From Bacteroides sp. (GTDB taxonomy: Bacteria > Bacillota > Clostridia > Oscillospirales > Acutalibacteraceae): a stretch of 64,000 bases of DNA. Below, piece after piece: positions 1 to 64,000 of this stretch. Location: contig JAMPEQ010000004.1 of NCBI GenBank assembly GCA_023665085.1, positions 62,001-126,000 of the forward strand, written 5' to 3'. How positions within the stretch are numbered: the stretch's first letter is position 1; each line of letters starts with the position of its first letter. The position numbers and the translations under genes are program-made. Under the pieces are notes generated by a model. That model was not told the DNA's origin. It saw nothing but the letters and a program-made list of their open reading frames with translations, and searched no databases.

Positions 1-382
1 TAACGCCGTTTTGGACCTGATTAACATCGTTTGTCATTCTGGTGATTAAAGTTGATGTTCCTATCCTGTCAAGCTCATTAAATGACAAGGATTGTATTTT
101 TTTATATAGCGAATGACGTAAATCCCTGCCAAATCCTATAGCTGCTTTTGCAGCAAAATACTGTGCCGTTATAGCTGCAGCCATACCTACAACAGCAAGA
201 GTTATCAAAATACCGCATCTGCCTAAAATATAGTTCTTATCTCCGTTTTTAATACCGACATCAATTATAGAAGCAATAACCAGAGGAACAATAAGCTCAA
301 AGCACGCTTCAAGCAATTTGAAAAGAGGTGCTAATATTGACTCTGTTGTGTATTTCTTCAAATAAATCAACAGCTTTTTCAA
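1..382 (-). CDS. ABC transporter transmembrane/ATPase protein, 3' end outside window
   Basis: The reverse strand is open from 382 to the window edge, about 127 codons. The TTG start at 382 follows an AAAGGTGG ribosome binding site. The protein begins MKKLLIYLKKYTTE, has hydrophobic segments (FELIVPLVIASIIDVGI and ILITLAVVGMAAAITAQYF) and reaches RMTNDVNQVQNGV at the edge. That last stretch is the conserved intracellular coupling segment of type-1 ABC exporter membrane domains (family knowledge). The ATPase half would lie outside the window. The substrate cannot be told. A fused multidrug/lipid-type half transporter is the likeliest reading. Confidence 0.85.
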   Translation of the reverse strand, partial: MKKLLIYLKKYTTESILAPLFKLLEACFELIVPLVIASIIDVGIKNGDKNYILGRCGILITLAVVGMAAAITAQYFAAKAAIGFGRDLRHSLYKKIQSLSFNELDRIGTSTLITRMTNDVNQVQNGV

Positions 383-494
383 TACTCTTCCACCTTTCTT
401 TATGAATATGTAATTATACTTTTAAATATGAATTAATTATAATTATATTATCTGTTACTGTCAATAAAATAATTTATTTTGATAAATTAAATTT

Positions 495-527
495 TAGTCT
501 TGCAAAATTATAGTAAAAGACTATAAT
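495..527 (+). promoter_or_regulatory. Promoter of the oxidoreductase gene, with inverted repeat
   Basis: TTGCAA (500-505) and TATAAT (522-527) are 16 bases apart, 44 bases ahead of the ATG at 571. An inverted repeat, TAGTCTT (495-501) and AAGACTA (517-523), straddles the promoter and could be an operator. That last point is inference only. Confidence 0.6.
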
Positions 528-570
528 AGTAGAAAAGAAATTACTGAAATATGAGAAGAGGTATAACAAA

Positions 571-1881
571 ATGGAACAAAAACCAATTACCGCAATAATA
601 GTTGGTGCAGGTCACAGAGCACTGGTTTACAGTGAGCTTGCAAAAACTAATCCTGAAATGCTGAAAATTGTCGGTGTGGCAGATCCTAATCCTGTCAGAA
701 GAAAGCACTGCATGGAATACTTCGGTTTCTCTGAAGATATGTGTTTTGAATCAGCAGAAGAGCTTGCAAAAAAAGGCAAACTTGCTGATACAATAATTAA
801 CGGTACAATGGATGAGGCTCATATTGAAACTGCTGTTCCTCTGCTCAATGCAGGCTATGATATGCTTCTTGAAAAACCTTTTGCCGTTAATGAAGCCGAA
901 ATGAGAGAGCTTGTTGAATGTGCGAAAAATAACAATTCAAAAGTAATGATTTGCCATGTGCTCAGATACACACCGTTTTATTACGGAATTAAAGAGCGTA
1001 TTGCAAAAGGCGAAATTGGTGATATCATCAATATTCAAACTACAGAGCATGTATCATATCATCATCTATCAACATCATACGTTCGAGGTAAGTGGGCTAA
1101 TTCTGACAAGTGCCATACATCAATGCTCCTTGCAAAGTGTTGTCACGATATTGACCTTATGATGTGGTTCATGAGCGAAACAAAGCCTGTTCAGATTAGC
1201 TCATTTGGAAGTAAATATCAGTTTAAACCCGAAAATGCTCCTGAAGGTGCAGGTACAATCTGTATGAAGGACTGCCCTCTTGTTGATACCTGCAAGTTTT
1301 CTACCAAGAGACTTTACATAGATCATCCTGACAGATGGGCATTCTATGTTTGGGATGCTCTCGAGCATATTGATAATCCTACTATTGAAGATAAAATTGA
1401 GCTTATGAAGAGTGACAGCCCTTACGCAAGATGCATGTATAAGTGCGATAACAATGTTGTTGATCACCAATCAGTTCTTGTAAACTTTGCAAATGGTGCA
1501 ACAGGTACTCACAATATGGTTGGCGGTTCTTCACAATCACTTCGTAAGATTCATATTATCGGAACTCTCGGTGAAATTTACGGCAATTTTGAAGAATCAA
1601 AATTCTATGTATCAAAAATTAATCCTTCTCCTGATGCTCACAACGGAGAATGTGACATCGAAGAAGTTGACCTTAATGTAACAGGTGATATGGTAGGAGC
1701 TTACGGTGGTCACGGCGGTGGAGACGAAAGACTTACTGCTGACTTTGTTAAATTTATCAGAGGAGATGCACCAAGCCTTGCATGCACTTCAATTTTTGAT
1801 TCTGTTGCAGGTCATTTATGTGTATATCTTGCAGATGAGTCAAGAGAAAATGGCGGAAAGCCTATCGAAGTTAAACTTTAA
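571..1881 (+). CDS. Gfo/Idh/MocA-family NAD(P)-dependent oxidoreductase
   Basis: The 436-residue protein starts with a Rossmann nucleotide-binding motif (AIIVGAGHRALVYSELA, about residues 8-24) and has the family's EKPFA segment near residue 100, which carries the catalytic-region lysine. The C-terminal alpha/beta domain includes a cysteine-rich insert at about 229-243 (CMKDCPLVDTCKF) seen in a subset of this family and perhaps a metal site. Members oxidise or reduce sugars, inositols and related polyols; the substrate cannot be read from sequence. The ATG follows AGAAGAGG. The gene is alone: its own promoter lies upstream and a new consensus promoter begins at its stop codon. Confidence 0.85.
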   Translation: MEQKPITAIIVGAGHRALVYSELAKTNPEMLKIVGVADPNPVRRKHCMEYFGFSEDMCFESAEELAKKGKLADTIINGTMDEAHIETAVPLLNAGYDMLLEKPFAVNEAEMRELVECAKNNNSKVMICHVLRYTPFYYGIKERIAKGEIGDIINIQTTEHVSYHHLSTSYVRGKWANSDKCHTSMLLAKCCHDIDLMMWFMSETKPVQISSFGSKYQFKPENAPEGAGTICMKDCPLVDTCKFSTKRLYIDHPDRWAFYVWDALEHIDNPTIEDKIELMKSDSPYARCMYKCDNNVVDHQSVLVNFANGATGTHNMVGGSSQSLRKIHIIGTLGEIYGNFEESKFYVSKINPSPDAHNGECDIEEVDLNVTGDMVGAYGGHGGGDERLTADFVKFIRGDAPSLACTSIFDSVAGHLCVYLADESRENGGKPIEVKL

Positions 1882-1882
1882 T

Positions 1883-1911
1883 TTGACAAACAAGCCTAAG
1901 TGTGCTATCAT
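1883..1911 (+). promoter_or_regulatory. Consensus promoter for the leader/GNAT operon
   Basis: TTGACA (1883-1888) and TATCAT (1906-1911) are separated by exactly 17 bases. The promoter starts next to the stop codon of the upstream oxidoreductase. Transcription would begin near 1918, just before the leader ORF. It is one of the strongest-looking promoters in the window. Confidence 0.8.
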
Positions 1912-1942
1912 CCGATTAAAGAAATATTGAGGTAAATATATT

Positions 1943-2029
1943 ATGTTTAATCTGTTTTCAAACCTTTATAGACCTGTTCAGCCTATGTATCGTATATGGG
2001 CTTATTCAGGTTATGTTCAAGGTAGTTGA
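1943..2029 (+). CDS. 28-residue putative regulatory leader peptide
   Basis: A short ORF encodes MFNLFSNLYRPVQPMYRIWA followed by YSGYVQGS. A GAGGT ribosome binding site lies 9 bases before the ATG, and the ORF sits between a consensus promoter and an intrinsic terminator. No protein family is recognised. Its position and size match leader peptides of translation-coupled attenuators such as those upstream of antibiotic-resistance genes (established for erm, cat and some ABC-F genes). Codons 24-26 contain TTATGTTCA, which is exactly complementary to bases in the downstream terminator loop. A coding role other than regulation is unlikely, but expression is unproven. Confidence 0.65.
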   Translation: MFNLFSNLYRPVQPMYRIWAYSGYVQGS

Positions 2030-2105
2030 TATAGCAGATTATATTATGATTATATAAAACATTAAACTGCTGATGAACATAAGGTTTGTCAGCAGTTATT
2101 TTTTT
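2011..2105 (+). promoter_or_regulatory. Putative attenuator with competing hairpins
   Basis: Terminator form: AACTGCTGA (2065-2073) pairs with TCAGCAGTT (2089-2097), followed by a T-run from 2099 to 2105. Competing form: TTATGTTCA (2011-2019, the end of the leader ORF) is a perfect 9-base complement of TGAACATAA (2074-2082), and AGCAG (2033-2037) can pair with CTGCT (2067-2071). The second form would block the 5' arm and loop of the terminator. A ribosome reaching the leader stop would cover 2011-2019 and favour termination; one stalled early would leave it free and favour readthrough. The pairings are seen; the mechanism is inferred. Confidence 0.65.
2065..2105 (+). terminator. Intrinsic terminator inside the leader
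   Basis: A 9-bp stem (2065-2073 with 2089-2097) with a 15-base loop is followed by seven T residues. It lies between the leader peptide and the first acetyltransferase, so it is placed for conditional termination and does not end an upstream gene. Confidence 0.85.
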
Positions 2106-2116
2106 GGGAGAAAATA

Positions 2117-2668
2117 ATGATTGAGTTAGTATTAATTAAAGAAAATGAATTAAAAATGGCATATAGAATGCACAGAAAAGGATTTATACCAACATTTCTA
2201 AAATATCATGACAGAAATAATCCTGTTTTTACAACATATAAAAAATTTCTTTCATATTTCATCTCTCCTAACATGCATATGTACTGGATTATATATAACG
2301 GCGAAGCAGTCGGAGAAATATTTGTATATATCAAAGACGATTTTGTAAAGCTTGCAAGAATTTTTATACTCAAAAAATTCCAGAACAAAGGCATTGCACA
2401 GAATGCAATTAAAATTGCAGAAAACCTTTTTACTAATAATAAACGATGGTGTCTTAATACAATCAAGGAAGAAAAGAATAACTGTCACCTATACGAAAAG
2501 CTTGGCTATAAGCCGACAGGCAAAGAAAAAGTAATTAACAAAAGAATGACTGTTATTGACTATGAAAAATTTATTGATATTGAAGAAAAAAAGCTGGAAA
2601 TTAATGGTATGTCGATTGGTTTTTGCAGTATATCTAAGGAGGAATGGCAATGTATGAATACGAAATAG
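2117..2668 (+). CDS. GNAT-family N-acetyltransferase
   Basis: This 183-residue protein has a GNAT fold with the acetyl-CoA pyrophosphate-binding motif A around residues 96-101 (QNKGIA, matching Q/R-x-x-G-x-G/A) and the usual C-terminal LYEKLGYKPTG segment. GNATs move an acetyl group from acetyl-CoA to an amine on small molecules, antibiotics, peptides or proteins; the acceptor is unknown. The ATG follows GGGAG just beyond the leader terminator. It is the first gene of a tight four-gene operon, and its 3' end overlaps the next gene by 19 bases if that gene starts at 2650. Confidence 0.85.
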   Translation: MIELVLIKENELKMAYRMHRKGFIPTFLKYHDRNNPVFTTYKKFLSYFISPNMHMYWIIYNGEAVGEIFVYIKDDFVKLARIFILKKFQNKGIAQNAIKIAENLFTNNKRWCLNTIKEEKNNCHLYEKLGYKPTGKEKVINKRMTVIDYEKFIDIEEKKLEINGMSIGFCSISKEEWQCMNTK

Positions 2669-3114
2669 CTAAGCTTAATGTTGAGGAATATTCCAAATGC
2701 AATAATATTTGGGATATGAAAAAATGCCCGTATACTAATTACTTCAAAAATCAAATAATCAGTGGTGACAGAATTGTATACATTTATAAAATCAATAATG
2801 AATTTATCGGCGAAGGAGCTTTGGTTGTCAATATTGATGACAGTGACTATTTTATACCAAATAAGAGAATCTATCTTTCAAGAATGATAGTAAAAAAGGA
2901 GTATAGAAATCAGGGTATTGGCAGTAAACTGATTGACTTTCTTTCAAACACTGCAAAAGAAATGGGTTACAGTGAAATTGCAATTGGAGTTGACAAGAAC
3001 AACACCGTTGCATTAAATCTTTATCAAAAGAAAGGCTTTACAACAATTGTTAGAGAAGATAAAGACGAGCATGGAGAATTTTATAAGCTTTTAAAGGAGT
3101 TGAAATTATGTTAA
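2650..3114 (+). CDS. GNAT-family N-acetyltransferase
   Basis: The 154-residue protein has motif A RNQGIGSKL and the C-terminal ALNLYQKKGF segment typical of GNAT acetyltransferases. Two in-frame ATGs exist. The one at 2644 is one base after the AAGGAGG ribosome binding site, whereas the one at 2650 has a normal 7-base spacing, so 2650 is chosen. The gene overlaps the previous one by 19 bases and the next by 7, implying translational coupling. The substrate is unknown. It is divergent in sequence from its two GNAT neighbours, so a recent tandem duplication is not obvious. Confidence 0.85.
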   Translation: MYEYEIAKLNVEEYSKCNNIWDMKKCPYTNYFKNQIISGDRIVYIYKINNEFIGEGALVVNIDDSDYFIPNKRIYLSRMIVKKEYRNQGIGSKLIDFLSNTAKEMGYSEIAIGVDKNNTVALNLYQKKGFTTIVREDKDEHGEFYKLLKELKLC

Positions 3115-3548
3115 TAAGAAAAATGACTATTGATGACTATGATGAGGTTTATTCTATTTGGATTTCTTGTAAAGGCATGGGACTGAATTCACTTGATGAC
3201 AGTAAAGATGGTATAAATAAATTTCTAAATAGAAATCCTGACACATGCTTTACGGCAACAGAGGAAAATAAAATAGTTGGTTGTATTCTAGCAGGTAATG
3301 ACGGACGAAGAGGATATGTTTATCATACTGCAGTAAGTCCGGACTACCGGCAAAAAGGAATAGGAACAAAACTTACAGAAAAAGTCATAGAAGCATTAAA
3401 AGAAATTGGTATAAGCAAAGCTGCTCTCCTTGTATTTGCAAACAATGAAAACGGAAATCAATTCTGGAATAAAATTGGTTTCACTGAGCGTAATGATTTA
3501 ATTTACAGAAACAAAACAATAAAGGAAAGCGACAGAATAGATACATAG
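3108..3548 (+). CDS. GNAT-family N-acetyltransferase (YpeA/RimI-like)
   Basis: The 146-residue protein starts MLIRKMTIDDYDEVYSIW, the classic GNAT opening, and has motif A YRQKGIGTKL and the ending GNQFWNKIGFTERND. It resembles the short YpeA type. The acceptor is unknown. It overlaps the preceding gene by 7 bases and lies 8 bases before the methyltransferase, so the four genes are probably one transcript controlled by the leader at 1943-2105. Confidence 0.85.
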   Translation: MLIRKMTIDDYDEVYSIWISCKGMGLNSLDDSKDGINKFLNRNPDTCFTATEENKIVGCILAGNDGRRGYVYHTAVSPDYRQKGIGTKLTEKVIEALKEIGISKAALLVFANNENGNQFWNKIGFTERNDLIYRNKTIKESDRIDT

Positions 3549-3556
3549 GAGAAATT

Positions 3557-4345
3557 ATGATTACTAATAAGAATATAGATAACGGAAATAAATTTGACTG
3601 GGGACTTGCCAGCAGTGACTACGCAAAATACAGAGATATTTATCCTGAGGAATTTTATAAAAGAATTGTGGATTTAAGTTACTGTACAAATAATCAAAAG
3701 GTTCTTGACCTTGGCACAGGAACAGGCGTACTTCCGAGAAACATGGCAAAATACGGAGCTGAATTTGTCGGAACAGATATATCTGAAAATCAGATAAAAT
3801 ATGCCAAAGAGCTGTCAGAAAAAGCCAGTCTAAAAATTAATTATATTGTATCTTCGGCAGAAGATTTAGAATTTGACAATAATTGCTTTGATATTGTTAC
3901 AGCATGCCAGTGCTTTATGTATTTTGACAAAAGTATTATTCTGCCTAAAATTCATAGATTTTTAAAAGACGATGGGCATTTTCTGATACTTTATATGGCA
4001 TGGCTACCGTTTGAGAGTGAAATTGCAAAAACAAGCGAAGATTTGGTGCTGAAATATAATCCTTCATGGACAGGCAGAGGAATGACAAAATATAATCTCG
4101 AAGAACCTGAATGGTCAAAAAAATATTTTTCTCTATCAAATGCAATAACATATGAAACAGATATTCCTTTTACAAGAGAAACCTGGCACGGCCGTATAAA
4201 AGCCTGCCGAGGAATAGGTGCATCTTCACTCAGCGAATCAGAAATTGACAATTGGGAAAAAGAACATCTTAAATATTTAAAAACTGTACCGAATGAGTTT
4301 ACTATCCCCCACTATGTATCAATTTTAGACTTAAAGAAAAAATAG
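3557..4345 (+). CDS. Class I SAM-dependent methyltransferase
   Basis: The 262-residue protein has the SAM-binding motif I VLDLGTGTGVLPRNMA (about 50-65), the acidic motif II FVGTDIS, and FDIVTACQCFMYFD as motif IV. These place it in the UbiE/small-molecule methyltransferase group. The C-terminal half lacks features that identify the acceptor. It is the last gene of the attenuator-controlled operon; an AGGAGA ribosome binding site precedes the ATG, and a hairpin follows directly. A resistance or detoxification role is only suggested by the context. Confidence 0.8.
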   Translation: MITNKNIDNGNKFDWGLASSDYAKYRDIYPEEFYKRIVDLSYCTNNQKVLDLGTGTGVLPRNMAKYGAEFVGTDISENQIKYAKELSEKASLKINYIVSSAEDLEFDNNCFDIVTACQCFMYFDKSIILPKIHRFLKDDGHFLILYMAWLPFESEIAKTSEDLVLKYNPSWTGRGMTKYNLEEPEWSKKYFSLSNAITYETDIPFTRETWHGRIKACRGIGASSLSESEIDNWEKEHLKYLKTVPNEFTIPHYVSILDLKKK

Positions 4346-4365
4346 ACCGATGATTTCATCGGTCT
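4344..4365 (-). terminator. Terminator between convergent operons
   Basis: A 10-bp stem (AGACCGATGA with TCATCGGTCT) and a 2-base loop overlap the methyltransferase stop codon. On the reverse strand it is followed by TTTTTTCTTT, so it works best as the end of the iscS-mnmA operon. On the forward strand only a weak AT stretch follows. Confidence 0.75.
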
Positions 4366-4379
4366 ATAATTATAACTAA

Positions 4380-5444
4380 TTATAATATTGTTCCTCCTCC
4401 TAAAACAATATCTTCATCATAAAGAACAACTGCCTGCCCTTTTGTTACAGCTCTTTGAGGATTATCAAAAACAACCTTAACCTTGTTTTCATCAATAATA
4501 TATGCAGTCGCATCCTGCTCTGACATATTATATCGTACACGAGCCTTACACCTTATGGGACTACTGATATCAGGAACAAGCCAGTTAAAATTATCTGCAA
4601 ACAGCTCTGTTGAAAATAATTCTTCATTAGTGCAAAGAGTAACTGTATTATTTTCAATATTTTTATCTGCAACATACATAGGTTTTCCAAATGCTACACC
4701 AAGTCCTTTGCGCTGCCCATTAGTATAGCGAATAATTCCCTGATGTCTGCCTATTACATTACCGTGAATGTCAACGAAATTACCTGCAGGATATTTTTTT
4801 CCTGTGTAACTTTCAATAAACTTAGCATAATCACCGTCAGTAACAAAGCAAATATCCTGACTGTCTCTTTTAGTGGCATTCAAAAAGCCTTCAGACTCTG
4901 CAATTTCTCTTATCTCAGGCTTGGAATACTCTCCAAGAGGAAATAAAATATGAGCAAGCTGATTTTGAGTAAGAGAGTATAAAACATAACTCTGATCTTT
5001 CTTATGGTCCTTTGCCTTTTTCAGATAAAACCAGCCGTTTCTTTCTTCAACCTTTGCATAATGACCTGTAACCACATAGTCAAACTGAAGTTCATTCATT
5101 CTTTCAAAAAGCTTCTCAAACTTAAGATGCCTATTGCAGTCAATACACGGATTAGGAGTTCCGCCGTTTTCATATGTACTAATAAATTTGTCAATAACCT
5201 TTTCCTTAAATTCATCTTTAAAATTAAAGACGTAATAAGGCATTGACAATCGTCTTGCAACTGCTCTTGCATCCTCTATGTCATCAAGAGAACAGCATGT
5301 CTTTTCTGTATCAGCAGCAATGTCATCATTATCATAAAGCTTCATTGTTGCGCCAATACATTCATATTCTTTTTTCTTCATTAAAAAGGCGGCAACGCTG
5401 GAATCAACGCCACCGCTCATTGCAATAATTGCCTTTTTACTCAT
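4380..5444 (-). CDS. mnmA: tRNA-specific 2-thiouridylase MnmA
   Basis: The 354-residue protein has the PP-loop ATP-binding motif SGGVDSS at residues 10-16, the first catalytic cysteine in GGTPNPCIDCNRHLKF and the second in SQDICFV. MnmA adenylates and thiolates U34 of Lys, Glu and Gln tRNAs, using sulfur from a cysteine desulfurase. Its ATG overlaps the nadA stop as TAATG. Being in the same operon as iscS supports direct sulfur supply. The length is normal for the family. Confidence 0.97.
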   Translation of the reverse strand: MSKKAIIAMSGGVDSSVAAFLMKKKEYECIGATMKLYDNDDIAADTEKTCCSLDDIEDARAVARRLSMPYYVFNFKDEFKEKVIDKFISTYENGGTPNPCIDCNRHLKFEKLFERMNELQFDYVVTGHYAKVEERNGWFYLKKAKDHKKDQSYVLYSLTQNQLAHILFPLGEYSKPEIREIAESEGFLNATKRDSQDICFVTDGDYAKFIESYTGKKYPAGNFVDIHGNVIGRHQGIIRYTNGQRKGLGVAFGKPMYVADKNIENNTVTLCTNEELFSTELFADNFNWLVPDISSPIRCKARVRYNMSEQDATAYIIDENKVKVVFDNPQRAVTKGQAVVLYDEDIVLGGGTIL

Positions 5445-6355
5445 TAGCCTAACCTTATCATTTCATCGATACATCTTTTAGCGCCCTTGTATATTTCTTC
5501 ATCAAGAGTAATTTCTTCACCGAATGTGCCTTTACAGCAATTTAAAACATCAACCAGAGTAGTAGCCTTCATATTATGGCAAATACAATCCATTGAAAGA
5601 GGATAAAAGCTTTTATCGGGGCATTCTAACTGCAAATGTGAAACGATACTGTTTTCAGTTCCGATAATAAATTCTTTTGCGTCACTGTTTTTTGCATAAT
5701 TCATAATACCCGTAGTTGAACCTGCATAATCAGCCAGTTCGACAACCTCACTTCTGCATTCAGGATGAACTAAAAATAAAGAATTGGGATGCATATTCTT
5801 TGCTCTTTTCACATCTTCTGCTGACATTCTGGCATGAGTAGGACATCCACCATTTAAAAGCTTAAAATTCTTTTCCGGTATCTGCTTAGCAATCCAGCTT
5901 CCTAAATTACAGTCAGGAATAAATAAAATATTATCGCAGTCAAGCTGTTTGCAAATCTTAAGTGCAGATGAAGATGTTACGCATACATCACAAATTGTTT
6001 TAAGCTCACTGGTTGTGTTTATATAAGCAACAACCTTATAGTCAGGATACTGCTCTTTTACCAGTGCAATCTCCTCTTTACCGAACATTTCAGCCATAGG
6101 ACAGCCTGCAGAAGCATTTGACAATATAACCTTTTTATCGGGTGAAAGTATCTTAACTGTTTCAGCCATAAATCTAACACCGCACATTATTACTGTCTTA
6201 TTTGAAACCTTTGATGCCTTTACTGAGAGAGCAAAGGAATCTCCGCTGAAATCAGCAATTTCCAATATCTCGGGTGACTGATAACAATGTGCTAAAATAC
6301 AAATATCTTTCTCTTTTTTAAGCTTTAAAATTTCTTGTTGAATGTCTTTAATCAT
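5444..6355 (-). CDS. nadA: Quinolinate synthase NadA
   Basis: The 303-residue enzyme condenses iminoaspartate with dihydroxyacetone phosphate to quinolinate in NAD synthesis, and carries a [4Fe-4S] cluster. Likely cluster ligands are Cys85 (SAGCPMAEM), Cys171 (NGGCPTHARM) and Cys259 (CHNMKATTL). The start chosen is the ATG at 6355, which overlaps the iscU stop as TAATG with GGAG 7 bases upstream; the in-frame start at 6373 lies inside iscU and has no better site. No nadB or nadC is next to it. The cluster explains its place behind the Fe-S assembly genes. Confidence 0.96.
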   Translation of the reverse strand: MIKDIQQEILKLKKEKDICILAHCYQSPEILEIADFSGDSFALSVKASKVSNKTVIMCGVRFMAETVKILSPDKKVILSNASAGCPMAEMFGKEEIALVKEQYPDYKVVAYINTTSELKTICDVCVTSSSALKICKQLDCDNILFIPDCNLGSWIAKQIPEKNFKLLNGGCPTHARMSAEDVKRAKNMHPNSLFLVHPECRSEVVELADYAGSTTGIMNYAKNSDAKEFIIGTENSIVSHLQLECPDKSFYPLSMDCICHNMKATTLVDVLNCCKGTFGEEITLDEEIYKGAKRCIDEMIRLG

Positions 6356-6789
6356 TAGTGTTCTCCGCAGCACTCACAGCATCCTTCACAGAATTGTAAC
6401 GGATCATATGAAATACCTTTATTATCATAATAATTTTTTATAGCTGCTTTAACAGCCTCTTCAGCAAGAACGGAACAGTGAACCTTTACTGCTGGTAATC
6501 CATCAAGAGCTTCAACCACAGCCTTATTTGTCAGTTCCAATGCTTTTGACAAAGGCTGACCTTTTATCATCTCAGTTGCCATAGAGCTTGAAGCAATTGC
6601 AGAAGCACATCCGAAGGTATTGAACTTAACATCTTCGATTATGCCGTTATCACTTACCTTGATATATATTTTCATTATATCACCGCATCGAGCGTTTCCG
6701 ACTTCACCAACACCGTCTGCATTATCAATTTTACCAACATTTCTTGGATTTGTAAAGTGGTCCATCACTTTTTCTGAATAAAGAGCCAT
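6355..6789 (-). CDS. iscU: Fe-S cluster scaffold IscU/NifU-like, with Cys-rich tail
   Basis: The 144-residue scaffold has the three conserved cysteines at 35 (GNARCGD), 61 (TFGCASA) and 105 (KVHCSVL), on which a cluster is built from IscS sulfur. The start at 6789 (MALYSEKVMDHF) is conserved in the family and follows GGAGG; an upstream in-frame ATG at 6813 would overlap iscS. The tail is unusual: residues 134-144 hold five further cysteines (CEGCCECCGEH), a possible extra metal or sulfur site. It is the second gene of the iscS operon. Confidence 0.94.
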   Translation of the reverse strand: MALYSEKVMDHFTNPRNVGKIDNADGVGEVGNARCGDIMKIYIKVSDNGIIEDVKFNTFGCASAIASSSMATEMIKGQPLSKALELTNKAVVEALDGLPAVKVHCSVLAEEAVKAAIKNYYDNKGISYDPLQFCEGCCECCGEH

Positions 6790-6793
6790 AATT

Positions 6794-7966
6794 TTATTTT
6801 TCCTCCATAGCAATTTTTTCCCAAACAGGTGAAATTGACCTTAAATATGATACAACCTTTGGTACCTCTTCAACTATATAGTCAATTTCCTCCGGCGTGT
6901 TATATTCGCTGAGAGATAATCTCAATGATCCGTGTGCAATTTCAACAGGAACACCAATAGAAAGAAGTACATGTGACGGATCCAGACTACCGCTTGTGCA
7001 CGCCGATCCGCTAGAAGCACATATGCCCTTAGCATCAAGCAAAAGGAGCAGACTTTCTCCTTCAATCCCCTCAAAGCACATATTAAGTGTTCCAGGCAGG
7101 TGATGCTCCATACTTCCGTTAATTATGCTTCTTTCAATATTTTTAAGTCCATCAATCAATCTGTTTCTCATTTCAGTGACAGCAGTCATATTATTATCCA
7201 GTTTGTCAACGGCAGATTTCAAGGCGCATGCCATTCCTGCAATCCCTGCGACATTTTCAGTACCCGCACGCTTTCCACGCTCCTGCGCACCGCCTTCAAT
7301 AAGCGGCTTAAGTGTAATTCCTTTTCTTACGTATAGAAAACCTACACCTTTAGGTCCGTGGAATTTATGAGCCGAGGCTGAAAGCATATCGCAGTTAAAA
7401 TCATTTACATTAACCGGAATATGACCTACAGCCTGAACTGCATCAGTATGAAAGAATACATCCTTATTCTTACATATTTTACCAATTTCGGCTATCGGCT
7501 GTATGGTACCAATCTCATTATTTGCAGTCATTATTGTTACAAGACAGGTTTTATCCGTAATTGCTTTTTCGACATCACATGGCTTAACTATACCATCACT
7601 GTATACATCCAGTAAGGTAATTTCAAAGCCTTCCTTTTCAAGAGCCTTCAATGTATTAAGCACAGCATGATGTTCGAACTTGCTTGAAATAATATGTTTT
7701 TTTCCTTTTTCAGCGCCAAGATATGCACAGGTTCTTATTGCCTGATTATCCGATTCACTTCCACCAGAAGTAAAGTATATTTCTTTAGGACTTGCCCCAA
7801 TTAGTTCAGCAATGTCCTCTCTGCCCTGTTCAATGATCTCCTTTGCTTTCTGTCCGATAGTATGAAGTGATGACGGATTACCGTAATCATCCCTAAGCAA
7901 AGGAAGCATTATTTCAAGTGCAGTACTGCTTAACTTTGTTGTAGCTGCATTATCTGCATAAATCAT
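6794..7966 (-). CDS. iscS: Cysteine desulfurase IscS/NifS
   Basis: The 390-residue PLP enzyme releases sulfur from cysteine as a protein persulfide. The PLP lysine is Lys201 (SASAHKFHGPKG) and the active-site cysteine is Cys323 in SSGSACTSGS, on the long mobile loop of the NifS/IscS class. It leads an operon with the scaffold (iscU), a cluster-containing client (nadA) and a tRNA thiolase (mnmA), all users of its sulfur. A promoter with an overlapping inverted-repeat operator lies at 7995-8027. Confidence 0.96.
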   Translation of the reverse strand: MIYADNAATTKLSSTALEIMLPLLRDDYGNPSSLHTIGQKAKEIIEQGREDIAELIGASPKEIYFTSGGSESDNQAIRTCAYLGAEKGKKHIISSKFEHHAVLNTLKALEKEGFEITLLDVYSDGIVKPCDVEKAITDKTCLVTIMTANNEIGTIQPIAEIGKICKNKDVFFHTDAVQAVGHIPVNVNDFNCDMLSASAHKFHGPKGVGFLYVRKGITLKPLIEGGAQERGKRAGTENVAGIAGMACALKSAVDKLDNNMTAVTEMRNRLIDGLKNIERSIINGSMEHHLPGTLNMCFEGIEGESLLLLLDAKGICASSGSACTSGSLDPSHVLLSIGVPVEIAHGSLRLSLSEYNTPEEIDYIVEEVPKVVSYLRSISPVWEKIAMEEK

Positions 7967-7994
7967 TTTATCAATACCTACCTTTCAAATAGGA

Positions 7995-8027
7995 ATATTA
8001 TCACTAATTCCCTACTTTGTCAATAGG
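7995..8027 (-). promoter_or_regulatory. iscS promoter with Rrf2-like operator
   Basis: On the reverse strand TTGACA (8023-8018) and TAATAT (8000-7995) are 17 bases apart. The -35 box lies inside the inverted repeat CCTATTGACAAAGTAGG (8027-8011). Similar 17-bp repeats precede metY at 11551-11567 and 11501-11517. Repression by an Rrf2-type regulator (IscR or CymR class) is inferred from site form and target genes; no such regulator is in the window. Confidence 0.65.
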
Positions 8028-8141
8028 TTTTATATAAATTAATTTTTTAATAGTAAATATATTGTAAACTATGGCATATTAAATAGTAAAGATATCAGTT
8101 TTATGTTATTATATTTACATAAATTTAGAAAGGATGAATTT

Positions 8142-9038
8142 ATGAAAATATTGAAAGAATTAAAATTTCTAAACTTTATCGTACTTTTTATTGCAGGAAT
8201 AATTAACGCAGTGGGAGTAACAATTTTTATGACACCTGTTAGCCTTTATGACAGCGGTATTTCCGGAACATCAATGCTTCTGGCACAACTTACACCTGAT
8301 TATTTGCCTCTGTCCGTTTTTCTTATACTTCTCAATATACCTATTTTTTTATTCGGATTAAAAAAGCAAGGTGTGTCGTTTACGATTTACTCAATATTTG
8401 TTGTGGCAATTTATTCAATTAGCGCTTGGTTAATTACTGATATTCTTCCAATTGATGTCAGTGTAGTGTCTCCCCTTGCAGGCCGTGACTTATTTTTATG
8501 TGCACTGTTCGGAGGACTTATTTCAGGTATCGGCAGCGGTCTTGCCATTAGATTCGGCGGTGCGATTGACGGTATAGAGGTTCTTGCTGTAATCTTCGCA
8601 AAAAAACTTGGGATTACGGTTGGCACATTTGTTATGATTTACAACATTATTTTGTACATAATCTGCGGAATATCTATTAACAGCTGGATTTTGCCACTGT
8701 ATTCAATTGTTGCATACACCGCAGCATTAAAAACAGTTGACTATATTATTGAAGGTCTTGACCGTTCCAAATCAGCAATTATCATTACAGAAAAATCAGA
8801 AGAAATATGCGAAAAGCTGTCAGAAACTTTTGAAAACGGCATAACTATTTTAAATGCGAAGGGATATTATTCTGATTCCGATAAGACAATGATTTACTTT
8901 GTAATCAACAGATTTCAGGTTGGAAAAATGCGAAGTATTGTTCAAAAAATTGACAAAAGAGCTTATATTTCAATAACCGAGGTTGCAGATGTATTCGGTG
9001 CAAAACAAGCCAGACAGGAATCTGACAAAACAAAATAA
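8142..9038 (+). CDS. YitT-family membrane protein (DUF2179)
   Basis: This 298-residue protein has five or six hydrophobic segments in the first 200 residues, then a cytoplasmic DUF2179 domain (about 215-295) with the typical ITILNAKGYYSDSDKTMIYFVINR and ISITEVADVFG segments. YitT proteins are widespread in Firmicutes and their function is not settled. The ATG at 8142 follows AGAAAGGA; an earlier start at 8103 lacks a site. The gene stands alone between the divergent iscS operon and convergent cysK. Confidence 0.88.
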   Translation: MKILKELKFLNFIVLFIAGIINAVGVTIFMTPVSLYDSGISGTSMLLAQLTPDYLPLSVFLILLNIPIFLFGLKKQGVSFTIYSIFVVAIYSISAWLITDILPIDVSVVSPLAGRDLFLCALFGGLISGIGSGLAIRFGGAIDGIEVLAVIFAKKLGITVGTFVMIYNIILYIICGISINSWILPLYSIVAYTAALKTVDYIIEGLDRSKSAIIITEKSEEICEKLSETFENGITILNAKGYYSDSDKTMIYFVINRFQVGKMRSIVQKIDKRAYISITEVADVFGAKQARQESDKTK

Positions 9039-9053
9039 AATATCTATTAAGCA

Positions 9054-9118
9054 AAAAAACGTAACAGCTTAGGGAAAACATGTATATAGAGTGTATCCCA
9101 AACTGTTACGCTTTTTTA
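9054..9118. terminator. Bidirectional terminator
   Basis: CGTAACAG (9060-9067) pairs with CTGTTACG (9103-9110), and TTAGGGA/TCCCAA can extend the stem inward. It is flanked by a run of A on one side and T on the other, serving the convergent yitT-like gene and cysK. Confidence 0.8.
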
Positions 9119-9125
9119 TAATTAA

Positions 9126-10055
9126 TTACTCTGAAAATAAAGGTGTTGACAAATATCTGTCTCCCGTATCAGGAAGAAGAACAACAATTGTTTTGCCCTT
9201 ATTTTCTTCTCGCTTTGCCAGCTCTTTGGCTGCCCAGAGAGCAGCACCGCTTGATATACCCACAAGAACACCCTCTGTTTTAGCAAATTCTCTGCCTGCA
9301 TCAAATGCATCATCATTTTCTACAGCAATAATTTCGTCATAAATATCAGTATTAAGTGTATCGGGAACAAAGCCTGCACCTATTCCCTGAATTTTATGTG
9401 CTCCTGCAGTGCCCTTTGAAAGTACAGGCGAAGAAGCAGGCTCAACAGCAACAATTTTTATATCAGGATTCTGCTCCTTGAGATATGCACCTGTGCCGGA
9501 AATAGTTCCGCCTGTGCCGACACCTGCTACAAAAATATCAACCTTACCATCAGTATCTTTCCAAATTTCAGGTCCTGTTGTGGCTTTATGAGTAGCAGGA
9601 TTTACCGGATTTACAAATTGACCTGCAATGAACGAATTTGGAATTTCCTTTGAAAGCTCTTCTGCTTTAGCAATAGCACCTTTCATACCCTTGCTTCCAT
9701 CGGTAAGAACAAGCTCTGCACCATATGCTTTCATAAGATTTCTTCTCTCAATGCTCATTGTTTCAGGCATTGTAATAATAATTCTGTATCCCTTTATTGT
9801 TGCAACAGATGCAAGACCAATTCCTGTGTTACCGCTTGTAGGCTCAATAATTACCGAGCCTTCTTTGAGCAGACCTTTTTGCTCTGCATCCTCAATTATA
9901 GCTTTGGCAATTCTATCTTTAACCGATCCTGCAGGATTAAAATATTCCAGCTTTGCATAAATATCTGACTGCAAATTATTTGCCTTAATAAAATTATTTG
10001 TTTTCAATAATGGTGTATTTCCCACCAAATCAAGTGCCGAATTATAAATAGCCAT
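9126..10055 (-). CDS. cysK: Cysteine synthase A (O-acetylserine thiol-lyase)
   Basis: The 309-residue PLP enzyme makes cysteine from O-acetylserine and sulfide. The PLP lysine is Lys46 (NPAGSVKDR); the substrate-binding loop [11 protein letters not shown] and the phosphate-binding [10 protein letters not shown] are present, and GISSGAA is near the C-terminus. The ribosome binding site AGGAGG lies 8 bases before the ATG. It sits 12 bases after metY in one operon controlled from the region 11409-11567. Confidence 0.96.
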
Positions 10056-10067
10056 AGTAAAATCCTC

Positions 10068-11354
10068 CTAGTCTAATGCTTTAAAAGCCTGATCTAAATC
10101 ATAAATAATATCTTCAATATGTTCTGTACCTATCGAAAGCCTTATGGTGTTTTCTTTAATATTCTGCTCTTCAAGCTCACTTGGACTAAGCTGGCTATGA
10201 GTAGTTGTTGCAGGATGAATAACAAGAGATTTAACGTCTGCAACATTTGCAAGAATTGAAAAAATCTTAAGATTATCAATAAACTTCTTAGCTTCCTGCT
10301 CTCCGCCTTTAATTTCAAATGTGAATATAGAGCCTGCACCATTAGGAAAGTACTTATTATACAATTCTTTGTATCTTTCGTCAATGCTTGGATGATTTAT
10401 CTTTGCAACCCTTGGATTTGACTGTAGATATTCTAAAACTTTTTTTGTATTTTCAACATGACGCTCAACACGAAGTGAAAGTGTTTCAAGTCCCTGAAGC
10501 AAGATAAATGCATTGAATGGAGAAATTGCTGCACCTGTGTCACGAAGCAATATAGCTCTGATATAAGTAACAAACGCTGCTTCACCGGCTGCATCAACAA
10601 AGCTTATTCCATGATAGCTTGGATTAGCATCAGCAATCTGTGGGAATTTGCCGCTTGCTTTCCAATCAAATTTACCGCTGTCAACAATTACACCGCCGAG
10701 AGTAGTTCCGTGACCGCCAATAAACTTAGTTGCAGAATGAACAACAATATCTGCACCATATTCAATAGGTCTTAACAAATAAGGTGTTGCAAATGTTGAG
10801 TCAACAACAAGAGGGATTCCATGACTGTGTGCAATTTCAGCAAGCTTTTCAATGTCAACTAAATTTGAATTAGGATTACCCAGCGTTTCAAAGAAAATAG
10901 CTTTTGTATTATCCTGAACAGCATTTTCAAAATTTGATAAATCATCAGGATCAACAAATGTTGTATCTACACCAAATTGCTTAAAGGTATGCTCCAGATA
11001 ATTATATGTACCACCGTAAATTGTTTTGGCACTTACAATATGATCACCTGCAGTCGCAAGAGCCTGAAATGTATAAGCCAAAGCCGCAGCTCCGGATGCA
11101 GTTGCAAGAGCTGCTGAACCACCTTCTAAAGCAGCAATACGTTTTTCAAAAACATCCTGTGTAGAGTTTGTAAGTCTGCCGTAAATATTTCCCGCATCAG
11201 ATAAATTAAATCTTGCCTGTGCATGTTCGCTGTCTCTGAAAACATATGATGTTGTCTGATAAATAGGAACGGCTCTTGAGTCAGTTGCAGGATCAGGATT
11301 TTCCTGTCCTACATGTAATTGTAATGTTTCAAAATGATATTTATATTCACTCAT
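10068..11354 (-). CDS. metY: O-acetylhomoserine sulfhydrylase
   Basis: The 428-residue Cys/Met-metabolism PLP enzyme of the MetY type forms homocysteine from O-acetylhomoserine and sulfide. The PLP lysine is Lys210 in HSATKFIGGHGTTLGG. Its length fits MetY and is longer than MetB/MetC. It is first in an operon with cysK; together they take up sulfide into both sulfur amino acids. A long 5' leader (about 170 bases) holds a Cys-rich leader peptide and a second inverted-repeat operator. Confidence 0.94.
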   Translation of the reverse strand: MSEYKYHFETLQLHVGQENPDPATDSRAVPIYQTTSYVFRDSEHAQARFNLSDAGNIYGRLTNSTQDVFEKRIAALEGGSAALATASGAAALAYTFQALATAGDHIVSAKTIYGGTYNYLEHTFKQFGVDTTFVDPDDLSNFENAVQDNTKAIFFETLGNPNSNLVDIEKLAEIAHSHGIPLVVDSTFATPYLLRPIEYGADIVVHSATKFIGGHGTTLGGVIVDSGKFDWKASGKFPQIADANPSYHGISFVDAAGEAAFVTYIRAILLRDTGAAISPFNAFILLQGLETLSLRVERHVENTKKVLEYLQSNPRVAKINHPSIDERYKELYNKYFPNGAGSIFTFEIKGGEQEAKKFIDNLKIFSILANVADVKSLVIHPATTTHSQLSPSELEEQNIKENTIRLSIGTEHIEDIIYDLDQAFKALD

Positions 11355-11408
11355 AATATAATGATTCCTTTCAAATTAAAAACAGTTTTTTATTTATTAT
11401 AATACATC

Positions 11409-11483
11409 TTAGCAGTAACATCGAAAACACATTCGTTCATTTCTTATATTTTTAAAAACTAGTTTTGAATAATAGTTAATCAT
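11409..11483 (-). CDS. 24-residue Cys-rich putative leader peptide of metY-cysK
   Basis: A short ORF lies wholly in the metY 5' leader and encodes MINYYSKLVFKNIRNERMCF then RCYC. An AAGGAG site 7 bases before the ATG is better than that of many genes here. Three of the last six codons are Cys, immediately before the stop, and the ORF ends 54 bases ahead of metY. This resembles cysteine-sensing leader peptides described upstream of cysteine genes in mycobacteria (established there; only analogy here). No GC-rich terminator follows, so control might be translational, by mRNA stability or Rho-dependent. Expression is unproven. Confidence 0.6.
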   Translation of the reverse strand: MINYYSKLVFKNIRNERMCFRCYC

Positions 11484-11500
11484 ATCCTATCTCCTTATTA

Positions 11501-11517
11501 CCTACTTATTTCGTAGG
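11501..11517. promoter_or_regulatory. Inverted-repeat operator in the metY leader
   Basis: CCTAC (11501-11505) and GTAGG (11513-11517) form a perfect 5-bp inverted repeat with a 7-base spacer. It is downstream of the transcription start and just upstream of the Cys-rich leader peptide. Its form matches the repeats at 8011-8027 and 11551-11567, so it is probably a second site for the same regulator. Confidence 0.5.
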
Positions 11518-11534
11518 CTTTATTTGTTAAATAA

Positions 11535-11567
11535 AATATAACACACTATTCATACTATGTCAATAGG
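11535..11567 (-). promoter_or_regulatory. metY promoter with overlapping operator
   Basis: On the reverse strand TTGACA (11563-11558) and TATATT (11540-11535) have a 17-base spacer. The -35 box is embedded in CCTATTGACATAGTATG (11567-11551), which matches the iscS operator CCTATTGACAAAGTAGG at 15 of 17 positions. Co-regulation of sulfide assimilation with Fe-S assembly is inferred. Confidence 0.65.
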
Positions 11568-11584
11568 TTTTTAGGAATTTTTTC

Positions 11585-11619
11585 AAAAAAATAAATAAAA
11601 GAGGTATATAACCCCTTTT
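11585..11619 (-). terminator. Terminator after ttcA
   Basis: On the reverse strand a stem AAAAGGGGT/ACCTCTTTT with one mismatch overlaps the ttcA stop and is followed by ATTTATTTTTTT. The stem is AT-rich, so efficiency is uncertain. Confidence 0.55.
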
Positions 11620-12463
11620 ATTCTTCAAAAAAATCATCAAGAAAGCTGTGATCTGTTCCCTTTTGAGTATATGAAATAAATGTATCAAGTTTAACATTAT
11701 GTATTGACTTAAAAATATTATGTTCAATATCAGGATTAACTGATTTAAGATTATTTATCAGCTTTTTTATTTCCTGACGCTTTGATGCACCTATACCGTC
11801 TTCGCTGTTGCTGTATTCATTAACAAATCGGCATGCACATTGAATAAACTCAAGATTATTATAGTCGCGCCATTTCAGTATTGCTTTTTCATTTACGCAG
11901 TAAAGCGGTCTTATTAACTGCATACCTTCAAAATTTGTGCTTTTCAGCTTTGGCAGCATTGCCTGCAACTGAGAACCGTAGAACATTCCCAGAAGTGTGG
12001 TCTCTATAACATCACTTAGATGATGCCCTAAAGCTATTTTATTGCAGCCAAGCTCCTTAGCTTTGGAATACAAATGCCCTCTTCTCATTCTGGCACATAG
12101 ATAACACGGTGATCCGCCTACAGATGCAGTAACATCAAATATATTAGATTCAAATATTTTTACAGAAATATTAAGCTTATCACAGTTAAGCTCTATCTGC
12201 TTTCTGTTCACCTCATTATATCCCGGATCCATACATATAAATTCAAGCTCAAAGGGAATTTCACTGTATCTGTGCAGATGCTTCATACACATCGCAAGAA
12301 GAACGGAGTCCTTTCCTCCGCTTATGCATACTGCAATTTTATCTCCTTTTTCAATAAGCTTATAATTCTTGCAGGCCTCAACAAATGGATTCCAGATATC
12401 ATTTCTGTATGTTTTAATAATACTACGCTCTACCTGCTGTTCAAATGATAATTCACGTGCCAA
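11618..12463 (-). CDS. TtcA-family tRNA 2-thiocytidine synthetase-like protein
   Basis: The 281-residue protein has the PP-loop SGGKDSV (about 49-55), a CxxC pair in GGSPCYLCARMRRG and later a cysteine in QCACRFVNE. This matches the TtcA/TilS-like N-type ATP pyrophosphatase family, in which cysteines bind an Fe-S cluster and C32 of some tRNAs is thiolated. Clostridial members are often paralogous, so the exact tRNA target is unsure. It is probably transcribed alone or with the upstream dehydrogenase; a hairpin at 12501-12529 separates them. Confidence 0.8.
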   Translation of the reverse strand: MARELSFEQQVERSIIKTYRNDIWNPFVEACKNYKLIEKGDKIAVCISGGKDSVLLAMCMKHLHRYSEIPFELEFICMDPGYNEVNRKQIELNCDKLNISVKIFESNIFDVTASVGGSPCYLCARMRRGHLYSKAKELGCNKIALGHHLSDVIETTLLGMFYGSQLQAMLPKLKSTNFEGMQLIRPLYCVNEKAILKWRDYNNLEFIQCACRFVNEYSNSEDGIGASKRQEIKKLINNLKSVNPDIEHNIFKSIHNVKLDTFISYTQKGTDHSFLDDFFEE

Positions 12464-12500
12464 AATACAGTCCTTTTGCCTTTCATATAATTTTAATAAT

Positions 12501-12529
12501 GGCGAAGATAATAAAATTTTATCTTCGCC
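12501..12529 (-). terminator. Hairpin between alcohol dehydrogenase and ttcA-like gene
   Basis: GGCGAAGATA pairs perfectly with TATCTTCGCC (10 bp, 9-base loop). The reverse-strand tail ATTATTAAAATT is only partly T-rich, so it may be a weak terminator or an mRNA-processing hairpin. Confidence 0.5.
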
Positions 12530-12534
12530 TTAAC

Positions 12535-13554
12535 TTATTTAATAGTTATAAATGATTTATATATGCTTATCAAATCGCTCTTAGTAAATTTCATGGGATG
12601 ATTTTTTAATCGGTCTACATCAACACCATTTACAGTCTCATCAAACTCATCAACTGTCATTTCGAGAGTTATATTTAATCCCAAATCTGTAAGAAGTTTC
12701 TTTAAACTATTTGGATTATATCCCGAAATTTCTTCAACTTCTGCAATTAAATCAAGCAATTCATTGCTGCCATTATTTTTCATATACTGCCAAATATAAA
12801 TTAAGCAAATTGCAACAGCGTGGCCATGAAAATATCCTTTTAATTTATGAAGCTTATAGCTAAAAGCATGACACGCAGTAGTTTGTGCGATATTAATTGC
12901 TCTTCCTGCAAGCTCACTGCATTTCATCATTGATTCAAATGTATTTTCATCATTCTGCATATAACCTACAAAATTGTCATTAAACAACCTGAGAGCCTCT
13001 TTAGAATATTCTCTGCTTTCTGTTGTAGCGTCATCAGACCAATATGCTTCTATTGCATGAGCAAAAGCATCAAGTCCTGTAACTGCCTTTTGCCCATATG
13101 GCAGTGATTTCAATGTTGTGTAATCAAAAATCTGATATTCAGGTATTATATCATAACTGCGGACAGACTCTTTATCAGAACTCCTATATAACACAGAAAA
13201 TCGTGTAACCTCTGCGCCTGTTCCAGCCGTTGTCGGAACGGCTAATATTTGTATGTCACTTTCTGCATAATACTTTATACCTTTTGCAGTATCTATAGCG
13301 CTGCCTCCGCCCACAGCGACGATAAAATCACATTTTTCTTTTTTCATCAGTTCGATGCCATTCATAACCGATGATACCTCTGGACAAGGCTCAAAGCCTG
13401 TAAAAGAAATGCTTTCAATATTTAAGTTGTTAAGAGCTTTCCTGTAACCATATCTATCATAAGCACTGCTGCATACGAAAAGAATCTTTTTTGGAGAAAT
13501 CTTTTTAATTGTTTCAGTAAACTGACTTAAAAATTTGTCGTTATTATAGTTCAT
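12535..13554 (-). CDS. Iron-containing alcohol dehydrogenase family protein
   Basis: The 339-residue protein has the NAD(P)-binding GGGSAIDTAK (about 81-90), TTAGTGAEVT, and metal-binding histidines in GLDAFAHAIEAYW and GYFHGHAVAICL, as in group III Fe-dependent alcohol dehydrogenases. Substrate is unknown; relatives act on small alcohols, aldehydes or phosphono-compounds. The ATG at 13554 is preferred over an in-frame TTG at 13569, because it follows GGTGA and almost abuts the ispE stop (13556). Its position in a row with ispE and the aminotransferase suggests read-through rather than a shared pathway. Confidence 0.82.
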   Translation of the reverse strand: MNYNNDKFLSQFTETIKKISPKKILFVCSSAYDRYGYRKALNNLNIESISFTGFEPCPEVSSVMNGIELMKKEKCDFIVAVGGGSAIDTAKGIKYYAESDIQILAVPTTAGTGAEVTRFSVLYRSSDKESVRSYDIIPEYQIFDYTTLKSLPYGQKAVTGLDAFAHAIEAYWSDDATTESREYSKEALRLFNDNFVGYMQNDENTFESMMKCSELAGRAINIAQTTACHAFSYKLHKLKGYFHGHAVAICLIYIWQYMKNNGSNELLDLIAEVEEISGYNPNSLKKLLTDLGLNITLEMTVDEFDETVNGVDVDRLKNHPMKFTKSDLISIYKSFITIK

Positions 13555-13555
13555 A

Positions 13556-14431
13556 TCATTCACCAACAATCTTACATCCCTTTGACACCGGTGTTGTTAC
13601 AGCAATATCCTTGGCAAGCTTTTTAAGCTGCAAAGATGCATTTACTGCTTTTTCCTTGTCATCAAAAATTCCAAACACAGTAGGACCGCTGCCACTCATA
13701 CACACACCGAGAGATCCATTTTTTCTCATAATATTTTTAATTTCAACTTTATTATCAACAGCAATAAACTGCTCGAAAACATTTTCCATTCTTGAAGAAA
13801 TATCCGCTAAATCTCTTCCCTGCATTGCACAAAGCATACCGAATTTATCGGGAGTATGTACTTTTCCGCACTCATCAAACTGCTTGTACGCATTTGCTGT
13901 ATTAACACTGCAATTCGGTTTGGCAATAAGTATATAACATTTTCTGAGCGGCTTAACCTTATTGAGCACATCACCAATACCCTGAGCAAGCAAAGTACCG
14001 CCTTTTATACAAAACGGAACATCAGCACCGATTTTTACACCAATATCACACAGTTCATCATCTGTAAGACCAGTGCCGCAAAGCTGATTTAATGCTACAA
14101 GAACACCTGCACCGTCAGCACTTCCGCCTGCAAGACCTGCCGCATGAGGTATACGCTTTATAATATCAATATTAATTCCCTTGTTTTTAGTCTTAACAGC
14201 CTTGAAAAAAGCATCCGCTGCTTTATAAGCAATATTATGCTCATCAAGAGGAATATCATTGATATTACAGGTAATCGTTATTTTTCTGCTCTTTGTCTGA
14301 GTTACTGTTATAGTATCATAAATGCCTATGCTCTGCATGATCATGAAAAGATCATGATAACCGTCTGTTCTTGTAGATACGATATCAAGCATTAGATTTA
14401 TTTTCGCAAAGGCTTTTACTTTAATTTCCAT
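13556..14431 (-). CDS. ispE: 4-diphosphocytidyl-2-C-methyl-D-erythritol kinase
   Basis: The 291-residue GHMP kinase performs the ATP-dependent 2-phosphorylation step of the MEP isoprenoid pathway. It begins MEIKVKAFAKINLMLDI, carries the ATP-binding PHAAGLAGGSADGAG, and has the C-terminal CMSGSGPTVFGIF. The ATG at 14431 lies inside the end of the aminotransferase gene (11-base overlap) and follows GGAG at 6 bases. The upstream in-frame extension is not conserved in the family and was dropped. Confidence 0.95.
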   Translation of the reverse strand: MEIKVKAFAKINLMLDIVSTRTDGYHDLFMIMQSIGIYDTITVTQTKSRKITITCNINDIPLDEHNIAYKAADAFFKAVKTKNKGINIDIIKRIPHAAGLAGGSADGAGVLVALNQLCGTGLTDDELCDIGVKIGADVPFCIKGGTLLAQGIGDVLNKVKPLRKCYILIAKPNCSVNTANAYKQFDECGKVHTPDKFGMLCAMQGRDLADISSRMENVFEQFIAVDNKVEIKNIMRKNGSLGVCMSGSGPTVFGIFDDKEKAVNASLQLKKLAKDIAVTTPVSKGCKIVGE

Positions 14432-15605
14432 TACTTTCTCCAAGTTCGTTAATAAATTCCTCGATTCTTCTGACTGCCTCTTTAATATTGTCAATAGAAT
14501 AACAATATGATACACGAATAAAGCCTTCACCACAGTCACCAAAAGCATTTCCCGGAACTACGGCAACCTTTTTACTATAAATAAGCTTTTCACAAAACTC
14601 TTCAGAAGTAAGACCTGTAGACTTAATACAAGGGAAAAGATAAAACGCTCCCTCCGGCTCAAAGCAATCAAGACCAATGCTTCTGAAAGCATTTACAGTA
14701 AAACGGCGGCGCATATCGTAATCATCACGCATTTTTTTTATATCATTATCACCATTTTTTAAAGCATCAATTGCAGCATACTGTGAAGTTGTTGGTGCAG
14801 ACATAATTGCAAACTGATGAAGCTTTGTCATTTGCGCAATTACAGGTTCAGGACCTAATGCATAACCAAGTCTCCAGCCGGTCATTGAATAAGTTTTAGA
14901 AAATCCATTAATAACAACTGTTCTTTCTTTCATTCCGTCAATTGAGGCAATGCTCGTATGCCCTTGATCACCATATGTAAGCTCACTGTATATTTCATCC
15001 GACAAAACAAAAAGATTGTGCTTAATTATTACTTCTGCTATCTTTTCAAGGTCTTCCTTACGCATAACAGCACCTGTAGGATTATTAGGAAAAGGTAAAA
15101 TCAAAAGTTTTGTCTTATCAGTAACGGCATTTTCAATTTCTTCTGCCGTAAGCTTAAATTTATTTTCATTTCTGGTTACAAGAGGGACTGCTACACCACC
15201 ACTGGTTTCAACAATAGGCTTATAGCAAACAAAAGATGGCTCAACAACAAGCACCTCATCACCCGGGCAAACCACGGAACGAATACACATATCAATTCCC
15301 TCAGAGCCGCCTACTGTAACGAGAACTTCTGTTTTATGAGCATAGCTTACATTATATTTTCTCTTATAAAAATCAGAAATTTCCTTTCTTAACTGAATAA
15401 GACCTGCATTTGCGGTATATCTTGTAAAGCCCTTTTCAAGAGAATTAATTCCAAGCTGTCTTATATGCCAAGGAGTTAAAAAGTCAGGCTCACCTACACC
15501 AAGAGAAATAACATCATCCATTTCTTCGGCAATAGAGAAAAACTTTCTGATTCCGCTTGGTTTAACACTTACAACACCGGGATTAAGAAGTTCATTATAG
15601 TTCAT
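14421..15605 (-). CDS. Class I/II aminotransferase (PatA/AspC-like)
   Basis: The 394-residue fold-type I PLP enzyme has the PLP lysine motif NGFSKTYSMTGWRLGYA (about 234-250), the NNPTG motif near residue 170 and a C-terminal arginine segment EGFIRVSYCYS. It transfers an amino group between a 2-oxoacid and an amino acid; which one is not decidable. The ATG overlaps the stop of the Lrp-type regulator (TGATG), so the two are translationally coupled. This regulator-aminotransferase pairing is common in Firmicutes and suggests amino-acid-responsive control. Confidence 0.9.
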   Translation of the reverse strand: MNYNELLNPGVVSVKPSGIRKFFSIAEEMDDVISLGVGEPDFLTPWHIRQLGINSLEKGFTRYTANAGLIQLRKEISDFYKRKYNVSYAHKTEVLVTVGGSEGIDMCIRSVVCPGDEVLVVEPSFVCYKPIVETSGGVAVPLVTRNENKFKLTAEEIENAVTDKTKLLILPFPNNPTGAVMRKEDLEKIAEVIIKHNLFVLSDEIYSELTYGDQGHTSIASIDGMKERTVVINGFSKTYSMTGWRLGYALGPEPVIAQMTKLHQFAIMSAPTTSQYAAIDALKNGDNDIKKMRDDYDMRRRFTVNAFRSIGLDCFEPEGAFYLFPCIKSTGLTSEEFCEKLIYSKKVAVVPGNAFGDCGEGFIRVSYCYSIDNIKEAVRRIEEFINELGESNGN

Positions 15606-16084
15606 CAAAACGAAATGTTCCCCCTATCATCCTTTGAATCGTCAGTAAAAAACACACCCTGTTCCTTATATTTTTTCAGAATAAAGTGTGTTGCTGTTGA
15701 TACAACACTATCAAGAGGTGAAAGTCTGTTAGCAACAAACATTGCAACTTCCTGAAATGATTTATTTGACACAAGACAGCAAAGATCAAATCCTCCGCTC
15801 ATAAGATATACGCTTTCAACCTCTTCAAGCTCTGAAATATGCTTAGCGACCTGCTCAAAGCCATGACTGAATTTAGGCTGAACTTTAATTTCAATTAGAG
15901 CTGTAACCGTCTGTGCGTTTGCCTTATCCTTATCAATCATTGCACGGTAGCCTTTAATTACACCAGTCTGCTCATAAAGGCGAATTTGCTTTTCTACATC
16001 TTCTGCAGTTGTATTCAGCATAACTGCTATTTCACTATTTGAAAGTCGTGGATTAGTTTCAATTAATTCTAATAATTTATCCAT
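15605..16084 (-). CDS. Lrp/AsnC-family transcriptional regulator
   Basis: The 159-residue protein has an N-terminal helix-turn-helix (residues 1-50, LLELIETNPRLSNSEIAVML) and a C-terminal RAM/ligand-binding domain (about 60-140, VESVYLMSGGFDLCCLV). Such proteins are amino-acid-binding dimers or octamers controlling nearby transport or transamination genes. It directly precedes and overlaps the aminotransferase, its likely target. The hydrophilic tail after residue 140 is not part of the usual fold. Confidence 0.9.
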   Translation of the reverse strand: MDKLLELIETNPRLSNSEIAVMLNTTAEDVEKQIRLYEQTGVIKGYRAMIDKDKANAQTVTALIEIKVQPKFSHGFEQVAKHISELEEVESVYLMSGGFDLCCLVSNKSFQEVAMFVANRLSPLDSVVSTATHFILKKYKEQGVFFTDDSKDDRGNISF

Positions 16085-16101
16085 AATAAATACCTCGATT
16101 A

Positions 16102-16908
16102 TTATTTTATTTCTATCAAAATGGGATTGTGCTTATGAAAAATGGTAATGTTATCAAAACCGCTTTTTAAAGCAATATCCATTCCCCTATCTATGCCCTG
16201 AAACAATTTGTCAGCATAATGCGAATCAGATCCGATAGTTATATATTTACCGCCAAGCTCTTTAAAACGCTTAATAAAAGATATATTGGGCAGTGTATCT
16301 TTCATATCCATGAAAAGACCTGAAGTATTAATTTCAAGTGCTTTTTCGTTTTTTATAAGAGTTTCAAATATTGTATCAATAATTTCGCTGTACTGCGACA
16401 CATCAATATCTATATGCTCTCTTGCAATTATATATCTTAAAGGGTATGTAAGGTGAGCAAGGGAATCAAAATTATTCCACACCGCTATTTCAAGCATATC
16501 TTCAAAATATTTCTTTAAAAGCTCATTTACATCATACTGTTTATAATCAAGAAAGTAAAAATCTTCCATATTTTCAAGATTATGCAGTGAGGCAAGCACA
16601 AAATCATAATTATATCTTTTATAAATATCCTCAGCAGCAGCTTTTCTGTATATTCCCTGACCTACTTCAATACCAAGCATCAAATCAATATCTTTTGCAT
16701 ATTCCGCTCGCGCGGTAAGCAAATCATTAATTTGATTAGTGCAGAGTGTTTTATAATCCTCAATACCGTCAATATCACAGTGATCTGTAACAGCAAATCC
16801 CTTTGCCTTAAAATTTAATGCAGTCTTGCAAAGTGCTGAAACCTTATCATTACCGTCAAAGCTATGGATGCTATGGGTATGCATATCATATAAATTCGTA
16901 AATTTCAA
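16102..16908 (-). CDS. PHP-domain phosphatase, HisK/HisJ-type
   Basis: The 268-residue PHP-superfamily protein has the metal-binding motifs DMHTHS, VTDHCDI, ASLHN, LAHLTYPLRY and GSDSHYA in the order of histidinol-phosphatase HisK. That enzyme removes phosphate from L-histidinol phosphate; no other his genes are near, so a different phosphoester is possible. A TTG at 16908 is taken as start since AGAGG lies 6 bases upstream; the ATG at 16932 has no ribosome binding site. It precedes the Lrp gene by 17 bases. Confidence 0.82.
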   Translation of the reverse strand: MKFTNLYDMHTHSIHSFDGNDKVSALCKTALNFKAKGFAVTDHCDIDGIEDYKTLCTNQINDLLTARAEYAKDIDLMLGIEVGQGIYRKAAAEDIYKRYNYDFVLASLHNLENMEDFYFLDYKQYDVNELLKKYFEDMLEIAVWNNFDSLAHLTYPLRYIIAREHIDIDVSQYSEIIDTIFETLIKNEKALEINTSGLFMDMKDTLPNISFIKRFKELGGKYITIGSDSHYADKLFQGIDRGMDIALKSGFDNITIFHKHNPILIEIK

Positions 16909-16989
16909 AATTAATCCTCTTATTGCCGTCATTTATTTTGTATATTGTAACACATTGTAAAAAAAATTCAAATATATTTCTATACTTTA

Positions 16990-17018
16990 TTGAAAAAAGT
17001 TTACTACTCTGCTATAAT
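16990..17018 (+). promoter_or_regulatory. Promoter of the ACT-UPF0210 operon
   Basis: TTGAAA (16990-16995) and TATAAT (17013-17018) with a 17-base spacer, 30 bases before the ACT gene start. Confidence 0.75.
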
Positions 17019-17047
17019 TTTTACAGTTATTTATGGAGGTACTGACT

Positions 17048-17317
17048 ATGAGAGCAGTTATTACAGTTGTTGGCAAGGACACAGTAGGTATTCTTGCAAA
17101 AGTTTCTAATATCTGTGCAAAAAGCAATATTAATATTAAAGAAGTTTCTCAGACTGTATTGGAAGATATGTTTTGCATGATTATGCTTGCTGATATTTCT
17201 AATAGCAGTGTTGAATTCACTAAGTTTTCTGACACACTTGCTGAATACGGCAAACATAATAATCTTTCTATTCACGCAATGCACGAAGATATATTCAATT
17301 CCATGCATAGAATATAG
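17048..17317 (+). CDS. ACT-domain protein, UPF0237 family
   Basis: This 89-residue protein is a single ACT domain (AVITVVGKDTVGILAKVSNI at the start), the small-ligand-binding fold often used to sense amino acids. The ATG at 17048 has a GGAGG site 7-8 bases upstream. It is 12 bases ahead of the UPF0210 gene, a pairing conserved in many bacteria, so it probably regulates or binds that partner. Function is not established. Confidence 0.92.
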   Translation: MRAVITVVGKDTVGILAKVSNICAKSNINIKEVSQTVLEDMFCMIMLADISNSSVEFTKFSDTLAEYGKHNNLSIHAMHEDIFNSMHRI

Positions 17318-17329
17318 GAGGAAAAATCC

Positions 17330-18685
17330 TTGATTAATACAAATGATATTCTTGAAACAATAAGAATGATACAAGACGAATGTCTTGATATTCGTACAAC
17401 CACAATGGGTATTTCACTGCTGAGCTGTGCTGATTCAAACATTGACAAAGCATGCCAAAAGGTCTATGACAAGATTTGCACAAAAGCTGAAAAGCTTGTT
17501 GAAACCGGTGAGCAAATTGAGAAAGAATACGGTATACCTATTATTAACAAAAGAGTCAGCGTTACACCAATATCAATATTAGCCGGCGTCAGCGGCGGTG
17601 ATCCTGTAAAATACGCTTTAGCACTTGAAAAGGCAGCACGGACAATTGGTGTAAATTTTATCGGAGGATACAGTGCTCTGGTTCAGAAAGGCTTTGCTGC
17701 AGGTGATTTAGAACTTATCAACTCTATTCCTGAAGCCCTTGCAAGCACCGAACATCTTTGTTCATCCGTAAATATCGGCTCAACAAAAGCAGGAATCAAT
17801 CTTGATGCAGTTAAAATTATGGGTAAAAAGGTTAAAGAAGCAGCTGAGCTTACTAAGGATGACAACTGCATTGCTGCAGGAAAGCTGGTTGTATTTTGCA
17901 ATGCCCCTGAGGATAATCCATTTATGGCAGGCGCATTTCATGGTGTATCAGAACCCGACTGTGTAATCAATGTTGGTGTATCAGGACCTGGAGTTGTAAG
18001 AAGTGCTGTATCAAAGCATCCTGAGTATTCAATCAACGAAATTGCAGAGCTTATCAAAAAAACTGCATTTAAAGTTACAAGAATGGGACAGCTTGTTGGC
18101 GTAGAGGCATCAAAACGCCTTGGTGTTCCCTTTGGAATTGTGGACCTTTCTCTTGCTCCTACTCCTGCAGTTGGAGACTCAGTTGCACATATTCTTGAGG
18201 AAATCGGATTAGAGCAATGCGGTGCTGCCGGAACAACAGCCTGTCTTGCAATGCTTAATGATGCTGTTAAAAAAGGCGGTGTTATGGCATCATCAAGTGT
18301 TGGCGGTTTGTCTGGTGCATTTATTCCTGTTTCTGAAGATGCCGGTATGATTGATGCAGCTCGCAGCGGATCACTTACAATAGAAAAGCTTGAGGCAATG
18401 ACAGCTGTATGTTCAGTTGGTCTTGATATGATTGTAATCCCGGGTGATACTACACCTGAGGTTATCAGCGGAATTATTGCAGACGAAGCTGCAATCGGTA
18501 TGGTTAATGGTAAAACAACCGCAGTAAGAGTTATTCCTGCAATTAATAAAAAAATTGGTGATGAGCTTGAGTTCGGCGGACTTTTAGGGAGTGGCCCGGT
18601 AATGCCTGTAAATACAAAATCTCCTGCTCAGTTTATTAACAGAGGCGGAAAAATTCCTGCCCCTCTTCACAGTTTAAAAAATTAA
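17330..18685 (+). CDS. UPF0210 (DUF711/PFL-like) protein
   Basis: The 451-residue protein matches the UPF0210 family, distantly related to the pyruvate-formate-lyase/glycyl-radical fold (family knowledge) but without a recognised glycyl-radical loop here. It contains [29 protein letters not shown] and [17 protein letters not shown], which are conserved in the family. A TTG start with GGAGG 8 bases upstream is used. It follows the ACT gene in a two-gene operon and ends at a strong terminator. The biochemical function is unknown. Confidence 0.92.
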
Positions 18686-18701
18686 ATATAATATTAATTG
18701 T

Positions 18702-18737
18702 AAAAAAGAAGGTAAGCAGAACTTACCTTCTTTTTTT
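18702..18737 (+). terminator. Strong intrinsic terminator after UPF0210
   Basis: AAAAAAGAAGGTAAG pairs with CTTACCTTCTTTTTTT around a 5-base loop, giving about 15 bp with a long T tail. Confidence 0.93.
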
Positions 18738-18759
18738 ACATTGTCATGCTTTAGAAGAG

Positions 18760-18790
18760 AAAAAATAAAGCCTCTTTTTCAAGAGGCTTT
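18760..18790 (-). terminator. Terminator of the Lys-rich membrane protein gene
   Basis: AAAGCCTCT (18767-18775) pairs with AGAGGCTTT (18782-18790). On the reverse strand the stem is followed by ATTTTTTC, 14 bases after the stop of the gene at 18804. Confidence 0.88.
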
Positions 18791-18803
18791 AAATAATCAC
18801 ATA

Positions 18804-19676
18804 TTATTCACCAAAGAGAATGTTTGTATCATTGAATCCAACAGGTGTATAATCACCGTTATGGCAATAATACGCAGCTGATAATTTAACTGCAACACCA
18901 AATGTTTTGCCGCCACATGTGAACATATAGCAATCAGCACCATAAATCTTTTCAATTCTGTTATTATAAGAAATAGCACTGCCTGACGGATCACTGCTGT
19001 AGCCAAGATTGCTCCAGTTATCACTAAGAACTTGTTTGAGATAAAGCTTTGCATCTGCAATGCTGTAATCAGGTGTTGTTGTCATCTCATGTGGATTAGA
19101 ATATTCATCATATACAGCCGGCTCGCCCTCAGCTGATGTAGTAGTCTCTTCTGCAACATGAGGTCTGTATTCATAATTGATATATGTAAACATAAAGTAA
19201 ATTAAGAACCAGATAAGAAGAATAAGGATAATCATAAGAATAATCTTACCAACCTTATTACCGCCTGCTGCACTGTTTAAGAACTCTTCTTCTGTAGGAA
19301 CAACAGCCGGAACAAAAGGCTTACCCTTTTTTGCACACTTCTTTTCAGCTTTTGCATTTTTCTTGTCAATCTTCTTGACATACTTTGCATAAGCCTTTTT
19401 ACCTGCCTTCATTGCTTTGATTTCCTTCTTTGTCTGGAAAACATCAATAGCAGGAATTGCAATTGGTGTAAAGTCTGCACCTGATTTTGCTGCTTTTTCC
19501 TCAAGCTTTTTGTTTTTCTTTTCAGTATCTTTTACGAAACTGTCATAAGCCTTAGCATGTTTTTTGTCAGCCTTCGCTTTTGCCTTAGCATTAACCTTTT
19601 CTGCCTTAGCTTGATTCTTAGCCTGCTTCTCTTCTTTCTTAGCAAGCTTTTTTGCTTTTTTTTCTTCTTTACTCAA
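18804..19676 (-). CDS. Lys-rich repeat-containing single-pass membrane protein, unknown
   Basis: I do not recognise this 290-residue protein. Residues 1-42 are almost all Lys, Ala and Glu. Two 39-residue repeats follow at 42-80 and 94-132, offset exactly 52, sharing AY..[FY]VK, KKN, G..F.P...P and a final F. One membrane helix lies at about 148-173. After a Thr-rich linker, a C-terminal domain (about 205-290) with two Cys pairs probably faces outside. The TTG start follows AAGGGGG at 8 bases. It is transcribed alone from the promoter at 19706-19734. Confidence 0.75.
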   Translation of the reverse strand: MSKEEKKAKKLAKKEEKQAKNQAKAEKVNAKAKAKADKKHAKAYDSFVKDTEKKNKKLEEKAAKSGADFTPIAIPAIDVFQTKKEIKAMKAGKKAYAKYVKKIDKKNAKAEKKCAKKGKPFVPAVVPTEEEFLNSAAGGNKVGKIILMIILILLIWFLIYFMFTYINYEYRPHVAEETTTSAEGEPAVYDEYSNPHEMTTTPDYSIADAKLYLKQVLSDNWSNLGYSSDPSGSAISYNNRIEKIYGADCYMFTCGGKTFGVAVKLSAAYYCHNGDYTPVGFNDTNILFGE

Positions 19677-19705
19677 GGCATTAACCCCCTTTTAAGTCTA
19701 ATAGT

Positions 19706-19734
19706 AGTATAACATCATCAATATAAAATTTCAA
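19706..19734 (-). promoter_or_regulatory. Promoter of the Lys-rich membrane protein gene
   Basis: On the reverse strand TTGAAA (19734-19729) and TATACT (19711-19706) are 17 bases apart, 30 bases before the TTG start. Confidence 0.65.
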
Positions 19735-19739
19735 CAAAA

Positions 19740-20122
19740 ATTTTACAGGAAACACGTTTATTTTATGAACAAACTGTAAACATTATAACATTTTAGCAAT
19801 GTTTGATAGTATATGCATTAAATATTCACCACTATCTATAGTTGTTTTATGAACATTTTTAATTTAATAAATAGATAAAATGTTATTTCAAAACACTCTA
19901 GCAGGCTTTCTCATATCTTCCAATATCAAAATATTAGATACTGAACAAAATAAATTATTCAATGCCTAATATATCATAAAATAAATAGCCTTATCTTTTC
20001 AATTAAATTATGTTTTGTACCTTTTCGATATCAGTGTAAATATGATGTGCAACGCATATATCCACCAAGTGTATTTAAATATCCTTGTATTTTTTTAATG
20101 CCTATTTATACGGTTTTTGAGA
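19740..20122. other. AT-rich intergenic stretch with no gene seen
   Basis: About 380 bases between the Lys-rich protein promoter and the tRNA terminator. I see no supported ORF, no GC-rich RNA fold and no direct repeats. It may be non-coding or a decayed gene. Confidence 0.5.
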
Positions 20123-20161
20123 ATAAAAAAACAGCCCAACTCCAAATGGAATTAAGCTGCT
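20123..20161 (-). terminator. Terminator of tRNA-Leu
   Basis: On the reverse strand CAGCTTAATTCCA pairs along 13 bp (with G-U pairs) with TGGAGTTGGGCTG, followed by TTTTTTTATT, immediately after the tRNA 3' end. Confidence 0.9.
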
Positions 20162-20163
20162 TT

Positions 20164-20248
20164 TGGTGCGAGAGACGGGACTTGAACCCGTACGAGTCGC
20201 CCCACACGCCCCTCAAACGTGCGCGTCTGCCGATTCCGCCACTCTCGC
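20164..20248 (-). tRNA. tRNA-Leu (GAG anticodon)
   Basis: The acceptor arms GCGAGAG and CTCTCGC match, the T arm contains GGGTTCAAGTCCC, and CCA is encoded at the 3' end (20166-20164). The anticodon loop reads TTGAGGG, so the anticodon is GAG (20214-20212), decoding CUC/CUU leucine. A long variable arm fits a class II leucine tRNA. It has its own consensus promoter and terminator. Confidence 0.96.
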
Positions 20249-20261
20249 GTCAACATCAAGA

Positions 20262-20290
20262 ATTATAACAGGGTATTATGCATTTGTCAA
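20262..20290 (-). promoter_or_regulatory. Consensus promoter of tRNA-Leu
   Basis: Reverse strand TTGACA (20290-20285), 17-base spacer, TATAAT (20267-20262): both hexamers are perfect, 14 bases before the mature tRNA 5' end. Confidence 0.88.
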
Positions 20291-20308
20291 CACTTTTTTT
20301 AAAATTTT

Positions 20309-20956
20309 TTAAAAAAGTTTTGCGATATAATCCGCACTGTCAATTATTACTGACGGACCTGCTGCAAAAAGACATTCAAAACTGCGAAATCCCCATGAGC
20401 AAGCGACAGCCTCAATGCCGGCATTTTTAGCTGTATAAACATCTACATCACTGTCACCGAAATAAATCGCTTCTGATGCCTTACAATCTAAAATAGACAA
20501 TGCTTTATTAGCTGAATACGGATCCGGCTTTTTTGGAGTATTATCATCAGCACCTACAATAGCATCAAAATAATTTTTACCGAAAACTGACTCAACCATC
20601 ATTACTGCAGATGCATGGGGTTTATTGGTAACAACAGCAAGCTTTATCCCCTTCTTTTTTAATGCATCAAGTGATTCAGGAATTTTTTCATATGGTTTTG
20701 CATTATCGAGAAGTATTTGATTATACTTTTCTTTAAACATAGCATAAACATTATTAAATTCTTTATCACTGAGTTTATTTTCAAAAGCACGCTCTAAAAG
20801 CTTTACAGCACCATTACCGACGAAAAGCTTATAATCATCCGAAGTCCATTTTTTATTATATCCGTACTTCTCTAAGCAATAATCAACTGCTCTTCCTAAA
20901 TCAGTAATCGTATCAATCAAAGTACCATCCAAATCAAACAGTGCACATTTAATCAT
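20309..20956 (-). CDS. HAD-family phosphatase, phosphoglycolate-phosphatase-like
   Basis: The 215-residue HAD hydrolase has motif I FDLDGTLID, motif II VVTNKP, and motifs III/IV KKPDPYSANKAL and YFGDSDVDVYTAKNAG, with a small alpha-helical cap between I and II. This is the Gph/PGPase-like subfamily, which removes phosphate from small phosphoesters. The ATG at 20956 overlaps potD by 8 bases; an in-frame GTG at 20965 with AGGA 5 bases upstream is an alternative start. It is last in the pot operon, probably by read-through. Confidence 0.85.
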   Translation of the reverse strand: MIKCALFDLDGTLIDTITDLGRAVDYCLEKYGYNKKWTSDDYKLFVGNGAVKLLERAFENKLSDKEFNNVYAMFKEKYNQILLDNAKPYEKIPESLDALKKKGIKLAVVTNKPHASAVMMVESVFGKNYFDAIVGADDNTPKKPDPYSANKALSILDCKASEAIYFGDSDVDVYTAKNAGIEAVACSWGFRSFECLFAAGPSVIIDSADYIAKLF

Positions 20957-22205
20957 ATAAATCACTTAAATCCTGTTCTTTTTTCTTTTTTGAATTAGAA
21001 ATAATTTTTGCAGTAATAACTGCTGCAGCTATCACTCCAAGCACAGCACATTCAATATAAATTTTCTTTTCCTGCGCCTTATTGTCTGCAGAAAGCTGTC
21101 CGCTTTTTATCTGAGTCCACAAATTATTTTCAAGTTCAATGATCTCCTGAGGAAGATTTTTGAAATACTGTGAATTCAGCTGTTTAGTTGGATATATAAC
21201 TTCACTGCCATAGAGAGAGCTTTCTTCATTATTCTGCACAGTTATATTAGGTGAACGATAAAAAATATATTCACTGTTTTCTAACGCAACCTGTGGTTCG
21301 TGCATAAAGTTTATAAATGCCTCACCACCCGCCTTGTTTTTTGAACAAGTAGGAACACAAAATGCATCATAGAAGAAATTTATATCCTCTTTTGGAAAGC
21401 AATAACCTAAATCCTCATTATTTTCAAGCATAAGAAGATAGTCACCGGCATAATAAGTGCAAAGTGCATATTCGCCTGATTCCATAAGATTAAAAACTTC
21501 GTCCATAACATATACAGGATTCACAGCATCTTTTTGTTCTGCAAGAAGCTGTGCTGCTTCAACCCAATCACTTTCAGTAGTTGAATTAAAATCCTGTCCC
21601 AGAATAGCCTGAGCAATTGCAAATGCATCACGAGAATTATTAAACATAAGAATTTTATCTTTGTATTGTTCATCCCAAAGAACATTCCAACTGTCAGGAA
21701 CTTCTTTAATAAAATTCTTATTATATATCAGTATAGTAGTACCAACATTGAAGCACACAGTATATTTCTGTTCAGGATCAAAAAATAAATTTTTACAGTC
21801 TTCTGCAATATATTTCACATTTGGAATATTATTATAATCAAGGGGTAAAAGCATTTTTTCATCAAGCAGTCTTTCAATCATATAATCACTCGGTGCAATA
21901 ACATCATATGAAACGCCGCCGCCTGAAAGCTTTGAATACATATTTTCATTAGATTCATAGTTAGTGTAATTGACAGTACAGCCTGTAAGTCTTTCAAATT
22001 CACTTACTACATCCATTGAATCATCACTGCCGTCTGAAATATATTCACCCCAGTTATAAACATTTACTGTAGTTCCCTGAAGTCCGAGATTCTTGTAATA
22101 ATCAATCTGCTCCTGAGAAAACACCTCGTCATCTGCAAAAGCAGTAACAGGTGCTGCAAAAATAATTATTAGGCAAAAGAGAAAAAATGATATTATTTTT
22201 TTCAT
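20949..22205 (-). CDS. potD: Spermidine/putrescine-binding protein with C-terminal membrane anchor
   Basis: This 418-residue periplasmic-type binding protein has a Sec signal (residues 1-25, ending AFA) with no lipobox cysteine. The PotD-type core includes VNVYNWGEYIS and YDVIAPSDYMIERL. A hydrophobic helix lies at about 383-402, followed by SNSKKKKEQ. So it seems to be held on the membrane by a C-terminal helix and not by lipid, unusual for Gram-positive binding proteins. It is the fourth gene of potABCD and overlaps potC by 4 bases. Confidence 0.92.
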   Translation of the reverse strand: MKKIISFFLFCLIIIFAAPVTAFADDEVFSQEQIDYYKNLGLQGTTVNVYNWGEYISDGSDDSMDVVSEFERLTGCTVNYTNYESNENMYSKLSGGGVSYDVIAPSDYMIERLLDEKMLLPLDYNNIPNVKYIAEDCKNLFFDPEQKYTVCFNVGTTILIYNKNFIKEVPDSWNVLWDEQYKDKILMFNNSRDAFAIAQAILGQDFNSTTESDWVEAAQLLAEQKDAVNPVYVMDEVFNLMESGEYALCTYYAGDYLLMLENNEDLGYCFPKEDINFFYDAFCVPTCSKNKAGGEAFINFMHEPQVALENSEYIFYRSPNITVQNNEESSLYGSEVIYPTKQLNSQYFKNLPQEIIELENNLWTQIKSGQLSADNKAQEKKIYIECAVLGVIAAAVITAKIISNSKKKKEQDLSDLYD

Positions 22206-23023
22206 TTCACATCACTCTTACCCTTTCTTTCAGACTTATTCTGAAACACATTCATAAGTACAAGAAGAATCAGAATAACTACAAACATAAGCGTAGAAAG
22301 AGCAAACATATCCGGCTTAACTCTCTTCTTAGTCATAGAAAAAATATATATCGGAAGAGTCTGAAAGCTTGGACCATTTGTAAAATAGCTGATAATAAAA
22401 TCATCAAGAGACATGGTAAAACTCATAACGCAGCCCGTTATTATTCCTGTTACAATTTCAGGCATAACCACCTTGAAAAAAGCTTTTATAGGCTTGCATC
22501 CAAGGTCAACTGCAGCTTCATATATGTGAACATCCATCTGCCTCAGCTTAGGAAGAACATTGAGAATGACATAAGGAAGCGCAAAAGTTACATGGGCAAT
22601 AAGGAGAGTCCAAAAACCAAGTACGTCACTTTTATGAACTAATGTTCCTGCAAATACAAATAAAAGCATCATAGCAATTCCGGTAACAATTTCAGGATTC
22701 ATCATAGGAATATTAGTTACAGTAAGCATTGAATGCTTATAGAGCTTACGCTTTGAATTAAAAAGCCCTACAGAAGCCATAACACCGAGAACACCTGATA
22801 CTGCAGTAGTACAAAGTGCAAGAATAATAGTATTCTTTAATGAATCCATTGCCGCAGCATCATTAAACATTTCATTATACCAATGAAGCGAAAAGCCGCT
22901 GAAGGTATAGGTACTGGTAGTACTGTTGAAAGAAAACAGCATCATAACTACGATAGGAGCATAAAGAAACAGCATTATTAATGCTATATATAATTTTGAT
23001 ATAACAGAGGTTTTATTTTTCAT
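22202..23023 (-). CDS. potC: Spermidine/putrescine ABC transporter permease PotC
   Basis: The 273-residue permease has six hydrophobic segments and the EAA loop EAAVDLGCKPIKAFFKVVMPEI near residues 167-188, which contacts the PotA ATPase. It overlaps potB upstream and potD downstream by 4 bases each (ATGA-type), as expected for stoichiometric subunits. It also has the PotC ending SLDDFIISYF before the last helices. Confidence 0.95.
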   Translation of the reverse strand: MKNKTSVISKLYIALIMLFLYAPIVVMMLFSFNSTTSTYTFSGFSLHWYNEMFNDAAAMDSLKNTIILALCTTAVSGVLGVMASVGLFNSKRKLYKHSMLTVTNIPMMNPEIVTGIAMMLLFVFAGTLVHKSDVLGFWTLLIAHVTFALPYVILNVLPKLRQMDVHIYEAAVDLGCKPIKAFFKVVMPEIVTGIITGCVMSFTMSLDDFIISYFTNGPSFQTLPIYIFSMTKKRVKPDMFALSTLMFVVILILLVLMNVFQNKSERKGKSDVK

Positions 23024-23844
23024 ATTACAACACCCCCGTCACTGTCATCATCAGCACCAAAATAATTCATCACACCGAGACAAATTAAAATCAATATCAT
23101 CAAAACAAACGAAAGTGCTGCCCCGAGGTTGTAGTTATTCGCGCTCTGGAATTGTGTTTCAATAACATCACCAATAAGTACTATCTGACCTCCGCCGAGC
23201 TTCTGAGTTATATAAAATGTTGACACGCAAGGTACAAATACCATTGTAATACCGCTGAGTACACCGGGCATTGAAAGCGGTAAAACAACACTTTTCATTA
23301 CCTGAAACCTGCCTGAACCTAAGTCCTGTGCAGCCTCCACTAAAGAATTATCCATTTTAGAAATAATAGAATAAATCGGGAGTATCATATAAGGCAAAAA
23401 GTTATATACCATGCCGAGAATTACTGCACCGCTTGTGTTTAACAGCTTTATCGGTTCAATACCAATTGAAGTTAAAATAGTATTAATAACACCTGTATCA
23501 CCAAGTATAGTCATCCAACTATATGTTCTTATCAAAAAATTCATCCACATTGGAAGCATGACAAGAAGCACCATAGTCTGCTGTCTGCGCTTGGAAAATT
23601 TAGAAAAGAAATATGCAAAAGGATATCCAATCAGAAGACATATTACAGTCGCTGCAAGTCCATACAATACAGAAAGAAGAATTGTAGGAAAATATGAAGG
23701 AATCTGAGAAATACTGTTCAGCGAGAATGCACCTGTCCTGTCAGTGATGCTGTAATATGCAACCATTATAAGAGGCGCTATTATAAACAATACAGACCAC
23801 ACCAGATAAGGCTTATCAAGAACTTTTGAAATCTTAGTTTTCAT
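23020..23844 (-). CDS. potB: Spermidine/putrescine ABC transporter permease PotB
   Basis: The 274-residue inner-membrane permease has about six membrane segments and the EAA motif [21 protein letters not shown]. Start: two adjacent ATGs follow GGGAGG; the second (23844, MKTKISK) has proper spacing and is used, giving an 11-base overlap with potA. It partners PotC to form the channel. Confidence 0.95.
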
Positions 23845-24967
23845 CTTCATCCTCCCATGAATAAGAGGCATCAGAAATATGTTCCATTTCATCCGAAAAA
23901 TAAGAATAGTCACCGAACTCTCCGCTGTATTCGCTTCTGTTCATGATATGAATAGCATCAGGCTCAATATACATTCCGATTTTCTCTCCGACCTCGTGGT
24001 GCTGTGTTGTCTGTATCATCCAAATAAATCCACCTACATCAACAAGTATTTCAAAATGCACACCTTTAAATGTAACACTTGTAATCACACCCGGCAGAGA
24101 TGCCTTTGTTCCCTGTTTTACAATCTGTATATCTTCAGGTCTTACAACAGCCTCGACAAATGTGTTCTCACCAAAGCCTGAATCAAGACACTCAAATGTA
24201 ACACCGCCGAAGGACACAAGATAGTCCTTAATCATAACAGCATCAACAATATTTGACTCACCTATAAAATCTGCAACGAAAGCGTTTACAGGCTCATTAT
24301 ATATATCTTCCGGAGAGCCGATTTGCTGAATTTTACCCTTGTCCATAACAACAACGGTATCTGACATTGACAAGGCCTCTTCTTGATCATGTGTAACATA
24401 TACAAATGTAATACCAAGTCGCTTTTGAATTGCTTTCAGCTCTGTCTGCATGTCCTTTCTAAGCTTCAAATCAAGAGCTCCCAAAGGCTCATCAAGCAGC
24501 AAAACATGAGGATTGTTAGCTAAAGCTCTGGCAATAGCAACACGCTGCTGCTGACCGCCTGACAGCGAGTCGATACTGCGCTGTTCAAAGCCTCTTAAAT
24601 TAACAAGATCAAGCATTTCTGCAACAATTTTCCTTATTTCATCCTTAGGCTTTTTCTGAAGCTTAGGACCAAAGGCAATATTTTCATATACATTTAAATG
24701 AGAAAAAAGAGCATAACGCTGAAAAATAGTGTTAACCTTTCGCTTGTGCGGAGGAACATCATTAATTTTTTCTCCTTCAAATATAACTTCACCGCTATCA
24801 GGCTCAATAAAACCTGCAATACAGCGAAGCGTAGTGGTTTTTCCACATCCGGAAGGACCAAGCAGCGTTATAAACTCTTTTTTATTTATATACAAATTCA
24901 ATTTATCAAGTACAATATTATCACCATATTTTACAGTGATATCCTTAAGATTTATTATCTTTTCCAA
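23834..24967 (-). CDS. potA: Spermidine/putrescine ABC transporter ATPase PotA
   Basis: The 377-residue ATPase has Walker [10 protein letters not shown], the Q-loop, signature LSGGQQQR, Walker [13 protein letters not shown], and a C-terminal TOBE regulatory domain (about 265-345) like PotA/MalK. The TTG at 24967 ([10 protein letters not shown]) fits the family start and is 9 bases after GAGG; the ATG at 24976 abuts GAGG directly. An acidic tail (SWEDEDEN) ends the protein. It heads potABCD from the promoter at 25033-25061. Confidence 0.95.
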
Positions 24968-25032
24968 TTTCCACATCCTCATTTTAACCCGATTTGACAT
25001 ATTATGCACTATTGGCAATATATCATATTTTA

Positions 25033-25061
25033 AATATATATAATATTAAAGAAAAAGTCAA
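25033..25061 (-). promoter_or_regulatory. Promoter of potABCD
   Basis: Reverse strand TTGACT (25061-25056), 17 bases, TATATT (25038-25033). The -35 box overlaps the end of dpaB. Confidence 0.6.
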
Positions 25062-25621
25062 TATATTTTCTTTAATATTTCTTCTCCGATTTCCGCTTTT
25101 TCGATTGTATCCAAAACTTGATTAAAATCGCAAACCATTGATTTTGGCTTTTGTTCATAATTATCCATACCATAAGGCACAAAATAATAATTTTTGTAAT
25201 TTTGAAGAGCCCCTATGTTTTTCGCAGCTGCTCCCAAAGCATCATTAGTTGACAGACCAATTACTACAGGCTTATTATTTCTCAAATGACTTTTAACTGC
25301 CATAGTAACCGATGTATCTGTAATGCCTGCTGCAAGCTTTGCAAGAGTGTTTGCAGTGCATGGAACTATTGCAAGCACATCAAACATTTTTTCAGGACCT
25401 ATTGGTTCTGCCTGATTAATAGTATGAATTATGCTGTTTCCTGTAATTTCTATCAGCTTATTTTGTATGTCAACCGCATTACCGAAACGAGTATCAATGC
25501 TGTAGGCATTTTCACTCATGATAGGTGTTACACAATGACCTGCTTTTACCAGCTTTTCAACAACAGATATTGATTTGTCAAAGGTGCAGAAAGAGCCGGT
25601 AAGGCAATAACCTATTTTCAA
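25058..25621 (-). CDS. dpaB: Dipicolinate synthase subunit B
   Basis: The 187-residue flavoprotein-like subunit (SpoVFB) has IGYCLTGSFCTF at the start and the PCTANTLAKLAAGITD segment of the flavin-dependent decarboxylase-like fold. With DpaA it makes dipicolinic acid from dihydrodipicolinate in the mother cell, for the spore core. Its ATG overlaps the dpaA stop (ATGA). It is strong evidence that the organism forms endospores. Confidence 0.94.
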   Translation of the reverse strand: MKIGYCLTGSFCTFDKSISVVEKLVKAGHCVTPIMSENAYSIDTRFGNAVDIQNKLIEITGNSIIHTINQAEPIGPEKMFDVLAIVPCTANTLAKLAAGITDTSVTMAVKSHLRNNKPVVIGLSTNDALGAAAKNIGALQNYKNYYFVPYGMDNYEQKPKSMVCDFNQVLDTIEKAEIGEEILKKIY

Positions 25622-26340
25622 GTAAAGTCCTCCCTTATTATTTCATAAACTGCTTTGCCTATAAGATATCCTGCAGTTCGCTTTGAATATTTTGACGGCA
25701 AAGATCTGCCGTTAATAAGCTTAATATTTTTAGAATTAGCAACTAATGTATCCACACCGCCCGGAAAAGATGCCAGATCTATTATCACAGCACCTTCTTT
25801 TAATGCACAAAGCTCCGATTTTGTGAAAATAATGTGAGGGACTGTGTTAAAAATAAAATCATAATCATTTGGCTTTTTCAATTCATCAAAGCCTATATGA
25901 GCTGCCCCGTTATATAGTGCTTCTATTCTGCTCTTAGGACTTCGTGAGCATACTGTGACCTTACCTCCGAGAGCACTGACATCATTATGAAGAGCTTTGG
26001 CAATTCTTCCGTATCCTACAATAAGTATATTTGAATTATAAATCGATGTGTCGCTGTTTTCCTTGCACAAGGTCAAAGCGCCTTCACTGGTAAGATAAGC
26101 ATTTTCAAGCAAAAAAGACTCATTTTTATTATAGTCAATTCCATTATAATCCCCTGCACCGTAAAACACTATTTTATTATCAAGTCCGTCAAACATATGC
26201 TTTTTTACCGGAATAGGCAGTAAAACAAAATCTGCTTTATCATTATTATCTGTAAACTCAAATCCCTTTGAAAGCAAATAGTCCTTTGCATACAACATTC
26301 TCGCATCTTCTGAAAAAGGAACAGAAAAACTTTTAAGCAT
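25618..26340 (-). CDS. dpaA: Dipicolinate synthase subunit A
   Basis: The 240-residue protein has a Rossmann-type NAD(P) domain (ILIVGYGRIAKALHNDVSALG, about 105-125) and the later EGAVIIDLASFPGGVDT and SLPSKYSKRTAGYLI segments of SpoVFA. It is about 55 residues shorter than the Bacillus protein, the difference being in the N-terminal domain. A sigma-K-like promoter lies upstream at 26366-26392, which agrees with mother-cell expression. Confidence 0.9.
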   Translation of the reverse strand: MLKSFSVPFSEDARMLYAKDYLLSKGFEFTDNNDKADFVLLPIPVKKHMFDGLDNKIVFYGAGDYNGIDYNKNESFLLENAYLTSEGALTLCKENSDTSIYNSNILIVGYGRIAKALHNDVSALGGKVTVCSRSPKSRIEALYNGAAHIGFDELKKPNDYDFIFNTVPHIIFTKSELCALKEGAVIIDLASFPGGVDTLVANSKNIKLINGRSLPSKYSKRTAGYLIGKAVYEIIREDFT

Positions 26341-26365
26341 AAATACACCCCACTAACTCTTTTTA

Positions 26366-26392
26366 TATACTATGAATTAAACAAATATTAGT
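26366..26392 (-). promoter_or_regulatory. Sigma-K-like sporulation promoter of dpaAB
   Basis: On the reverse strand AC (26392-26391) is followed after 16 bases by CATAGTATA (26374-26366), matching the sigma-K consensus AC-N16/17-CATANNNTA known for Bacillus. No good housekeeping promoter is evident. The genes it would drive are sigma-K targets in Bacillus. Confidence 0.6.
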
Positions 26393-26506
26393 TAATGTGT
26401 AAATGCAAATTAATTTGTGTATAATTACTATTTATTTTTCAAAGAAATAGTAGTATAATATTTTTTTGAGAATATAACCAACAAAAAGCACAAAGGAGGA
26501 ATTCTT

Positions 26507-27889
26507 TTGAATATAGATGAACTGTTAAAAAAATCAAAAAGAATACATTTTATAGGTATTGGCGGTGCAGGAATGTGCCCTATAGCTGAAATTATGCTGT
26601 CACTGGGATATACTGTTTCCGGCTCTGACAATAACGATACAGAAACCTTAAGAAGAATAGAAAAGGAAGGTGCAAAAGTATATTTAGGTCAATGCAAGGA
26701 AAACCTTACTGACGATATAGAGATTGTAATATATACAAATGCAATTTTAAAAGGCAATGAAGAGTTAGAAACTGCAAAAGAAAAATTCCCGTGCTTTGAA
26801 AGAGCTGAAATTCTTGGTGCAATAAGCCGTATTTTTTCTAACTGCATAGGAGTTTGCGGAACTCACGGAAAAACCACAACCTCTTCAATGATTACACAGG
26901 TTCTTCTCGAGGCTGATCTTGATCCAAGTGCTGTTATAGGCGGAAAGCTTCCTGTAATTGACGCATACGGCAGATATGGACACAGTCAGAACTTTGTATG
27001 TGAAAGCTGTGAATTTAATAATACTTTTCTTAAAATGAATGCTGATATGGCAGTTATTTTAAATATTGATGAAGATCATCTGGATTTCTTTGGAAACCTT
27101 GATAATATAAAAAAATCCTTCAGACAATTTGCTGATAATACCACTAAAACAATTATTTATAATGGTGATGATAAAAACACTGTTGATACATTAAAAGGCA
27201 TTGAGGGAAAAAAACTGATATCTGTCGGTAAAAATGACGGAAACGAATGGATTGCAAAAAACGTTGTTGTTCCTGGCGGCTTTAAATCAAGCTACGATGT
27301 ATATCACAACGGTAAATTCGTTACAAAAGTTGAGCTTTCTGTACCTGGCGAACACAATATATTAAATTCACTGTGTGCATTTGCTGCAGCCTATGAGAGC
27401 GGAGCTGATGTTGAATCAATATGCAGAGGCTTAAAGGCTTTCGGCGGTGCTTCAAGAAGATTTGAACTTCTCGGAACATATAATGGTATTACATTTGCTG
27501 ACGACTATGCACACCATCCTGCAGAAATTAAGGTTACTCTTGAAGCTGCAAAAAAAATGGGTTACAATAATGTATGGGCAGTCCACCAGCCATTTACTTT
27601 TACAAGAACATCTCTTCTGCTTGATGATTTTGCAGAGGTATTAAAAATTGCTGACAAATGTGTTGTATCTGCTATTATGGGCAGCAGAGAGGTTAATACT
27701 ATCGGCATTAAAGCAACAGATTTATCTGAAAAAATCCCGGGAGCCATACAGTTTGACACCTTTGAAGAAATCTGTGACTATGTTACCGAAAACGCTCAGA
27801 AAAACGATCTTGTCATAACCTTAGGATGCGGTGATATTTACAAAGCTGCAAGAATGATGGTTAACAAGTTAAGAAATAAGGACCTGTAA
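26507..27889 (+). CDS. murC: UDP-N-acetylmuramate--L-alanine ligase
   Basis: The 460-residue Mur ligase adds L-Ala to UDP-MurNAc in peptidoglycan synthesis. It has the N-terminal IHFIGIGGAGMCPIAEI, P-loop GVCGTHGKTTTSSM and C-terminal FADDYAHHPAEIKVTLEAAK. The TTG start at 26507 follows AAAGGAGG at 7 bases. It is transcribed alone, divergent from dpaAB. The terminator hairpin incorporates its stop codon. Confidence 0.97.
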   Translation: MNIDELLKKSKRIHFIGIGGAGMCPIAEIMLSLGYTVSGSDNNDTETLRRIEKEGAKVYLGQCKENLTDDIEIVIYTNAILKGNEELETAKEKFPCFERAEILGAISRIFSNCIGVCGTHGKTTTSSMITQVLLEADLDPSAVIGGKLPVIDAYGRYGHSQNFVCESCEFNNTFLKMNADMAVILNIDEDHLDFFGNLDNIKKSFRQFADNTTKTIIYNGDDKNTVDTLKGIEGKKLISVGKNDGNEWIAKNVVVPGGFKSSYDVYHNGKFVTKVELSVPGEHNILNSLCAFAAAYESGADVESICRGLKAFGGASRRFELLGTYNGITFADDYAHHPAEIKVTLEAAKKMGYNNVWAVHQPFTFTRTSLLLDDFAEVLKIADKCVVSAIMGSREVNTIGIKATDLSEKIPGAIQFDTFEEICDYVTENAQKNDLVITLGCGDIYKAARMMVNKLRNKDL

Positions 27890-27908
27890 TTACAGGTCCT
27901 TATATTTT
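27878..27908. terminator. Terminator between murC and a convergent membrane-protein gene
   Basis: AAGGACCTGT pairs with ACAGGTCCTT (10 bp, AATT loop) followed by ATATTTTG. The stem is symmetric and may serve both strands. Confidence 0.8.
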
Positions 27909-27910
27909 GA

Positions 27911-28441
27911 TCACTTAAATAGCTTCTTAATTCTGGGTTCAAGTTTAATTTCATAGATAATAAGAATTTTGTTAAGCATAATATCGTACACGATAAATAA
28001 TATATTGAGCATAACAGCAAATAATATTATCAGTACCTTTCCATCATCATTTTCAGAAAAAGGTATACCGAAAACAAAATAGAGTATTAATTGCGCAACA
28101 AGCATAAGAACATTAAAAAGCAGTAATTTTATGATAAGTCTGAAAGACTTATTTTTTAATTTTTCAATAAAAGATTTTAAAATCGGATAAAAGCCAAAAA
28201 ACAGAACATACATCAGCATGCATTCTTTATCAGCGACCAAAATAAATGACAGCAAAGATGTTGAAATATATGTCATCACTGCACTTGAGGTTTTGAAGGT
28301 TCTTGTCACCATTATCATGAGGACTCCGGCGAGCATCGGCATAATATATGCAAACAAGGAAATCAAACCGCCAATAAGCATAAACAAAACAGACAATGCT
28401 GTTGTTATTCCGCAAAAAGCAATTTTTAACGAGTTTTTCAT
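27911..28441 (-). CDS. Hypothetical integral membrane protein
   Basis: This 176-residue protein has about five hydrophobic segments (roughly 7-30, 35-52, 58-72, 75-90 and 103-126, with another near 135-160) and a basic tail (KLEPRIKKLFK). The opening KNSLKIAFCGITTALSVLFMLIG resembles S-components of ECF transporters or small clostridial membrane proteins, but I cannot assign a family. It faces murC and has no operon partner. Confidence 0.65.
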   Translation of the reverse strand: MKNSLKIAFCGITTALSVLFMLIGGLISLFAYIMPMLAGVLMIMVTRTFKTSSAVMTYISTSLLSFILVADKECMLMYVLFFGFYPILKSFIEKLKNKSFRLIIKLLLFNVLMLVAQLILYFVFGIPFSENDDGKVLIILFAVMLNILFIVYDIMLNKILIIYEIKLEPRIKKLFK

Positions 28442-28533
28442 TTTATCACCATGATATAGAATATCACTTTCATAAAATTATGTAAATACTGTGAACACGC
28501 AGTTAATTATTTGTTCATTTTTTGTATTTTCTA

Positions 28534-28562
28534 TTTACATTTAAGAATTTAATATATATAAT
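28534..28562 (+). promoter_or_regulatory. Promoter of the Thr/Lys-rich lipoprotein gene
   Basis: TTTACA (28534-28539) and TATAAT (28557-28562) with a 17-base spacer; GAGGTG precedes the ATG at 28626. Confidence 0.75.
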
Positions 28563-28625
28563 TTAACTATTAGAGCTGTCGAACAACGCGGATTGCTTGT
28601 TTGACTAGGTTTATGAGGTGTAAAA

Positions 28626-29633
28626 ATGAAAAAAGTAATAGTTTTATTGTTAGCTTTTGTTGTAATTATATCATGTGTTTTTGTATCATGCAAAGCAAAG
28701 GACGAGGATACAACTACAACAACAGAAGCAGGTCTTGAAAGCAGTGCTGAAGAATTCGGATTTGAAACAGCAGATGTAACAGACAAAAATGGCAAAAAGG
28801 TTACAGATAAAGACGGAAAAGCTGTTACAACACCGATTGCTGTTAAGTACAAAAAAGATAAAAAAGGCAAAACGTACGGTCAGGTGCTTGACAATGAAGG
28901 TAATGACCTTACTGATAAAAACGGCAAAAATGTAACAATTAAGGTTACAGAAACAACTACGGCAAAAGAAAATAAAACAAATAATACAAAACCCGGTAAA
29001 GAAATAACCAATAATAAAGGATTAACTACAACTGCTACACAAAAACCTACAGGAACTACAAAAAAGAATGTTGAGCCTACATCAAACAAAGACACAACAA
29101 AACCTGTAGGAGATGATACTGTTCCAAAAACAAACGCTTCAGGCAAAGAAGTAAGCTTTTCAATTGAAGATCAGAACATAATCAAATCAATGCTTGAAGT
29201 TCCTTATCTTTATACTGCAAGCTACGAAAACTCTGAAGGAGTTCCAATCAGCATTGCTACTCATACTGCTGTATGGATGGCTGAACGCGAGGGCGGCACA
29301 AGAAGTGTTTATCCCTCAAGCCCAATTGTACTGAGCTTATTTAAATATTATGATCAGACTGTTGTAAACTTTAAAACTAAATGTAATTCTGAAAACAACG
29401 GTGCTCCGATTGAATACATTGCAAAAGATGACACATTTGAAATCACAGAATATACGCCAAAACAACAGGAGGTTACCATCACTAAAATTGAAGATCTTGG
29501 CAAAAACAATTATTACAAGGTCACAGGCAAGGTAACAAATGCAAAAGGCAAAACTAAAGTTGTAGCAATTGTTAAGAAAAACAAGCTTGATATTACACTC
29601 GGTTTCTCAATTAAAGCACTTAAATGGTCATAA
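28626..29633 (+). CDS. Putative lipoprotein with Thr/Lys-rich linker, unknown
   Basis: I do not recognise this 335-residue protein. A signal peptide of about 21 residues ends in a lipobox-like FVSC (Cys22; Cys17 in IISC is an alternative). Residues 50-105 carry repeated short units of the form TDKNGKxVT, followed by a Thr/Lys/Asn-rich linker (about 110-170), which would hold the folded part away from the membrane. The C-terminal domain (about 175-335) looks mostly beta and has no motif known to me. It is monocistronic with its own promoter and strong terminator. Confidence 0.75.
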   Translation: MKKVIVLLLAFVVIISCVFVSCKAKDEDTTTTTEAGLESSAEEFGFETADVTDKNGKKVTDKDGKAVTTPIAVKYKKDKKGKTYGQVLDNEGNDLTDKNGKNVTIKVTETTTAKENKTNNTKPGKEITNNKGLTTTATQKPTGTTKKNVEPTSNKDTTKPVGDDTVPKTNASGKEVSFSIEDQNIIKSMLEVPYLYTASYENSEGVPISIATHTAVWMAEREGGTRSVYPSSPIVLSLFKYYDQTVVNFKTKCNSENNGAPIEYIAKDDTFEITEYTPKQQEVTITKIEDLGKNNYYKVTGKVTNAKGKTKVVAIVKKNKLDITLGFSIKALKWS

Positions 29634-29654
29634 AATAATTCAATATTTTAACAT

Positions 29655-29697
29655 AAAAAAGACTATTCTTATTTTTATAAGAATAGTCTTTTTTTGT
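29655..29697. terminator. Bidirectional terminator
   Basis: A perfect long stem of AAAAAAGACTATTCTTA with its complement around a short loop, flanked by A and T runs, separates the lipoprotein gene and rpiB. Confidence 0.93.
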
Positions 29698-29710
29698 TTA
29701 TATAACAAAA

Positions 29711-30160
29711 TCAATACAGCTTTTCGCCGTTTTCTATTGCCATAATCTGATTAACTCTTGTGCTGTGTCTGCCACCCTCAAATTCAGTATTAAGAAATAC
29801 ATCAACAAGCTCTACAGCAAGTCCGGCTCCGATTACCCTGTCACCCATACAGAGAACATTTGCATCATTATGTGCTCTTGTATACTTTGCGCTGAAATAA
29901 TCTGAACAGCAGCAAGCTCTGATACCTTTAACCTTATTAGCTGCCATTGAAATTCCAACGCCTGTACCGCAGCAAAGAATTGCAAACTCGCACTCGCCTG
30001 CTGCTACCTTATCACAAGCCTTTTGAGCACTTATGGCATAATCAAATCGTTCAGGTGTATAACATCCTACATCAATATAATCAATTTTCTGTTCATCAAG
30101 ATGTGCACGAATTGCCTCTTTAAGAGGAAATCCTGCGTGATCACTGCCGATAGCTATCAT
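29711..30160 (-). CDS. rpiB: Ribose 5-phosphate isomerase B
   Basis: The 149-residue LacA/RpiB protein interconverts ribose 5-phosphate and ribulose 5-phosphate. It begins MIAIGSDHAGFPLKEAI and has the catalytic-cysteine region FAILCCGTGVGISMAANK and the RACCCSD segment. Its ATG overlaps the tsaB stop. It is last in the fhs-tsaE-tsaB-rpiB series. A LacA-like isomerase is the alternative, less likely as there are no lac genes nearby. Confidence 0.94.
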   Translation of the reverse strand: MIAIGSDHAGFPLKEAIRAHLDEQKIDYIDVGCYTPERFDYAISAQKACDKVAAGECEFAILCCGTGVGISMAANKVKGIRACCCSDYFSAKYTRAHNDANVLCMGDRVIGAGLAVELVDVFLNTEFEGGRHSTRVNQIMAIENGEKLY

Positions 30161-30834
30161 TTTTTATTCTCCTTTTTCAGCTTAAGCTCACGTTCTGCCT
30201 GACTGAGTCTAAGATATACAGGCATAAGCTTATTTGCCGATATTTTTTCTTTATTTGAAGCTGATTTAGCAACACCGATACCATTCTGATATCGTCTTTC
30301 ATTATCAGCTAAAAATACATTATCTAAATTAAGATTATTATAACAAAGCTCTGCACCATCACCTGCTATAATAACACGATCATATTGTGCAAGCTCTTTT
30401 TTGAGATCATCAATAGAAATTGCCCTGTCGGCACAAAGTCTTTCTATTTTTCCGTCACCTGCAGAAAACAGAGCATTGTAAAACTGCATCCGCCTTGCAT
30501 CCATCACCGCACAAATAATGGCATTTTCATCTGCAAAATTATAAGCAATAGCTTCAAGTGTTGATACACAGATACATGGTATATTGCTTTCAAACGCAAG
30601 TCCTTTTACAGTTGCAACACCAATTCTTACACCAGTGAAAGAACCCGGTCCTGCTGTAACAGCAATAGCCTCAAGATCAGAAAAGCTATATCCCTTCATC
30701 ACCTTTTTAATCATAGGCAAAAGGGTTTCACTGTGAGTTAGCCCGGCATTAATAAATTCACTTTTAATTACTCTATCACCGTCAGTTAAAGCCACAGAAG
30801 CAGTAACTGCTGATGAATCAACTGATAAAAGCAT
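30157..30834 (-). CDS. tsaB: tRNA N6-threonylcarbamoyladenosine protein TsaB
   Basis: The 225-residue ASKHA-fold protein begins LLSVDSSAVTASVALTDG and has the ITAGPGSFTGVRIGVATVKGLA segment typical of TsaB (YeaZ). It is needed with TsaC, TsaD and TsaE for t6A37 of ANN-decoding tRNAs. The start overlaps the tsaE stop by one base. tsaD is not in the window. Confidence 0.95.
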   Translation of the reverse strand: MLLSVDSSAVTASVALTDGDRVIKSEFINAGLTHSETLLPMIKKVMKGYSFSDLEAIAVTAGPGSFTGVRIGVATVKGLAFESNIPCICVSTLEAIAYNFADENAIICAVMDARRMQFYNALFSAGDGKIERLCADRAISIDDLKKELAQYDRVIIAGDGAELCYNNLNLDNVFLADNERRYQNGIGVAKSASNKEKISANKLMPVYLRLSQAERELKLKKENKK

Positions 30835-31265
30835 TATTCTTCCTCATATTTTTTATATATTTTTATCTGTCTGGAGTTTTCATCAAGTCTTTCAAATTCA
30901 ATTATAACAGCATCATCAGGCAAAGCTCCATAGACATTTTCACTCCACTCAACCGCCATAAAACAATCAGTTTCAAGAAAATCAAAAAAGCCTGTAGAAT
31001 AGAGGTCATCCCAACCATCGACACGATACATATCAAAATGGTGAAGTGCATTTTCATTACCGATGTAAGTGTTACATATTGCAAAGGTAGGTGAAGAAAC
31101 ATCAGCCTCAATACCTAAACCTTTTACAAGTCCTGTGGTAAAGGCTGTTTTACCCATACCCAGCCCGCCAACAAAAGCTATAACACTTCCCTTCGGCAAA
31201 TTTTCAGCTATATGTTCGCCAAGAGCTACTGTTTCCTCATAGCTGTCAGTTATATAAGTTTTCAT
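30834..31265 (-). CDS. tsaE: tRNA threonylcarbamoyladenosine ATPase TsaE
   Basis: The 143-residue P-loop protein has Walker A FVGGLGMGKTAFTTGL (about 33-48) and the family's SPTFAICNTY and HFDMYRVDGWDDL segments. TsaE hydrolyses ATP to support the TsaBD complex. It overlaps fhs and tsaB by one base each. Confidence 0.95.
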   Translation of the reverse strand: MKTYITDSYEETVALGEHIAENLPKGSVIAFVGGLGMGKTAFTTGLVKGLGIEADVSSPTFAICNTYIGNENALHHFDMYRVDGWDDLYSTGFFDFLETDCFMAVEWSENVYGALPDDAVIIEFERLDENSRQIKIYKKYEEE

Positions 31266-32932
31266 TAGAACAAACCTACTGTTTCGCCATTTTCATTAAT
31301 ATCAATTTTATATGCTGCAGGCTCCTTTGAAAGTCCGGGCATAGTCATAATTGATCCCGTCTGGCAAACTACAAAGCCTGCACCATTTGAAAGACTTGCC
31401 GAAGAAACAGTTATCCTGAAGCCTTCAGGTCTTCCAAGTGCCTGAGGATTGTCAGAAAGGCTGTACTGAGTTTTTGCCATGCAAACAGGCATCTTGTCAG
31501 CACCAAGTGCTATAAACTCATCAAGGCTCTTTTTAGCCTCTTTGCTGTAATCAACTCCGTCAGCACCATATATTTCCTTGGCAATAGTTTCAATTTTCTC
31601 ATAAAGAGGCATATCGATATCATAAATATAATCAAAATTGTTTGGTTTTTCGCACGCCTCAACAACTTTTTCCGCAAGCTCTTTTGAGCCGTTTCCACCC
31701 TCAGCAAAGCACTTAGTTACTGCGAAATCAGCACCCTTCGCCTCACAATAATTTTTAACGAACTCAATTTCTCTATCAGTATCAGCATAAAAATGATTAA
31801 TTGCAACGACAACAGGCACACCATATTTTTTCAGGTTATCAATGTGTGCGCCTAAATTAACACTGCCTTTTTCAAGTGCTTCCATATTTTCACCTATAAG
31901 GTCAGTTTTTGCAACACCACCATTGTATTTCATAGAACGAACTGTTGATACAAGAACGATACATGACGGCTTAATTCCTGCAAAACGGCACTTAATATCC
32001 AAAAACTTTTCAGCACCCAGATCAGAACCGAAGCCTGCTTCAGTGATGCAATAGTCGCCAAGCTTTAATGCAGTTTTAGTCGCTCTTACGGAATTACAAC
32101 CATGAGCAATATTAGCAAAAGGTCCGCCGTGCATAATTGCAGGTGTATTCTCAAGAGTCTGAACAAGATTAGGCTTGATTGCATCTTTTAAAAGCACTGT
32201 CATAGCACCGTCAGCCTTAATATCCCTGCAGTACACAGGCTTATTATCATAGGTGTAAGCAACAAGAATATTACCCAGCCTTTTCTTTAAGTCAAATATA
32301 TCGCTTGCAAGACAGAGAATGGCCATAACCTCGCTGGCAACACTAATAATAAAATGATCCTCTCTTGGAACGCCGTTAAGCTTTCCGCCAAGTGAACAAA
32401 CAATATTACGAAGTGCTCTGTCATTCATATCAAGACAACGCTTAACAAGAACTCTTCTCTGATCTATTCCGAGCTCATTTCCCTGCTGAATGTGATTATC
32501 AAGTATTGCACACATAAGATTATTTGCACTGGTAATTGCATGCATGTCACCTGTAAAATGAAGATTAATATCCTCCATAGGAACAACCTGAGAATAGCCG
32601 CCTCCTGCTGCACCGCCTTTTATTCCGAAAACAGGACCAAGAGAAGGCTCACGAAGAGCTATAACTGCCTTTTTGCCGATTTTATTCATACCCTGTCCAA
32701 GACCGATTGAGACAGTTGTTTTACCTTCTCCTGCCGGAGTAGGATTAACTGCGGTTACAAGAACAAGCTTGCCGTCCTTTTCGTCCTTAAGTCTGTCATA
32801 AACGCTGTCACTTATCTTAGCCTTATAATGACCATATGGCTCAAGCTCATCTTCAGAAATTCCTATTGACTTTGCAACATCAATAATTTTTTTCATTTTA
32901 GCCTGCTGTGCTATTTCGATATCAGAAAGCAT
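31265..32932 (-). CDS. fhs: Formate--tetrahydrofolate ligase
   Basis: The 555-residue enzyme makes 10-formyl-THF from formate, THF and ATP. It has the P-loop TPAGEGKTT near residue 67 and the family's [21 protein letters not shown] and family C-terminal segments SGAGFV-like [22 protein letters not shown]. The ATG at 32932 follows AAGGAG at 8 bases. It fits an anaerobe using formate as a one-carbon source. It leads the operon from the promoter at 32972-32999. Confidence 0.97.
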
Positions 32933-32971
32933 ATACAAAACTCCTTAACTAAAGTCTATTATTGCCTAACT

Positions 32972-32999
32972 ATTATATCATACTTGTTGGGATATTCAA
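32972..32999 (-). promoter_or_regulatory. Promoter of the fhs operon
   Basis: Reverse strand TTGAAT (32999-32994), 16 bases, TATAAT (32977-32972). Confidence 0.65.
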
Positions 33000-33039
33000 A
33001 GACAAATTTTAACAATATATGTATATTTTTAATACACCC

Positions 33040-33068
33040 TTGAAATAAGACTTTTATTTTAATATAAT
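33040..33068 (+). promoter_or_regulatory. Promoter of rodA
   Basis: TTGAAA (33040-33045), 17 bases, TATAAT (33063-33068), divergent from the fhs promoter. Confidence 0.72.
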
Positions 33069-33109
33069 AGACAATAGAAAACATCAAAGGAGGTTACTGT
33101 AAATTTAAT

Positions 33110-34258
33110 ATGGACAATAAGCGAATTGGATTTTTCGGTGGTCTTGATTTAGTTACTGTCCTCACTGCAATCATCGGATCATTCTACGGACTGAGTCTTG
33201 TTTACAGTGCTACCTTTTCAAATCTTGCTGACGGTAAAATCATCAGCAGTGATGTCAGAAGCATGCTTGTTTCTGTAACAGGCGGACTGATTATTGCATT
33301 AATAGTATCAAATATTGACTATGAGATAATATCAAAATTATGGCCTTTAATAGCGGCAGGCTGTGTCGGATTAATGATATACACATTTTTCTTCGGCGTT
33401 GCACCTTCTGCCAGGCAGGACGCTAAATCGTGGCTTGATTTAAAAATATTTTATTTCCAGCCCTCCGAACTTCTTAAGGTTGGCTTTATAATTTCTTTTT
33501 CATATCATCTGGATCTAGTTAAGGATAAAATTAACCGAATCAAAACTATCATTCCGTTAGTTATTCACGGAATGATTCCGGTTGCTCTTGTTGTAGCAAC
33601 CGGTGATGCAGGTTCAGCATTAATATTCATGATAATGTTTATCGGAATGCTATTTTTTGCAAAGGTACATATAGGATACTTTATCGCAGGCATTTGTGCC
33701 ATCATTGTTGGCTTTGCTGCTGCATGGAAGTTTGATATTATTAACGGAATACAGCGTGAAAGAATTACTGCCCTGTTTTATCCTGAACAGTATACAGATA
33801 CACTGTATCAGCAAAACCATGGAAAGATAGCACTCGGCGGAGGCGGCTGGCTTGGTCAGGGTTATCTTAACGGCAGTATGACACAATCATTAACAAACGG
33901 TGTTCCTGAAAATCAAAATGATATGGTGCTTACCGTGGCAGGCGAGGAATTCGGGTTTATCGGTGCTTTAGCTGTAATTGGTATTCTTCTTGTTCTTGTA
34001 CTCAGAGTGCTGTTTACAGGTCTTAAAGCAAGAGATAATGTTGGATATTTAATGTGTGCAGGTATTTCTGTAATGCTGTTTGCACAGGTATTTATCAATA
34101 TCGGTATGGAGCTGTCATGGCTTCCATGCATTGGTATTACATTGCCATTGTTCTCGGCGGGAGGATCATCTTCCCTTTGTATTTACCTGGCACTCGGAAT
34201 AGAAATGAGTGTATACAGATATTCTAAATCACAAAGCAAATCACTTTTTTATACTTAA
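33110..34258 (+). CDS. rodA: RodA-type SEDS peptidoglycan glycosyltransferase
   Basis: The 382-residue polytopic protein (about ten membrane helices) belongs to the FtsW/RodA/SpoVE family that polymerises lipid II. It has GDAGSALIF, KIALGGGGWLGQGYLNGSMT, VPENQNDMVLTVAGEEFGF and the C-terminal GITLPLFSAGGSSSLCIYLA. The last two are SEDS hallmarks. The absence of ftsW/mur cluster genes favours RodA over FtsW. The AAAGGAGG ribosome binding site lies 15 bases before the ATG, unusually far, with no better start in frame. Confidence 0.9.
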   Translation: MDNKRIGFFGGLDLVTVLTAIIGSFYGLSLVYSATFSNLADGKIISSDVRSMLVSVTGGLIIALIVSNIDYEIISKLWPLIAAGCVGLMIYTFFFGVAPSARQDAKSWLDLKIFYFQPSELLKVGFIISFSYHLDLVKDKINRIKTIIPLVIHGMIPVALVVATGDAGSALIFMIMFIGMLFFAKVHIGYFIAGICAIIVGFAAAWKFDIINGIQRERITALFYPEQYTDTLYQQNHGKIALGGGGWLGQGYLNGSMTQSLTNGVPENQNDMVLTVAGEEFGFIGALAVIGILLVLVLRVLFTGLKARDNVGYLMCAGISVMLFAQVFINIGMELSWLPCIGITLPLFSAGGSSSLCIYLALGIEMSVYRYSKSQSKSLFYT

Positions 34259-34278
34259 TTTGAATAAATTCAAAAATA

Positions 34279-34339
34279 AAAAAGGCATACTGTGAATTAC
34301 TCTTTACTAAGAGAATCCACAGTATACCTTTTTCTTTTT
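34279..34339 (+). terminator. Terminator after rodA
   Basis: AAAAAGGCATACTGTG pairs with CACAGTATACCTTTTT (one mismatch), followed by CTTTTT. Confidence 0.85.
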
Positions 34340-34416
34340 GCATAATATTATAATTATACGCTCACATAAAGTCTAAGCATTATATTACTTATTATCTTTC
34401 TCAATATTATAATATA

Positions 34417-35046
34417 TTAAATAGATTTTATGATTTTAAACAGCCAAATGGATTTAATAAAAAATACAATAAAATATGTAATAAAAATTATAGATGCAAT
34501 AATATAACACACCATTGCACCTGTTCCATCATTTAAAAAGCTATCAAAATCCAGAAACAGTGAAATGCAAAACAATAAGCCAACAATTCCCAAAATACCA
34601 TATTTCAATACTATGGCAAATTTACAAGAAAAATATAATGCCAATTTATGCTGCATATTTACACATTTATATTTACAGCAATCAACACATTCAATATTAT
34701 CAACATCCAAACAATGCAGTTCCAATAAATTATTTTTTATGTAAATTTTTTCTTTTATTATCAGTCTTGGCCGTTTGTATTTATCCGGAATTATATTGAC
34801 AATTGTTTTCAAATATGAAGAATAATTGATTTTAAATCTTAAATGATTAAAATCAATTTCATTAAAAGAAAAATCTTCTTTAACTCTCTGTATAAAGCTT
34901 TTTTCATTTGATTTATTATTTATCTCAAATAAGGTTGGTAAACTTATATCAATTCTTTTTTCCTTATAGGGAGAAATAAAAAGAAATTCATTATTATAAT
35001 TTAATTTAACTGTATTGCTTGTATTATTTTCTACAATAACAATCAA
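34417..35046 (-). CDS. Hypothetical protein with two C-terminal membrane helices
   Basis: I do not recognise this 209-residue protein. Residues 1-110 form a soluble part rich in Asn, Lys and Ile; a short cysteine cluster follows (CLDVDNIECVDCCKYKC, about 111-127), possibly a metal site; two hydrophobic helices lie at about 146-168 and 179-203. A TTG start with AAAGAAAGGG 7 bases upstream is used. Its base composition is more AT-rich than its neighbours, which may indicate an accessory gene. Confidence 0.65.
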   Translation of the reverse strand: MIVIVENNTSNTVKLNYNNEFLFISPYKEKRIDISLPTLFEINNKSNEKSFIQRVKEDFSFNEIDFNHLRFKINYSSYLKTIVNIIPDKYKRPRLIIKEKIYIKNNLLELHCLDVDNIECVDCCKYKCVNMQHKLALYFSCKFAIVLKYGILGIVGLLFCISLFLDFDSFLNDGTGAMVCYIIASIIFITYFIVFFIKSIWLFKIIKSI

Positions 35047-35082
35047 AGTAGTACCCTTTCTTTATAATAACGCTAACAGGAC

Positions 35083-35108
35083 GGACACCCTTTTTATTAA
35101 GGGTGTCC
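35083..35108. terminator. Hairpin downstream of cdaR
   Basis: GGACACCCTT pairs with AAGGGTGTCC (10 bp). No T-run follows on either strand, so it may slow transcription or protect the mRNA end and not act as a classic terminator. Confidence 0.45.
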
Positions 35109-35134
35109 CAATGCTGCTTTATTGCTAATATAAA

Positions 35135-36427
35135 CTATTTATATATTCTCACATCTACGGTATAATCGCCATAAATCCAACAATCTCCTGAACCCTCAAT
35201 GAACGGAACAGCATTAAAAGTGTATGTTTTTTCTTCAAGATTTTCACCATTTTGAAGCACATTAACATTCAATGCAATATTTTTTGTGTTGATAGACTCA
35301 AGATTTTTTTCTGTTCCGATAGCTGTTACCCTGTTAGAACTAATACCGATAATTTCGTATTTATATTCTTCAGGCAGGTTAGTGATTTTAATGTTATCTG
35401 TCATAACGCTCACACCTTTTGATTTATAATTTGAAGGCACTGTCAGCGTAACCTTGATTTCATTAACCTGATTAAGAATGAGAAGACTATCAAGATTCTG
35501 AACATTAAAATTAAATTCATTTTCGCCTAGATTAAGCTTTGAAAAATCAACCTGACCAATAACAGCGGATGTAATATCAACGCTGTCAAGAACACCTGCA
35601 TCAACCTTATTCAAGCTATATTTTATATCAAACATATTAGGATTAATGTTGCTTGGTTTATTAAGAAATTCCACAGAAACAGGCAAAACCGTCTGCTTAA
35701 GAACAGGTATTGTTAAATCAAGACTGTTTATTTTTTCACCATTGCTGTCAAGAAGTGATATATATCTTACGTCAGAACCATATAAATCCACAGCCAAAGG
35801 AGTTACAGTGATGTTTTCAGTAGTCGTTAATTTTTGATTTTTAAACGAAACATCACACAAAATCTTTTCAACCTGAGAAACATAGGCTTTTGGTCCTCTG
35901 ACTGTAAGTGAGCTTTCATTCAGTAAAGGCTGACCTATAATATATCCATCTGCAGCAAAATCCATGTTGTCATACTTTATATCAACATCTAAAACCTTTT
36001 CCTGCTCAACATCGAAATAAGCCTTATAAGTGGCGGGATAATAGCTCTGAACTTCAAAATCGGAATTCTCACCTGCATCAACCTTAACCGGAACATCAAT
36101 ATTACCACTGCTTGTAACATAATTGGTTTGCAGACTAACGTTAATATCGTCCCCTGTAATATCCTTAGCGAGATATTTTTTACATTTTACTGTAACATCG
36201 ACATCAAAGCTTTCATCACCATAGCATTTTAAACCAAGCTGTTCAGCTGCAGACTCACTGAAATCAACCGGAACAGAAACTGTAATAGTTTTTGTGGTTT
36301 CAGGCGATAAATTCATTGATGTAACAATCCAAATTACTATTGCAAGTATAATTGAGATAATTATCAAATACTTATCATTATAAATAAGCTTTCTTAACGA
36401 AAAACTTTTTTTCTTTTTTTCAGCCAT
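35135..36427 (-). CDS. cdaR: YbbR-domain protein, regulator of diadenylate cyclase
   Basis: The 430-residue protein has one N-terminal membrane helix (about 19-40) and then tandem YbbR-like extracytoplasmic domains (about 45-425) with recurrent beta-rich units such as VTVSVPVDF and LTVRGPKAYVSQVEKI. CdaR modulates the activity of membrane-bound CdaA in Firmicutes. It overlaps cdaA by one base. The next gene of the usual trio, glmM, is not downstream. Confidence 0.92.
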   Translation of the reverse strand: MAEKKKKSFSLRKLIYNDKYLIIISIILAIVIWIVTSMNLSPETTKTITVSVPVDFSESAAEQLGLKCYGDESFDVDVTVKCKKYLAKDITGDDINVSLQTNYVTSSGNIDVPVKVDAGENSDFEVQSYYPATYKAYFDVEQEKVLDVDIKYDNMDFAADGYIIGQPLLNESSLTVRGPKAYVSQVEKILCDVSFKNQKLTTTENITVTPLAVDLYGSDVRYISLLDSNGEKINSLDLTIPVLKQTVLPVSVEFLNKPSNINPNMFDIKYSLNKVDAGVLDSVDITSAVIGQVDFSKLNLGENEFNFNVQNLDSLLILNQVNEIKVTLTVPSNYKSKGVSVMTDNIKITNLPEEYKYEIIGISSNRVTAIGTEKNLESINTKNIALNVNVLQNGENLEEKTYTFNAVPFIEGSGDCWIYGDYTVDVRIYK

Positions 36428-37296
36428 TATTTTTTCATCCTCCTAACAAGTCTTGAGATAATTTTGTCATCAGAGGATGAGCCTGACGGAACAAAAGCTC
36501 TGGTAAGAATATCTCTCAAATCACCGTCAGATATGCCGCGCTGAAGAATACCACCCTTAGCAACTGAGATTGCACCGGTTTCCTCGCTGACGATTACAAC
36601 AATTGCGTCACTCTGCTCTGTCAAGCCGATACCCGATCTATGCCTTGTACCAAGTGCAGATGAAATAGTTTTTTGAGTCAATGGTAAAATACAGCCAGCT
36701 GCATAAATCTTACCGTCACGAATTACCATAGCACCATCATGTAATGGTGATTTTGGAAAGAACACATTTTCAACAAGCTCTTTTGACACTTTTGCATTAA
36801 GTTCTGTCCCTGTTGATATAACGTCACCAAGCAAGGTATCATTCTCAAAACAAATAAGAGCACCGATTTTTTTGTCGCTCATATCAGCACACGCCTTGCA
36901 TACTGCCTCAATTGATTCTGAAATTTCAGCAATTTCTACAGCAACACCGGGATGAATAATAGTTTTAAGACTTTTTGCAGTCGCACCATGTCCAACCTGC
37001 TCTAAAATGTGCCTTATCTCAGGACCGAACAGAATTACAACAATTATCAAAATATTCGAGAAAATTGTTTTGAAAATGAATGAAGAAGCCTCCATTCCCA
37101 AAAGATTAACAATTCCATATACAACAGCCAGATAAACAAAACCTTTAGCCAGCTGCATTGCTCGGGTTTCTCTTAAAATACGTGTACATATATAGATAAT
37201 AATTGTAACTGCAATGATATCAAGTAAATCAAAAATTGTAAATGTTGAAAAAACACTTATTATTCTGTTAAATAATTCTTGTATTTGATTAAGCAT
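36427..37296 (-). CDS. cdaA: Diadenylate cyclase CdaA
   Basis: The 289-residue membrane enzyme makes cyclic di-AMP from two ATP. Three membrane helices occupy about residues 20-95; the DAC domain has catalytic DGA (187-189) and RHR (218-220, GTRHRSGIGL). The start at 37296 (MLNQIQELF) is 6 bases from AAGGAG; the ATG at 37299 is only 3 bases away. It is coupled to cdaR, and controls potassium, osmotic and wall homeostasis in related bacteria. Confidence 0.95.
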   Translation of the reverse strand: MLNQIQELFNRIISVFSTFTIFDLLDIIAVTIIIYICTRILRETRAMQLAKGFVYLAVVYGIVNLLGMEASSFIFKTIFSNILIIVVILFGPEIRHILEQVGHGATAKSLKTIIHPGVAVEIAEISESIEAVCKACADMSDKKIGALICFENDTLLGDVISTGTELNAKVSKELVENVFFPKSPLHDGAMVIRDGKIYAAGCILPLTQKTISSALGTRHRSGIGLTEQSDAIVVIVSEETGAISVAKGGILQRGISDGDLRDILTRAFVPSGSSSDDKIISRLVRRMKK

Positions 37297-37361
37297 CATA
37301 TACTCCTTAACACTTTCTTGTTTATATTTTATCACAGAAAAGTTAAGAAATAAAGCGAATA

Positions 37362-38492
37362 TTATAGTTTTTTTAAATAGTTTAAAAATTTTTCACATTC
37401 AAAATAAGATGTGAATACGGAAGGACTTATTCTTACAACTCCTCTGTCATTAGTTCCAAAGCTTTCATGTGCAAGAGGTGCACAATGAAAACCTCCTCGT
37501 ACCGCTATACCTGCATCACCAAGTAAAGCGGCTGTCTTTTCCGACGAATAGTCTTTATAATTAAATGCAAGTATCGGTGCACTTTCAAATTTATTTGGAT
37601 GCGGAGTGTACAGAGTAATATTATCATTTTTGGAAAACTCATTATACATAAAGGAAATTATATTTTTTTCATGGGTATATATTTTGTTTATACCCTTAAT
37701 ATTTACAAAATCAATACCTGCACCCATACCTATTACACCACTATTATTAAGTGTTCCTGCTTCAAATCTGTCTGGCAGGAACTCAGGCTGCTTAAGCATT
37801 AATGACGATGATCCTGTACCGCCTTCAACAATTGTTTTCATTTTAACATCATTATTTATAGCCATAAATCCTGTAGACAAAGGACCATAAAGCCCTTTAT
37901 GACCTGCCGTGCAAAGAATATCTATATTATCTCTTTGTATATCTGTGTCAAACAAGCCTACACCTTGTGCACCATCAACAATAAATCGTATATTGTTTTT
38001 TTTCGCCAGCTCCCCTATTCTTCTAATTGGAGGTGCACATCCGAACACATTTGAAGCCATTGTACAAACGATAAGTGAAGTATTGCTTTTAATCAGATTT
38101 TTAAAGCTTTTCAAAGTTTTATCAGGATTATAATTAAATTCTGCCACACTGAAGGTAACATCACCATACTCCTTAAGCGTATATACCACTCTGGAAACAG
38201 CATTATGCTCCAGAGAAGAAATAATTATATGGTCACCGCTTTTAATACAGCCTTTTATCGCCATATTAAGTGCAAGTGTACAGTTGTGAGTAAAAATGAT
38301 ATTTTCCGGCTTTGCATTAACCAGTGCAGCAGCTTTTTCTCTTACTGAAAATATTTTTTCCGATGTTTTTATTGAGGCGCTATAGCCGCCTCTGCCACTG
38401 TTAAAGCTAAAATTTTTGTTTGCAGATACAGTAGCGGCAACAACGCTTGCAGGCTTTGGATATGTCGTGGCGCTGTTGTCAAGGTAAATCAT
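37362..38492 (-). CDS. Aminotransferase class V / cysteine-desulfurase-like protein
   Basis: The 376-residue PLP enzyme begins MIYLDNSATTYPKP and has the PLP lysine in CTAGHKGLYGPLSTGF and a C-terminal cysteine in VRGGFHCAPLAHESFG, the position of the active cysteine in group II (SufS/CsdA-like) desulfurases. It differs clearly from the iscS at 6794-7966. Its ATG overlaps the stop of a DUF3343 protein, so the two are probably partners in sulfur or selenium transfer. Selenocysteine lyase activity is an alternative. Confidence 0.85.
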   Translation of the reverse strand: MIYLDNSATTYPKPASVVAATVSANKNFSFNSGRGGYSASIKTSEKIFSVREKAAALVNAKPENIIFTHNCTLALNMAIKGCIKSGDHIIISSLEHNAVSRVVYTLKEYGDVTFSVAEFNYNPDKTLKSFKNLIKSNTSLIVCTMASNVFGCAPPIRRIGELAKKNNIRFIVDGAQGVGLFDTDIQRDNIDILCTAGHKGLYGPLSTGFMAINNDVKMKTIVEGGTGSSSLMLKQPEFLPDRFEAGTLNNSGVIGMGAGIDFVNIKGINKIYTHEKNIISFMYNEFSKNDNITLYTPHPNKFESAPILAFNYKDYSSEKTAALLGDAGIAVRGGFHCAPLAHESFGTNDRGVVRISPSVFTSYFECEKFLNYLKKL

Positions 38493-38704
38493 AATTCTTC
38501 CACACCTCTGACATTTATACCTGCTTTTTCAAGAATTCTTATAGGCTCATCAGAATCAGCGCGAACTTTGACACCATAACCGCAGCCGTCGGAAGCTTTA
38601 GGATTCTGCAGCCTTTGAATACCGGCTTTATAACCCTTTGACGATAATATTTTGACGCTTCGCTGGGCATTAGTAATAGAACCTACCTTAATTAATATAT
38701 TCAT
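38489..38704 (-). CDS. DUF3343 family small protein, putative S/Se carrier
   Basis: The 71-residue protein begins MNILIKVGSITNAQRSVKIL and contains ASDGCGYGVKVRA with a single conserved-looking cysteine, as in DUF3343 proteins, which are proposed sulfur or selenium carriers. The start at 38704 has TGAGG upstream; an earlier in-frame start is poorer. It overlaps the desulfurase-like gene by 4 bases. Confidence 0.82.
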   Translation of the reverse strand: MNILIKVGSITNAQRSVKILSSKGYKAGIQRLQNPKASDGCGYGVKVRADSDEPIRILEKAGINVRGVEEL

Positions 38705-38789
38705 AAATATAACCTCATTTCGCAATAAAAAGTAATACTCTTAAGCTGTTAGTTTTATACATATTACATACTATGCGAAAGAAAATAAA

Positions 38790-38828
38790 AGAGACAAAAG
38801 CCAACTTGATGTCACAAGTTGGCTTTTG
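38790..38828 (-). terminator. Terminator of the GPH transporter gene
   Basis: CAAAAGCCAACTTG pairs with CAAGTTGGCTTTTG around a short loop; the reverse strand continues TCTCTTTTATTTT. Confidence 0.88.
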
Positions 38829-38843
38829 ATTTAAATAATATTA

Positions 38844-41264
38844 TTATTTATTCTTTTTTGCGGCTTTCTTAGCCTTACGTGCTGCAAGTTCAGCCTCTAC
38901 TTCTGCTCTTTTCTGAGCAGCCTTCTCTTCCTTAATTTTATCTTCCTCCTGAGCTTTAGCTTTAGCTTCGTCATAAAGGGCAGCAATTTCATCAAAGTGA
39001 GAGAAGTTTTCCTGCTGTACAAGGAATTTTTTAGCATCATTGTAAGGTTTTGCAGCTCTGTTAAATTTAGCAAATTCGTCCATAAGTGTCTTTGACTTTT
39101 TCTGAATTTCTTTTTTCTCTTTAGTGATTTCTTTTACCTGAGTCTTGATAGCCTTAACTTCATCTTTTTCATTTTCATTCTTAGCTATCTTTTGCTTTTC
39201 AACAAGTTCAAAAATCTTTTCATCACAAGCATCCTCTTGATTAAACAAATCCGTAAGGGCTTCCATGCTCGGAGAAACAAATTCATTTAAAGTGCCATAA
39301 TATTTATTAAATGCTTTCTTAGCTGAAATCTTCTTTTTAGCAGTCTCAATTTCAAAGTTTCTGAACTCTTTTTCATCTTCTGTATTCTTAGGAAGATTTT
39401 TTGCATTTCTGAGTTCCATACGAGCAGACTCAATATCAATATTTTTAATACCCTCTAAGCCTTGTGCAAATATTTCTTCATTAACTGCAGATTCGTGTAT
39501 ATACAGATCAGATTGGAACTTATCAATTTCGGCACAGACAAATTTAGCGATATCAATTTCTTCATTAAAGTTAAGTGCTTCTTTATATGCTTTTTTAGCT
39601 GCCTTTTTCTCTGCTTTATCAGAAATACCCTTGTATGATGCCTTAGAAACATCTTTAGGTGAAGCAACAGCCATTTCACGAGCATTGTTTACCATATCAA
39701 TAGCCTCAACGATCTGATGATTGTTGAGTGCATTATTTGCGTAATCTTCAAATAAAGAACGAATCTGAAGAACTCTTACAATACTCTTTTGCTTCTTTTC
39801 GGTAAGGTCATAGAAAAAGAACGGAATCATATTCATTACAGCACCGAGTGCCGCCATAAGTACAAGTGCACCCATAAGTTTATACAGCAAGCCATCTTGT
39901 CCTGTATTTACATCAAGAATATCAAATGGTGAAGCATAACCATTGCCTTCATACACACCATAATGCTTCTGAACTGCAGGTAGAACTGATGAAGTGAGTA
40001 AGGTAATAATGTTACCGATAGTCAAAACAGCGGCAAACATTCCGTCAATTCGCTCACCTGTTTTATATTGCTGATAATCACGAATATCTGCCTGAATAGA
40101 TGGATTGGTAATCTGCTCAAAAGCTCCGACGAACCAATTAAGATATACGCAGAAAGCAAGCCACCAGATATTTCTCAAATCAATCATCATAGCAAGAATA
40201 AATACTATATTTAATGTATTGATTCCAAGAAGAACCTTCTTTTTACCAAATTTTCTGATGCAGAACGGAGCTAAAATCATACCCCACATTGATGCATTAC
40301 TGGTTATCAAATTGATAATTGAGAAAACAGTACCATTAGTTGAATGACCATAGTTATAAGACCACTGAAGGATATTTCCGTAAGCACCCTCAAGGAAACC
40401 AAGCCATCCTGCAAGAGATATAATCCAGAAATACTTGTTTTTAGCAACTTCCTTTAAAGAATCCATAAATCTAATCTGGATTGTGTGTGTCTTTGCCTGA
40501 ACAATCTTTTCCTGAGTATTAGCAAATACTACTATTGTCAGAAGTATACCCAAAATAGCAAATACAGGATATGTAATTCTGTAAACCTTAATGTCATAAA
40601 GATTGTTATTTGTAAATAACTGAGCAATAATTGGATTTACAAATGAAACAATAGAAGGAGCTAAAGAATAAACAACGGCTTTGATCGAAAGTACATCTGT
40701 ACGTTCCTGAGTATTAGGAGATAATACATGGATAAGGTTTGTATATGCATCCTGAAAAAAATTGAAGAAGAATTGCAATAGCAGATTAAACACTAGTACA
40801 ATTGCACAGGTAAAAATATAGTCTTTAGCATGACCGAATAATTTTCCGGTGCCGAGAATTATCTCAAGCTTTTCATAAGGGAAGTAAACATAACCAAGCG
40901 CGATAATTGCAGTCGGAATACCCATTGAAAGAAGATATGGACGATACTTACCACCTTTGCCTCTGGTATTGTCTATCATATTCGCACGAACTGCAGTTAA
41001 TGGAATATTGGCAAGTGTAGCGATAAGATAAAGTATATACATATCAGTAGGTGCAACACCTATTGCACCGCCGACAATCATATTTGTTGTATTTACGGCA
41101 AGATTTGTGCCCATTGTGATTAAGAAATAAGCACCGATTCCGCCAAAAGCATATGAGAAAATTTCTTTAAAGGTCATATATCTGCCTTTTGGGGGCTCTT
41201 TCCAGTTATACTTGACATTGTCAACTATACCTGTAACCTTCTGCTTTAAATCATTTAATGCCAT
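38844..41264 (-). CDS. GPH/MFS-type transporter with long charged C-terminal extension
   Basis: The 806-residue protein has a normal glycoside-pentoside-hexuronide (GPH) transporter core (about 30-490, some twelve helices, with RANMIDNTRGKGGKYRPYLL as the cytoplasmic loop and the RDYQQYKTGERIDGMFAAV segment). GPH proteins import sugars with a cation. Residues about 495-806 are an added soluble tail, very rich in Lys, Glu and Ala, predicted to be helical/coiled coil and ending KKAAKKNK. Usual GPH proteins are 450-500 residues. Substrate and tail function are unknown. It is transcribed alone. Confidence 0.85.
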   Translation of the reverse strand: MALNDLKQKVTGIVDNVKYNWKEPPKGRYMTFKEIFSYAFGGIGAYFLITMGTNLAVNTTNMIVGGAIGVAPTDMYILYLIATLANIPLTAVRANMIDNTRGKGGKYRPYLLSMGIPTAIIALGYVYFPYEKLEIILGTGKLFGHAKDYIFTCAIVLVFNLLLQFFFNFFQDAYTNLIHVLSPNTQERTDVLSIKAVVYSLAPSIVSFVNPIIAQLFTNNNLYDIKVYRITYPVFAILGILLTIVVFANTQEKIVQAKTHTIQIRFMDSLKEVAKNKYFWIISLAGWLGFLEGAYGNILQWSYNYGHSTNGTVFSIINLITSNASMWGMILAPFCIRKFGKKKVLLGINTLNIVFILAMMIDLRNIWWLAFCVYLNWFVGAFEQITNPSIQADIRDYQQYKTGERIDGMFAAVLTIGNIITLLTSSVLPAVQKHYGVYEGNGYASPFDILDVNTGQDGLLYKLMGALVLMAALGAVMNMIPFFFYDLTEKKQKSIVRVLQIRSLFEDYANNALNNHQIVEAIDMVNNAREMAVASPKDVSKASYKGISDKAEKKAAKKAYKEALNFNEEIDIAKFVCAEIDKFQSDLYIHESAVNEEIFAQGLEGIKNIDIESARMELRNAKNLPKNTEDEKEFRNFEIETAKKKISAKKAFNKYYGTLNEFVSPSMEALTDLFNQEDACDEKIFELVEKQKIAKNENEKDEVKAIKTQVKEITKEKKEIQKKSKTLMDEFAKFNRAAKPYNDAKKFLVQQENFSHFDEIAALYDEAKAKAQEEDKIKEEKAAQKRAEVEAELAARKAKKAAKKNK

Positions 41265-41351
41265 TTACATCTCTCCTTTAAATCATGTAAAAAGATTTTA
41301 ACATAAATACTTGTCAAATACAACAAAAATTTAATGTTTAATTTATATTTT

Positions 41352-42248
41352 TTACACAAAATTAATCATAAATACCTTGTCGCTGTTTGATAATACAACA
41401 TTTACTTCAGATTTGTCTATTTTATATGATAAAGAGTCCGCAAGTACAGTATATTTATCATCAGAAACAGGCAGTAAATCTGTCTGATCTGTATATGTAA
41501 ATTCATTGCTTGAATAAAACTTTTTCACTGTATCGTCATTCATAGCAAAACGGGTAAGAGCCTCACCTTTATTTTCTCTCGCCTCACTTGCCGGATCAAA
41601 ATAATACCACTCGCCATTGAATTTTGCTGTTGATATCATTGTGGATGCACCGCTGAAATTCACAGCATGGCAAGCATTTCCTCCGCCCTGAAGAACTAAA
41701 TACTCAAACATGGAATTAACAGAAGCTTCCACACCCTTTAAATTCATTATTGTATCGAATGTATTAGTTACACTGCTGTCTATGGTAACATTTTTTGATA
41801 TATAGCTGTACACATTAAAAATATACTGATTAGTGCCGACTTCTCCAAATCCACATTCATTCTTCAGAGAATTAAGTTTATCCTTAAAACTACTGACAAG
41901 CTCTTTATGAGTATCAATATCGTTGACATATTTTATCTGAACTCCGGAATTGTCATCAAGACGTTTAATATCCGATACAAGAATGTTTAAAGGATAGCAT
42001 GTATAAAACAACTGATTTACACCGTCTGTCATGGAATAATTAAATTTAACTTCAGTTTCACCCTTCTCTACTGCCTCGCACACTTTCTTATAGGCTCTTA
42101 TAATACTCTCGCCTGCTGCGGTATAATGAGAGTCTATAGTGTACTCAAGAAGTTCACTGTTTTCATTGTTTTCTGTTTTTTCCGAGCATCCGGAAAACAG
42201 ACATACTGTTAATATCACGCACATGATAACAGAAATAAATTTTTTCAT
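41352..42248 (-). CDS. Lipoprotein with degenerate transglutaminase-like region
   Basis: The 298-residue protein has a lipoprotein signal (MKKFISVIMCVILTVCLFSG with Cys21, lipobox FSGC). The central region YSYISKNVTIDSSV...LKGVEASVNSMFEYL and the later KFNGEWYYFDPAS follow the outline of clostridial transglutaminase-like domains, with the Asp kept. By eye, the positions of the nucleophilic Cys and of the catalytic His are Glu/Ala and Thr, so it is probably not catalytic. It lies 4 bases after the radical SAM gene, so it may be its partner or substrate. Confidence 0.7.
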   Translation of the reverse strand: MKKFISVIMCVILTVCLFSGCSEKTENNENSELLEYTIDSHYTAAGESIIRAYKKVCEAVEKGETEVKFNYSMTDGVNQLFYTCYPLNILVSDIKRLDDNSGVQIKYVNDIDTHKELVSSFKDKLNSLKNECGFGEVGTNQYIFNVYSYISKNVTIDSSVTNTFDTIMNLKGVEASVNSMFEYLVLQGGGNACHAVNFSGASTMISTAKFNGEWYYFDPASEARENKGEALTRFAMNDDTVKKFYSSNEFTYTDQTDLLPVSDDKYTVLADSLSYKIDKSEVNVVLSNSDKVFMINFV

Positions 42249-42252
42249 TTTA

Positions 42253-43329
42253 CTATCCTTTCATTTGTTTCATTTTGTTTTCACATAAATCAAAAAACTT
42301 TTTGTAGGAAGCACAATAATTATGTGCATCTTTATTTCTCTTACAGCCTCCGCCTCTGCAAACGTAAAAATAACTGCATGTTTTGCAATCATCATTGATT
42401 TTGAAAGAGCTTTTTAGAAAATCTACAGATTTTTCACTGCGGTATAATTCGCTGAATGATGAAGCATGAATGTTACCAAGCAGCCAATCATCTGTGCAAT
42501 AAAAATCACATGGATAAACACTTCCGTCACCCTCAACAACAAACTGTGTCGAACAGCATCCGTTCATACCGCACTGCTCTGCGTTATTTCCGTTTACCAG
42601 AGCTATATAGTTATCAAAAGAGCGAATAGAAATATATTCACCTCTCATATAGTCATTAAAATAAATATTGAAACATCTTGTAAGAAACTGTGAATAATCA
42701 TCGTCATTCATATAAAGCAGATTTTCAGCATCGGTATTAAAAGGCGGAATACATGGAATAAACTGAAGATATCTTAAACTGTTCTGCTTAAAAAATCTAT
42801 ATGCCCTTTTAAAATTCTGTGCAGTATCTTTTGTAAGAACAGAAAGAACATTAAAAGTAACATCATATTTTTTCAGCAAATCAATTCCTTTTAAAACATC
42901 ATTAAACGAACTTTCTCCGTTTTTAAAAACACGATATTTATTCAGCTCTTCATCTCCGTCAAGAGATACCCCAACTAAAAAATTGTTTTCAGCAAAAAAC
43001 TTTGCATATTCTTCATCAATCAAAGTACCATTTGTCTGAAGGCAATAACTGATTTTTAGATTCTTTTTATTATTTTCTTCTGCATAAGAAACAAATTCCT
43101 TGAAAAAATCAATACCCCTTAACAGAGGCTCACCGCCCTGAAAGGTAAAGAAAACTGTTCCTTCATCAGTAAAGTCAAAGGCAGAGTCAACAACTCTTTG
43201 AGCAGTATCTATACTCATCATACCTTTCGAATATTCTTTTCTCTCAGATGCAAGAGAATGATAAAAGCAATATTCACATTTTAAATTACAATTGCTTGAT
43301 GCCGGTTTAAGCATAACAGATACAGACAT
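42253..43329 (-). CDS. Radical SAM/SPASM enzyme, anaerobic sulfatase-maturase-like
   Basis: The 358-residue protein has the radical SAM cluster motif Cys14-x3-Cys18-x2-Cys21 (SSNCNLKCEYCFY), the FQGGEPLL segment and a C-terminal SPASM domain with cysteines in CGMNGCC, YPCDFYC, CKTCSYFYVC and GGGCKRN. This layout is that of anSME, which oxidises Cys or Ser of a sulfatase to formylglycine. No sulfatase is nearby; the downstream lipoprotein has no CxPxR or SxPxR motif. A peptide- or protein-modifying role on another target is therefore open. Confidence 0.88.
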   Translation of the reverse strand: MSVSVMLKPASSNCNLKCEYCFYHSLASERKEYSKGMMSIDTAQRVVDSAFDFTDEGTVFFTFQGGEPLLRGIDFFKEFVSYAEENNKKNLKISYCLQTNGTLIDEEYAKFFAENNFLVGVSLDGDEELNKYRVFKNGESSFNDVLKGIDLLKKYDVTFNVLSVLTKDTAQNFKRAYRFFKQNSLRYLQFIPCIPPFNTDAENLLYMNDDDYSQFLTRCFNIYFNDYMRGEYISIRSFDNYIALVNGNNAEQCGMNGCCSTQFVVEGDGSVYPCDFYCTDDWLLGNIHASSFSELYRSEKSVDFLKSSFKINDDCKTCSYFYVCRGGGCKRNKDAHNYCASYKKFFDLCENKMKQMKG

Positions 43330-43345
43330 ATAATCACCAAATGTA

Positions 43346-43374
43346 ATTATATATCAAAAATCATAAATATACAA
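43346..43374 (-). promoter_or_regulatory. Promoter of the radical SAM-lipoprotein operon
   Basis: Reverse strand TTGTAT (43374-43369), 17 bases, TATAAT (43351-43346), close to the ATG at 43329. Confidence 0.65.
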
Positions 43375-43388
43375 GCATTACAATTCAA

Positions 43389-43417
43389 TTGACAATATAA
43401 TAGTATGGTGATATAAT
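43389..43417 (+). promoter_or_regulatory. Perfect consensus promoter of the dehydrogenase-ABC operon
   Basis: TTGACA (43389-43394), exactly 17 bases, TATAAT (43412-43417). Both hexamers are perfect, so expression is likely high unless repressed; no clear operator was found. Confidence 0.88.
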
Positions 43418-43463
43418 ACTTTATTAAATTAAACTAATAAATTATATCTAGGAAGTAATCATT

Positions 43464-44552
43464 TTGAAAAACTATTCAATTACTCTGCCAAGCTATACAA
43501 TAGGTGAAAACGCTTATGGCAAGATAGATGAGATTTGCAGAAATTACGGAAATACAATCATCTGCATAGGCGGTAAAACTGCTATCAGCAAAGCAAGAAA
43601 GCTTATTGATGAAGCATTGGCAGACAGCGAACTAACTGTACTAGACTATCTCTGGTACGGAGGAGAGTCAAGTTATGAAAATGTTGACCTGCTGATTAAC
43701 AATGAGCTTGTAAAGCAGGCAGATATGATATTCGGAATTGGCGGCGGAAAGGCATTGGACACAGCGAAAGCTGCAGCCTTCAAGCTGAACAAACCGATAT
43801 TTACTTTTCCGACTATTGCATCAAATTGTGCAGGAACAACAGCGGTATCAATTATGTATAATACTGACGGAAGCTTTAAAGAGCCATTCTTCTTCCCTGC
43901 CCCTGCAAAGCATTGCTTTATCTGCACATCAATAATAGCAAAATCACCTGCAAAATACATCTGGGCAGGCATGGGTGATACTTATGCAAAATATTTTGAA
44001 TCAGAAATGAGCAGCCGCGGAGAAGATTTAGTTCACTATCATGCACTTGGCGTTACAACAAGTGAGATGTGCTTAGCTCCACTGTTAAAATACGGCAAAA
44101 AAGCTCTGGATGATTTCAAAAAGGGAAATGTTAGCTACGAGGTTGAGCAAACGATACTTTCCGTAGTAGTTACAACAGGAATAGCCTCAAATCTTTTGAC
44201 AGCAGAGCATATTATTGACTACAACACAGGGCTTGCCCACGCAGTGTTTTATGCACTTACATCATTTCCGCATATCGAGGAGAGACATCTTCACGGTGAG
44301 GTTGTTGGTTACGGAGTATTAATACTTCTTCTTGTTGATAAAAACAAGGAAATGTTTGAAAAAATATACAGTTTTAATAAATCAATCGGACTTCCCTCCT
44401 GCCTTGCAGATATCGAAATGAGCACCGATGATCTTGAAAAACTAGTACCTATGGTATGTGCAATGAAAGATATTGACCACAATCCATATAAGATAACAGA
44501 AGAAATGATTTCAAAAGCTTTTATTAAGCTTGAAAAATATAAAAACAATTAA
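43464..44552 (+). CDS. Glycerol-dehydrogenase-like iron/zinc alcohol dehydrogenase
   Basis: The 362-residue protein matches the GldA side of the Fe-ADH superfamily: NAD-binding GIGGGKALDTAKAAA (about 89-103), TIASNCAGTTAVS, and metal residues in GMGDTYAKYFE, GLAHAVFYAL and ERHLHGEVVGYG. The polyol or aldehyde substrate is unknown. A TTG start preceded by AGGAAG is used. It lies 12 bases before an ABC importer, suggesting that the importer brings in its substrate or a linked metabolite. Confidence 0.85.
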   Translation: MKNYSITLPSYTIGENAYGKIDEICRNYGNTIICIGGKTAISKARKLIDEALADSELTVLDYLWYGGESSYENVDLLINNELVKQADMIFGIGGGKALDTAKAAAFKLNKPIFTFPTIASNCAGTTAVSIMYNTDGSFKEPFFFPAPAKHCFICTSIIAKSPAKYIWAGMGDTYAKYFESEMSSRGEDLVHYHALGVTTSEMCLAPLLKYGKKALDDFKKGNVSYEVEQTILSVVVTTGIASNLLTAEHIIDYNTGLAHAVFYALTSFPHIEERHLHGEVVGYGVLILLLVDKNKEMFEKIYSFNKSIGLPSCLADIEMSTDDLEKLVPMVCAMKDIDHNPYKITEEMISKAFIKLEKYKNN

Positions 44553-44564
44553 GGAGAAATATTT

Positions 44565-45581
44565 ATGAAAAAAACAATGAAAAAATTAATTGCGGTTATT
44601 CTTGCAGCATTAATTGCAATAGCTTGCTTTGCCGGCTGTTCAAACAGCAAGGAGACAAATGAAAATTCAACCACACCGGATACTGCTAAGCCGGCAAAAT
44701 TCGGTATCGTTGTTCAGTCCGGTGCAAACGGTGCGTTTGTTGACATGAAGGACGGTATTATTGATGAAATGAAGGCAAAAGGATTTGAAAATGCAGAATT
44801 TGTTTACAAGGATGCAAACAACGATACTGCTGCTCTCACATCAATTATAAACGCCATGGATGACGGCACTTATACAGCGGTATTCACAATCGGTACTGCC
44901 TGCACACAGACACTTGTTAATCTCGGCTCTGAGACACCATGCTTCTTCTGTGCTGTTTCCGCACCTGTTGAGGCTCAGGTAATCACTGATATGGCAGCAC
45001 CTGACAAAAACGCGACAGGAACATCTAATGCAATACCTGTTGGTGACATTATTGAAATGGGTTACAAAATCACTCCCGATGTTACAAAATGGGGATTCAT
45101 TTATTCAACTTCACAGGTAAACGCAGTAAACACTGTTGAAGCTGCTCAGAAATATCTCGATGATAAGGGTATAAAATACGAATCAGCAACAGTTGAAACA
45201 TCAGCTGATGTAAAAAGTGCAACAGAAACCCTTATTTCAAACGGATGCGATGTAATATTTGTACCAAACGATGCAGTTGTACAGGATGGTGTAACAACAC
45301 TTGCTCAAATATGCGAAGAAGCAAAAATTCCAACTTACTGTTCATCAGCAACAACAGTTGCCAGCGGTTGCCTTGCTACACTTGCAATTGACGACAAAGG
45401 AATTGGTGCTAAAACCGCAGACAAGTGTATTGAATATATGAACGGAAAAGCAATAACTGAAATTCCTTCAGAGGTAGTCGCAGTTGACTACTGCACATTT
45501 AACAGTAATATTGCAAAGTCACTTGGAAAAGAAACACCGTCAAAAGATACAATCGGTTATGAAATTAAAGTTGTTGAGTAA
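44565..45581 (+). CDS. ABC transporter substrate-binding lipoprotein (PF04392 type)
   Basis: The 338-residue protein has a lipoprotein signal with lipobox FAGC (Cys25). The mature part is the two-lobed PF04392 fold, with AKFGIVVQSGANGAFVDM at the start and ASGCLATLAIDDKGIGAKTADKC near the end, as in TrpX-type binding proteins. Known relatives bind aromatic amino acids or other small molecules; the ligand here is unknown. It is followed by a matching permease and ATPase. Confidence 0.9.
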   Translation: MKKTMKKLIAVILAALIAIACFAGCSNSKETNENSTTPDTAKPAKFGIVVQSGANGAFVDMKDGIIDEMKAKGFENAEFVYKDANNDTAALTSIINAMDDGTYTAVFTIGTACTQTLVNLGSETPCFFCAVSAPVEAQVITDMAAPDKNATGTSNAIPVGDIIEMGYKITPDVTKWGFIYSTSQVNAVNTVEAAQKYLDDKGIKYESATVETSADVKSATETLISNGCDVIFVPNDAVVQDGVTTLAQICEEAKIPTYCSSATTVASGCLATLAIDDKGIGAKTADKCIEYMNGKAITEIPSEVVAVDYCTFNSNIAKSLGKETPSKDTIGYEIKVVE

Positions 45582-45612
45582 TTAAAATAATTAATCGGAA
45601 ATAGGAATTTTT

Positions 45613-46527
45613 ATGCAAGTCTATATTACAGCTATTGAAGAGGGCTTTCTTTACGGATTGCTTGCTCTCGGTATTTATATTTCATTAAGAATATTGGATA
45701 TACCTGATCTTACTACTGAAGGCAGTTTCGGTTTCGGCTCAGCCGTTGCTGCCGTTGTTGCCTCACATGGATTCAGCTATTTGAGCTTTATCGCTGCATT
45801 CGCGTCAGGTGTACTGGCAGGCATAGTTACAGGATTACTGCAAACCAAGCTCAAAGTTCATCCGGTTCTTGCAGGTATTATTACAATGAGCGGACTGTAT
45901 TCCATAAATCTCATGGTAAGGGGCTCATCAAACCTAAACTTCAATAATAATTCAGTATTCCAAAAACTGTTTTCAGTATTAGGCGTAAGCGGTATGAACA
46001 AGAAGCTTACAGGTTTGATTATCGGTGCAGTTATCTGTATTATGATACTAATTCTTGTGATACTGTTTTTCAGAACACACCTTGGTCTCTGCATCAGAGC
46101 CACAGGAGACAATCCTGACATGGTAAAAGCATCATCAATTAATGTTGACTTTTCGCTTATATTCGGTCTTGCCCTTGCAAACGGATTAATCGCTCTATCA
46201 GGTGCTCTTGTTTCTCACTATTTAGGGCTAAGCGATCAGAGCTTTTCTAACGGCACTCTGATTTACGGTCTTGCTGCCGTAATTATCGGAGAGGCAATAT
46301 TCGGCAAAAGAAATGTTGCCCTCGGTCTTGTCAGTGCAGTTGTAGGATCACTGGTATATAAGGTTATTGTAGCTTTTGTAATTGATGTATCACTATTTGG
46401 TAAAAACAGTGAAAATCTTATGAAGCTTACATGTGCAATTATTGTTGCCGCGACTCTTGTTATTCCGGAAATCTCAAAGCAGATTAAAAACGGAAAACTA
46501 AAAAAGGAGGCACGCAAAAATGCTTGA
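45613..46527 (+). CDS. ABC transporter permease (BPD_transp_2 type)
   Basis: The 304-residue permease has eight to ten hydrophobic segments and belongs to the branched-chain/TrpY-like permease group, with DIPDLTTEGSFGFGSAVAA near the N-terminus, LGLCIRATGDNPDMVKASSI as the coupling loop and LSGALVSHYLGLSDQ. It overlaps the ATPase gene by 8 bases. Confidence 0.92.
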   Translation: MQVYITAIEEGFLYGLLALGIYISLRILDIPDLTTEGSFGFGSAVAAVVASHGFSYLSFIAAFASGVLAGIVTGLLQTKLKVHPVLAGIITMSGLYSINLMVRGSSNLNFNNNSVFQKLFSVLGVSGMNKKLTGLIIGAVICIMILILVILFFRTHLGLCIRATGDNPDMVKASSINVDFSLIFGLALANGLIALSGALVSHYLGLSDQSFSNGTLIYGLAAVIIGEAIFGKRNVALGLVSAVVGSLVYKVIVAFVIDVSLFGKNSENLMKLTCAIIVAATLVIPEISKQIKNGKLKKEARKNA

Positions 46528-47320
46528 AATCAGTAATCTTTCCAAAACCTTTGCTAAAGACACTGTTAATGAGCACAAGGCTTTAGCTGATATTAATTTA
46601 AATCTTAACCAAGGCGAATTTGTAACAATCGTCGGTTCAAACGGTGCAGGTAAATCAACACTGTTTAATATGATTTGCGGAACATATCTTCTTGATCAAG
46701 GTAAAATACTGTTAGACGGTAAGGATATTTCCTTTATGCCTGAGCACAAAAGAGCTAAGCTTGTCGGACGAGTTTTTCAAGATCCAATGAAGGGCACTGC
46801 ACCGAATATGACTATTGAAGAAAACCTTGCACTTGCATATTCCCGTGCCGGATCCGGATTTTTTTCGCAGGCAATAAGCAAAAAAACCAGAGAGCTATTC
46901 TGTGAAGAAGTGTCAAAGTTCAATATGGGACTTGAGGACAGAATGAAAACAAAAATCGGTCTCCTGTCAGGTGGTCAAAGGCAGGTAATAACTCTTCTTA
47001 TGTGCACAATAGTTACACCAAAGCTATTACTGCTTGACGAGCACACTGCTGCCCTTGATCCTGTTACTGCAGAAAAGGTTATGGATATTACAAACAGAAT
47101 CGTCAAAGAAAACAATCTTACAACTATGATGATTACACATAATATGTCGCAGGCTCTTACAACCGGAACCAGAACTATTATGATGGACAGCGGTAAAATT
47201 ATCATCGACCTTAACAGCGATACACGAAAAGAAATGAGCGTATCAGATTTACTTAACCTTTATAAAGAAAAAGAAGCAAAGGATTTTGACAACGACAGAA
47301 TTCTTCTGCAAAAAGATTAA
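46520..47320 (+). CDS. ABC transporter ATP-binding protein
   Basis: The 266-residue ATPase has Walker A GSNGAGKSTLFN, signature LLSGGQRQVITLL and Walker B LLLLDEHTAALDP, and the shape of TrpZ/LivG-like importers. It completes a single-ATPase importer (homodimer) with the preceding permease and binding protein. An AAAGGAGG-like site lies in the 3' end of the permease gene. The terminator at 47341-47375 ends the operon. Confidence 0.93.
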   Translation: MLEISNLSKTFAKDTVNEHKALADINLNLNQGEFVTIVGSNGAGKSTLFNMICGTYLLDQGKILLDGKDISFMPEHKRAKLVGRVFQDPMKGTAPNMTIEENLALAYSRAGSGFFSQAISKKTRELFCEEVSKFNMGLEDRMKTKIGLLSGGQRQVITLLMCTIVTPKLLLLDEHTAALDPVTAEKVMDITNRIVKENNLTTMMITHNMSQALTTGTRTIMMDSGKIIIDLNSDTRKEMSVSDLLNLYKEKEAKDFDNDRILLQKD

Positions 47321-47340
47321 TCAATAAACGAACACTAACA

Positions 47341-47375
47341 AAACCTCACATAGAAAATTCTATGTGAGGTTTTTC
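47341..47375. terminator. Terminator between the ABC operon and porB
   Basis: AAACCTCACATAG pairs with CTATGTGAGGTTT (13 bp) followed by TTC and T-rich sequence; the A-rich 5' flank makes weaker reverse action possible. Confidence 0.88.
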
Positions 47376-47393
47376 TTATAAAGCTATGAAATT

Positions 47394-48335
47394 TTATGCA
47401 CCACGTACTTCTGTACAGCGTTTAAGAAGTTCATCCCAACGACGATCAACTTCCTTCTGGAATTCTTCAATCATCCACTGATTTTCAGGCTTAAACATAT
47501 GTTTAAATCTTCCCTGCTTAACAAGCCACTCTTCAATCGGAACATAATTTCTAGGCTGATAGTTAAGAATCCATTTGCCGTCAACAACCTCAAACAAAGG
47601 CCAGTAACGAGTTTCAACAGCAAGCTTGCAGATTTCAACTATGTCAGGAGTATTATATCTCCATCCTCTCGGACAAGGCGCCATTATATTAAGAAATGCT
47701 GCACCCTTAGTGTAGATTGCCTTTTCGCTCTTTCTGTATAAATCTCTGAAATTCTGAACAAAGGTTGTCTGTGCAACATAAGGCACTTGATGCTCAGCAA
47801 TAATAGCTGCTAAATCCTTTCTGTACTGAGGCTTTCCTGATGACTGTTTGCCGACAGGTGTTGTAGTTGTATCGGCAAACATAGGTGTTGCAGATGAACG
47901 CTGAATACCTGTGTTCATATAAGCACCATTATCATAACATACATAAACCATGTCATGACCGCGCTCCATAGCACCTGAGAGTGACTGGAAGCCGATATCG
48001 TATGTACCGCCATCACCGCCGAATGTTATAAATTTATATGTTTCATCAAGCTTACCTTTTCTGCGAAGTGCATTATAAGCACCCTCAACACCTGACATTG
48101 TTGCACCTGCATTTTCAAATGCATTATGAATATAGCTGTCTTTATAAGCTGTATAAGGATACATAAAGGTTGAAACCTCAAGGCATCCTGTTGCATTACC
48201 TACAACTGCCTTATCGCCGGGTTTAATTGCTTTAAGTACATTTCTTACTGCTATTGTTCCGCCACAGCCTGCACACATTCTGTGACCACCTGCAAGGCGA
48301 TCCTCTCTTGATACATATTCTTTAAAATTATACAT
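47394..48335 (-). CDS. porB: Pyruvate/2-ketoacid:ferredoxin oxidoreductase, beta subunit
   Basis: The 313-residue TPP-binding subunit has the Fe-S cysteines HRMCAGCGG and GNATGCLEV and the TPP/Mg motif GGDGGTYDIGFQSLSGAMERG. It is typical of the four-subunit oxidoreductases (Thermotoga/archaeal porCDAB), not the single-chain clostridial enzyme. It is last in the porC-porD-porA-porB operon. By sequence it looks like a pyruvate enzyme; the T-box upstream suggests a link to amino acid supply. Confidence 0.9.
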   Translation of the reverse strand: MYNFKEYVSREDRLAGGHRMCAGCGGTIAVRNVLKAIKPGDKAVVGNATGCLEVSTFMYPYTAYKDSYIHNAFENAGATMSGVEGAYNALRRKGKLDETYKFITFGGDGGTYDIGFQSLSGAMERGHDMVYVCYDNGAYMNTGIQRSSATPMFADTTTTPVGKQSSGKPQYRKDLAAIIAEHQVPYVAQTTFVQNFRDLYRKSEKAIYTKGAAFLNIMAPCPRGWRYNTPDIVEICKLAVETRYWPLFEVVDGKWILNYQPRNYVPIEEWLVKQGRFKHMFKPENQWMIEEFQKEVDRRWDELLKRCTEVRGA

Positions 48336-48349
48336 ACTAAACCGCCTCC

Positions 48350-49531
48350 TTATTCTCTTACGCCCATGTAGCGATAAGGTTCTTTAACCTCACCATCCTG
48401 AGTAATTTTTTCAAGCTCATTATATACAGCAACCATATCTTCAACTTTAACGTCACGACCGCCGAGACCATACACATAATTTACTGCAAGAGCATTTGAT
48501 TTAGCTCTGTACAATGCAGTTGTTACTTCTGCACCGATAGGACCGCAGTTATCATTATAAGACTCTGTTCTGTCCATAAGAGCCACTGCCTTTACATTTT
48601 TAAGTGACTCAACAATTTCTTCTGCAGGAAAAGGTCTGAATAATCTGATTTTAATCAAACCTGCCTTTATTCCCTGAGCACGAAGCTGATCTACAGCATC
48701 CTTTGTTGTGCCTGCAGCTGAACCGATAATTACTACTGCATATTCAGCATCATCCATTTTATATTCTTCAAAAAGACCATACTTTCTTCCTGAAATTTTT
48801 TCATATTCCTCTGCTACATCAAGAGTAACCTGCTTAGCATTTTTCAAGGCCTCTGCCTGAGCTCTTTTAGCTTCAAAATAATAATTTGTAACGCTGTAAG
48901 GACCTACAGCCATTGGACATTCGGGATTCAGAAGCGAATTTTCAGGCTCATACTCACCTACAAAATTCTTAACATCTTCATCTTCGTTAAGAACAATATT
49001 TTCAACAGCGTGTGATGTAATGAAACCGTCCTGACAAATCATTACAGGAAGCATAACATCCTTATGCTCTGCAATACGATATGCCATACAAAGATTATCA
49101 TAAACCTCCTGATTATTTTCAGCATAAATTTGAATCCATCCGGCATCTCTTGCACCCATAGAATCACTATGATCACAGTTGATATTAATAGGGCCTGATA
49201 ATGCTCTGTTTACAAGAGTAAGGACACACGGAAGTCTGTTGGAAGCAGCAAGATAAAGCTCCTCCCACATAAGTGCCATACCCGCTGAAGATGTTGCTGT
49301 AACAGATCTTGCACCTGCAGCCTGAGCACCTATAACAGCTGACATTGCAGAATGCTCTGATTCTACAGGAATAAACTCACTGTCAACCTGTCCGTTAGCA
49401 ACCAGTTTTGAAAAATACTGCGGAATTTCTGTTGAAGGTGTAATTGGGAAGGCTGCCATAACATCAGGATTAATCTGACGCAAAGCCTCTGCCACTGCTT
49501 CGTTACCGCTGAGTCTATCTTTACGAGCCAT
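48350..49531 (-). CDS. porA: Pyruvate/2-ketoacid:ferredoxin oxidoreductase, alpha subunit
   Basis: The 393-residue subunit has the PorA opening SGNEAVAEALRQINPDVMAA and the FPITPSTEIPQYFS, ESEHSAMSAVIGAQAAGAR and TSSAGMALMWEELYLAA segments that form the TPP pyrimidine domain and interface. It follows porD by one base and precedes porB by 14. The complex takes 2-oxoacid plus CoA to acyl-CoA, CO2 and reduced ferredoxin, and can run backwards. Confidence 0.92.
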   Translation of the reverse strand: MARKDRLSGNEAVAEALRQINPDVMAAFPITPSTEIPQYFSKLVANGQVDSEFIPVESEHSAMSAVIGAQAAGARSVTATSSAGMALMWEELYLAASNRLPCVLTLVNRALSGPININCDHSDSMGARDAGWIQIYAENNQEVYDNLCMAYRIAEHKDVMLPVMICQDGFITSHAVENIVLNEDEDVKNFVGEYEPENSLLNPECPMAVGPYSVTNYYFEAKRAQAEALKNAKQVTLDVAEEYEKISGRKYGLFEEYKMDDAEYAVVIIGSAAGTTKDAVDQLRAQGIKAGLIKIRLFRPFPAEEIVESLKNVKAVALMDRTESYNDNCGPIGAEVTTALYRAKSNALAVNYVYGLGGRDVKVEDMVAVYNELEKITQDGEVKEPYRYMGVRE

Positions 49532-49532
49532 A

Positions 49533-49835
49533 TTACTTTACCCCCTCCATAGTAATTGCACCGACATGGCAGTTCTTTACGCAAATACCACAGCCCTTGC
49601 AATGTTTATAATCAAAGTCACCGCGTTTGCCGTCAACAACCGGAATACAGCTGTCAGGGCAAACAGGAACACACATTAAGCAATGAATACATTTTGTTTC
49701 ATCTATAGTTGGCTGAACAGAAGTCCACTCACCTGTGTTGAATGCTTCGGAGGTTTTTTCGCCATAAATCTGCATACCCTCTGTTAATTCCTGCCAAGTA
49801 CAGTCAAGATGAAGCTTATTAACATCTGATTTCAT
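49533..49835 (-). CDS. porD: Oxidoreductase delta subunit, 2x[4Fe-4S] ferredoxin
   Basis: The 100-residue protein has two ferredoxin-type cluster motifs: CIHCLMCVPVCP (about 49-60) and CKGCGICVKNC (about 79-89). In the second, His replaces the proline after the fourth Cys. It passes electrons from the TPP site to external ferredoxin. It lies 10 bases after porC. Confidence 0.93.
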   Translation of the reverse strand: MKSDVNKLHLDCTWQELTEGMQIYGEKTSEAFNTGEWTSVQPTIDETKCIHCLMCVPVCPDSCIPVVDGKRGDFDYKHCKGCGICVKNCHVGAITMEGVK

Positions 49836-49845
49836 ATTTTACCTC

Positions 49846-50418
49846 CTATTTAACCTCATCAAATGCCATTTTAAGAGCATTCATATTGCCCTCAATAACT
49901 TCCGGCTTTGATGAAAATTTATGCTGAAATGAATTTTGCATCTCATTAAGAAATGTTTCTTTATCCATTACACCTGAAACCTTAACAATAGCTGCAAGCA
50001 TTGGTGTATTCGGAAAATACTTGCCGAGACAAGCCAAGGATACTTTTTTAGCATCAATTGTATATATTTTACCGCTGAAATCTGCAAGCTTTTCTTTAAT
50101 TTCCTCAGGTGTTTTTGAAGTATTAATTACAATAGCACCATTTTCTTTAATACCTTCTGTTACATTAACAACATCAAGCAATCCCTCATCAACAACTACT
50201 ACATAGTCAGGATCATAAATGTTTGAATGAACTCTTATTTCATTTTTGCTGATTCTGTTGTATGCAGTTATAGGAGCACCCATTCTTTCAGGACCATATT
50301 CAGGAAAGCCCTGAACAAAGCTGCCTGTTTTAAATGCAACATCTGCAAGCAGCAGTGCAGCAGTCTTTGCGCCCTGTCCGCCGCGTCCGTGCCAGCGAAT
50401 CTCTACTAAATTATTCAT
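49846..50418 (-). CDS. porC: Pyruvate/2-ketoacid:ferredoxin oxidoreductase, gamma subunit
   Basis: The 190-residue subunit has the family opening VEIRWHGRGGQGAKTAALLLADV and FPEYGPERMGAPITAYNRIS. It forms the CoA-binding/structural part of the complex. It is the first gene of porCDAB and lies 33 bases after the T-box terminator, so all four subunits are under T-box control. The ribosome binding site is GAGGGATGTT-like, 5 bases before the ATG. Confidence 0.92.
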   Translation of the reverse strand: MNNLVEIRWHGRGGQGAKTAALLLADVAFKTGSFVQGFPEYGPERMGAPITAYNRISKNEIRVHSNIYDPDYVVVVDEGLLDVVNVTEGIKENGAIVINTSKTPEEIKEKLADFSGKIYTIDAKKVSLACLGKYFPNTPMLAAIVKVSGVMDKETFLNEMQNSFQHKFSSKPEVIEGNMNALKMAFDEVK

Positions 50419-50450
50419 AACATCCCTCTTTCATAATATTATATTATAAA

Positions 50451-50711
50451 AATAAAAAAGCCTCTCTGCCTTATAAGGCAAAGAGACGATAAATTACCGT
50501 GGTACCACTCTTTTTCGTTATTGCTAACGCACTTAATGTACTAACATACATTTTCCCATAACGGAGGATTCCGTCTGCACCTACTTATGTTCAGCACAGC
50601 CACTCAGAGAGGATAATCTAATTAACATTGTACTGACTCACAGCAGCCGTCAGCTCTCTTAAACAACTACATAATCAAACCCTGTTCTCATCAACGTGTT
50701 CTCTTATTGGA
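50451..50711 (-). promoter_or_regulatory. T-box riboswitch of porCDAB, specifier probably Ile
   Basis: On the reverse strand the T-box core AGAGTGGTACCACGG (50511-50497) pairs with uncharged tRNA CCA ends. The Stem I distal motif AAGAGAGCTGACGGCTGCTG begins near 50660. A terminator at 50485-50461 (CTCTTTGCC...GGCAGAGAG) is followed by CTTTTTT. Near the base of Stem I the sequence is TAG-ATT-ATC-CTCTCTGAG. By spacing to GAG the specifier is ATC, and by the following-purine rule ATT; both are Ile. Readings such as GAT or TAT are possible. T-boxes antiterminate when the matching tRNA is uncharged. Confidence 0.9.
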
Positions 50712-50714
50712 AAT

Positions 50715-50743
50715 ATAATAATACTAATTAAAAAATTTGTCAA
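50715..50743 (-). promoter_or_regulatory. Promoter of the T-box/porCDAB transcript
   Basis: Reverse strand TTGACA (50743-50738), 17 bases, TATTAT (50720-50715), just ahead of the T-box. Confidence 0.82.
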
Positions 50744-50776
50744 GATTTAATTTAAAATAAAATTTTAGCAAATTAT

Positions 50777-50817
50777 TCAAAAAAAGCAGATGCCCGCAAT
50801 TACATGTAAGCATCTGC
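50777..50817 (-). terminator. Terminator after groEL
   Basis: GCAGATGC (50786-50793) pairs with GCATCTGC (50810-50817); on the reverse strand TTTTTTTG follows. Confidence 0.88.
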
Positions 50818-50835
50818 AAATAAATTTATTATATA

Positions 50836-52476
<1,641 letters not shown>

Positions 52477-52496
52477 TCAAATCATCCTTTCTTAAA

Positions 52497-52907
<411 letters not shown>

Positions 52908-52940
52908 CTATTATATAAATAAACACTGCAAATAATACAC

Positions 52941-52985
52941 ATAAAAAATGCCGTTCTGACAAAATCAGAAACGGCATTTTTATAC
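52941..52985 (-). terminator. Terminator of upp-uraA
   Basis: AAAATGCCGTT-type arms pair around a loop with a nested TCTGA/TCAGA stem; A and T runs flank it on both sides, 15 bases after the uraA stop. Confidence 0.88.
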
Positions 52986-53000
52986 TGGTAAACTTCTAAA

Positions 53001-54362
53001 TTAATCTTCAGCTTTTTCAGTTTCAGCTGAATTTGAAAAGTCAAAATCTTTACCGGGGAAAATTGCATTAAGAACAATACCCGCAATAGCGGCAATAGCA
53101 AGTGCAGACAAAGTTATGTCAAACTTGCCGATTGTGAATGAAACTCCGTCACCCAATCCGAGAGCACATACCAATATTACTGCAGCAATGATTGTGTTAC
53201 GCGGCTTTGCAAAATCAACCTTATTTTCAACCATATTGCGAACACCAATTGCAGAAATCATACCATAAAGTACAAATGAAATACCTCCTACAATTGCGGC
53301 AGGCATTGAATTAATGATAGCTGCAAACTTTGGTGAGAAAGAAAACACAATTGCAAAATATGCTGCAATTCTTACTACTCTTGGATCATAAACCTTTGAA
53401 AGAGCAAGTACACCTGTATTTTCACCGTATGTAGTGTTTGCAGGACCGCCGAAGAGTGATGAAAGTGTTGTTGCAAGACCATCACCAAGAAGTGATCTGT
53501 GAAGACCTGGTTTTGCAATAAAGTTCTTTCCACAAGTTGCACCGATAGCTGAAATATCGCCGATATGCTCCATCATAGTAGCAAGAGCAATAGGCATAAT
53601 TGCTATGATTGCTGAAATAGCCTTTGAAGAATCATGAACACCGCCGAATACAGTCTGGCTCCACTGGCTGATAACGGGAACGCCAAAGAATTTTGCTTCC
53701 TTGACTGCTGTAAAGTCAATTGCAAAGCTTTCAACCCCGCAAGCATTACCGACAATTGCAGCAACAGCATATGAGCCAAGTATACCGAGGAGAATAGGAA
53801 TAATTTTAACCATTCCTTTACCGAATACGTTGAATACAATTACAAGGCCAAGAGCAACAATAGCAAGCCACCAGTTTGTTTTGCAATTATTAATAGCACT
53901 TGGTGCAAGACCTAAACCGATTGCAACAATGATAGGACCTGTAACAACAGGTGGGAAGAATTTCATTACCTTATTGATACCGACAATTTTGATAACTGCA
54001 GCAAGAATAAGATACAGCAATCCAGAGCAAGCAACACCAAGGCATGCATATGGAAGCATTTCCTTATTAGGAGTACCATCTGCCAGCATAGGAGCTACTG
54101 TACCGTATCCACCAAGAAAAGCAAAGGATGAACCTAAAAATGCAGGAACTTCAAACTTAGTGAACAGATGGAACAGTAAAGTACCAAGACCGGCCATAAG
54201 AAGTGTTGTTGACATATCCAGACCTGTTAGAAGCGGAACAAGCACTGTTGCTCCAAACATTGCAAACATATGCTGGAATCCCAAAACAATCATTTTAGGT
54301 GCGCCGAGCTTGCGTGCATCATAGATACCGTCCTGACCGACCACCATTTTTTCTTTTGCCAT
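53001..54362 (-). CDS. uraA: Uracil/xanthine permease
   Basis: The 453-residue NCS2 nucleobase permease has about 14 helices, with FGATVLVPLLTGLDMSTTLL near the start and the NAT/NCS2 signature region around GGPANTTYGENTGVLALSKV. Uracil is the likely substrate since upp is directly upstream. An acidic soluble tail ends in AETEKAED. UraA-like transporters import uracil by proton symport. Confidence 0.92.
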   Translation of the reverse strand: MAKEKMVVGQDGIYDARKLGAPKMIVLGFQHMFAMFGATVLVPLLTGLDMSTTLLMAGLGTLLFHLFTKFEVPAFLGSSFAFLGGYGTVAPMLADGTPNKEMLPYACLGVACSGLLYLILAAVIKIVGINKVMKFFPPVVTGPIIVAIGLGLAPSAINNCKTNWWLAIVALGLVIVFNVFGKGMVKIIPILLGILGSYAVAAIVGNACGVESFAIDFTAVKEAKFFGVPVISQWSQTVFGGVHDSSKAISAIIAIMPIALATMMEHIGDISAIGATCGKNFIAKPGLHRSLLGDGLATTLSSLFGGPANTTYGENTGVLALSKVYDPRVVRIAAYFAIVFSFSPKFAAIINSMPAAIVGGISFVLYGMISAIGVRNMVENKVDFAKPRNTIIAAVILVCALGLGDGVSFTIGKFDITLSALAIAAIAGIVLNAIFPGKDFDFSNSAETEKAED

Positions 54363-54436
54363 TTTTCTACCTCATTTCTTTTATATTTGAAATTGTTTAG
54401 TCAAACAATTTACAAACAACTTTGAATATTTTTGAA

Positions 54437-55069
54437 CTACTTTGTGCCGAATATTCTATCGCCTGCATCACCGAGACCGGGGATAATATAGCAATCCTCA
54501 TTAAGCTTTTCATCAAGAGCCGCACAATAAATATCAACATCAGGATGTGCTTCTTTAAGTGCTTCAAGACCTTCCGGCGCAGCAATAATGCACATAAAAA
54601 TAATCTTTCTCGGATTTCTTAATTTTATCTGGCTGATTGCATCAATTGCAGATCCGCCTGTAGCAAGCATAGGATCAACTACAAAGACATCCCTTTCTTC
54701 AATATCCTTAGGAAGTTTGCAGTAATACTCTACGGGTGTGTGTGTAGTCTCATCTCTGTAAAGACCGATATGTCCCACTCTTGCAGCAGGAACAAGCTCA
54801 AGACATCCGTCCACCATACCAAGACCTGCACGAAGAATAGGCACGAAAGCAAGTTTTCTTCCTGCAATATGATTACACTTAGCAATTCCGCATGGTGTTT
54901 TAACATCAATCTGCTCAGTAGGCAAATCTCTTGTTGCCTCATACGTCATAAGCATGGCGATTTCATTGATAAGCTGGCGAAAATCCTTTGTGCTTGTGTC
55001 ACATGCACGAACAATAGACAGCTTATGCTGAATAAGAGGGTGATCAAAAATAACAATTTTTCTTTCCAT
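54437..55069 (-). CDS. upp: Uracil phosphoribosyltransferase
   Basis: The 210-residue PRTase has the PRPP loop [17 protein letters not shown] (about 127-143) and the C-terminal uracil-binding [17 protein letters not shown]. It converts uracil and PRPP to UMP. The start at 55069 ([17 protein letters not shown]) is conserved; GGAGG lies 11 bases upstream. It is the first gene of a two-gene uracil salvage operon with uraA. Confidence 0.97.
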
Positions 55070-55107
55070 AAAATCATATTCCTCCAAAAAAATCTTTTAT
55101 CTTATAA

Positions 55108-55136
55108 AGAATATCATAATACAACAATCTTCACAA
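55108..55136 (-). promoter_or_regulatory. Probable promoter of upp-uraA
   Basis: Reverse strand TTGTGA (55136-55131), 17 bases, TATTCT (55113-55108). The -10 box is weak and no PyrR leader was seen. Confidence 0.45.
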
Positions 55137-55192
55137 GTTATATTACAAAGATGTAATTAATTTTCTATATAATTTTATTTATTAAAGAACAA

Positions 55193-55216
55193 CAGGACTG
55201 AAATATATCAGTCCTG
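55193..55216 (-). terminator. Terminator after uvrA
   Basis: CAGGACTGA pairs with TCAGTCCTG (9 bp, 6-base loop); the reverse tail TTGTTCTTTAAT is moderately T-rich. Confidence 0.68.
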
Positions 55217-55221
55217 CTGAA

Positions 55222-58038
55222 TTACAGCATTTTTTTCAAATACTGTCCTGTATATGATTTTTTGCATTTTGCTATTTCCTCAGGTGTTCCTTCTGCAACA
55301 ATTGTTCCGCCGCCCTTTCCTCCTTCGGGCCCAAGATCAATAATATGGTCAGCAACCTTAATGACATCAAGATTATGCTCAATAACAACGACTGTGTTGC
55401 CTGCATCTACAAGCATATTAAGAACATTTATAAGTCTGTGCACATCTGCTGTGTGAAGTCCTGTAGTCGGCTCATCAAGCACATAAATTGTTTTGCCTGT
55501 TCCTCGTTTTGAAAGCTCTGTAGCAAGTTTGACACGCTGAGCCTCACCTCCTGAAAGAGTTGTGGCACTTTGTCCGATTTTTATATAACCCAGACCAACA
55601 TCACTAAGTGTTTTCAGCTTTCTGTATATTTTTGGCTGCTGTGAAAAGAACTCAACGCCCTCATCAACAGTCATTTCAAGAACATCAAAAATTGATTTAC
55701 CCTTAAACTTGACTTCAAGGGTTTCACGATTATATCTCCTGCCTGCGCAAACATCACAAGGAACATACACATCAGCAAGAAAATGCATTTCAATTTTGAC
55801 GATGCCGTCACCCTGGCAGGCTTCACAGCGTCCACCCTTCACATTAAATGAAAAGCGGTTTGTTTTATAACCCCTTGCTTTAGCCTCGGGGGTTTGGGCA
55901 TACAAATCACGGATATCATTAAAAACACCTGTATATGTTGCAGGATTAGATCTTGGAGTTCTTCCTATCGGAGACTGATCAATATTGATTATCTTATCAA
56001 GATTATCAACACCCGTCATTTTTTCAAACTTTCCCGCTCTGCGCTTTGCACCATTTAAAATGCAGGATAAATGCTTGTTGAGTATTTCATTTACAAGGCT
56101 TGATTTACCTGAGCCTGAAACACCTGTAACGGCAACCAGCTTGCCGAGGGGTATTTCAACATCAATATTTTTAAGGTTATTCTCCTTCGCACCGTAAATT
56201 GTAATTTTTTTACCATTGCCTTTTCTTCGTTCCTCAGGGACAGGAATAGATTTTCTTCCGCTGAGATAAGCTCCTGTAACAGAATTTTCGCAATTGACTA
56301 TATCTTCAAAGCTGCCTGCAGCAATAAGCTCTCCGCCGTGAATACCGGCACCCGGACCGATATCAACTATATAGTCAGCATTTCGCATAGTATCCTCATC
56401 ATGCTCAACAACAATTAGAGTATTTCCCAAATCCCGCAGATGCTTAAGTGTTCCTATAAGCTTATCATTATCACGCTGATGAAGACCTATTGATGGCTCA
56501 TCAAGAATATAAAGAACACCCATAAGAGATGAGCCTATCTGAGTTGCAAGGCGGATACGCTGCGCTTCCCCTCCCGAAAGAGTAGCCGCTTCCCTGGCAA
56601 GTGAAAGATACTCAAGTCCGACAGAATTAAGAAATGTTAACCGCTCTTTAATTTCATTAATAATAAGAGTGCCAATAAGCTTTTCACGTTCGGTAAGCTG
56701 AAGGTTATTTACAAATTCCAGTTCCTCACCTATTGGCATTGAACAGAATTCATGTATATTAAGTCCGCTGACAGTTACACTCATTATTTCAGGCGTAAGT
56801 CTTGAACCTTTACAATCAGGACATGTACATGTTGTCATTACACTTTCAATGTCATTTCGAGACCACTCAGACGTAGTCTCTTCATATCTTCGTTTCAAAT
56901 TAGAAACAATACCTTCAAAATCAGTTTTATAAGTTCCGGTACCATATGATGTGACACGCTTCATGCTCAGCTTTCTGCCGTTTGTACCGAAAAGTATAGC
57001 ATTAAGTCCTTCTTTTGAAATCATTTCAACAGGAACATCAAGAGAAAAGCCGTATTCTTCAGCAAGCCCTTCAAAATACATTTTCGCAACTGCTCCGTCT
57101 TTGATATTCCATCCGGACGCTTTTACAGCACCCTGATTTATTGACAGTTTTTTGTTTGGAATAATAAGCTCAGGATCAATTTCTTTATACGCACCCAATC
57201 CGCCGCATTTTTTACATGCACCGAAAGGATTGTTGAATGAAAACATACGAGGACTCATTTCCTCAATTACTGCTCCATGCTCAGGGCAGGCATAGTTAAG
57301 AGAAAAAAGTTCTTCACCCTTGCCGACAATATCAAACAGCACAATACCATCAGTTAGCCGTGTTGCTGTTTCGACCGAATCGGTCAGGCGTGACTTTATA
57401 CTGTCATTAATAACAAGTCTGTCAACAATAACTTCAATATTATGCTTTTTATTTTTATCAAGCTTAATATCCTCTGACAAATCATATACAGAGCCGTCAA
57501 TTCTTACTCTTACAAAGCCGGATTTTCGTATATTATCAAGTTCCTTAACATACTCACCTTTTCGACCTCTTACTATAGGTGCTAAAATCTGAATTTTAGT
57601 TTTCTCTTCAAGTGCAAGGACTTTATCAACAATCTGATCAACTGTCTGCTGTTCAATCTCTCTTCCGCACTTTGTACAATGAGGCTTACCGATTCGTGCA
57701 TAAAGAAGTCTTAGATAATCATATATCTCAGTAACAGTACCAACCGTAGAACGAGGGTTTCTTGAGGTTGTTTTCTGGTCAATTGAAATTGCAGGAGAAA
57801 GTCCGTCAATATAATCAACATCCGGCTTTTCCATCTGCCCTAAGAACTGTCTTGCATAAGACGAAAGTGACTCAACATATCTTCTCTGACCTTCTGCATA
57901 AATTGTATCAAAAGCAAGAGAGGATTTTCCTGAACCTGAAAGTCCTGTAAACACTACAAGCTTATCCCTCGGTATTGTAACATCAATATTTTTAAGGTTA
58001 TGCTCCTTAGCACCTTTAACAACAATATTTTTATTCAC
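55222..58038 (-). CDS. uvrA: Excinuclease ABC subunit A
   Basis: The 938-residue UvrA has two ABC ATPase modules ([12 protein letters not shown] near residue 32, VSGSGKSSL near 640), signatures [13 protein letters not shown] and [13 protein letters not shown], and zinc cysteines including [19 protein letters not shown] and CEACQGDG. It finds DNA damage with UvrB. A GTG start at 58038 overlaps the end of the MATE gene, with AAGGTG 6 bases upstream. It is third in uvrB-MATE-uvrA. Confidence 0.98.
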
Positions 58039-59452
58039 TCTTTACACCTTCATTTCTTCTATATTCTTCCAGTCCTGCCATTCCTTCTGTGGTTACGGGT
58101 TTTATCCATTTTTTTGAAAAATAAAATTTAAGACAAAATAATATTTTAGGTATATCCTCAAATATAAACATAATAGCATACGCAACAAGAAACGGAACTT
58201 TAAACAAATACACAGATATAAGAGTTGCAGGTACTGAAAGTGCCCACAGGCAAAGTATTTCAAACTTTGCACCTGTTACAGTGTCCCCACCTGATCTAAA
58301 CACGGCAACAATCTGCAGATAGGCAAACATCCTGAAAGGAAATGCACATGCATAAATAATCATCATGCTTGCCGCTGTAGTAACCGTGAGACTGCTGATA
58401 TTATTGCCCATATTAAATACATTGACAAGCTGGTGCCTGAATAAAACAATAACCAATGCCATTATAACCGCCATAACAGGAACGATAACCGAAAAACGCT
58501 TAGAATCCTCTAAGCCTCTGGAAATCTTACCCTGTCCCATAGATTTGCCGATCATAACAGATGCCGCACTGCAAACTCCTATAAACAATACAAAAGCCAT
58601 ATTTTCAAAGCTTCTGACAATTGTCAGTGCAGAAAAATATTCATATCCCATATGACCGAAAATAATATTATAAGTAAAAGTACCAAGTCCCCACATACTT
58701 TCGTTAAGCACTATGGGAAGTGCTTTACTTAAATAAAATGAAAGCTCTGATTTTGAAAAAACAAAAATTTCACTCAGCTTGGCAATTAATATATTCTTTT
58801 GTACAAAAGAAACCACAATAATAACCACAAGACCTGCCCATGCTGAAATTGCAGTTGCAAGTGCCGCACCTTTAACTCCCATGGGACTGAAACCGCATTT
58901 TCCGAAAATCATGCAGTAATCAAGAAAAATATTCAGAACTGTTGTAGCCAGCGAGGCATACATAGGAAGCTTAACATTTTCAACAGCACGAAGTATTGCC
59001 GCAAGAATATTTGTCAGAGCTATAGGAAAGAATGAAAAGGCAGCAATTCTTATATATCCTGCACCTGTATCCACAACTCCTGAATCAGAATTAAACAGTT
59101 TAATTACCATCTGAGGCGCTGCTAAGCTTATTGTTGTAAAAACAAGAGCAGCAAGAAATGCAAACATAATCGAAATTCCTGCAATTCTTCGTATTTTCTT
59201 TTCATCCTTTACTCCCCAGAACTGTGAAACAAACACAGTTGTGGCGGAACAAAAGCCTATAAGCACCATATTCATAAGCCATGACCACTGACCACCCATG
59301 CCAACGGCAGAAAGTGCGACAGTGCCGAGACTGCTTACAAGCAATGTATCAACAAGCGAAAAAGAGCTTGTCAGCAAATTCTGCAGAGCAACCGGAACAG
59401 TCAGCTTAACCATTGTTTTCCAGAAGCCCTTATCTACAAATAAATTACCCAT
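58031..59452 (-). CDS. MATE-family efflux transporter
   Basis: The 473-residue polytopic protein has twelve helices in two halves and MATE features such as the N-terminal [27 protein letters not shown] and [12 protein letters not shown]. Such pumps export drugs or metabolites using Na+ or H+. It lies 8 bases after uvrB and overlaps uvrA by 8 bases, so it is inside the excision-repair operon. Substrate is unknown; a link with DNA-damaging compounds is a guess from context. Confidence 0.92.
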
Positions 59453-59460
59453 AAATTCCT

Positions 59461-61419
59461 CTACTTTTTATTTTCAAGTTCTGCAATCTGATCACGAAGA
59501 AATGCAGCATGCTCAAATTCAAGAAGCCGTGCCGCCTCTTTCATTTCCTTTGTAAGCTTCTGTATAAGAAGCTGTCTTTCCTTCTTGGTAAGATGTTTCT
59601 TTCTGCCTTCAAGTTTATCCTTTGAAGTAATTTCAATAATCTGCCTTACATCTTTGCTGATTGTCTTAGGTGTAATATTATGCTCCTCGTTGTATTTCTG
59701 CTGCAGCTCTCGTCTTCTTACAGTTTCGGTAATAGCTCTTTCCATTGACGGAGTAACGCTGTCAGCATACATAATAACTTCACCATTTTCATTTCTTGCA
59801 GCTCTGCCGATAGTCTGCACAAGAGAAGTTTCCGAACGGAGAAATCCTTCTTTATCAGCATCAAGTATGGCAACAAGAGATACTTCGGGAATATCAAGAC
59901 CTTCTCTGAGAAGATTGATTCCGACAAGAACGTCAAACTCACCTAAACGCAGGTCGCGGATAATTTCCATTCGTTCAATGGTATCAATATCATGGTGCAT
60001 GTATCGTACCTTTATGTCAAAGCCTTCAAGATACTTTGTCAAATCCTCTGCCATAGCCTTAGTAAGTGTTGTTACCAGCACTCTTTCTTTTCTTTCGGCA
60101 CGAAGGTTTATTTCAGACAGCAAATCATCCATTTGATCCTCTGTCGGTTTAACAGTAATAATAGGATCCAGCAATCCTGTAGGACGTATAACTTGCTCAA
60201 CAATTTGTGTACTGTGTTCACGCTCAAAAACATTTGGTGTTGCAGAAGTAAATATAACCTGATTGACCTTTTTATAAAATTCATCAAACTGCAGCGGTCT
60301 GTTGTCAAGAGCACTGGGAAGCCTGAATCCATATTCCACAAGACTTTCCTTTCTTGCTCTGTCACCGGCATACATTCCTCTTACCTGCGGAAGCATAACA
60401 TGACTTTCATCGCAAAAAAGAATAAAATCATCGGGCATATAATCAATAAGAGTAAACGGTGCCTCGCCCTCTTTGCGTCCGCTCATAACAGCAGAATAGT
60501 TTTCAATACCCTTGCAAAAGCCGGTTTCTCTCAGCATTTCAATATCATTCATTGTACGTTCTTTAATACGCTGAGCCTCAAGCAGCTTGCCGTTCTCTTC
60601 AAAATAGGCAACACGTTCAACCATTTCTGCATAAATTTTTTGAATTGCCTTTTCCATTTTTTCCGCACCAACCACATAGTGAGAAGCAGGATAAATACAG
60701 ACATGAGAAAGTATTCCCTCAACCTTGCTTGTAAGAGGCTGAATTTCACAGATTCTATCAATCTCGTCACCGAAAAATTCTACTCTAATCGCATTGCCTG
60801 AAGAGCCTGCGGGAAAAATTTCAACAGTATCCCCCCTGACTCTAAACTTGTTCCGGACGAAGTTAATATCATTTCTCTCATACTGAATTGAGACAAGCTT
60901 TTCAATAAGCTTGTCTCTGCCATATTCAACACCTGAACGCAGAGAGATTACCATACTTTTATAATCTATAGGATCTCCTATGGAGTAAATACAGGAAACT
61001 GACGCAACAATTATAACATCTCTTCTCTCAAAAAGTGATGCTGTTGCAGAGTGACGCAGCTTGTCTATCTCATCATTAACAGAAGAATCCTTTTCGATAT
61101 AGGTATCCGTTGTAGGAACATATGCTTCCGGCTGATAATAATCATAGTATGAAACAAAATACTCAACTGCATTTTCAGGGAAAAACTCTCTGAACTCACT
61201 GCAAAGCTGTGCAGCCAGAGTTTTATTATGTGCAAGAACAAGAGTAGGTCTATTAACTTTTTCAATAATATTAGCCATCGTAAAGGTTTTACCCGAGCCT
61301 GTTACACCCATGAGTGTTTGCTCCCTGTCACCTCTTTCGATACCTTTTACCAGTGCTTCAATTGCCTCAGGCTGATCACCTGTGGGCTTGAATTTGCTAA
61401 CCAGCTTAAACTTATCCAT
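59461..61419 (-). CDS. uvrB: Excinuclease ABC subunit B
   Basis: The 652-residue helicase-like protein has Walker [13 protein letters not shown] (about 39-50), the beta-hairpin region [13 protein letters not shown], motif [17 protein letters not shown] and the C-terminal UVR domain ([24 protein letters not shown]) that contacts UvrC. It verifies damage handed over by UvrA. The ATG at 61419 has CGGAGA about 12 bases upstream. An SOS box and promoter lie just upstream. Confidence 0.98.
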
Positions 61420-61465
61420 ACTGCAACACTATCTCCGATTTTTATATTTTTTCACAGATAGAATT

Positions 61466-61494
61466 ATTATATGATAATAAAATATAAAATGCAA
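61466..61494 (-). promoter_or_regulatory. Promoter of uvrB-MATE-uvrA
   Basis: Reverse strand TTGCAT (61494-61489), 17 bases, TATAAT (61471-61466), 47 bases before the uvrB ATG. Confidence 0.72.
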
Positions 61495-61513
61495 TAGCTT
61501 TTATAAAAATATA

Positions 61514-61527
61514 CGAACTTTTGTTCG
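61514..61527. promoter_or_regulatory. LexA/SOS box
   Basis: CGAAC-TTTT-GTTCG is a perfect match to the Firmicutes LexA consensus CGAAC-N4-GTTCG. It lies 19 bases upstream of the -35 box of the uvrB promoter, so repression could be by blocking upstream contacts or a second promoter. Confidence 0.85.
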
Positions 61528-61530
61528 CAT

Positions 61531-61571
61531 ATAAAAAAGGTTTTACAGAATACTTTTCCGTAAAACCCCTT
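61531..61571 (-). terminator. Terminator of comEA-comF
   Basis: On the reverse strand GGTTTTAC pairs with GTAAAACC, followed by TTTTTTATATG, close after the comF stop. Confidence 0.8.
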
Positions 61572-61579
61572 TAAAAATA

Positions 61580-62284
61580 TTATTTAATTTTCTTTGTAAC
61601 AGCACAAGACACGCAGTAAACTGCCTTTGCACCATAAATATTCAGCATTTTTGCACATTCGTTCAATGTTGCACCTGTTGTTTTAACATCATCCACCAAA
61701 AGAATTATTTTATCCTTCAACTCATTTTTATAATCTTCATAAATATCAAATGTTCCATACACTATTGCAGAACGCTTTGTACCTGTTTTGCTTTTATGAA
61801 GTTCTTTTGTATAATGGCTTTTATAAATAAATTCTTCTGTTTCTATTTTTAAGCATTTGGATATCTCATTTGCGAGAAGTTCAGCTTGATTATATCCTTT
61901 GTATTTCTTCTTAAATTCATTCATAGGAACATAGGTTATATAGTCAAACTCAATATCCGAATAATACTTTTTGACTGACTTTGCCATTTCCTTTCCCATA
62001 TATTCTGCAATAAAAGGCATATCACTCTCTTTGAACCTATGAATTGCAGGAACTAAAGTATCGCAATAATAAAACGGAGCAACAATCTTCTTATATTCAT
62101 TTTTATTCTTTTTACAGTGACAGTCATCGGTATTACAGCCACAGCTTTCACATATCGGCTCAGTTATTCTCGGTGCATTTGCACAATCATTACACAAATA
62201 ATCATCAAGCTCAATAACCTCACCGCACAGTGCACAGCGATTGGTAAAAACCGCCTTAGACAAAACCTTTAATAAATGATTCAT
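61580..62284 (-). CDS. comF: ComF-family phosphoribosyltransferase-like protein
   Basis: The 234-residue protein has an N-terminal zinc-finger part (CALCGEVI, CNDCAN, CESCGCNTDDCHC) and a C-terminal PRTase fold with IILLVDDVKTTGATLNECAKML. ComF is needed for DNA uptake in competent bacteria; other roles are suspected. Its ATG overlaps the comEA stop by 4 bases, and the two make a competence-type pair. Confidence 0.92.
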   Translation of the reverse strand: MNHLLKVLSKAVFTNRCALCGEVIELDDYLCNDCANAPRITEPICESCGCNTDDCHCKKNKNEYKKIVAPFYYCDTLVPAIHRFKESDMPFIAEYMGKEMAKSVKKYYSDIEFDYITYVPMNEFKKKYKGYNQAELLANEISKCLKIETEEFIYKSHYTKELHKSKTGTKRSAIVYGTFDIYEDYKNELKDKIILLVDDVKTTGATLNECAKMLNIYGAKAVYCVSCAVTKKIK

Positions 62285-62799
62285 ACAGTTAAATACGGTG
62301 AAACTCTTTCATAAACAGCATCACCGAAGCCTTTTATGTTCTTTATTTGTTCGACAGAAGTATATTTGCCTAAATACTCTCTGTACTGAATAATTGCATC
62401 TGCCTTTGCTTCACCAATACCGTCAATTGTCATAAGTTCATCTATAGTGCATGTATTTATGTCTATTGGATATGAAACAGTCAGCTCGGTCTCATGGCTT
62501 TCATCTTCAGTTTTTTCATAACAACTATAAGATTTACTTGTTACTTCATCTGAAGTCAATACATCTGATCTGACAGATGTTCTGTTTACTGAATTATTTA
62601 AAACATCACTAAAGTCAGCCGATGAATTCTTAGAAAAAGCAATAATAATCAAGACAATTCCTATTACTATCAAGCCTATACCTATAGCTGTTACCGACTG
62701 ATATTTTGAATTATTTTTTATTCCTTTTTCCTGTGTTTTTTCTTGAGGAGTATTTTGACTGTCGATTTTTGTTATACCTCTTTTTCTGCTGATTTTCAA
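62281..62799 (-). CDS. comEA: ComEA-like helix-hairpin-helix DNA-binding protein
   Basis: The 172-residue protein has one membrane helix (about 36-56) and a C-terminal double HhH domain (about 110-172, INTCTIDELMTIDGIGEAKADAIIQY and IKNIKGFGDAVYERV) like the DNA receptor ComEA. The N-terminal region overlaps the ygiQ 3' end by 89 bases, using a TTG start at 62799 with only a weak ribosome binding site; no better start lies before the membrane helix. Confidence 0.85.
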   Translation of the reverse strand: MKISRKRGITKIDSQNTPQEKTQEKGIKNNSKYQSVTAIGIGLIVIGIVLIIIAFSKNSSADFSDVLNNSVNRTSVRSDVLTSDEVTSKSYSCYEKTEDESHETELTVSYPIDINTCTIDELMTIDGIGEAKADAIIQYREYLGKYTSVEQIKNIKGFGDAVYERVSPYLTV

Positions 62800-64000
62800 T
62801 ACTTATGGGTTTTATAAGACATTTATTGTCATAACCTATTAAATCAAATCTCCTTGCCTTTTTCAGTGCTTCCGCAACAAGATGCTGATTTTTGGGATTA
62901 AAATACTGCAACAAAGCTCGCTGCAGTGCTTTGTCATGCTCACTCTTAGCAACATAAACATTTTCCATTGTATATGGATCAAGCTCTGTATAAAACATAC
63001 AGGTTGAAATTGTACCCGGTGTTGGATAAAAATCCTGAACCTGCTCAGGTCTGATGTGATTCTTTTTCAGAAAAAGGGCAAGTTCAATTGCATCATCAAG
63101 CGTAGAACCCGGATGCGAGGACATTAAATAAGGCACAAGATACTGCTCTTTATTAATCTGACCTGTATACTGAAAATATCTTCTTGAAAAATCAATATAC
63201 GCCTCAATATGCGGTTTTCCCATTTTATCCAGAACTGATGCCGAGCAATGCTCCGGTGCAACCTTAAGCTGACCTGACACATGATGCTCAACAAGCTCTT
63301 TGAAAAAGCTGTCATCCTTATCCTGCAGTAAGTAATCATATCTTATACCGCTTCTAATAAATACTTTCTTTATTCCGCCAATACTTCTTAAGCTGCGAAG
63401 AATGTCGAGGTATTCGCTGTGATTGGCTATTAGATTACTGCACGGCTTAGGTGCAAGGCATTTTCTGCCTTTACAAAGTCCATGCTCTTCCTGAAGCTCA
63501 CATGAAGGCTTTCTGAAATTAGCAGTAGGACCGCCGACATCATGAATATACCCTTTAAAATTAGGCATGTGCGTTAACTTTTCGGCCTCTATCATAAGAC
63601 TTTTCTTTGAACGGGATGTTACGTATCTCCCCTGGTGAAAAGCAATTGAGCAGAAATTACATGCACCGAAGCAGCCTCGGTTATGGGTAATTGAAAATTC
63701 AACTTCTCTTATGCCCGGAACTCCTCCCAGTTTTTCATAGGACGGATGATAAGCTCTTGCATAAGGAAGAGAATATACCCAGTCAAGCTCCTTCTGTGTC
63801 AGAGGGGGCATAGGCTTATTCTGAACTATCATAATCTTTCCGTGCTTTTGCTTAATTACTTTACCGCGTATATGATCCTGCTCATCCTGCTGAATTCTGC
63901 AGGATTTAGCATATTCTTTTTTACTGTTTAAAACATTGTCATAAGACGGGCATTCAACACCCTCATATGTAGTCTCACGGGTAGGACATGCGTATACAGT
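62711..64000 (-). CDS. YgiQ-family radical SAM protein, 5' end outside window
   Basis: The reading frame is open from the window edge at 64000 to the stop at 62711 (429 codons), including 56 codons before the internal ATG at 63832. The radical SAM motif is in NRGCFGACNFCSIAF, with GPTANFRKPSCELQ and ERRALL-like segments of YgiQ. A basic tail (KKRYNKNRQSKYSSRKN) ends the protein. Function of YgiQ proteins is not known in detail. The N-terminal B12-like region lies outside the window. Confidence 0.9.
   Translation of the reverse strand, partial: TVYACPTRETTYEGVECPSYDNVLNSKKEYAKSCRIQQDEQDHIRGKVIKQKHGKIMIVQNKPMPPLTQKELDWVYSLPYARAYHPSYEKLGGVPGIREVEFSITHNRGCFGACNFCSIAFHQGRYVTSRSKKSLMIEAEKLTHMPNFKGYIHDVGGPTANFRKPSCELQEEHGLCKGRKCLAPKPCSNLIANHSEYLDILRSLRSIGGIKKVFIRSGIRYDYLLQDKDDSFFKELVEHHVSGQLKVAPEHCSASVLDKMGKPHIEAYIDFSRRYFQYTGQINKEQYLVPYLMSSHPGSTLDDAIELALFLKKNHIRPEQVQDFYPTPGTISTCMFYTELDPYTMENVYVAKSEHDKALQRALLQYFNPKNQHLVAEALKKARRFDLIGYDNKCLIKPISIENQQKKRYNKNRQSKYSSRKNTGKRNKK

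Follow-up and report, generated by a model that had tools for sequence, protein, structure and literature searches.

In the classical attenuator of the E. coli trp operon, the leader transcript can adopt alternative pairings, and in the leaders of erm genes, the nascent peptide stalls the ribosome together with a drug. Among the described systems, the one closest in mechanism to the locus analyzed here, likened by description rather than by sequence and within the accessible portion of the source, appears to be bmrB-bmrCD of Bacillus subtilis, in which a translated leader, an intrinsic terminator, an antiterminator and a predicted anti-antiterminator, the role of which the paper leaves open, are involved in the response to ribosome-targeting drugs (PMC4191407). 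As far as that portion goes, bmrB-bmrCD differs from our locus in that an ABC transporter is controlled and the terminator lies inside the bmrB ORF. Nearest in sensing logic and gene content, the RNAs again being set side by side by description, seems to be the topAI-yjhQ-yjhP operon of E. coli, where the short uORF toiL senses translation stress caused by at least five classes of ribosome-targeting drugs and, in the accessible text, acts by blocking the ribosome-binding site of topAI and through Rho-dependent termination, with a toxin-antitoxin pair under its control (PMC12121999). This operon, like ours, encodes a putative acetyltransferase and a putative methyltransferase, so toiL may be taken as a functional parallel, although the accessible text describes Rho and no intrinsic terminator, whereas our locus has one. 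The tet(M) leader attenuator combines a short leader peptide with transcription attenuation ahead of a resistance gene and, in the accessible part of the review, each listed attenuator of this kind governs a single gene or operon recognised as conferring resistance (PMC5418344). The genes downstream of the tet(M) leader differ from those considered here. Finally, the WhiB7 regulon of mycobacteria is induced by ribosome-targeting drugs and includes resistance determinants (PMC10727445); going by the accessible text, it depends on one regulator protein that acts in trans, unlike the operons described below, each of which carries its own predicted RNA switch in cis.

When examining a stretch of 64,000 nucleotides (hereafter, the window, that is, the whole of the analyzed DNA), we observed, ahead of an operon for three GNAT acetyltransferases and a SAM-dependent methyltransferase, an element that shares with classical attenuators, such as that of E. 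coli trp, the logic of three pairings, namely, A:B, B:C and C:D. Judging by the sequence, the features that define ribosome-mediated transcription attenuators, that is, a leader ORF, an intrinsic terminator and an exclusive antiterminator that overlaps the leader, can all be recognised. We consider it likely, with a probability of roughly 0.8, that the region is a four-segment, ribosome-controlled transcription attenuator, with A:B as the leader hairpin, B:C as the ON state and C:D as the OFF state, and that it belongs to a paralogous RNA family. Its features are as follows.

1883..1911, + strand: promoter, TTGACA-17-TATCAT (sequence; the arrangement recurs in homologous loci)
1929..1933, + strand: Shine-Dalgarno site of the leader ORF, GAGGT (sequence)
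1943..2029, + strand: leader ORF, 28 codons and TGA, MFNLFSNLYRPVQPMYRIWAYSGYVQGS (sequence; frame open in homologous loci)
1962..1989, + strand: segment A, 5' arm of the leader hairpin A:B (predicted fold; swap test)
1993..2023, + strand: 3' arm of the A:B hairpin, overlapping segment B (predicted fold; swap and pair-count tests)
2011..2027, + strand: segment B, antiterminator strand (2011-2019 and 2021-2027), pairing with 2074-2082 and 2065-2071
2065..2082, + strand: segment C, 5' arm of the terminator and part of its loop, partner of B or D (folding)
2084..2097, + strand: segment D, 3' arm of the terminator, followed by the T-run 2099-2105 (folding)
2117..2668, + strand: operon gene 1, GNAT acetyltransferase (Pfam Acetyltransf_10, 3.5e-11)
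2644..3114, + strand: operon gene 2, GNAT acetyltransferase (Pfam Acetyltransf_1, 7.1e-17)
3108..3548, + strand: operon gene 3, GNAT acetyltransferase (Pfam Acetyltransf_1, 1.2e-18)
3557..4345, + strand: operon gene 4, SAM-dependent methyltransferase (Pfam Methyltransf_11, 3.5e-21)

The promoter, the 28-codon leader ORF with its own Shine-Dalgarno site and the intrinsic terminator, all proposed in a first-pass annotation of the sequence, were found in place by sequence inspection and folding. The promoter (TTGACA at 1883, a 17-nucleotide spacer, TATCAT ending at 1911 and TG preceding the second hexamer; 11 of 12 matches) begins one base past the stop codon of the preceding gene (571-1881), which encodes an oxidoreductase of the GFO/IDH/MocA family. 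Its score is the joint highest, together with the sites at 3924 and 4067, among 28 promoter-like sites in the region 1500-6500; shuffles of this region yield 21.4 such sites (sd 5.0), so the score by itself is little proof. We accept the promoter because, unlike the score alone, its arrangement is conserved: TTGACA-(16-18)-TANNNT is present 15-75 nucleotides upstream of the leader start in 58 of the 67 loci described below, against 0.07 of 67 expected in shuffles. As a raw count under a loose motif list, an SD-like motif is found at the matching distance in 63 of these loci. The terminator consists of a 14-bp hairpin (2065-2097) followed by an A and seven T; the stretch 2065-2105 folds at -18.7 kcal/mol (z -6.9), with none of 200 shuffles equally stable, shuffles of the region 1500-6500 contain 2.3 terminator-like sites, and an intrinsic terminator separates leader and gene in all 66 loci examined and also in L093.

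Comparison with known families did not assign the element. No Rfam family matches positions 1860-2140 at an E-value of 1 or below, the gathering-score matches of the window being a T-box and a tRNA elsewhere, and the 28-aa leader peptide has no Pfam match up to E 10 within the HMMER filters. Membership in TetM_leader (PF08076), suspected because that model also has 28 positions, was discarded as the peptide has no Pfam match; PF08076 itself has two weak matches on other contigs of the same genome, both below the cut-off. YjhP and YjhQ were likewise rejected as close homologues of the window enzymes, the BLASTP E-values of 8e-6 and 0.009 (single comparisons) pointing to the superfamily level only. 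A literature search, with most subscription papers outside its scope, found neither a description of the element itself nor any GNAT/methyltransferase operon under a leader ORF except topAI-yjhQ-yjhP; the earlier remark that no such leader was known thus stands save for this E. coli operon, with its putative acetyltransferase and putative methyltransferase under toiL. The mechanism is of a kind already known, and the RNA family, the spread of the regulon and its targets appear to be new as far as the literature search shows.

The first-pass annotation considered a single operon; the locus is real, but this scope is too narrow as it is one among dozens of loci. A DNA search of 60 genomes produced matches in 13, all from the genus of the window and one being its own genome, and a homologous leader ORF is present in 10 of the 12 other matched genomes and in a second copy in the own genome; two loci from this search, L012 and L014, look like chance matches and were set aside. 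A covariance model, R1, built from 11 loci, the window included, matches 43 of 80 genomes of the genus at E <=0.01 (35 of the 51 high-quality ones), some of the matches being weak, partial or on the reverse strand; the other 37 have no match at this threshold. Beyond the genus, R1 matches are rare, with 4 of 295 genomes in the order sample, 8 of 300 in the family sample and 2 of 391 in the class sample, with the own genome and genus members counted in; a convincing leader outside the genus was found in three genomes, G336 (L129), G442 (L130) and G401 (L198). An exact pattern scan of named genomes retrieved 11 stretches, all from MAGs labelled as uncultured Clostridia bacterium, Clostridium sp., Eubacterium sp., and Eubacteriaceae or Ruminococcaceae bacterium.

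The analyzed set of 67 loci consists of the window and 66 of 80 fetched regions and comes from 45 genomes, 20 of which contribute two or three loci. Twelve regions without a usable leader were dropped (L113, L120, L121, L123, L125-L128 and L131-L134), as were L094, in which the contig ends ahead of the terminator, and L118, for which the scripted leader start lies too far downstream. Sixteen further regions, none included in the 67, were inspected; no convincing element was seen in L191, L199, L200 and L201, L199 having the appearance of a truncated element, and L197 keeps the RNA motifs and has no ATG-started leader.

The leaders fall into three classes, which read like ...PMYYAWAYLxCVH (class I, 43 loci), ...RMGYICCVHLW (class II, 10 loci) and ...FELxRxxxSMRRAYGFALLCSFSV (class III, 14 loci). 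A second covariance model, R2, built solely from classes II and III, matches 43 of the 80 genomes of the genus at E <=0.001 and 5 of 300 in a family sample; with it, the window scores 48.3 bits (E 1.3e-5), and of the 42 class I loci within the genus, 34 are retrieved. In a further class, outside the 67 loci (L190, L193, L195, L196 and L198), the leaders end with ...LLHSFSV or ...LLHSISV and segments B and C have changed together, e.g., GCACTCAT with ATGAGTGC in L196; the first gene encodes a GNAT at L190, L193 and L198, that of L196 encodes a NUDIX protein, and none is recognisable in L195.

Conservation of the leader ORF and of the pairing in relatives, the lack of which the first-pass annotation had named as a possible refutation, was assessed over the 67 loci, and both are kept. 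The frame homologous to the window leader is open in all 67 loci, compared to 15 and 16 of 67 for the other two frames over the same span; as a leader ORF was a condition for inclusion, it is the difference between frames that is informative. Start codon and B are separated by a distance divisible by three in 40 of the 42 rows of the class I alignment, A4. The pN/pS values, calculated for close pairs with the RNA constraint left in, are 0.63, 0.32 and 0.43 for classes I, II and III, respectively, suggesting some purifying selection on the leader ORF. Relative to the leader ORF, the RNA motif of strand B (about UGUGUUCAU) falls in frame 0 in 51 of the 67 loci (typically as C-V-H), in frame 1 in 13 (mostly as C-S-F) and in frame 2 in two, L086 and L087; in L093, it is too altered for a call. 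In L105 and L107, which have similar leaders, it is in different frames. The use of three frames for strand B indicates that, at the 3' end of the ORF, constraint acts more on the RNA than on the peptide. With the antiterminator strand retained across these changes of frame, the two constraints can be told apart in this family.

The nine exact pairs between 2011-2019 and 2074-2082 reported by the first-pass annotation were confirmed and exceed chance in swap and shuffle tests over the 67 loci. In the window, the B:C duplex is predicted at -16.2 kcal/mol for the two stretches alone and -18.0 kcal/mol with flanks. Across the loci, B and C paired with their own partners give a mean of -16.3 kcal/mol and partners swapped between loci -13.2 kcal/mol (0 of 5000 permutations), and with mononucleotide-shuffled B the mean is -8.3 kcal/mol, 64 of the 67 loci beating the 5th percentile of their own shuffles; the permutations, here and for A:B, ignore phylogeny. 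The second half of the antiterminator, for which AGCAG (2033-2037) had been suggested, is a different one: with both possibilities offered, the predicted duplex uses 2021-2027 and 2065-2071. Also overlooked earlier was the A:B hairpin, which would sequester B; in the window it spans 1962-2023, runs through the leader ORF and folds at -23.2 kcal/mol. Own partners of A:B average -23.6 kcal/mol compared to -16.9 kcal/mol for swapped ones, and within classes I, II and III, the own value was reached in 0, 2 and 0 of 5000 permutations, respectively; for the lower helix alone, the counts are 0, 240 and 0 of 5000, so in class II this part taken alone is not clearly better than with swapped partners. 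The swap tests were adopted because indels and bulges shift the lower arms, so that RNAalifold on MAFFT alignments recovered the apical part of A:B only and missed the lower arms. The strand-B anchors were placed by hand in L072, L075, L086, L087 and L093; in L086 and L087, the GTTCAT motif lies four bases upstream of the anchor used in the swap and occupancy tests, and the frame counts given above are corrected for this. The upstream hairpin, folded from the start codon to B, engages 2-9 (median 7) of the nine bases that form the core of B, and at least five in 62 of the 67 loci. Real leaders fold more stably than their synonymous re-codings (mean z -1.95 over 67 loci), with at most 10 of 200 re-codings as stable in 38 of the 67; in L073, L074 and L085, the leaders fold less stably than the mean of their own re-codings. 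In classes II and III, segment A holds AUGAAC- or UUGAAC-like stretches that resemble C, and segment D resembles B throughout.

Pair counts were obtained from three alignments, namely, A6 (classes II and III, aligned with MAFFT without structure, the structure being taken from L115 and B:C having no role in its construction), A3 (71 rows, two of them reverse-strand matches in L061 and L062) and A4 (42 class I rows, including L094 and without L093 and L129). In comparison with slid controls, which are biased towards a structure taken from one of the aligned sequences, paired cells make up 82.9% against 34-49% for A:B and C:D in A6, 89.4% against 27-65% for B:C in A6, 86.9% against 23-63% for B:C in A3, and 65.2% against 25-51% for A:B by the window fold in A4, where the outer A:B helices pair in just 50-53% of cells. 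The corresponding covariation scores are 0.284 against 0.180 in shuffled alignments, 0.226 against 0.153, 0.120 against 0.091 and 0.225 against 0.163, and in all four cases the score lies above 500 of 500 shuffles. Unlike these scores, the measures that count pairs or pair types are mostly not above shuffles: both-side pair changes were reached in 1, 43, 60 and 252 of 500 shuffles for the four comparisons in the same order, and further pair types were reached in 65 of 500 for A:B and C:D in A6, 14 of 500 for B:C in A3 and 75 of 500 for A:B in A4, the 9 types seen for B:C in A6 comparing with 10.5 in shuffles (500 of 500 reach). Taken together, the swap tests and pair counts, both of which ignore phylogeny, show at the sequence level that the predicted pairings covary in the 67 loci.

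The consequences of translation were modelled by equilibrium folding of the transcript as it stands just before D is made, with a ribosome of an assumed 29-nt footprint at each codon. The mean probability of B:C over the 67 loci is 0.27 without a ribosome, 0.74-0.82 with the P site at codons 4-12, and 0.00 at codons 24-28; the value of 0.12 at the last sense codon is due to some of the longer leaders, where a ribosome that far along no longer covers all of B. In the window, p(B:C) is 0.57 at codon 1, 0.81-0.88 at codons 2-15 and 18, 0.66-0.67 at codons 16-17, 0.56 at codon 19 and 0.00 from codon 20. Some ribosome position raises p(B:C) by at least 0.3 in 50 of the 67 loci and in 17 none does. 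Without a ribosome, A:B beats B:C in 46 loci and does not in the other 21, the window being about balanced, with B:C slightly ahead (A:B 0.33, B:C 0.40). Since p(B:C) is high on early codons and zero on late ones, an early stall should turn the operon ON and completed translation should turn it OFF. The occupancy model is thus in line with the proposal of the first-pass annotation that early stalling frees B, a proposal that lacked the A:B hairpin; that interpretation was right in kind and incomplete.

Under the model, in normal translation the ribosome would reach the end of the leader ORF and cover B while C and D are made, so that C:D forms and transcription stops. In the absence of translation, A would tend to retain B within the leader hairpin, which also favours C:D. 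When translation is slowed, a ribosome on about codons 2-19 of the window leader would cover A and leave B exposed; B could then capture C as it emerges from the polymerase, no terminator would form, and the operon would be transcribed. This kinetic switching, as modelled, would make the leader a gauge of ribosome progress rather than a specific arrest peptide.

An arrest peptide proper, in which the nascent leader peptide stalls the ribosome with one drug class, is the strongest of the alternatives. Some purifying selection on the leader (pN/pS 0.63, 0.32 and 0.43) and the recurrence of class motifs such as AWAYLxCVH speak in its favour, but the codons of these motifs coincide with paired RNA, the strand-B motif occurs in several frames, including different ones in the similar L105 and L107, and the class I peptide is loosely constrained, so we regard this explanation as unlikely. 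If, conversely, the ORF were incidental and the switch were controlled by a ligand or a protein, as in a riboswitch or a binding-protein site, conservation of the RNA structure across reading frames would be expected, as observed. Set against this are the frame open in 67 of 67 loci (a set chosen for the leader) compared to 15-16 for the other frames, the SD-like site in 63 of 67, the start-to-B distance divisible by three in 40 of 42 class I loci and the lack of an Rfam match at E up to 1, which together make such control somewhat less likely still.

A classical amino-acid attenuator, with the ribosome waiting at codons for a scarce amino acid, would be suggested by the conserved Trp codon just upstream of B in class I, especially as the window Trp codon in the A site (P site at codon 18) leaves B free, with p(B:C) of 0.88. 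This Trp codon is a single one, however, and is absent before B in the leaders of class II, class III and the further class; there is no run of one amino acid, and the identified first genes are not involved in amino-acid synthesis or tRNA charging, which renders the possibility quite improbable. Least credible, to the point of being nearly negligible, is a plain 5' terminator with chance complementarity and no regulation: a fixed read-through fraction would also give expression, and promoter-like and terminator-like sites are common in shuffles of the region (21.4 and 2.3), but neither the coordinated changes in mutually exclusive pairings nor the recurrence of the promoter-leader-terminator cassette before different operons would be expected. 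A ribosome-controlled attenuator that gauges the progress of translation thus remains our preferred reading.

The anatomy of the element is conserved, with covarying pairings, and recurs before different operons. The first gene encodes a GNAT or a methyltransferase in 54 of the 67 loci (53 of the 66 others and the window); with families assigned by scanning cluster representatives, the first genes of the 66 other loci belong to GNAT clusters in 36 cases, to methyltransferase clusters in 17, to an S51 peptidase cluster in 3, to a kinase-like family that has no match in Pfam in 2 and to a metallophosphoesterase in 1, with 3 falling elsewhere and none called in 4. Other genes near the elements encode an S66 peptidase, a nucleotidyltransferase, a NUDIX protein and a HAD hydrolase. 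In the window operon, where neighbouring genes are separated by short gaps or overlap, all four genes have relatives behind other copies of the element: a relative of gene 1 is the first gene in 14 of the 66 other loci, relatives of gene 2 are the first genes behind other copies (e.g., 68% identity in L114 and 62% in L097), gene 3 is 66% identical to gene 1 of L118 and 62% to gene 3 of L111, and gene 4 is 73% identical to a gene behind the element in L085. The own genome contains 14 Acetyltransf_1 matches, 4 of them behind its two elements. Nine enzymes were scanned against NCBIfam and none passes a cut-off among the matches listed, at most 25 per protein, so their role in resistance is putative. 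The PDB matches of the methyltransferase and one GNAT are varied members of their superfamilies, including a putative streptothricin acetyltransferase (E 6.9e-7).

The operons of L097, L098, L100, L102, L111 and others repeatedly contain members of a protein family that has the motif GDAAVGKMTVGQEL and looks kinase- or ATPase-like on visual inspection, 12 of them within the first three genes; its representative has no Pfam match and no NCBIfam match among the matches listed. Peptidase genes are found behind the element in L104, L108 and L130 (S51) and as gene 2 of L112 (S66). Relatives of S66 peptidases include microcin C immunity proteins, so that, by analogy, peptide-nucleotide inhibitors are possible substrates of the peptidases.

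The enzymes controlled by the element probably modify small molecules that block translation, and slowed translation would be the inducer. Conceivably, the cassette, that is, the promoter, the leader ORF and the three exclusive pairings, has been copied before dozens of different operons, diverging into several leader classes, and forms a genus-wide, RNA-encoded defence regulon that has no regulator protein and whose enzymes disarm translation inhibitors in the gut; we put the odds of this broader proposal at about even. If it holds, each operon gauges ribosome progress for itself, and the disarming enzymes comprise several GNAT clusters, two methyltransferase clusters, S51 and S66 peptidases, NUDIX and HAD hydrolases and the kinase-like protein. 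The recurrence suggests a shared self-protection programme in this group of uncultured gut bacteria. Many enzymes to which no resistance function has been ascribed would be flagged by the switch as likely to respond when translation is inhibited, which would provide a sequence-based route to candidate self-protection enzymes of these bacteria and to the natural inhibitors that they face.

Some further observations concern individual copies and their surroundings. A mobile origin of the element was considered and gained no support, the 28-aa leader being unmatched by tblastn in 72,556 plasmid records (a weak test with so short a query) and the class I pattern having no exact match in viral contigs (a narrow test). 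Elsewhere in the window, a T-box leader (Rfam RF00230, 124.5 bits) lies at 50479-50703 on the - strand. The second copy in the own genome, L069 (the same as L002; G000:C26:150357-150530), precedes a GNAT gene and, unlike most copies, has no TTGACA promoter at the usual place, so it may depend on read-through from upstream. In L074, L087, L088 and L090, the target genes behind the elements are partial or broken, or none can be recognised, as though the operon had decayed and the switch had stayed. In genome G024, the element L062 (the same place as L003) is located directly 3' of a gene whose C-terminal residues resemble those of the window ORF 4380-5444, which we take to be mnmA and which flanks the window operon in convergent orientation.
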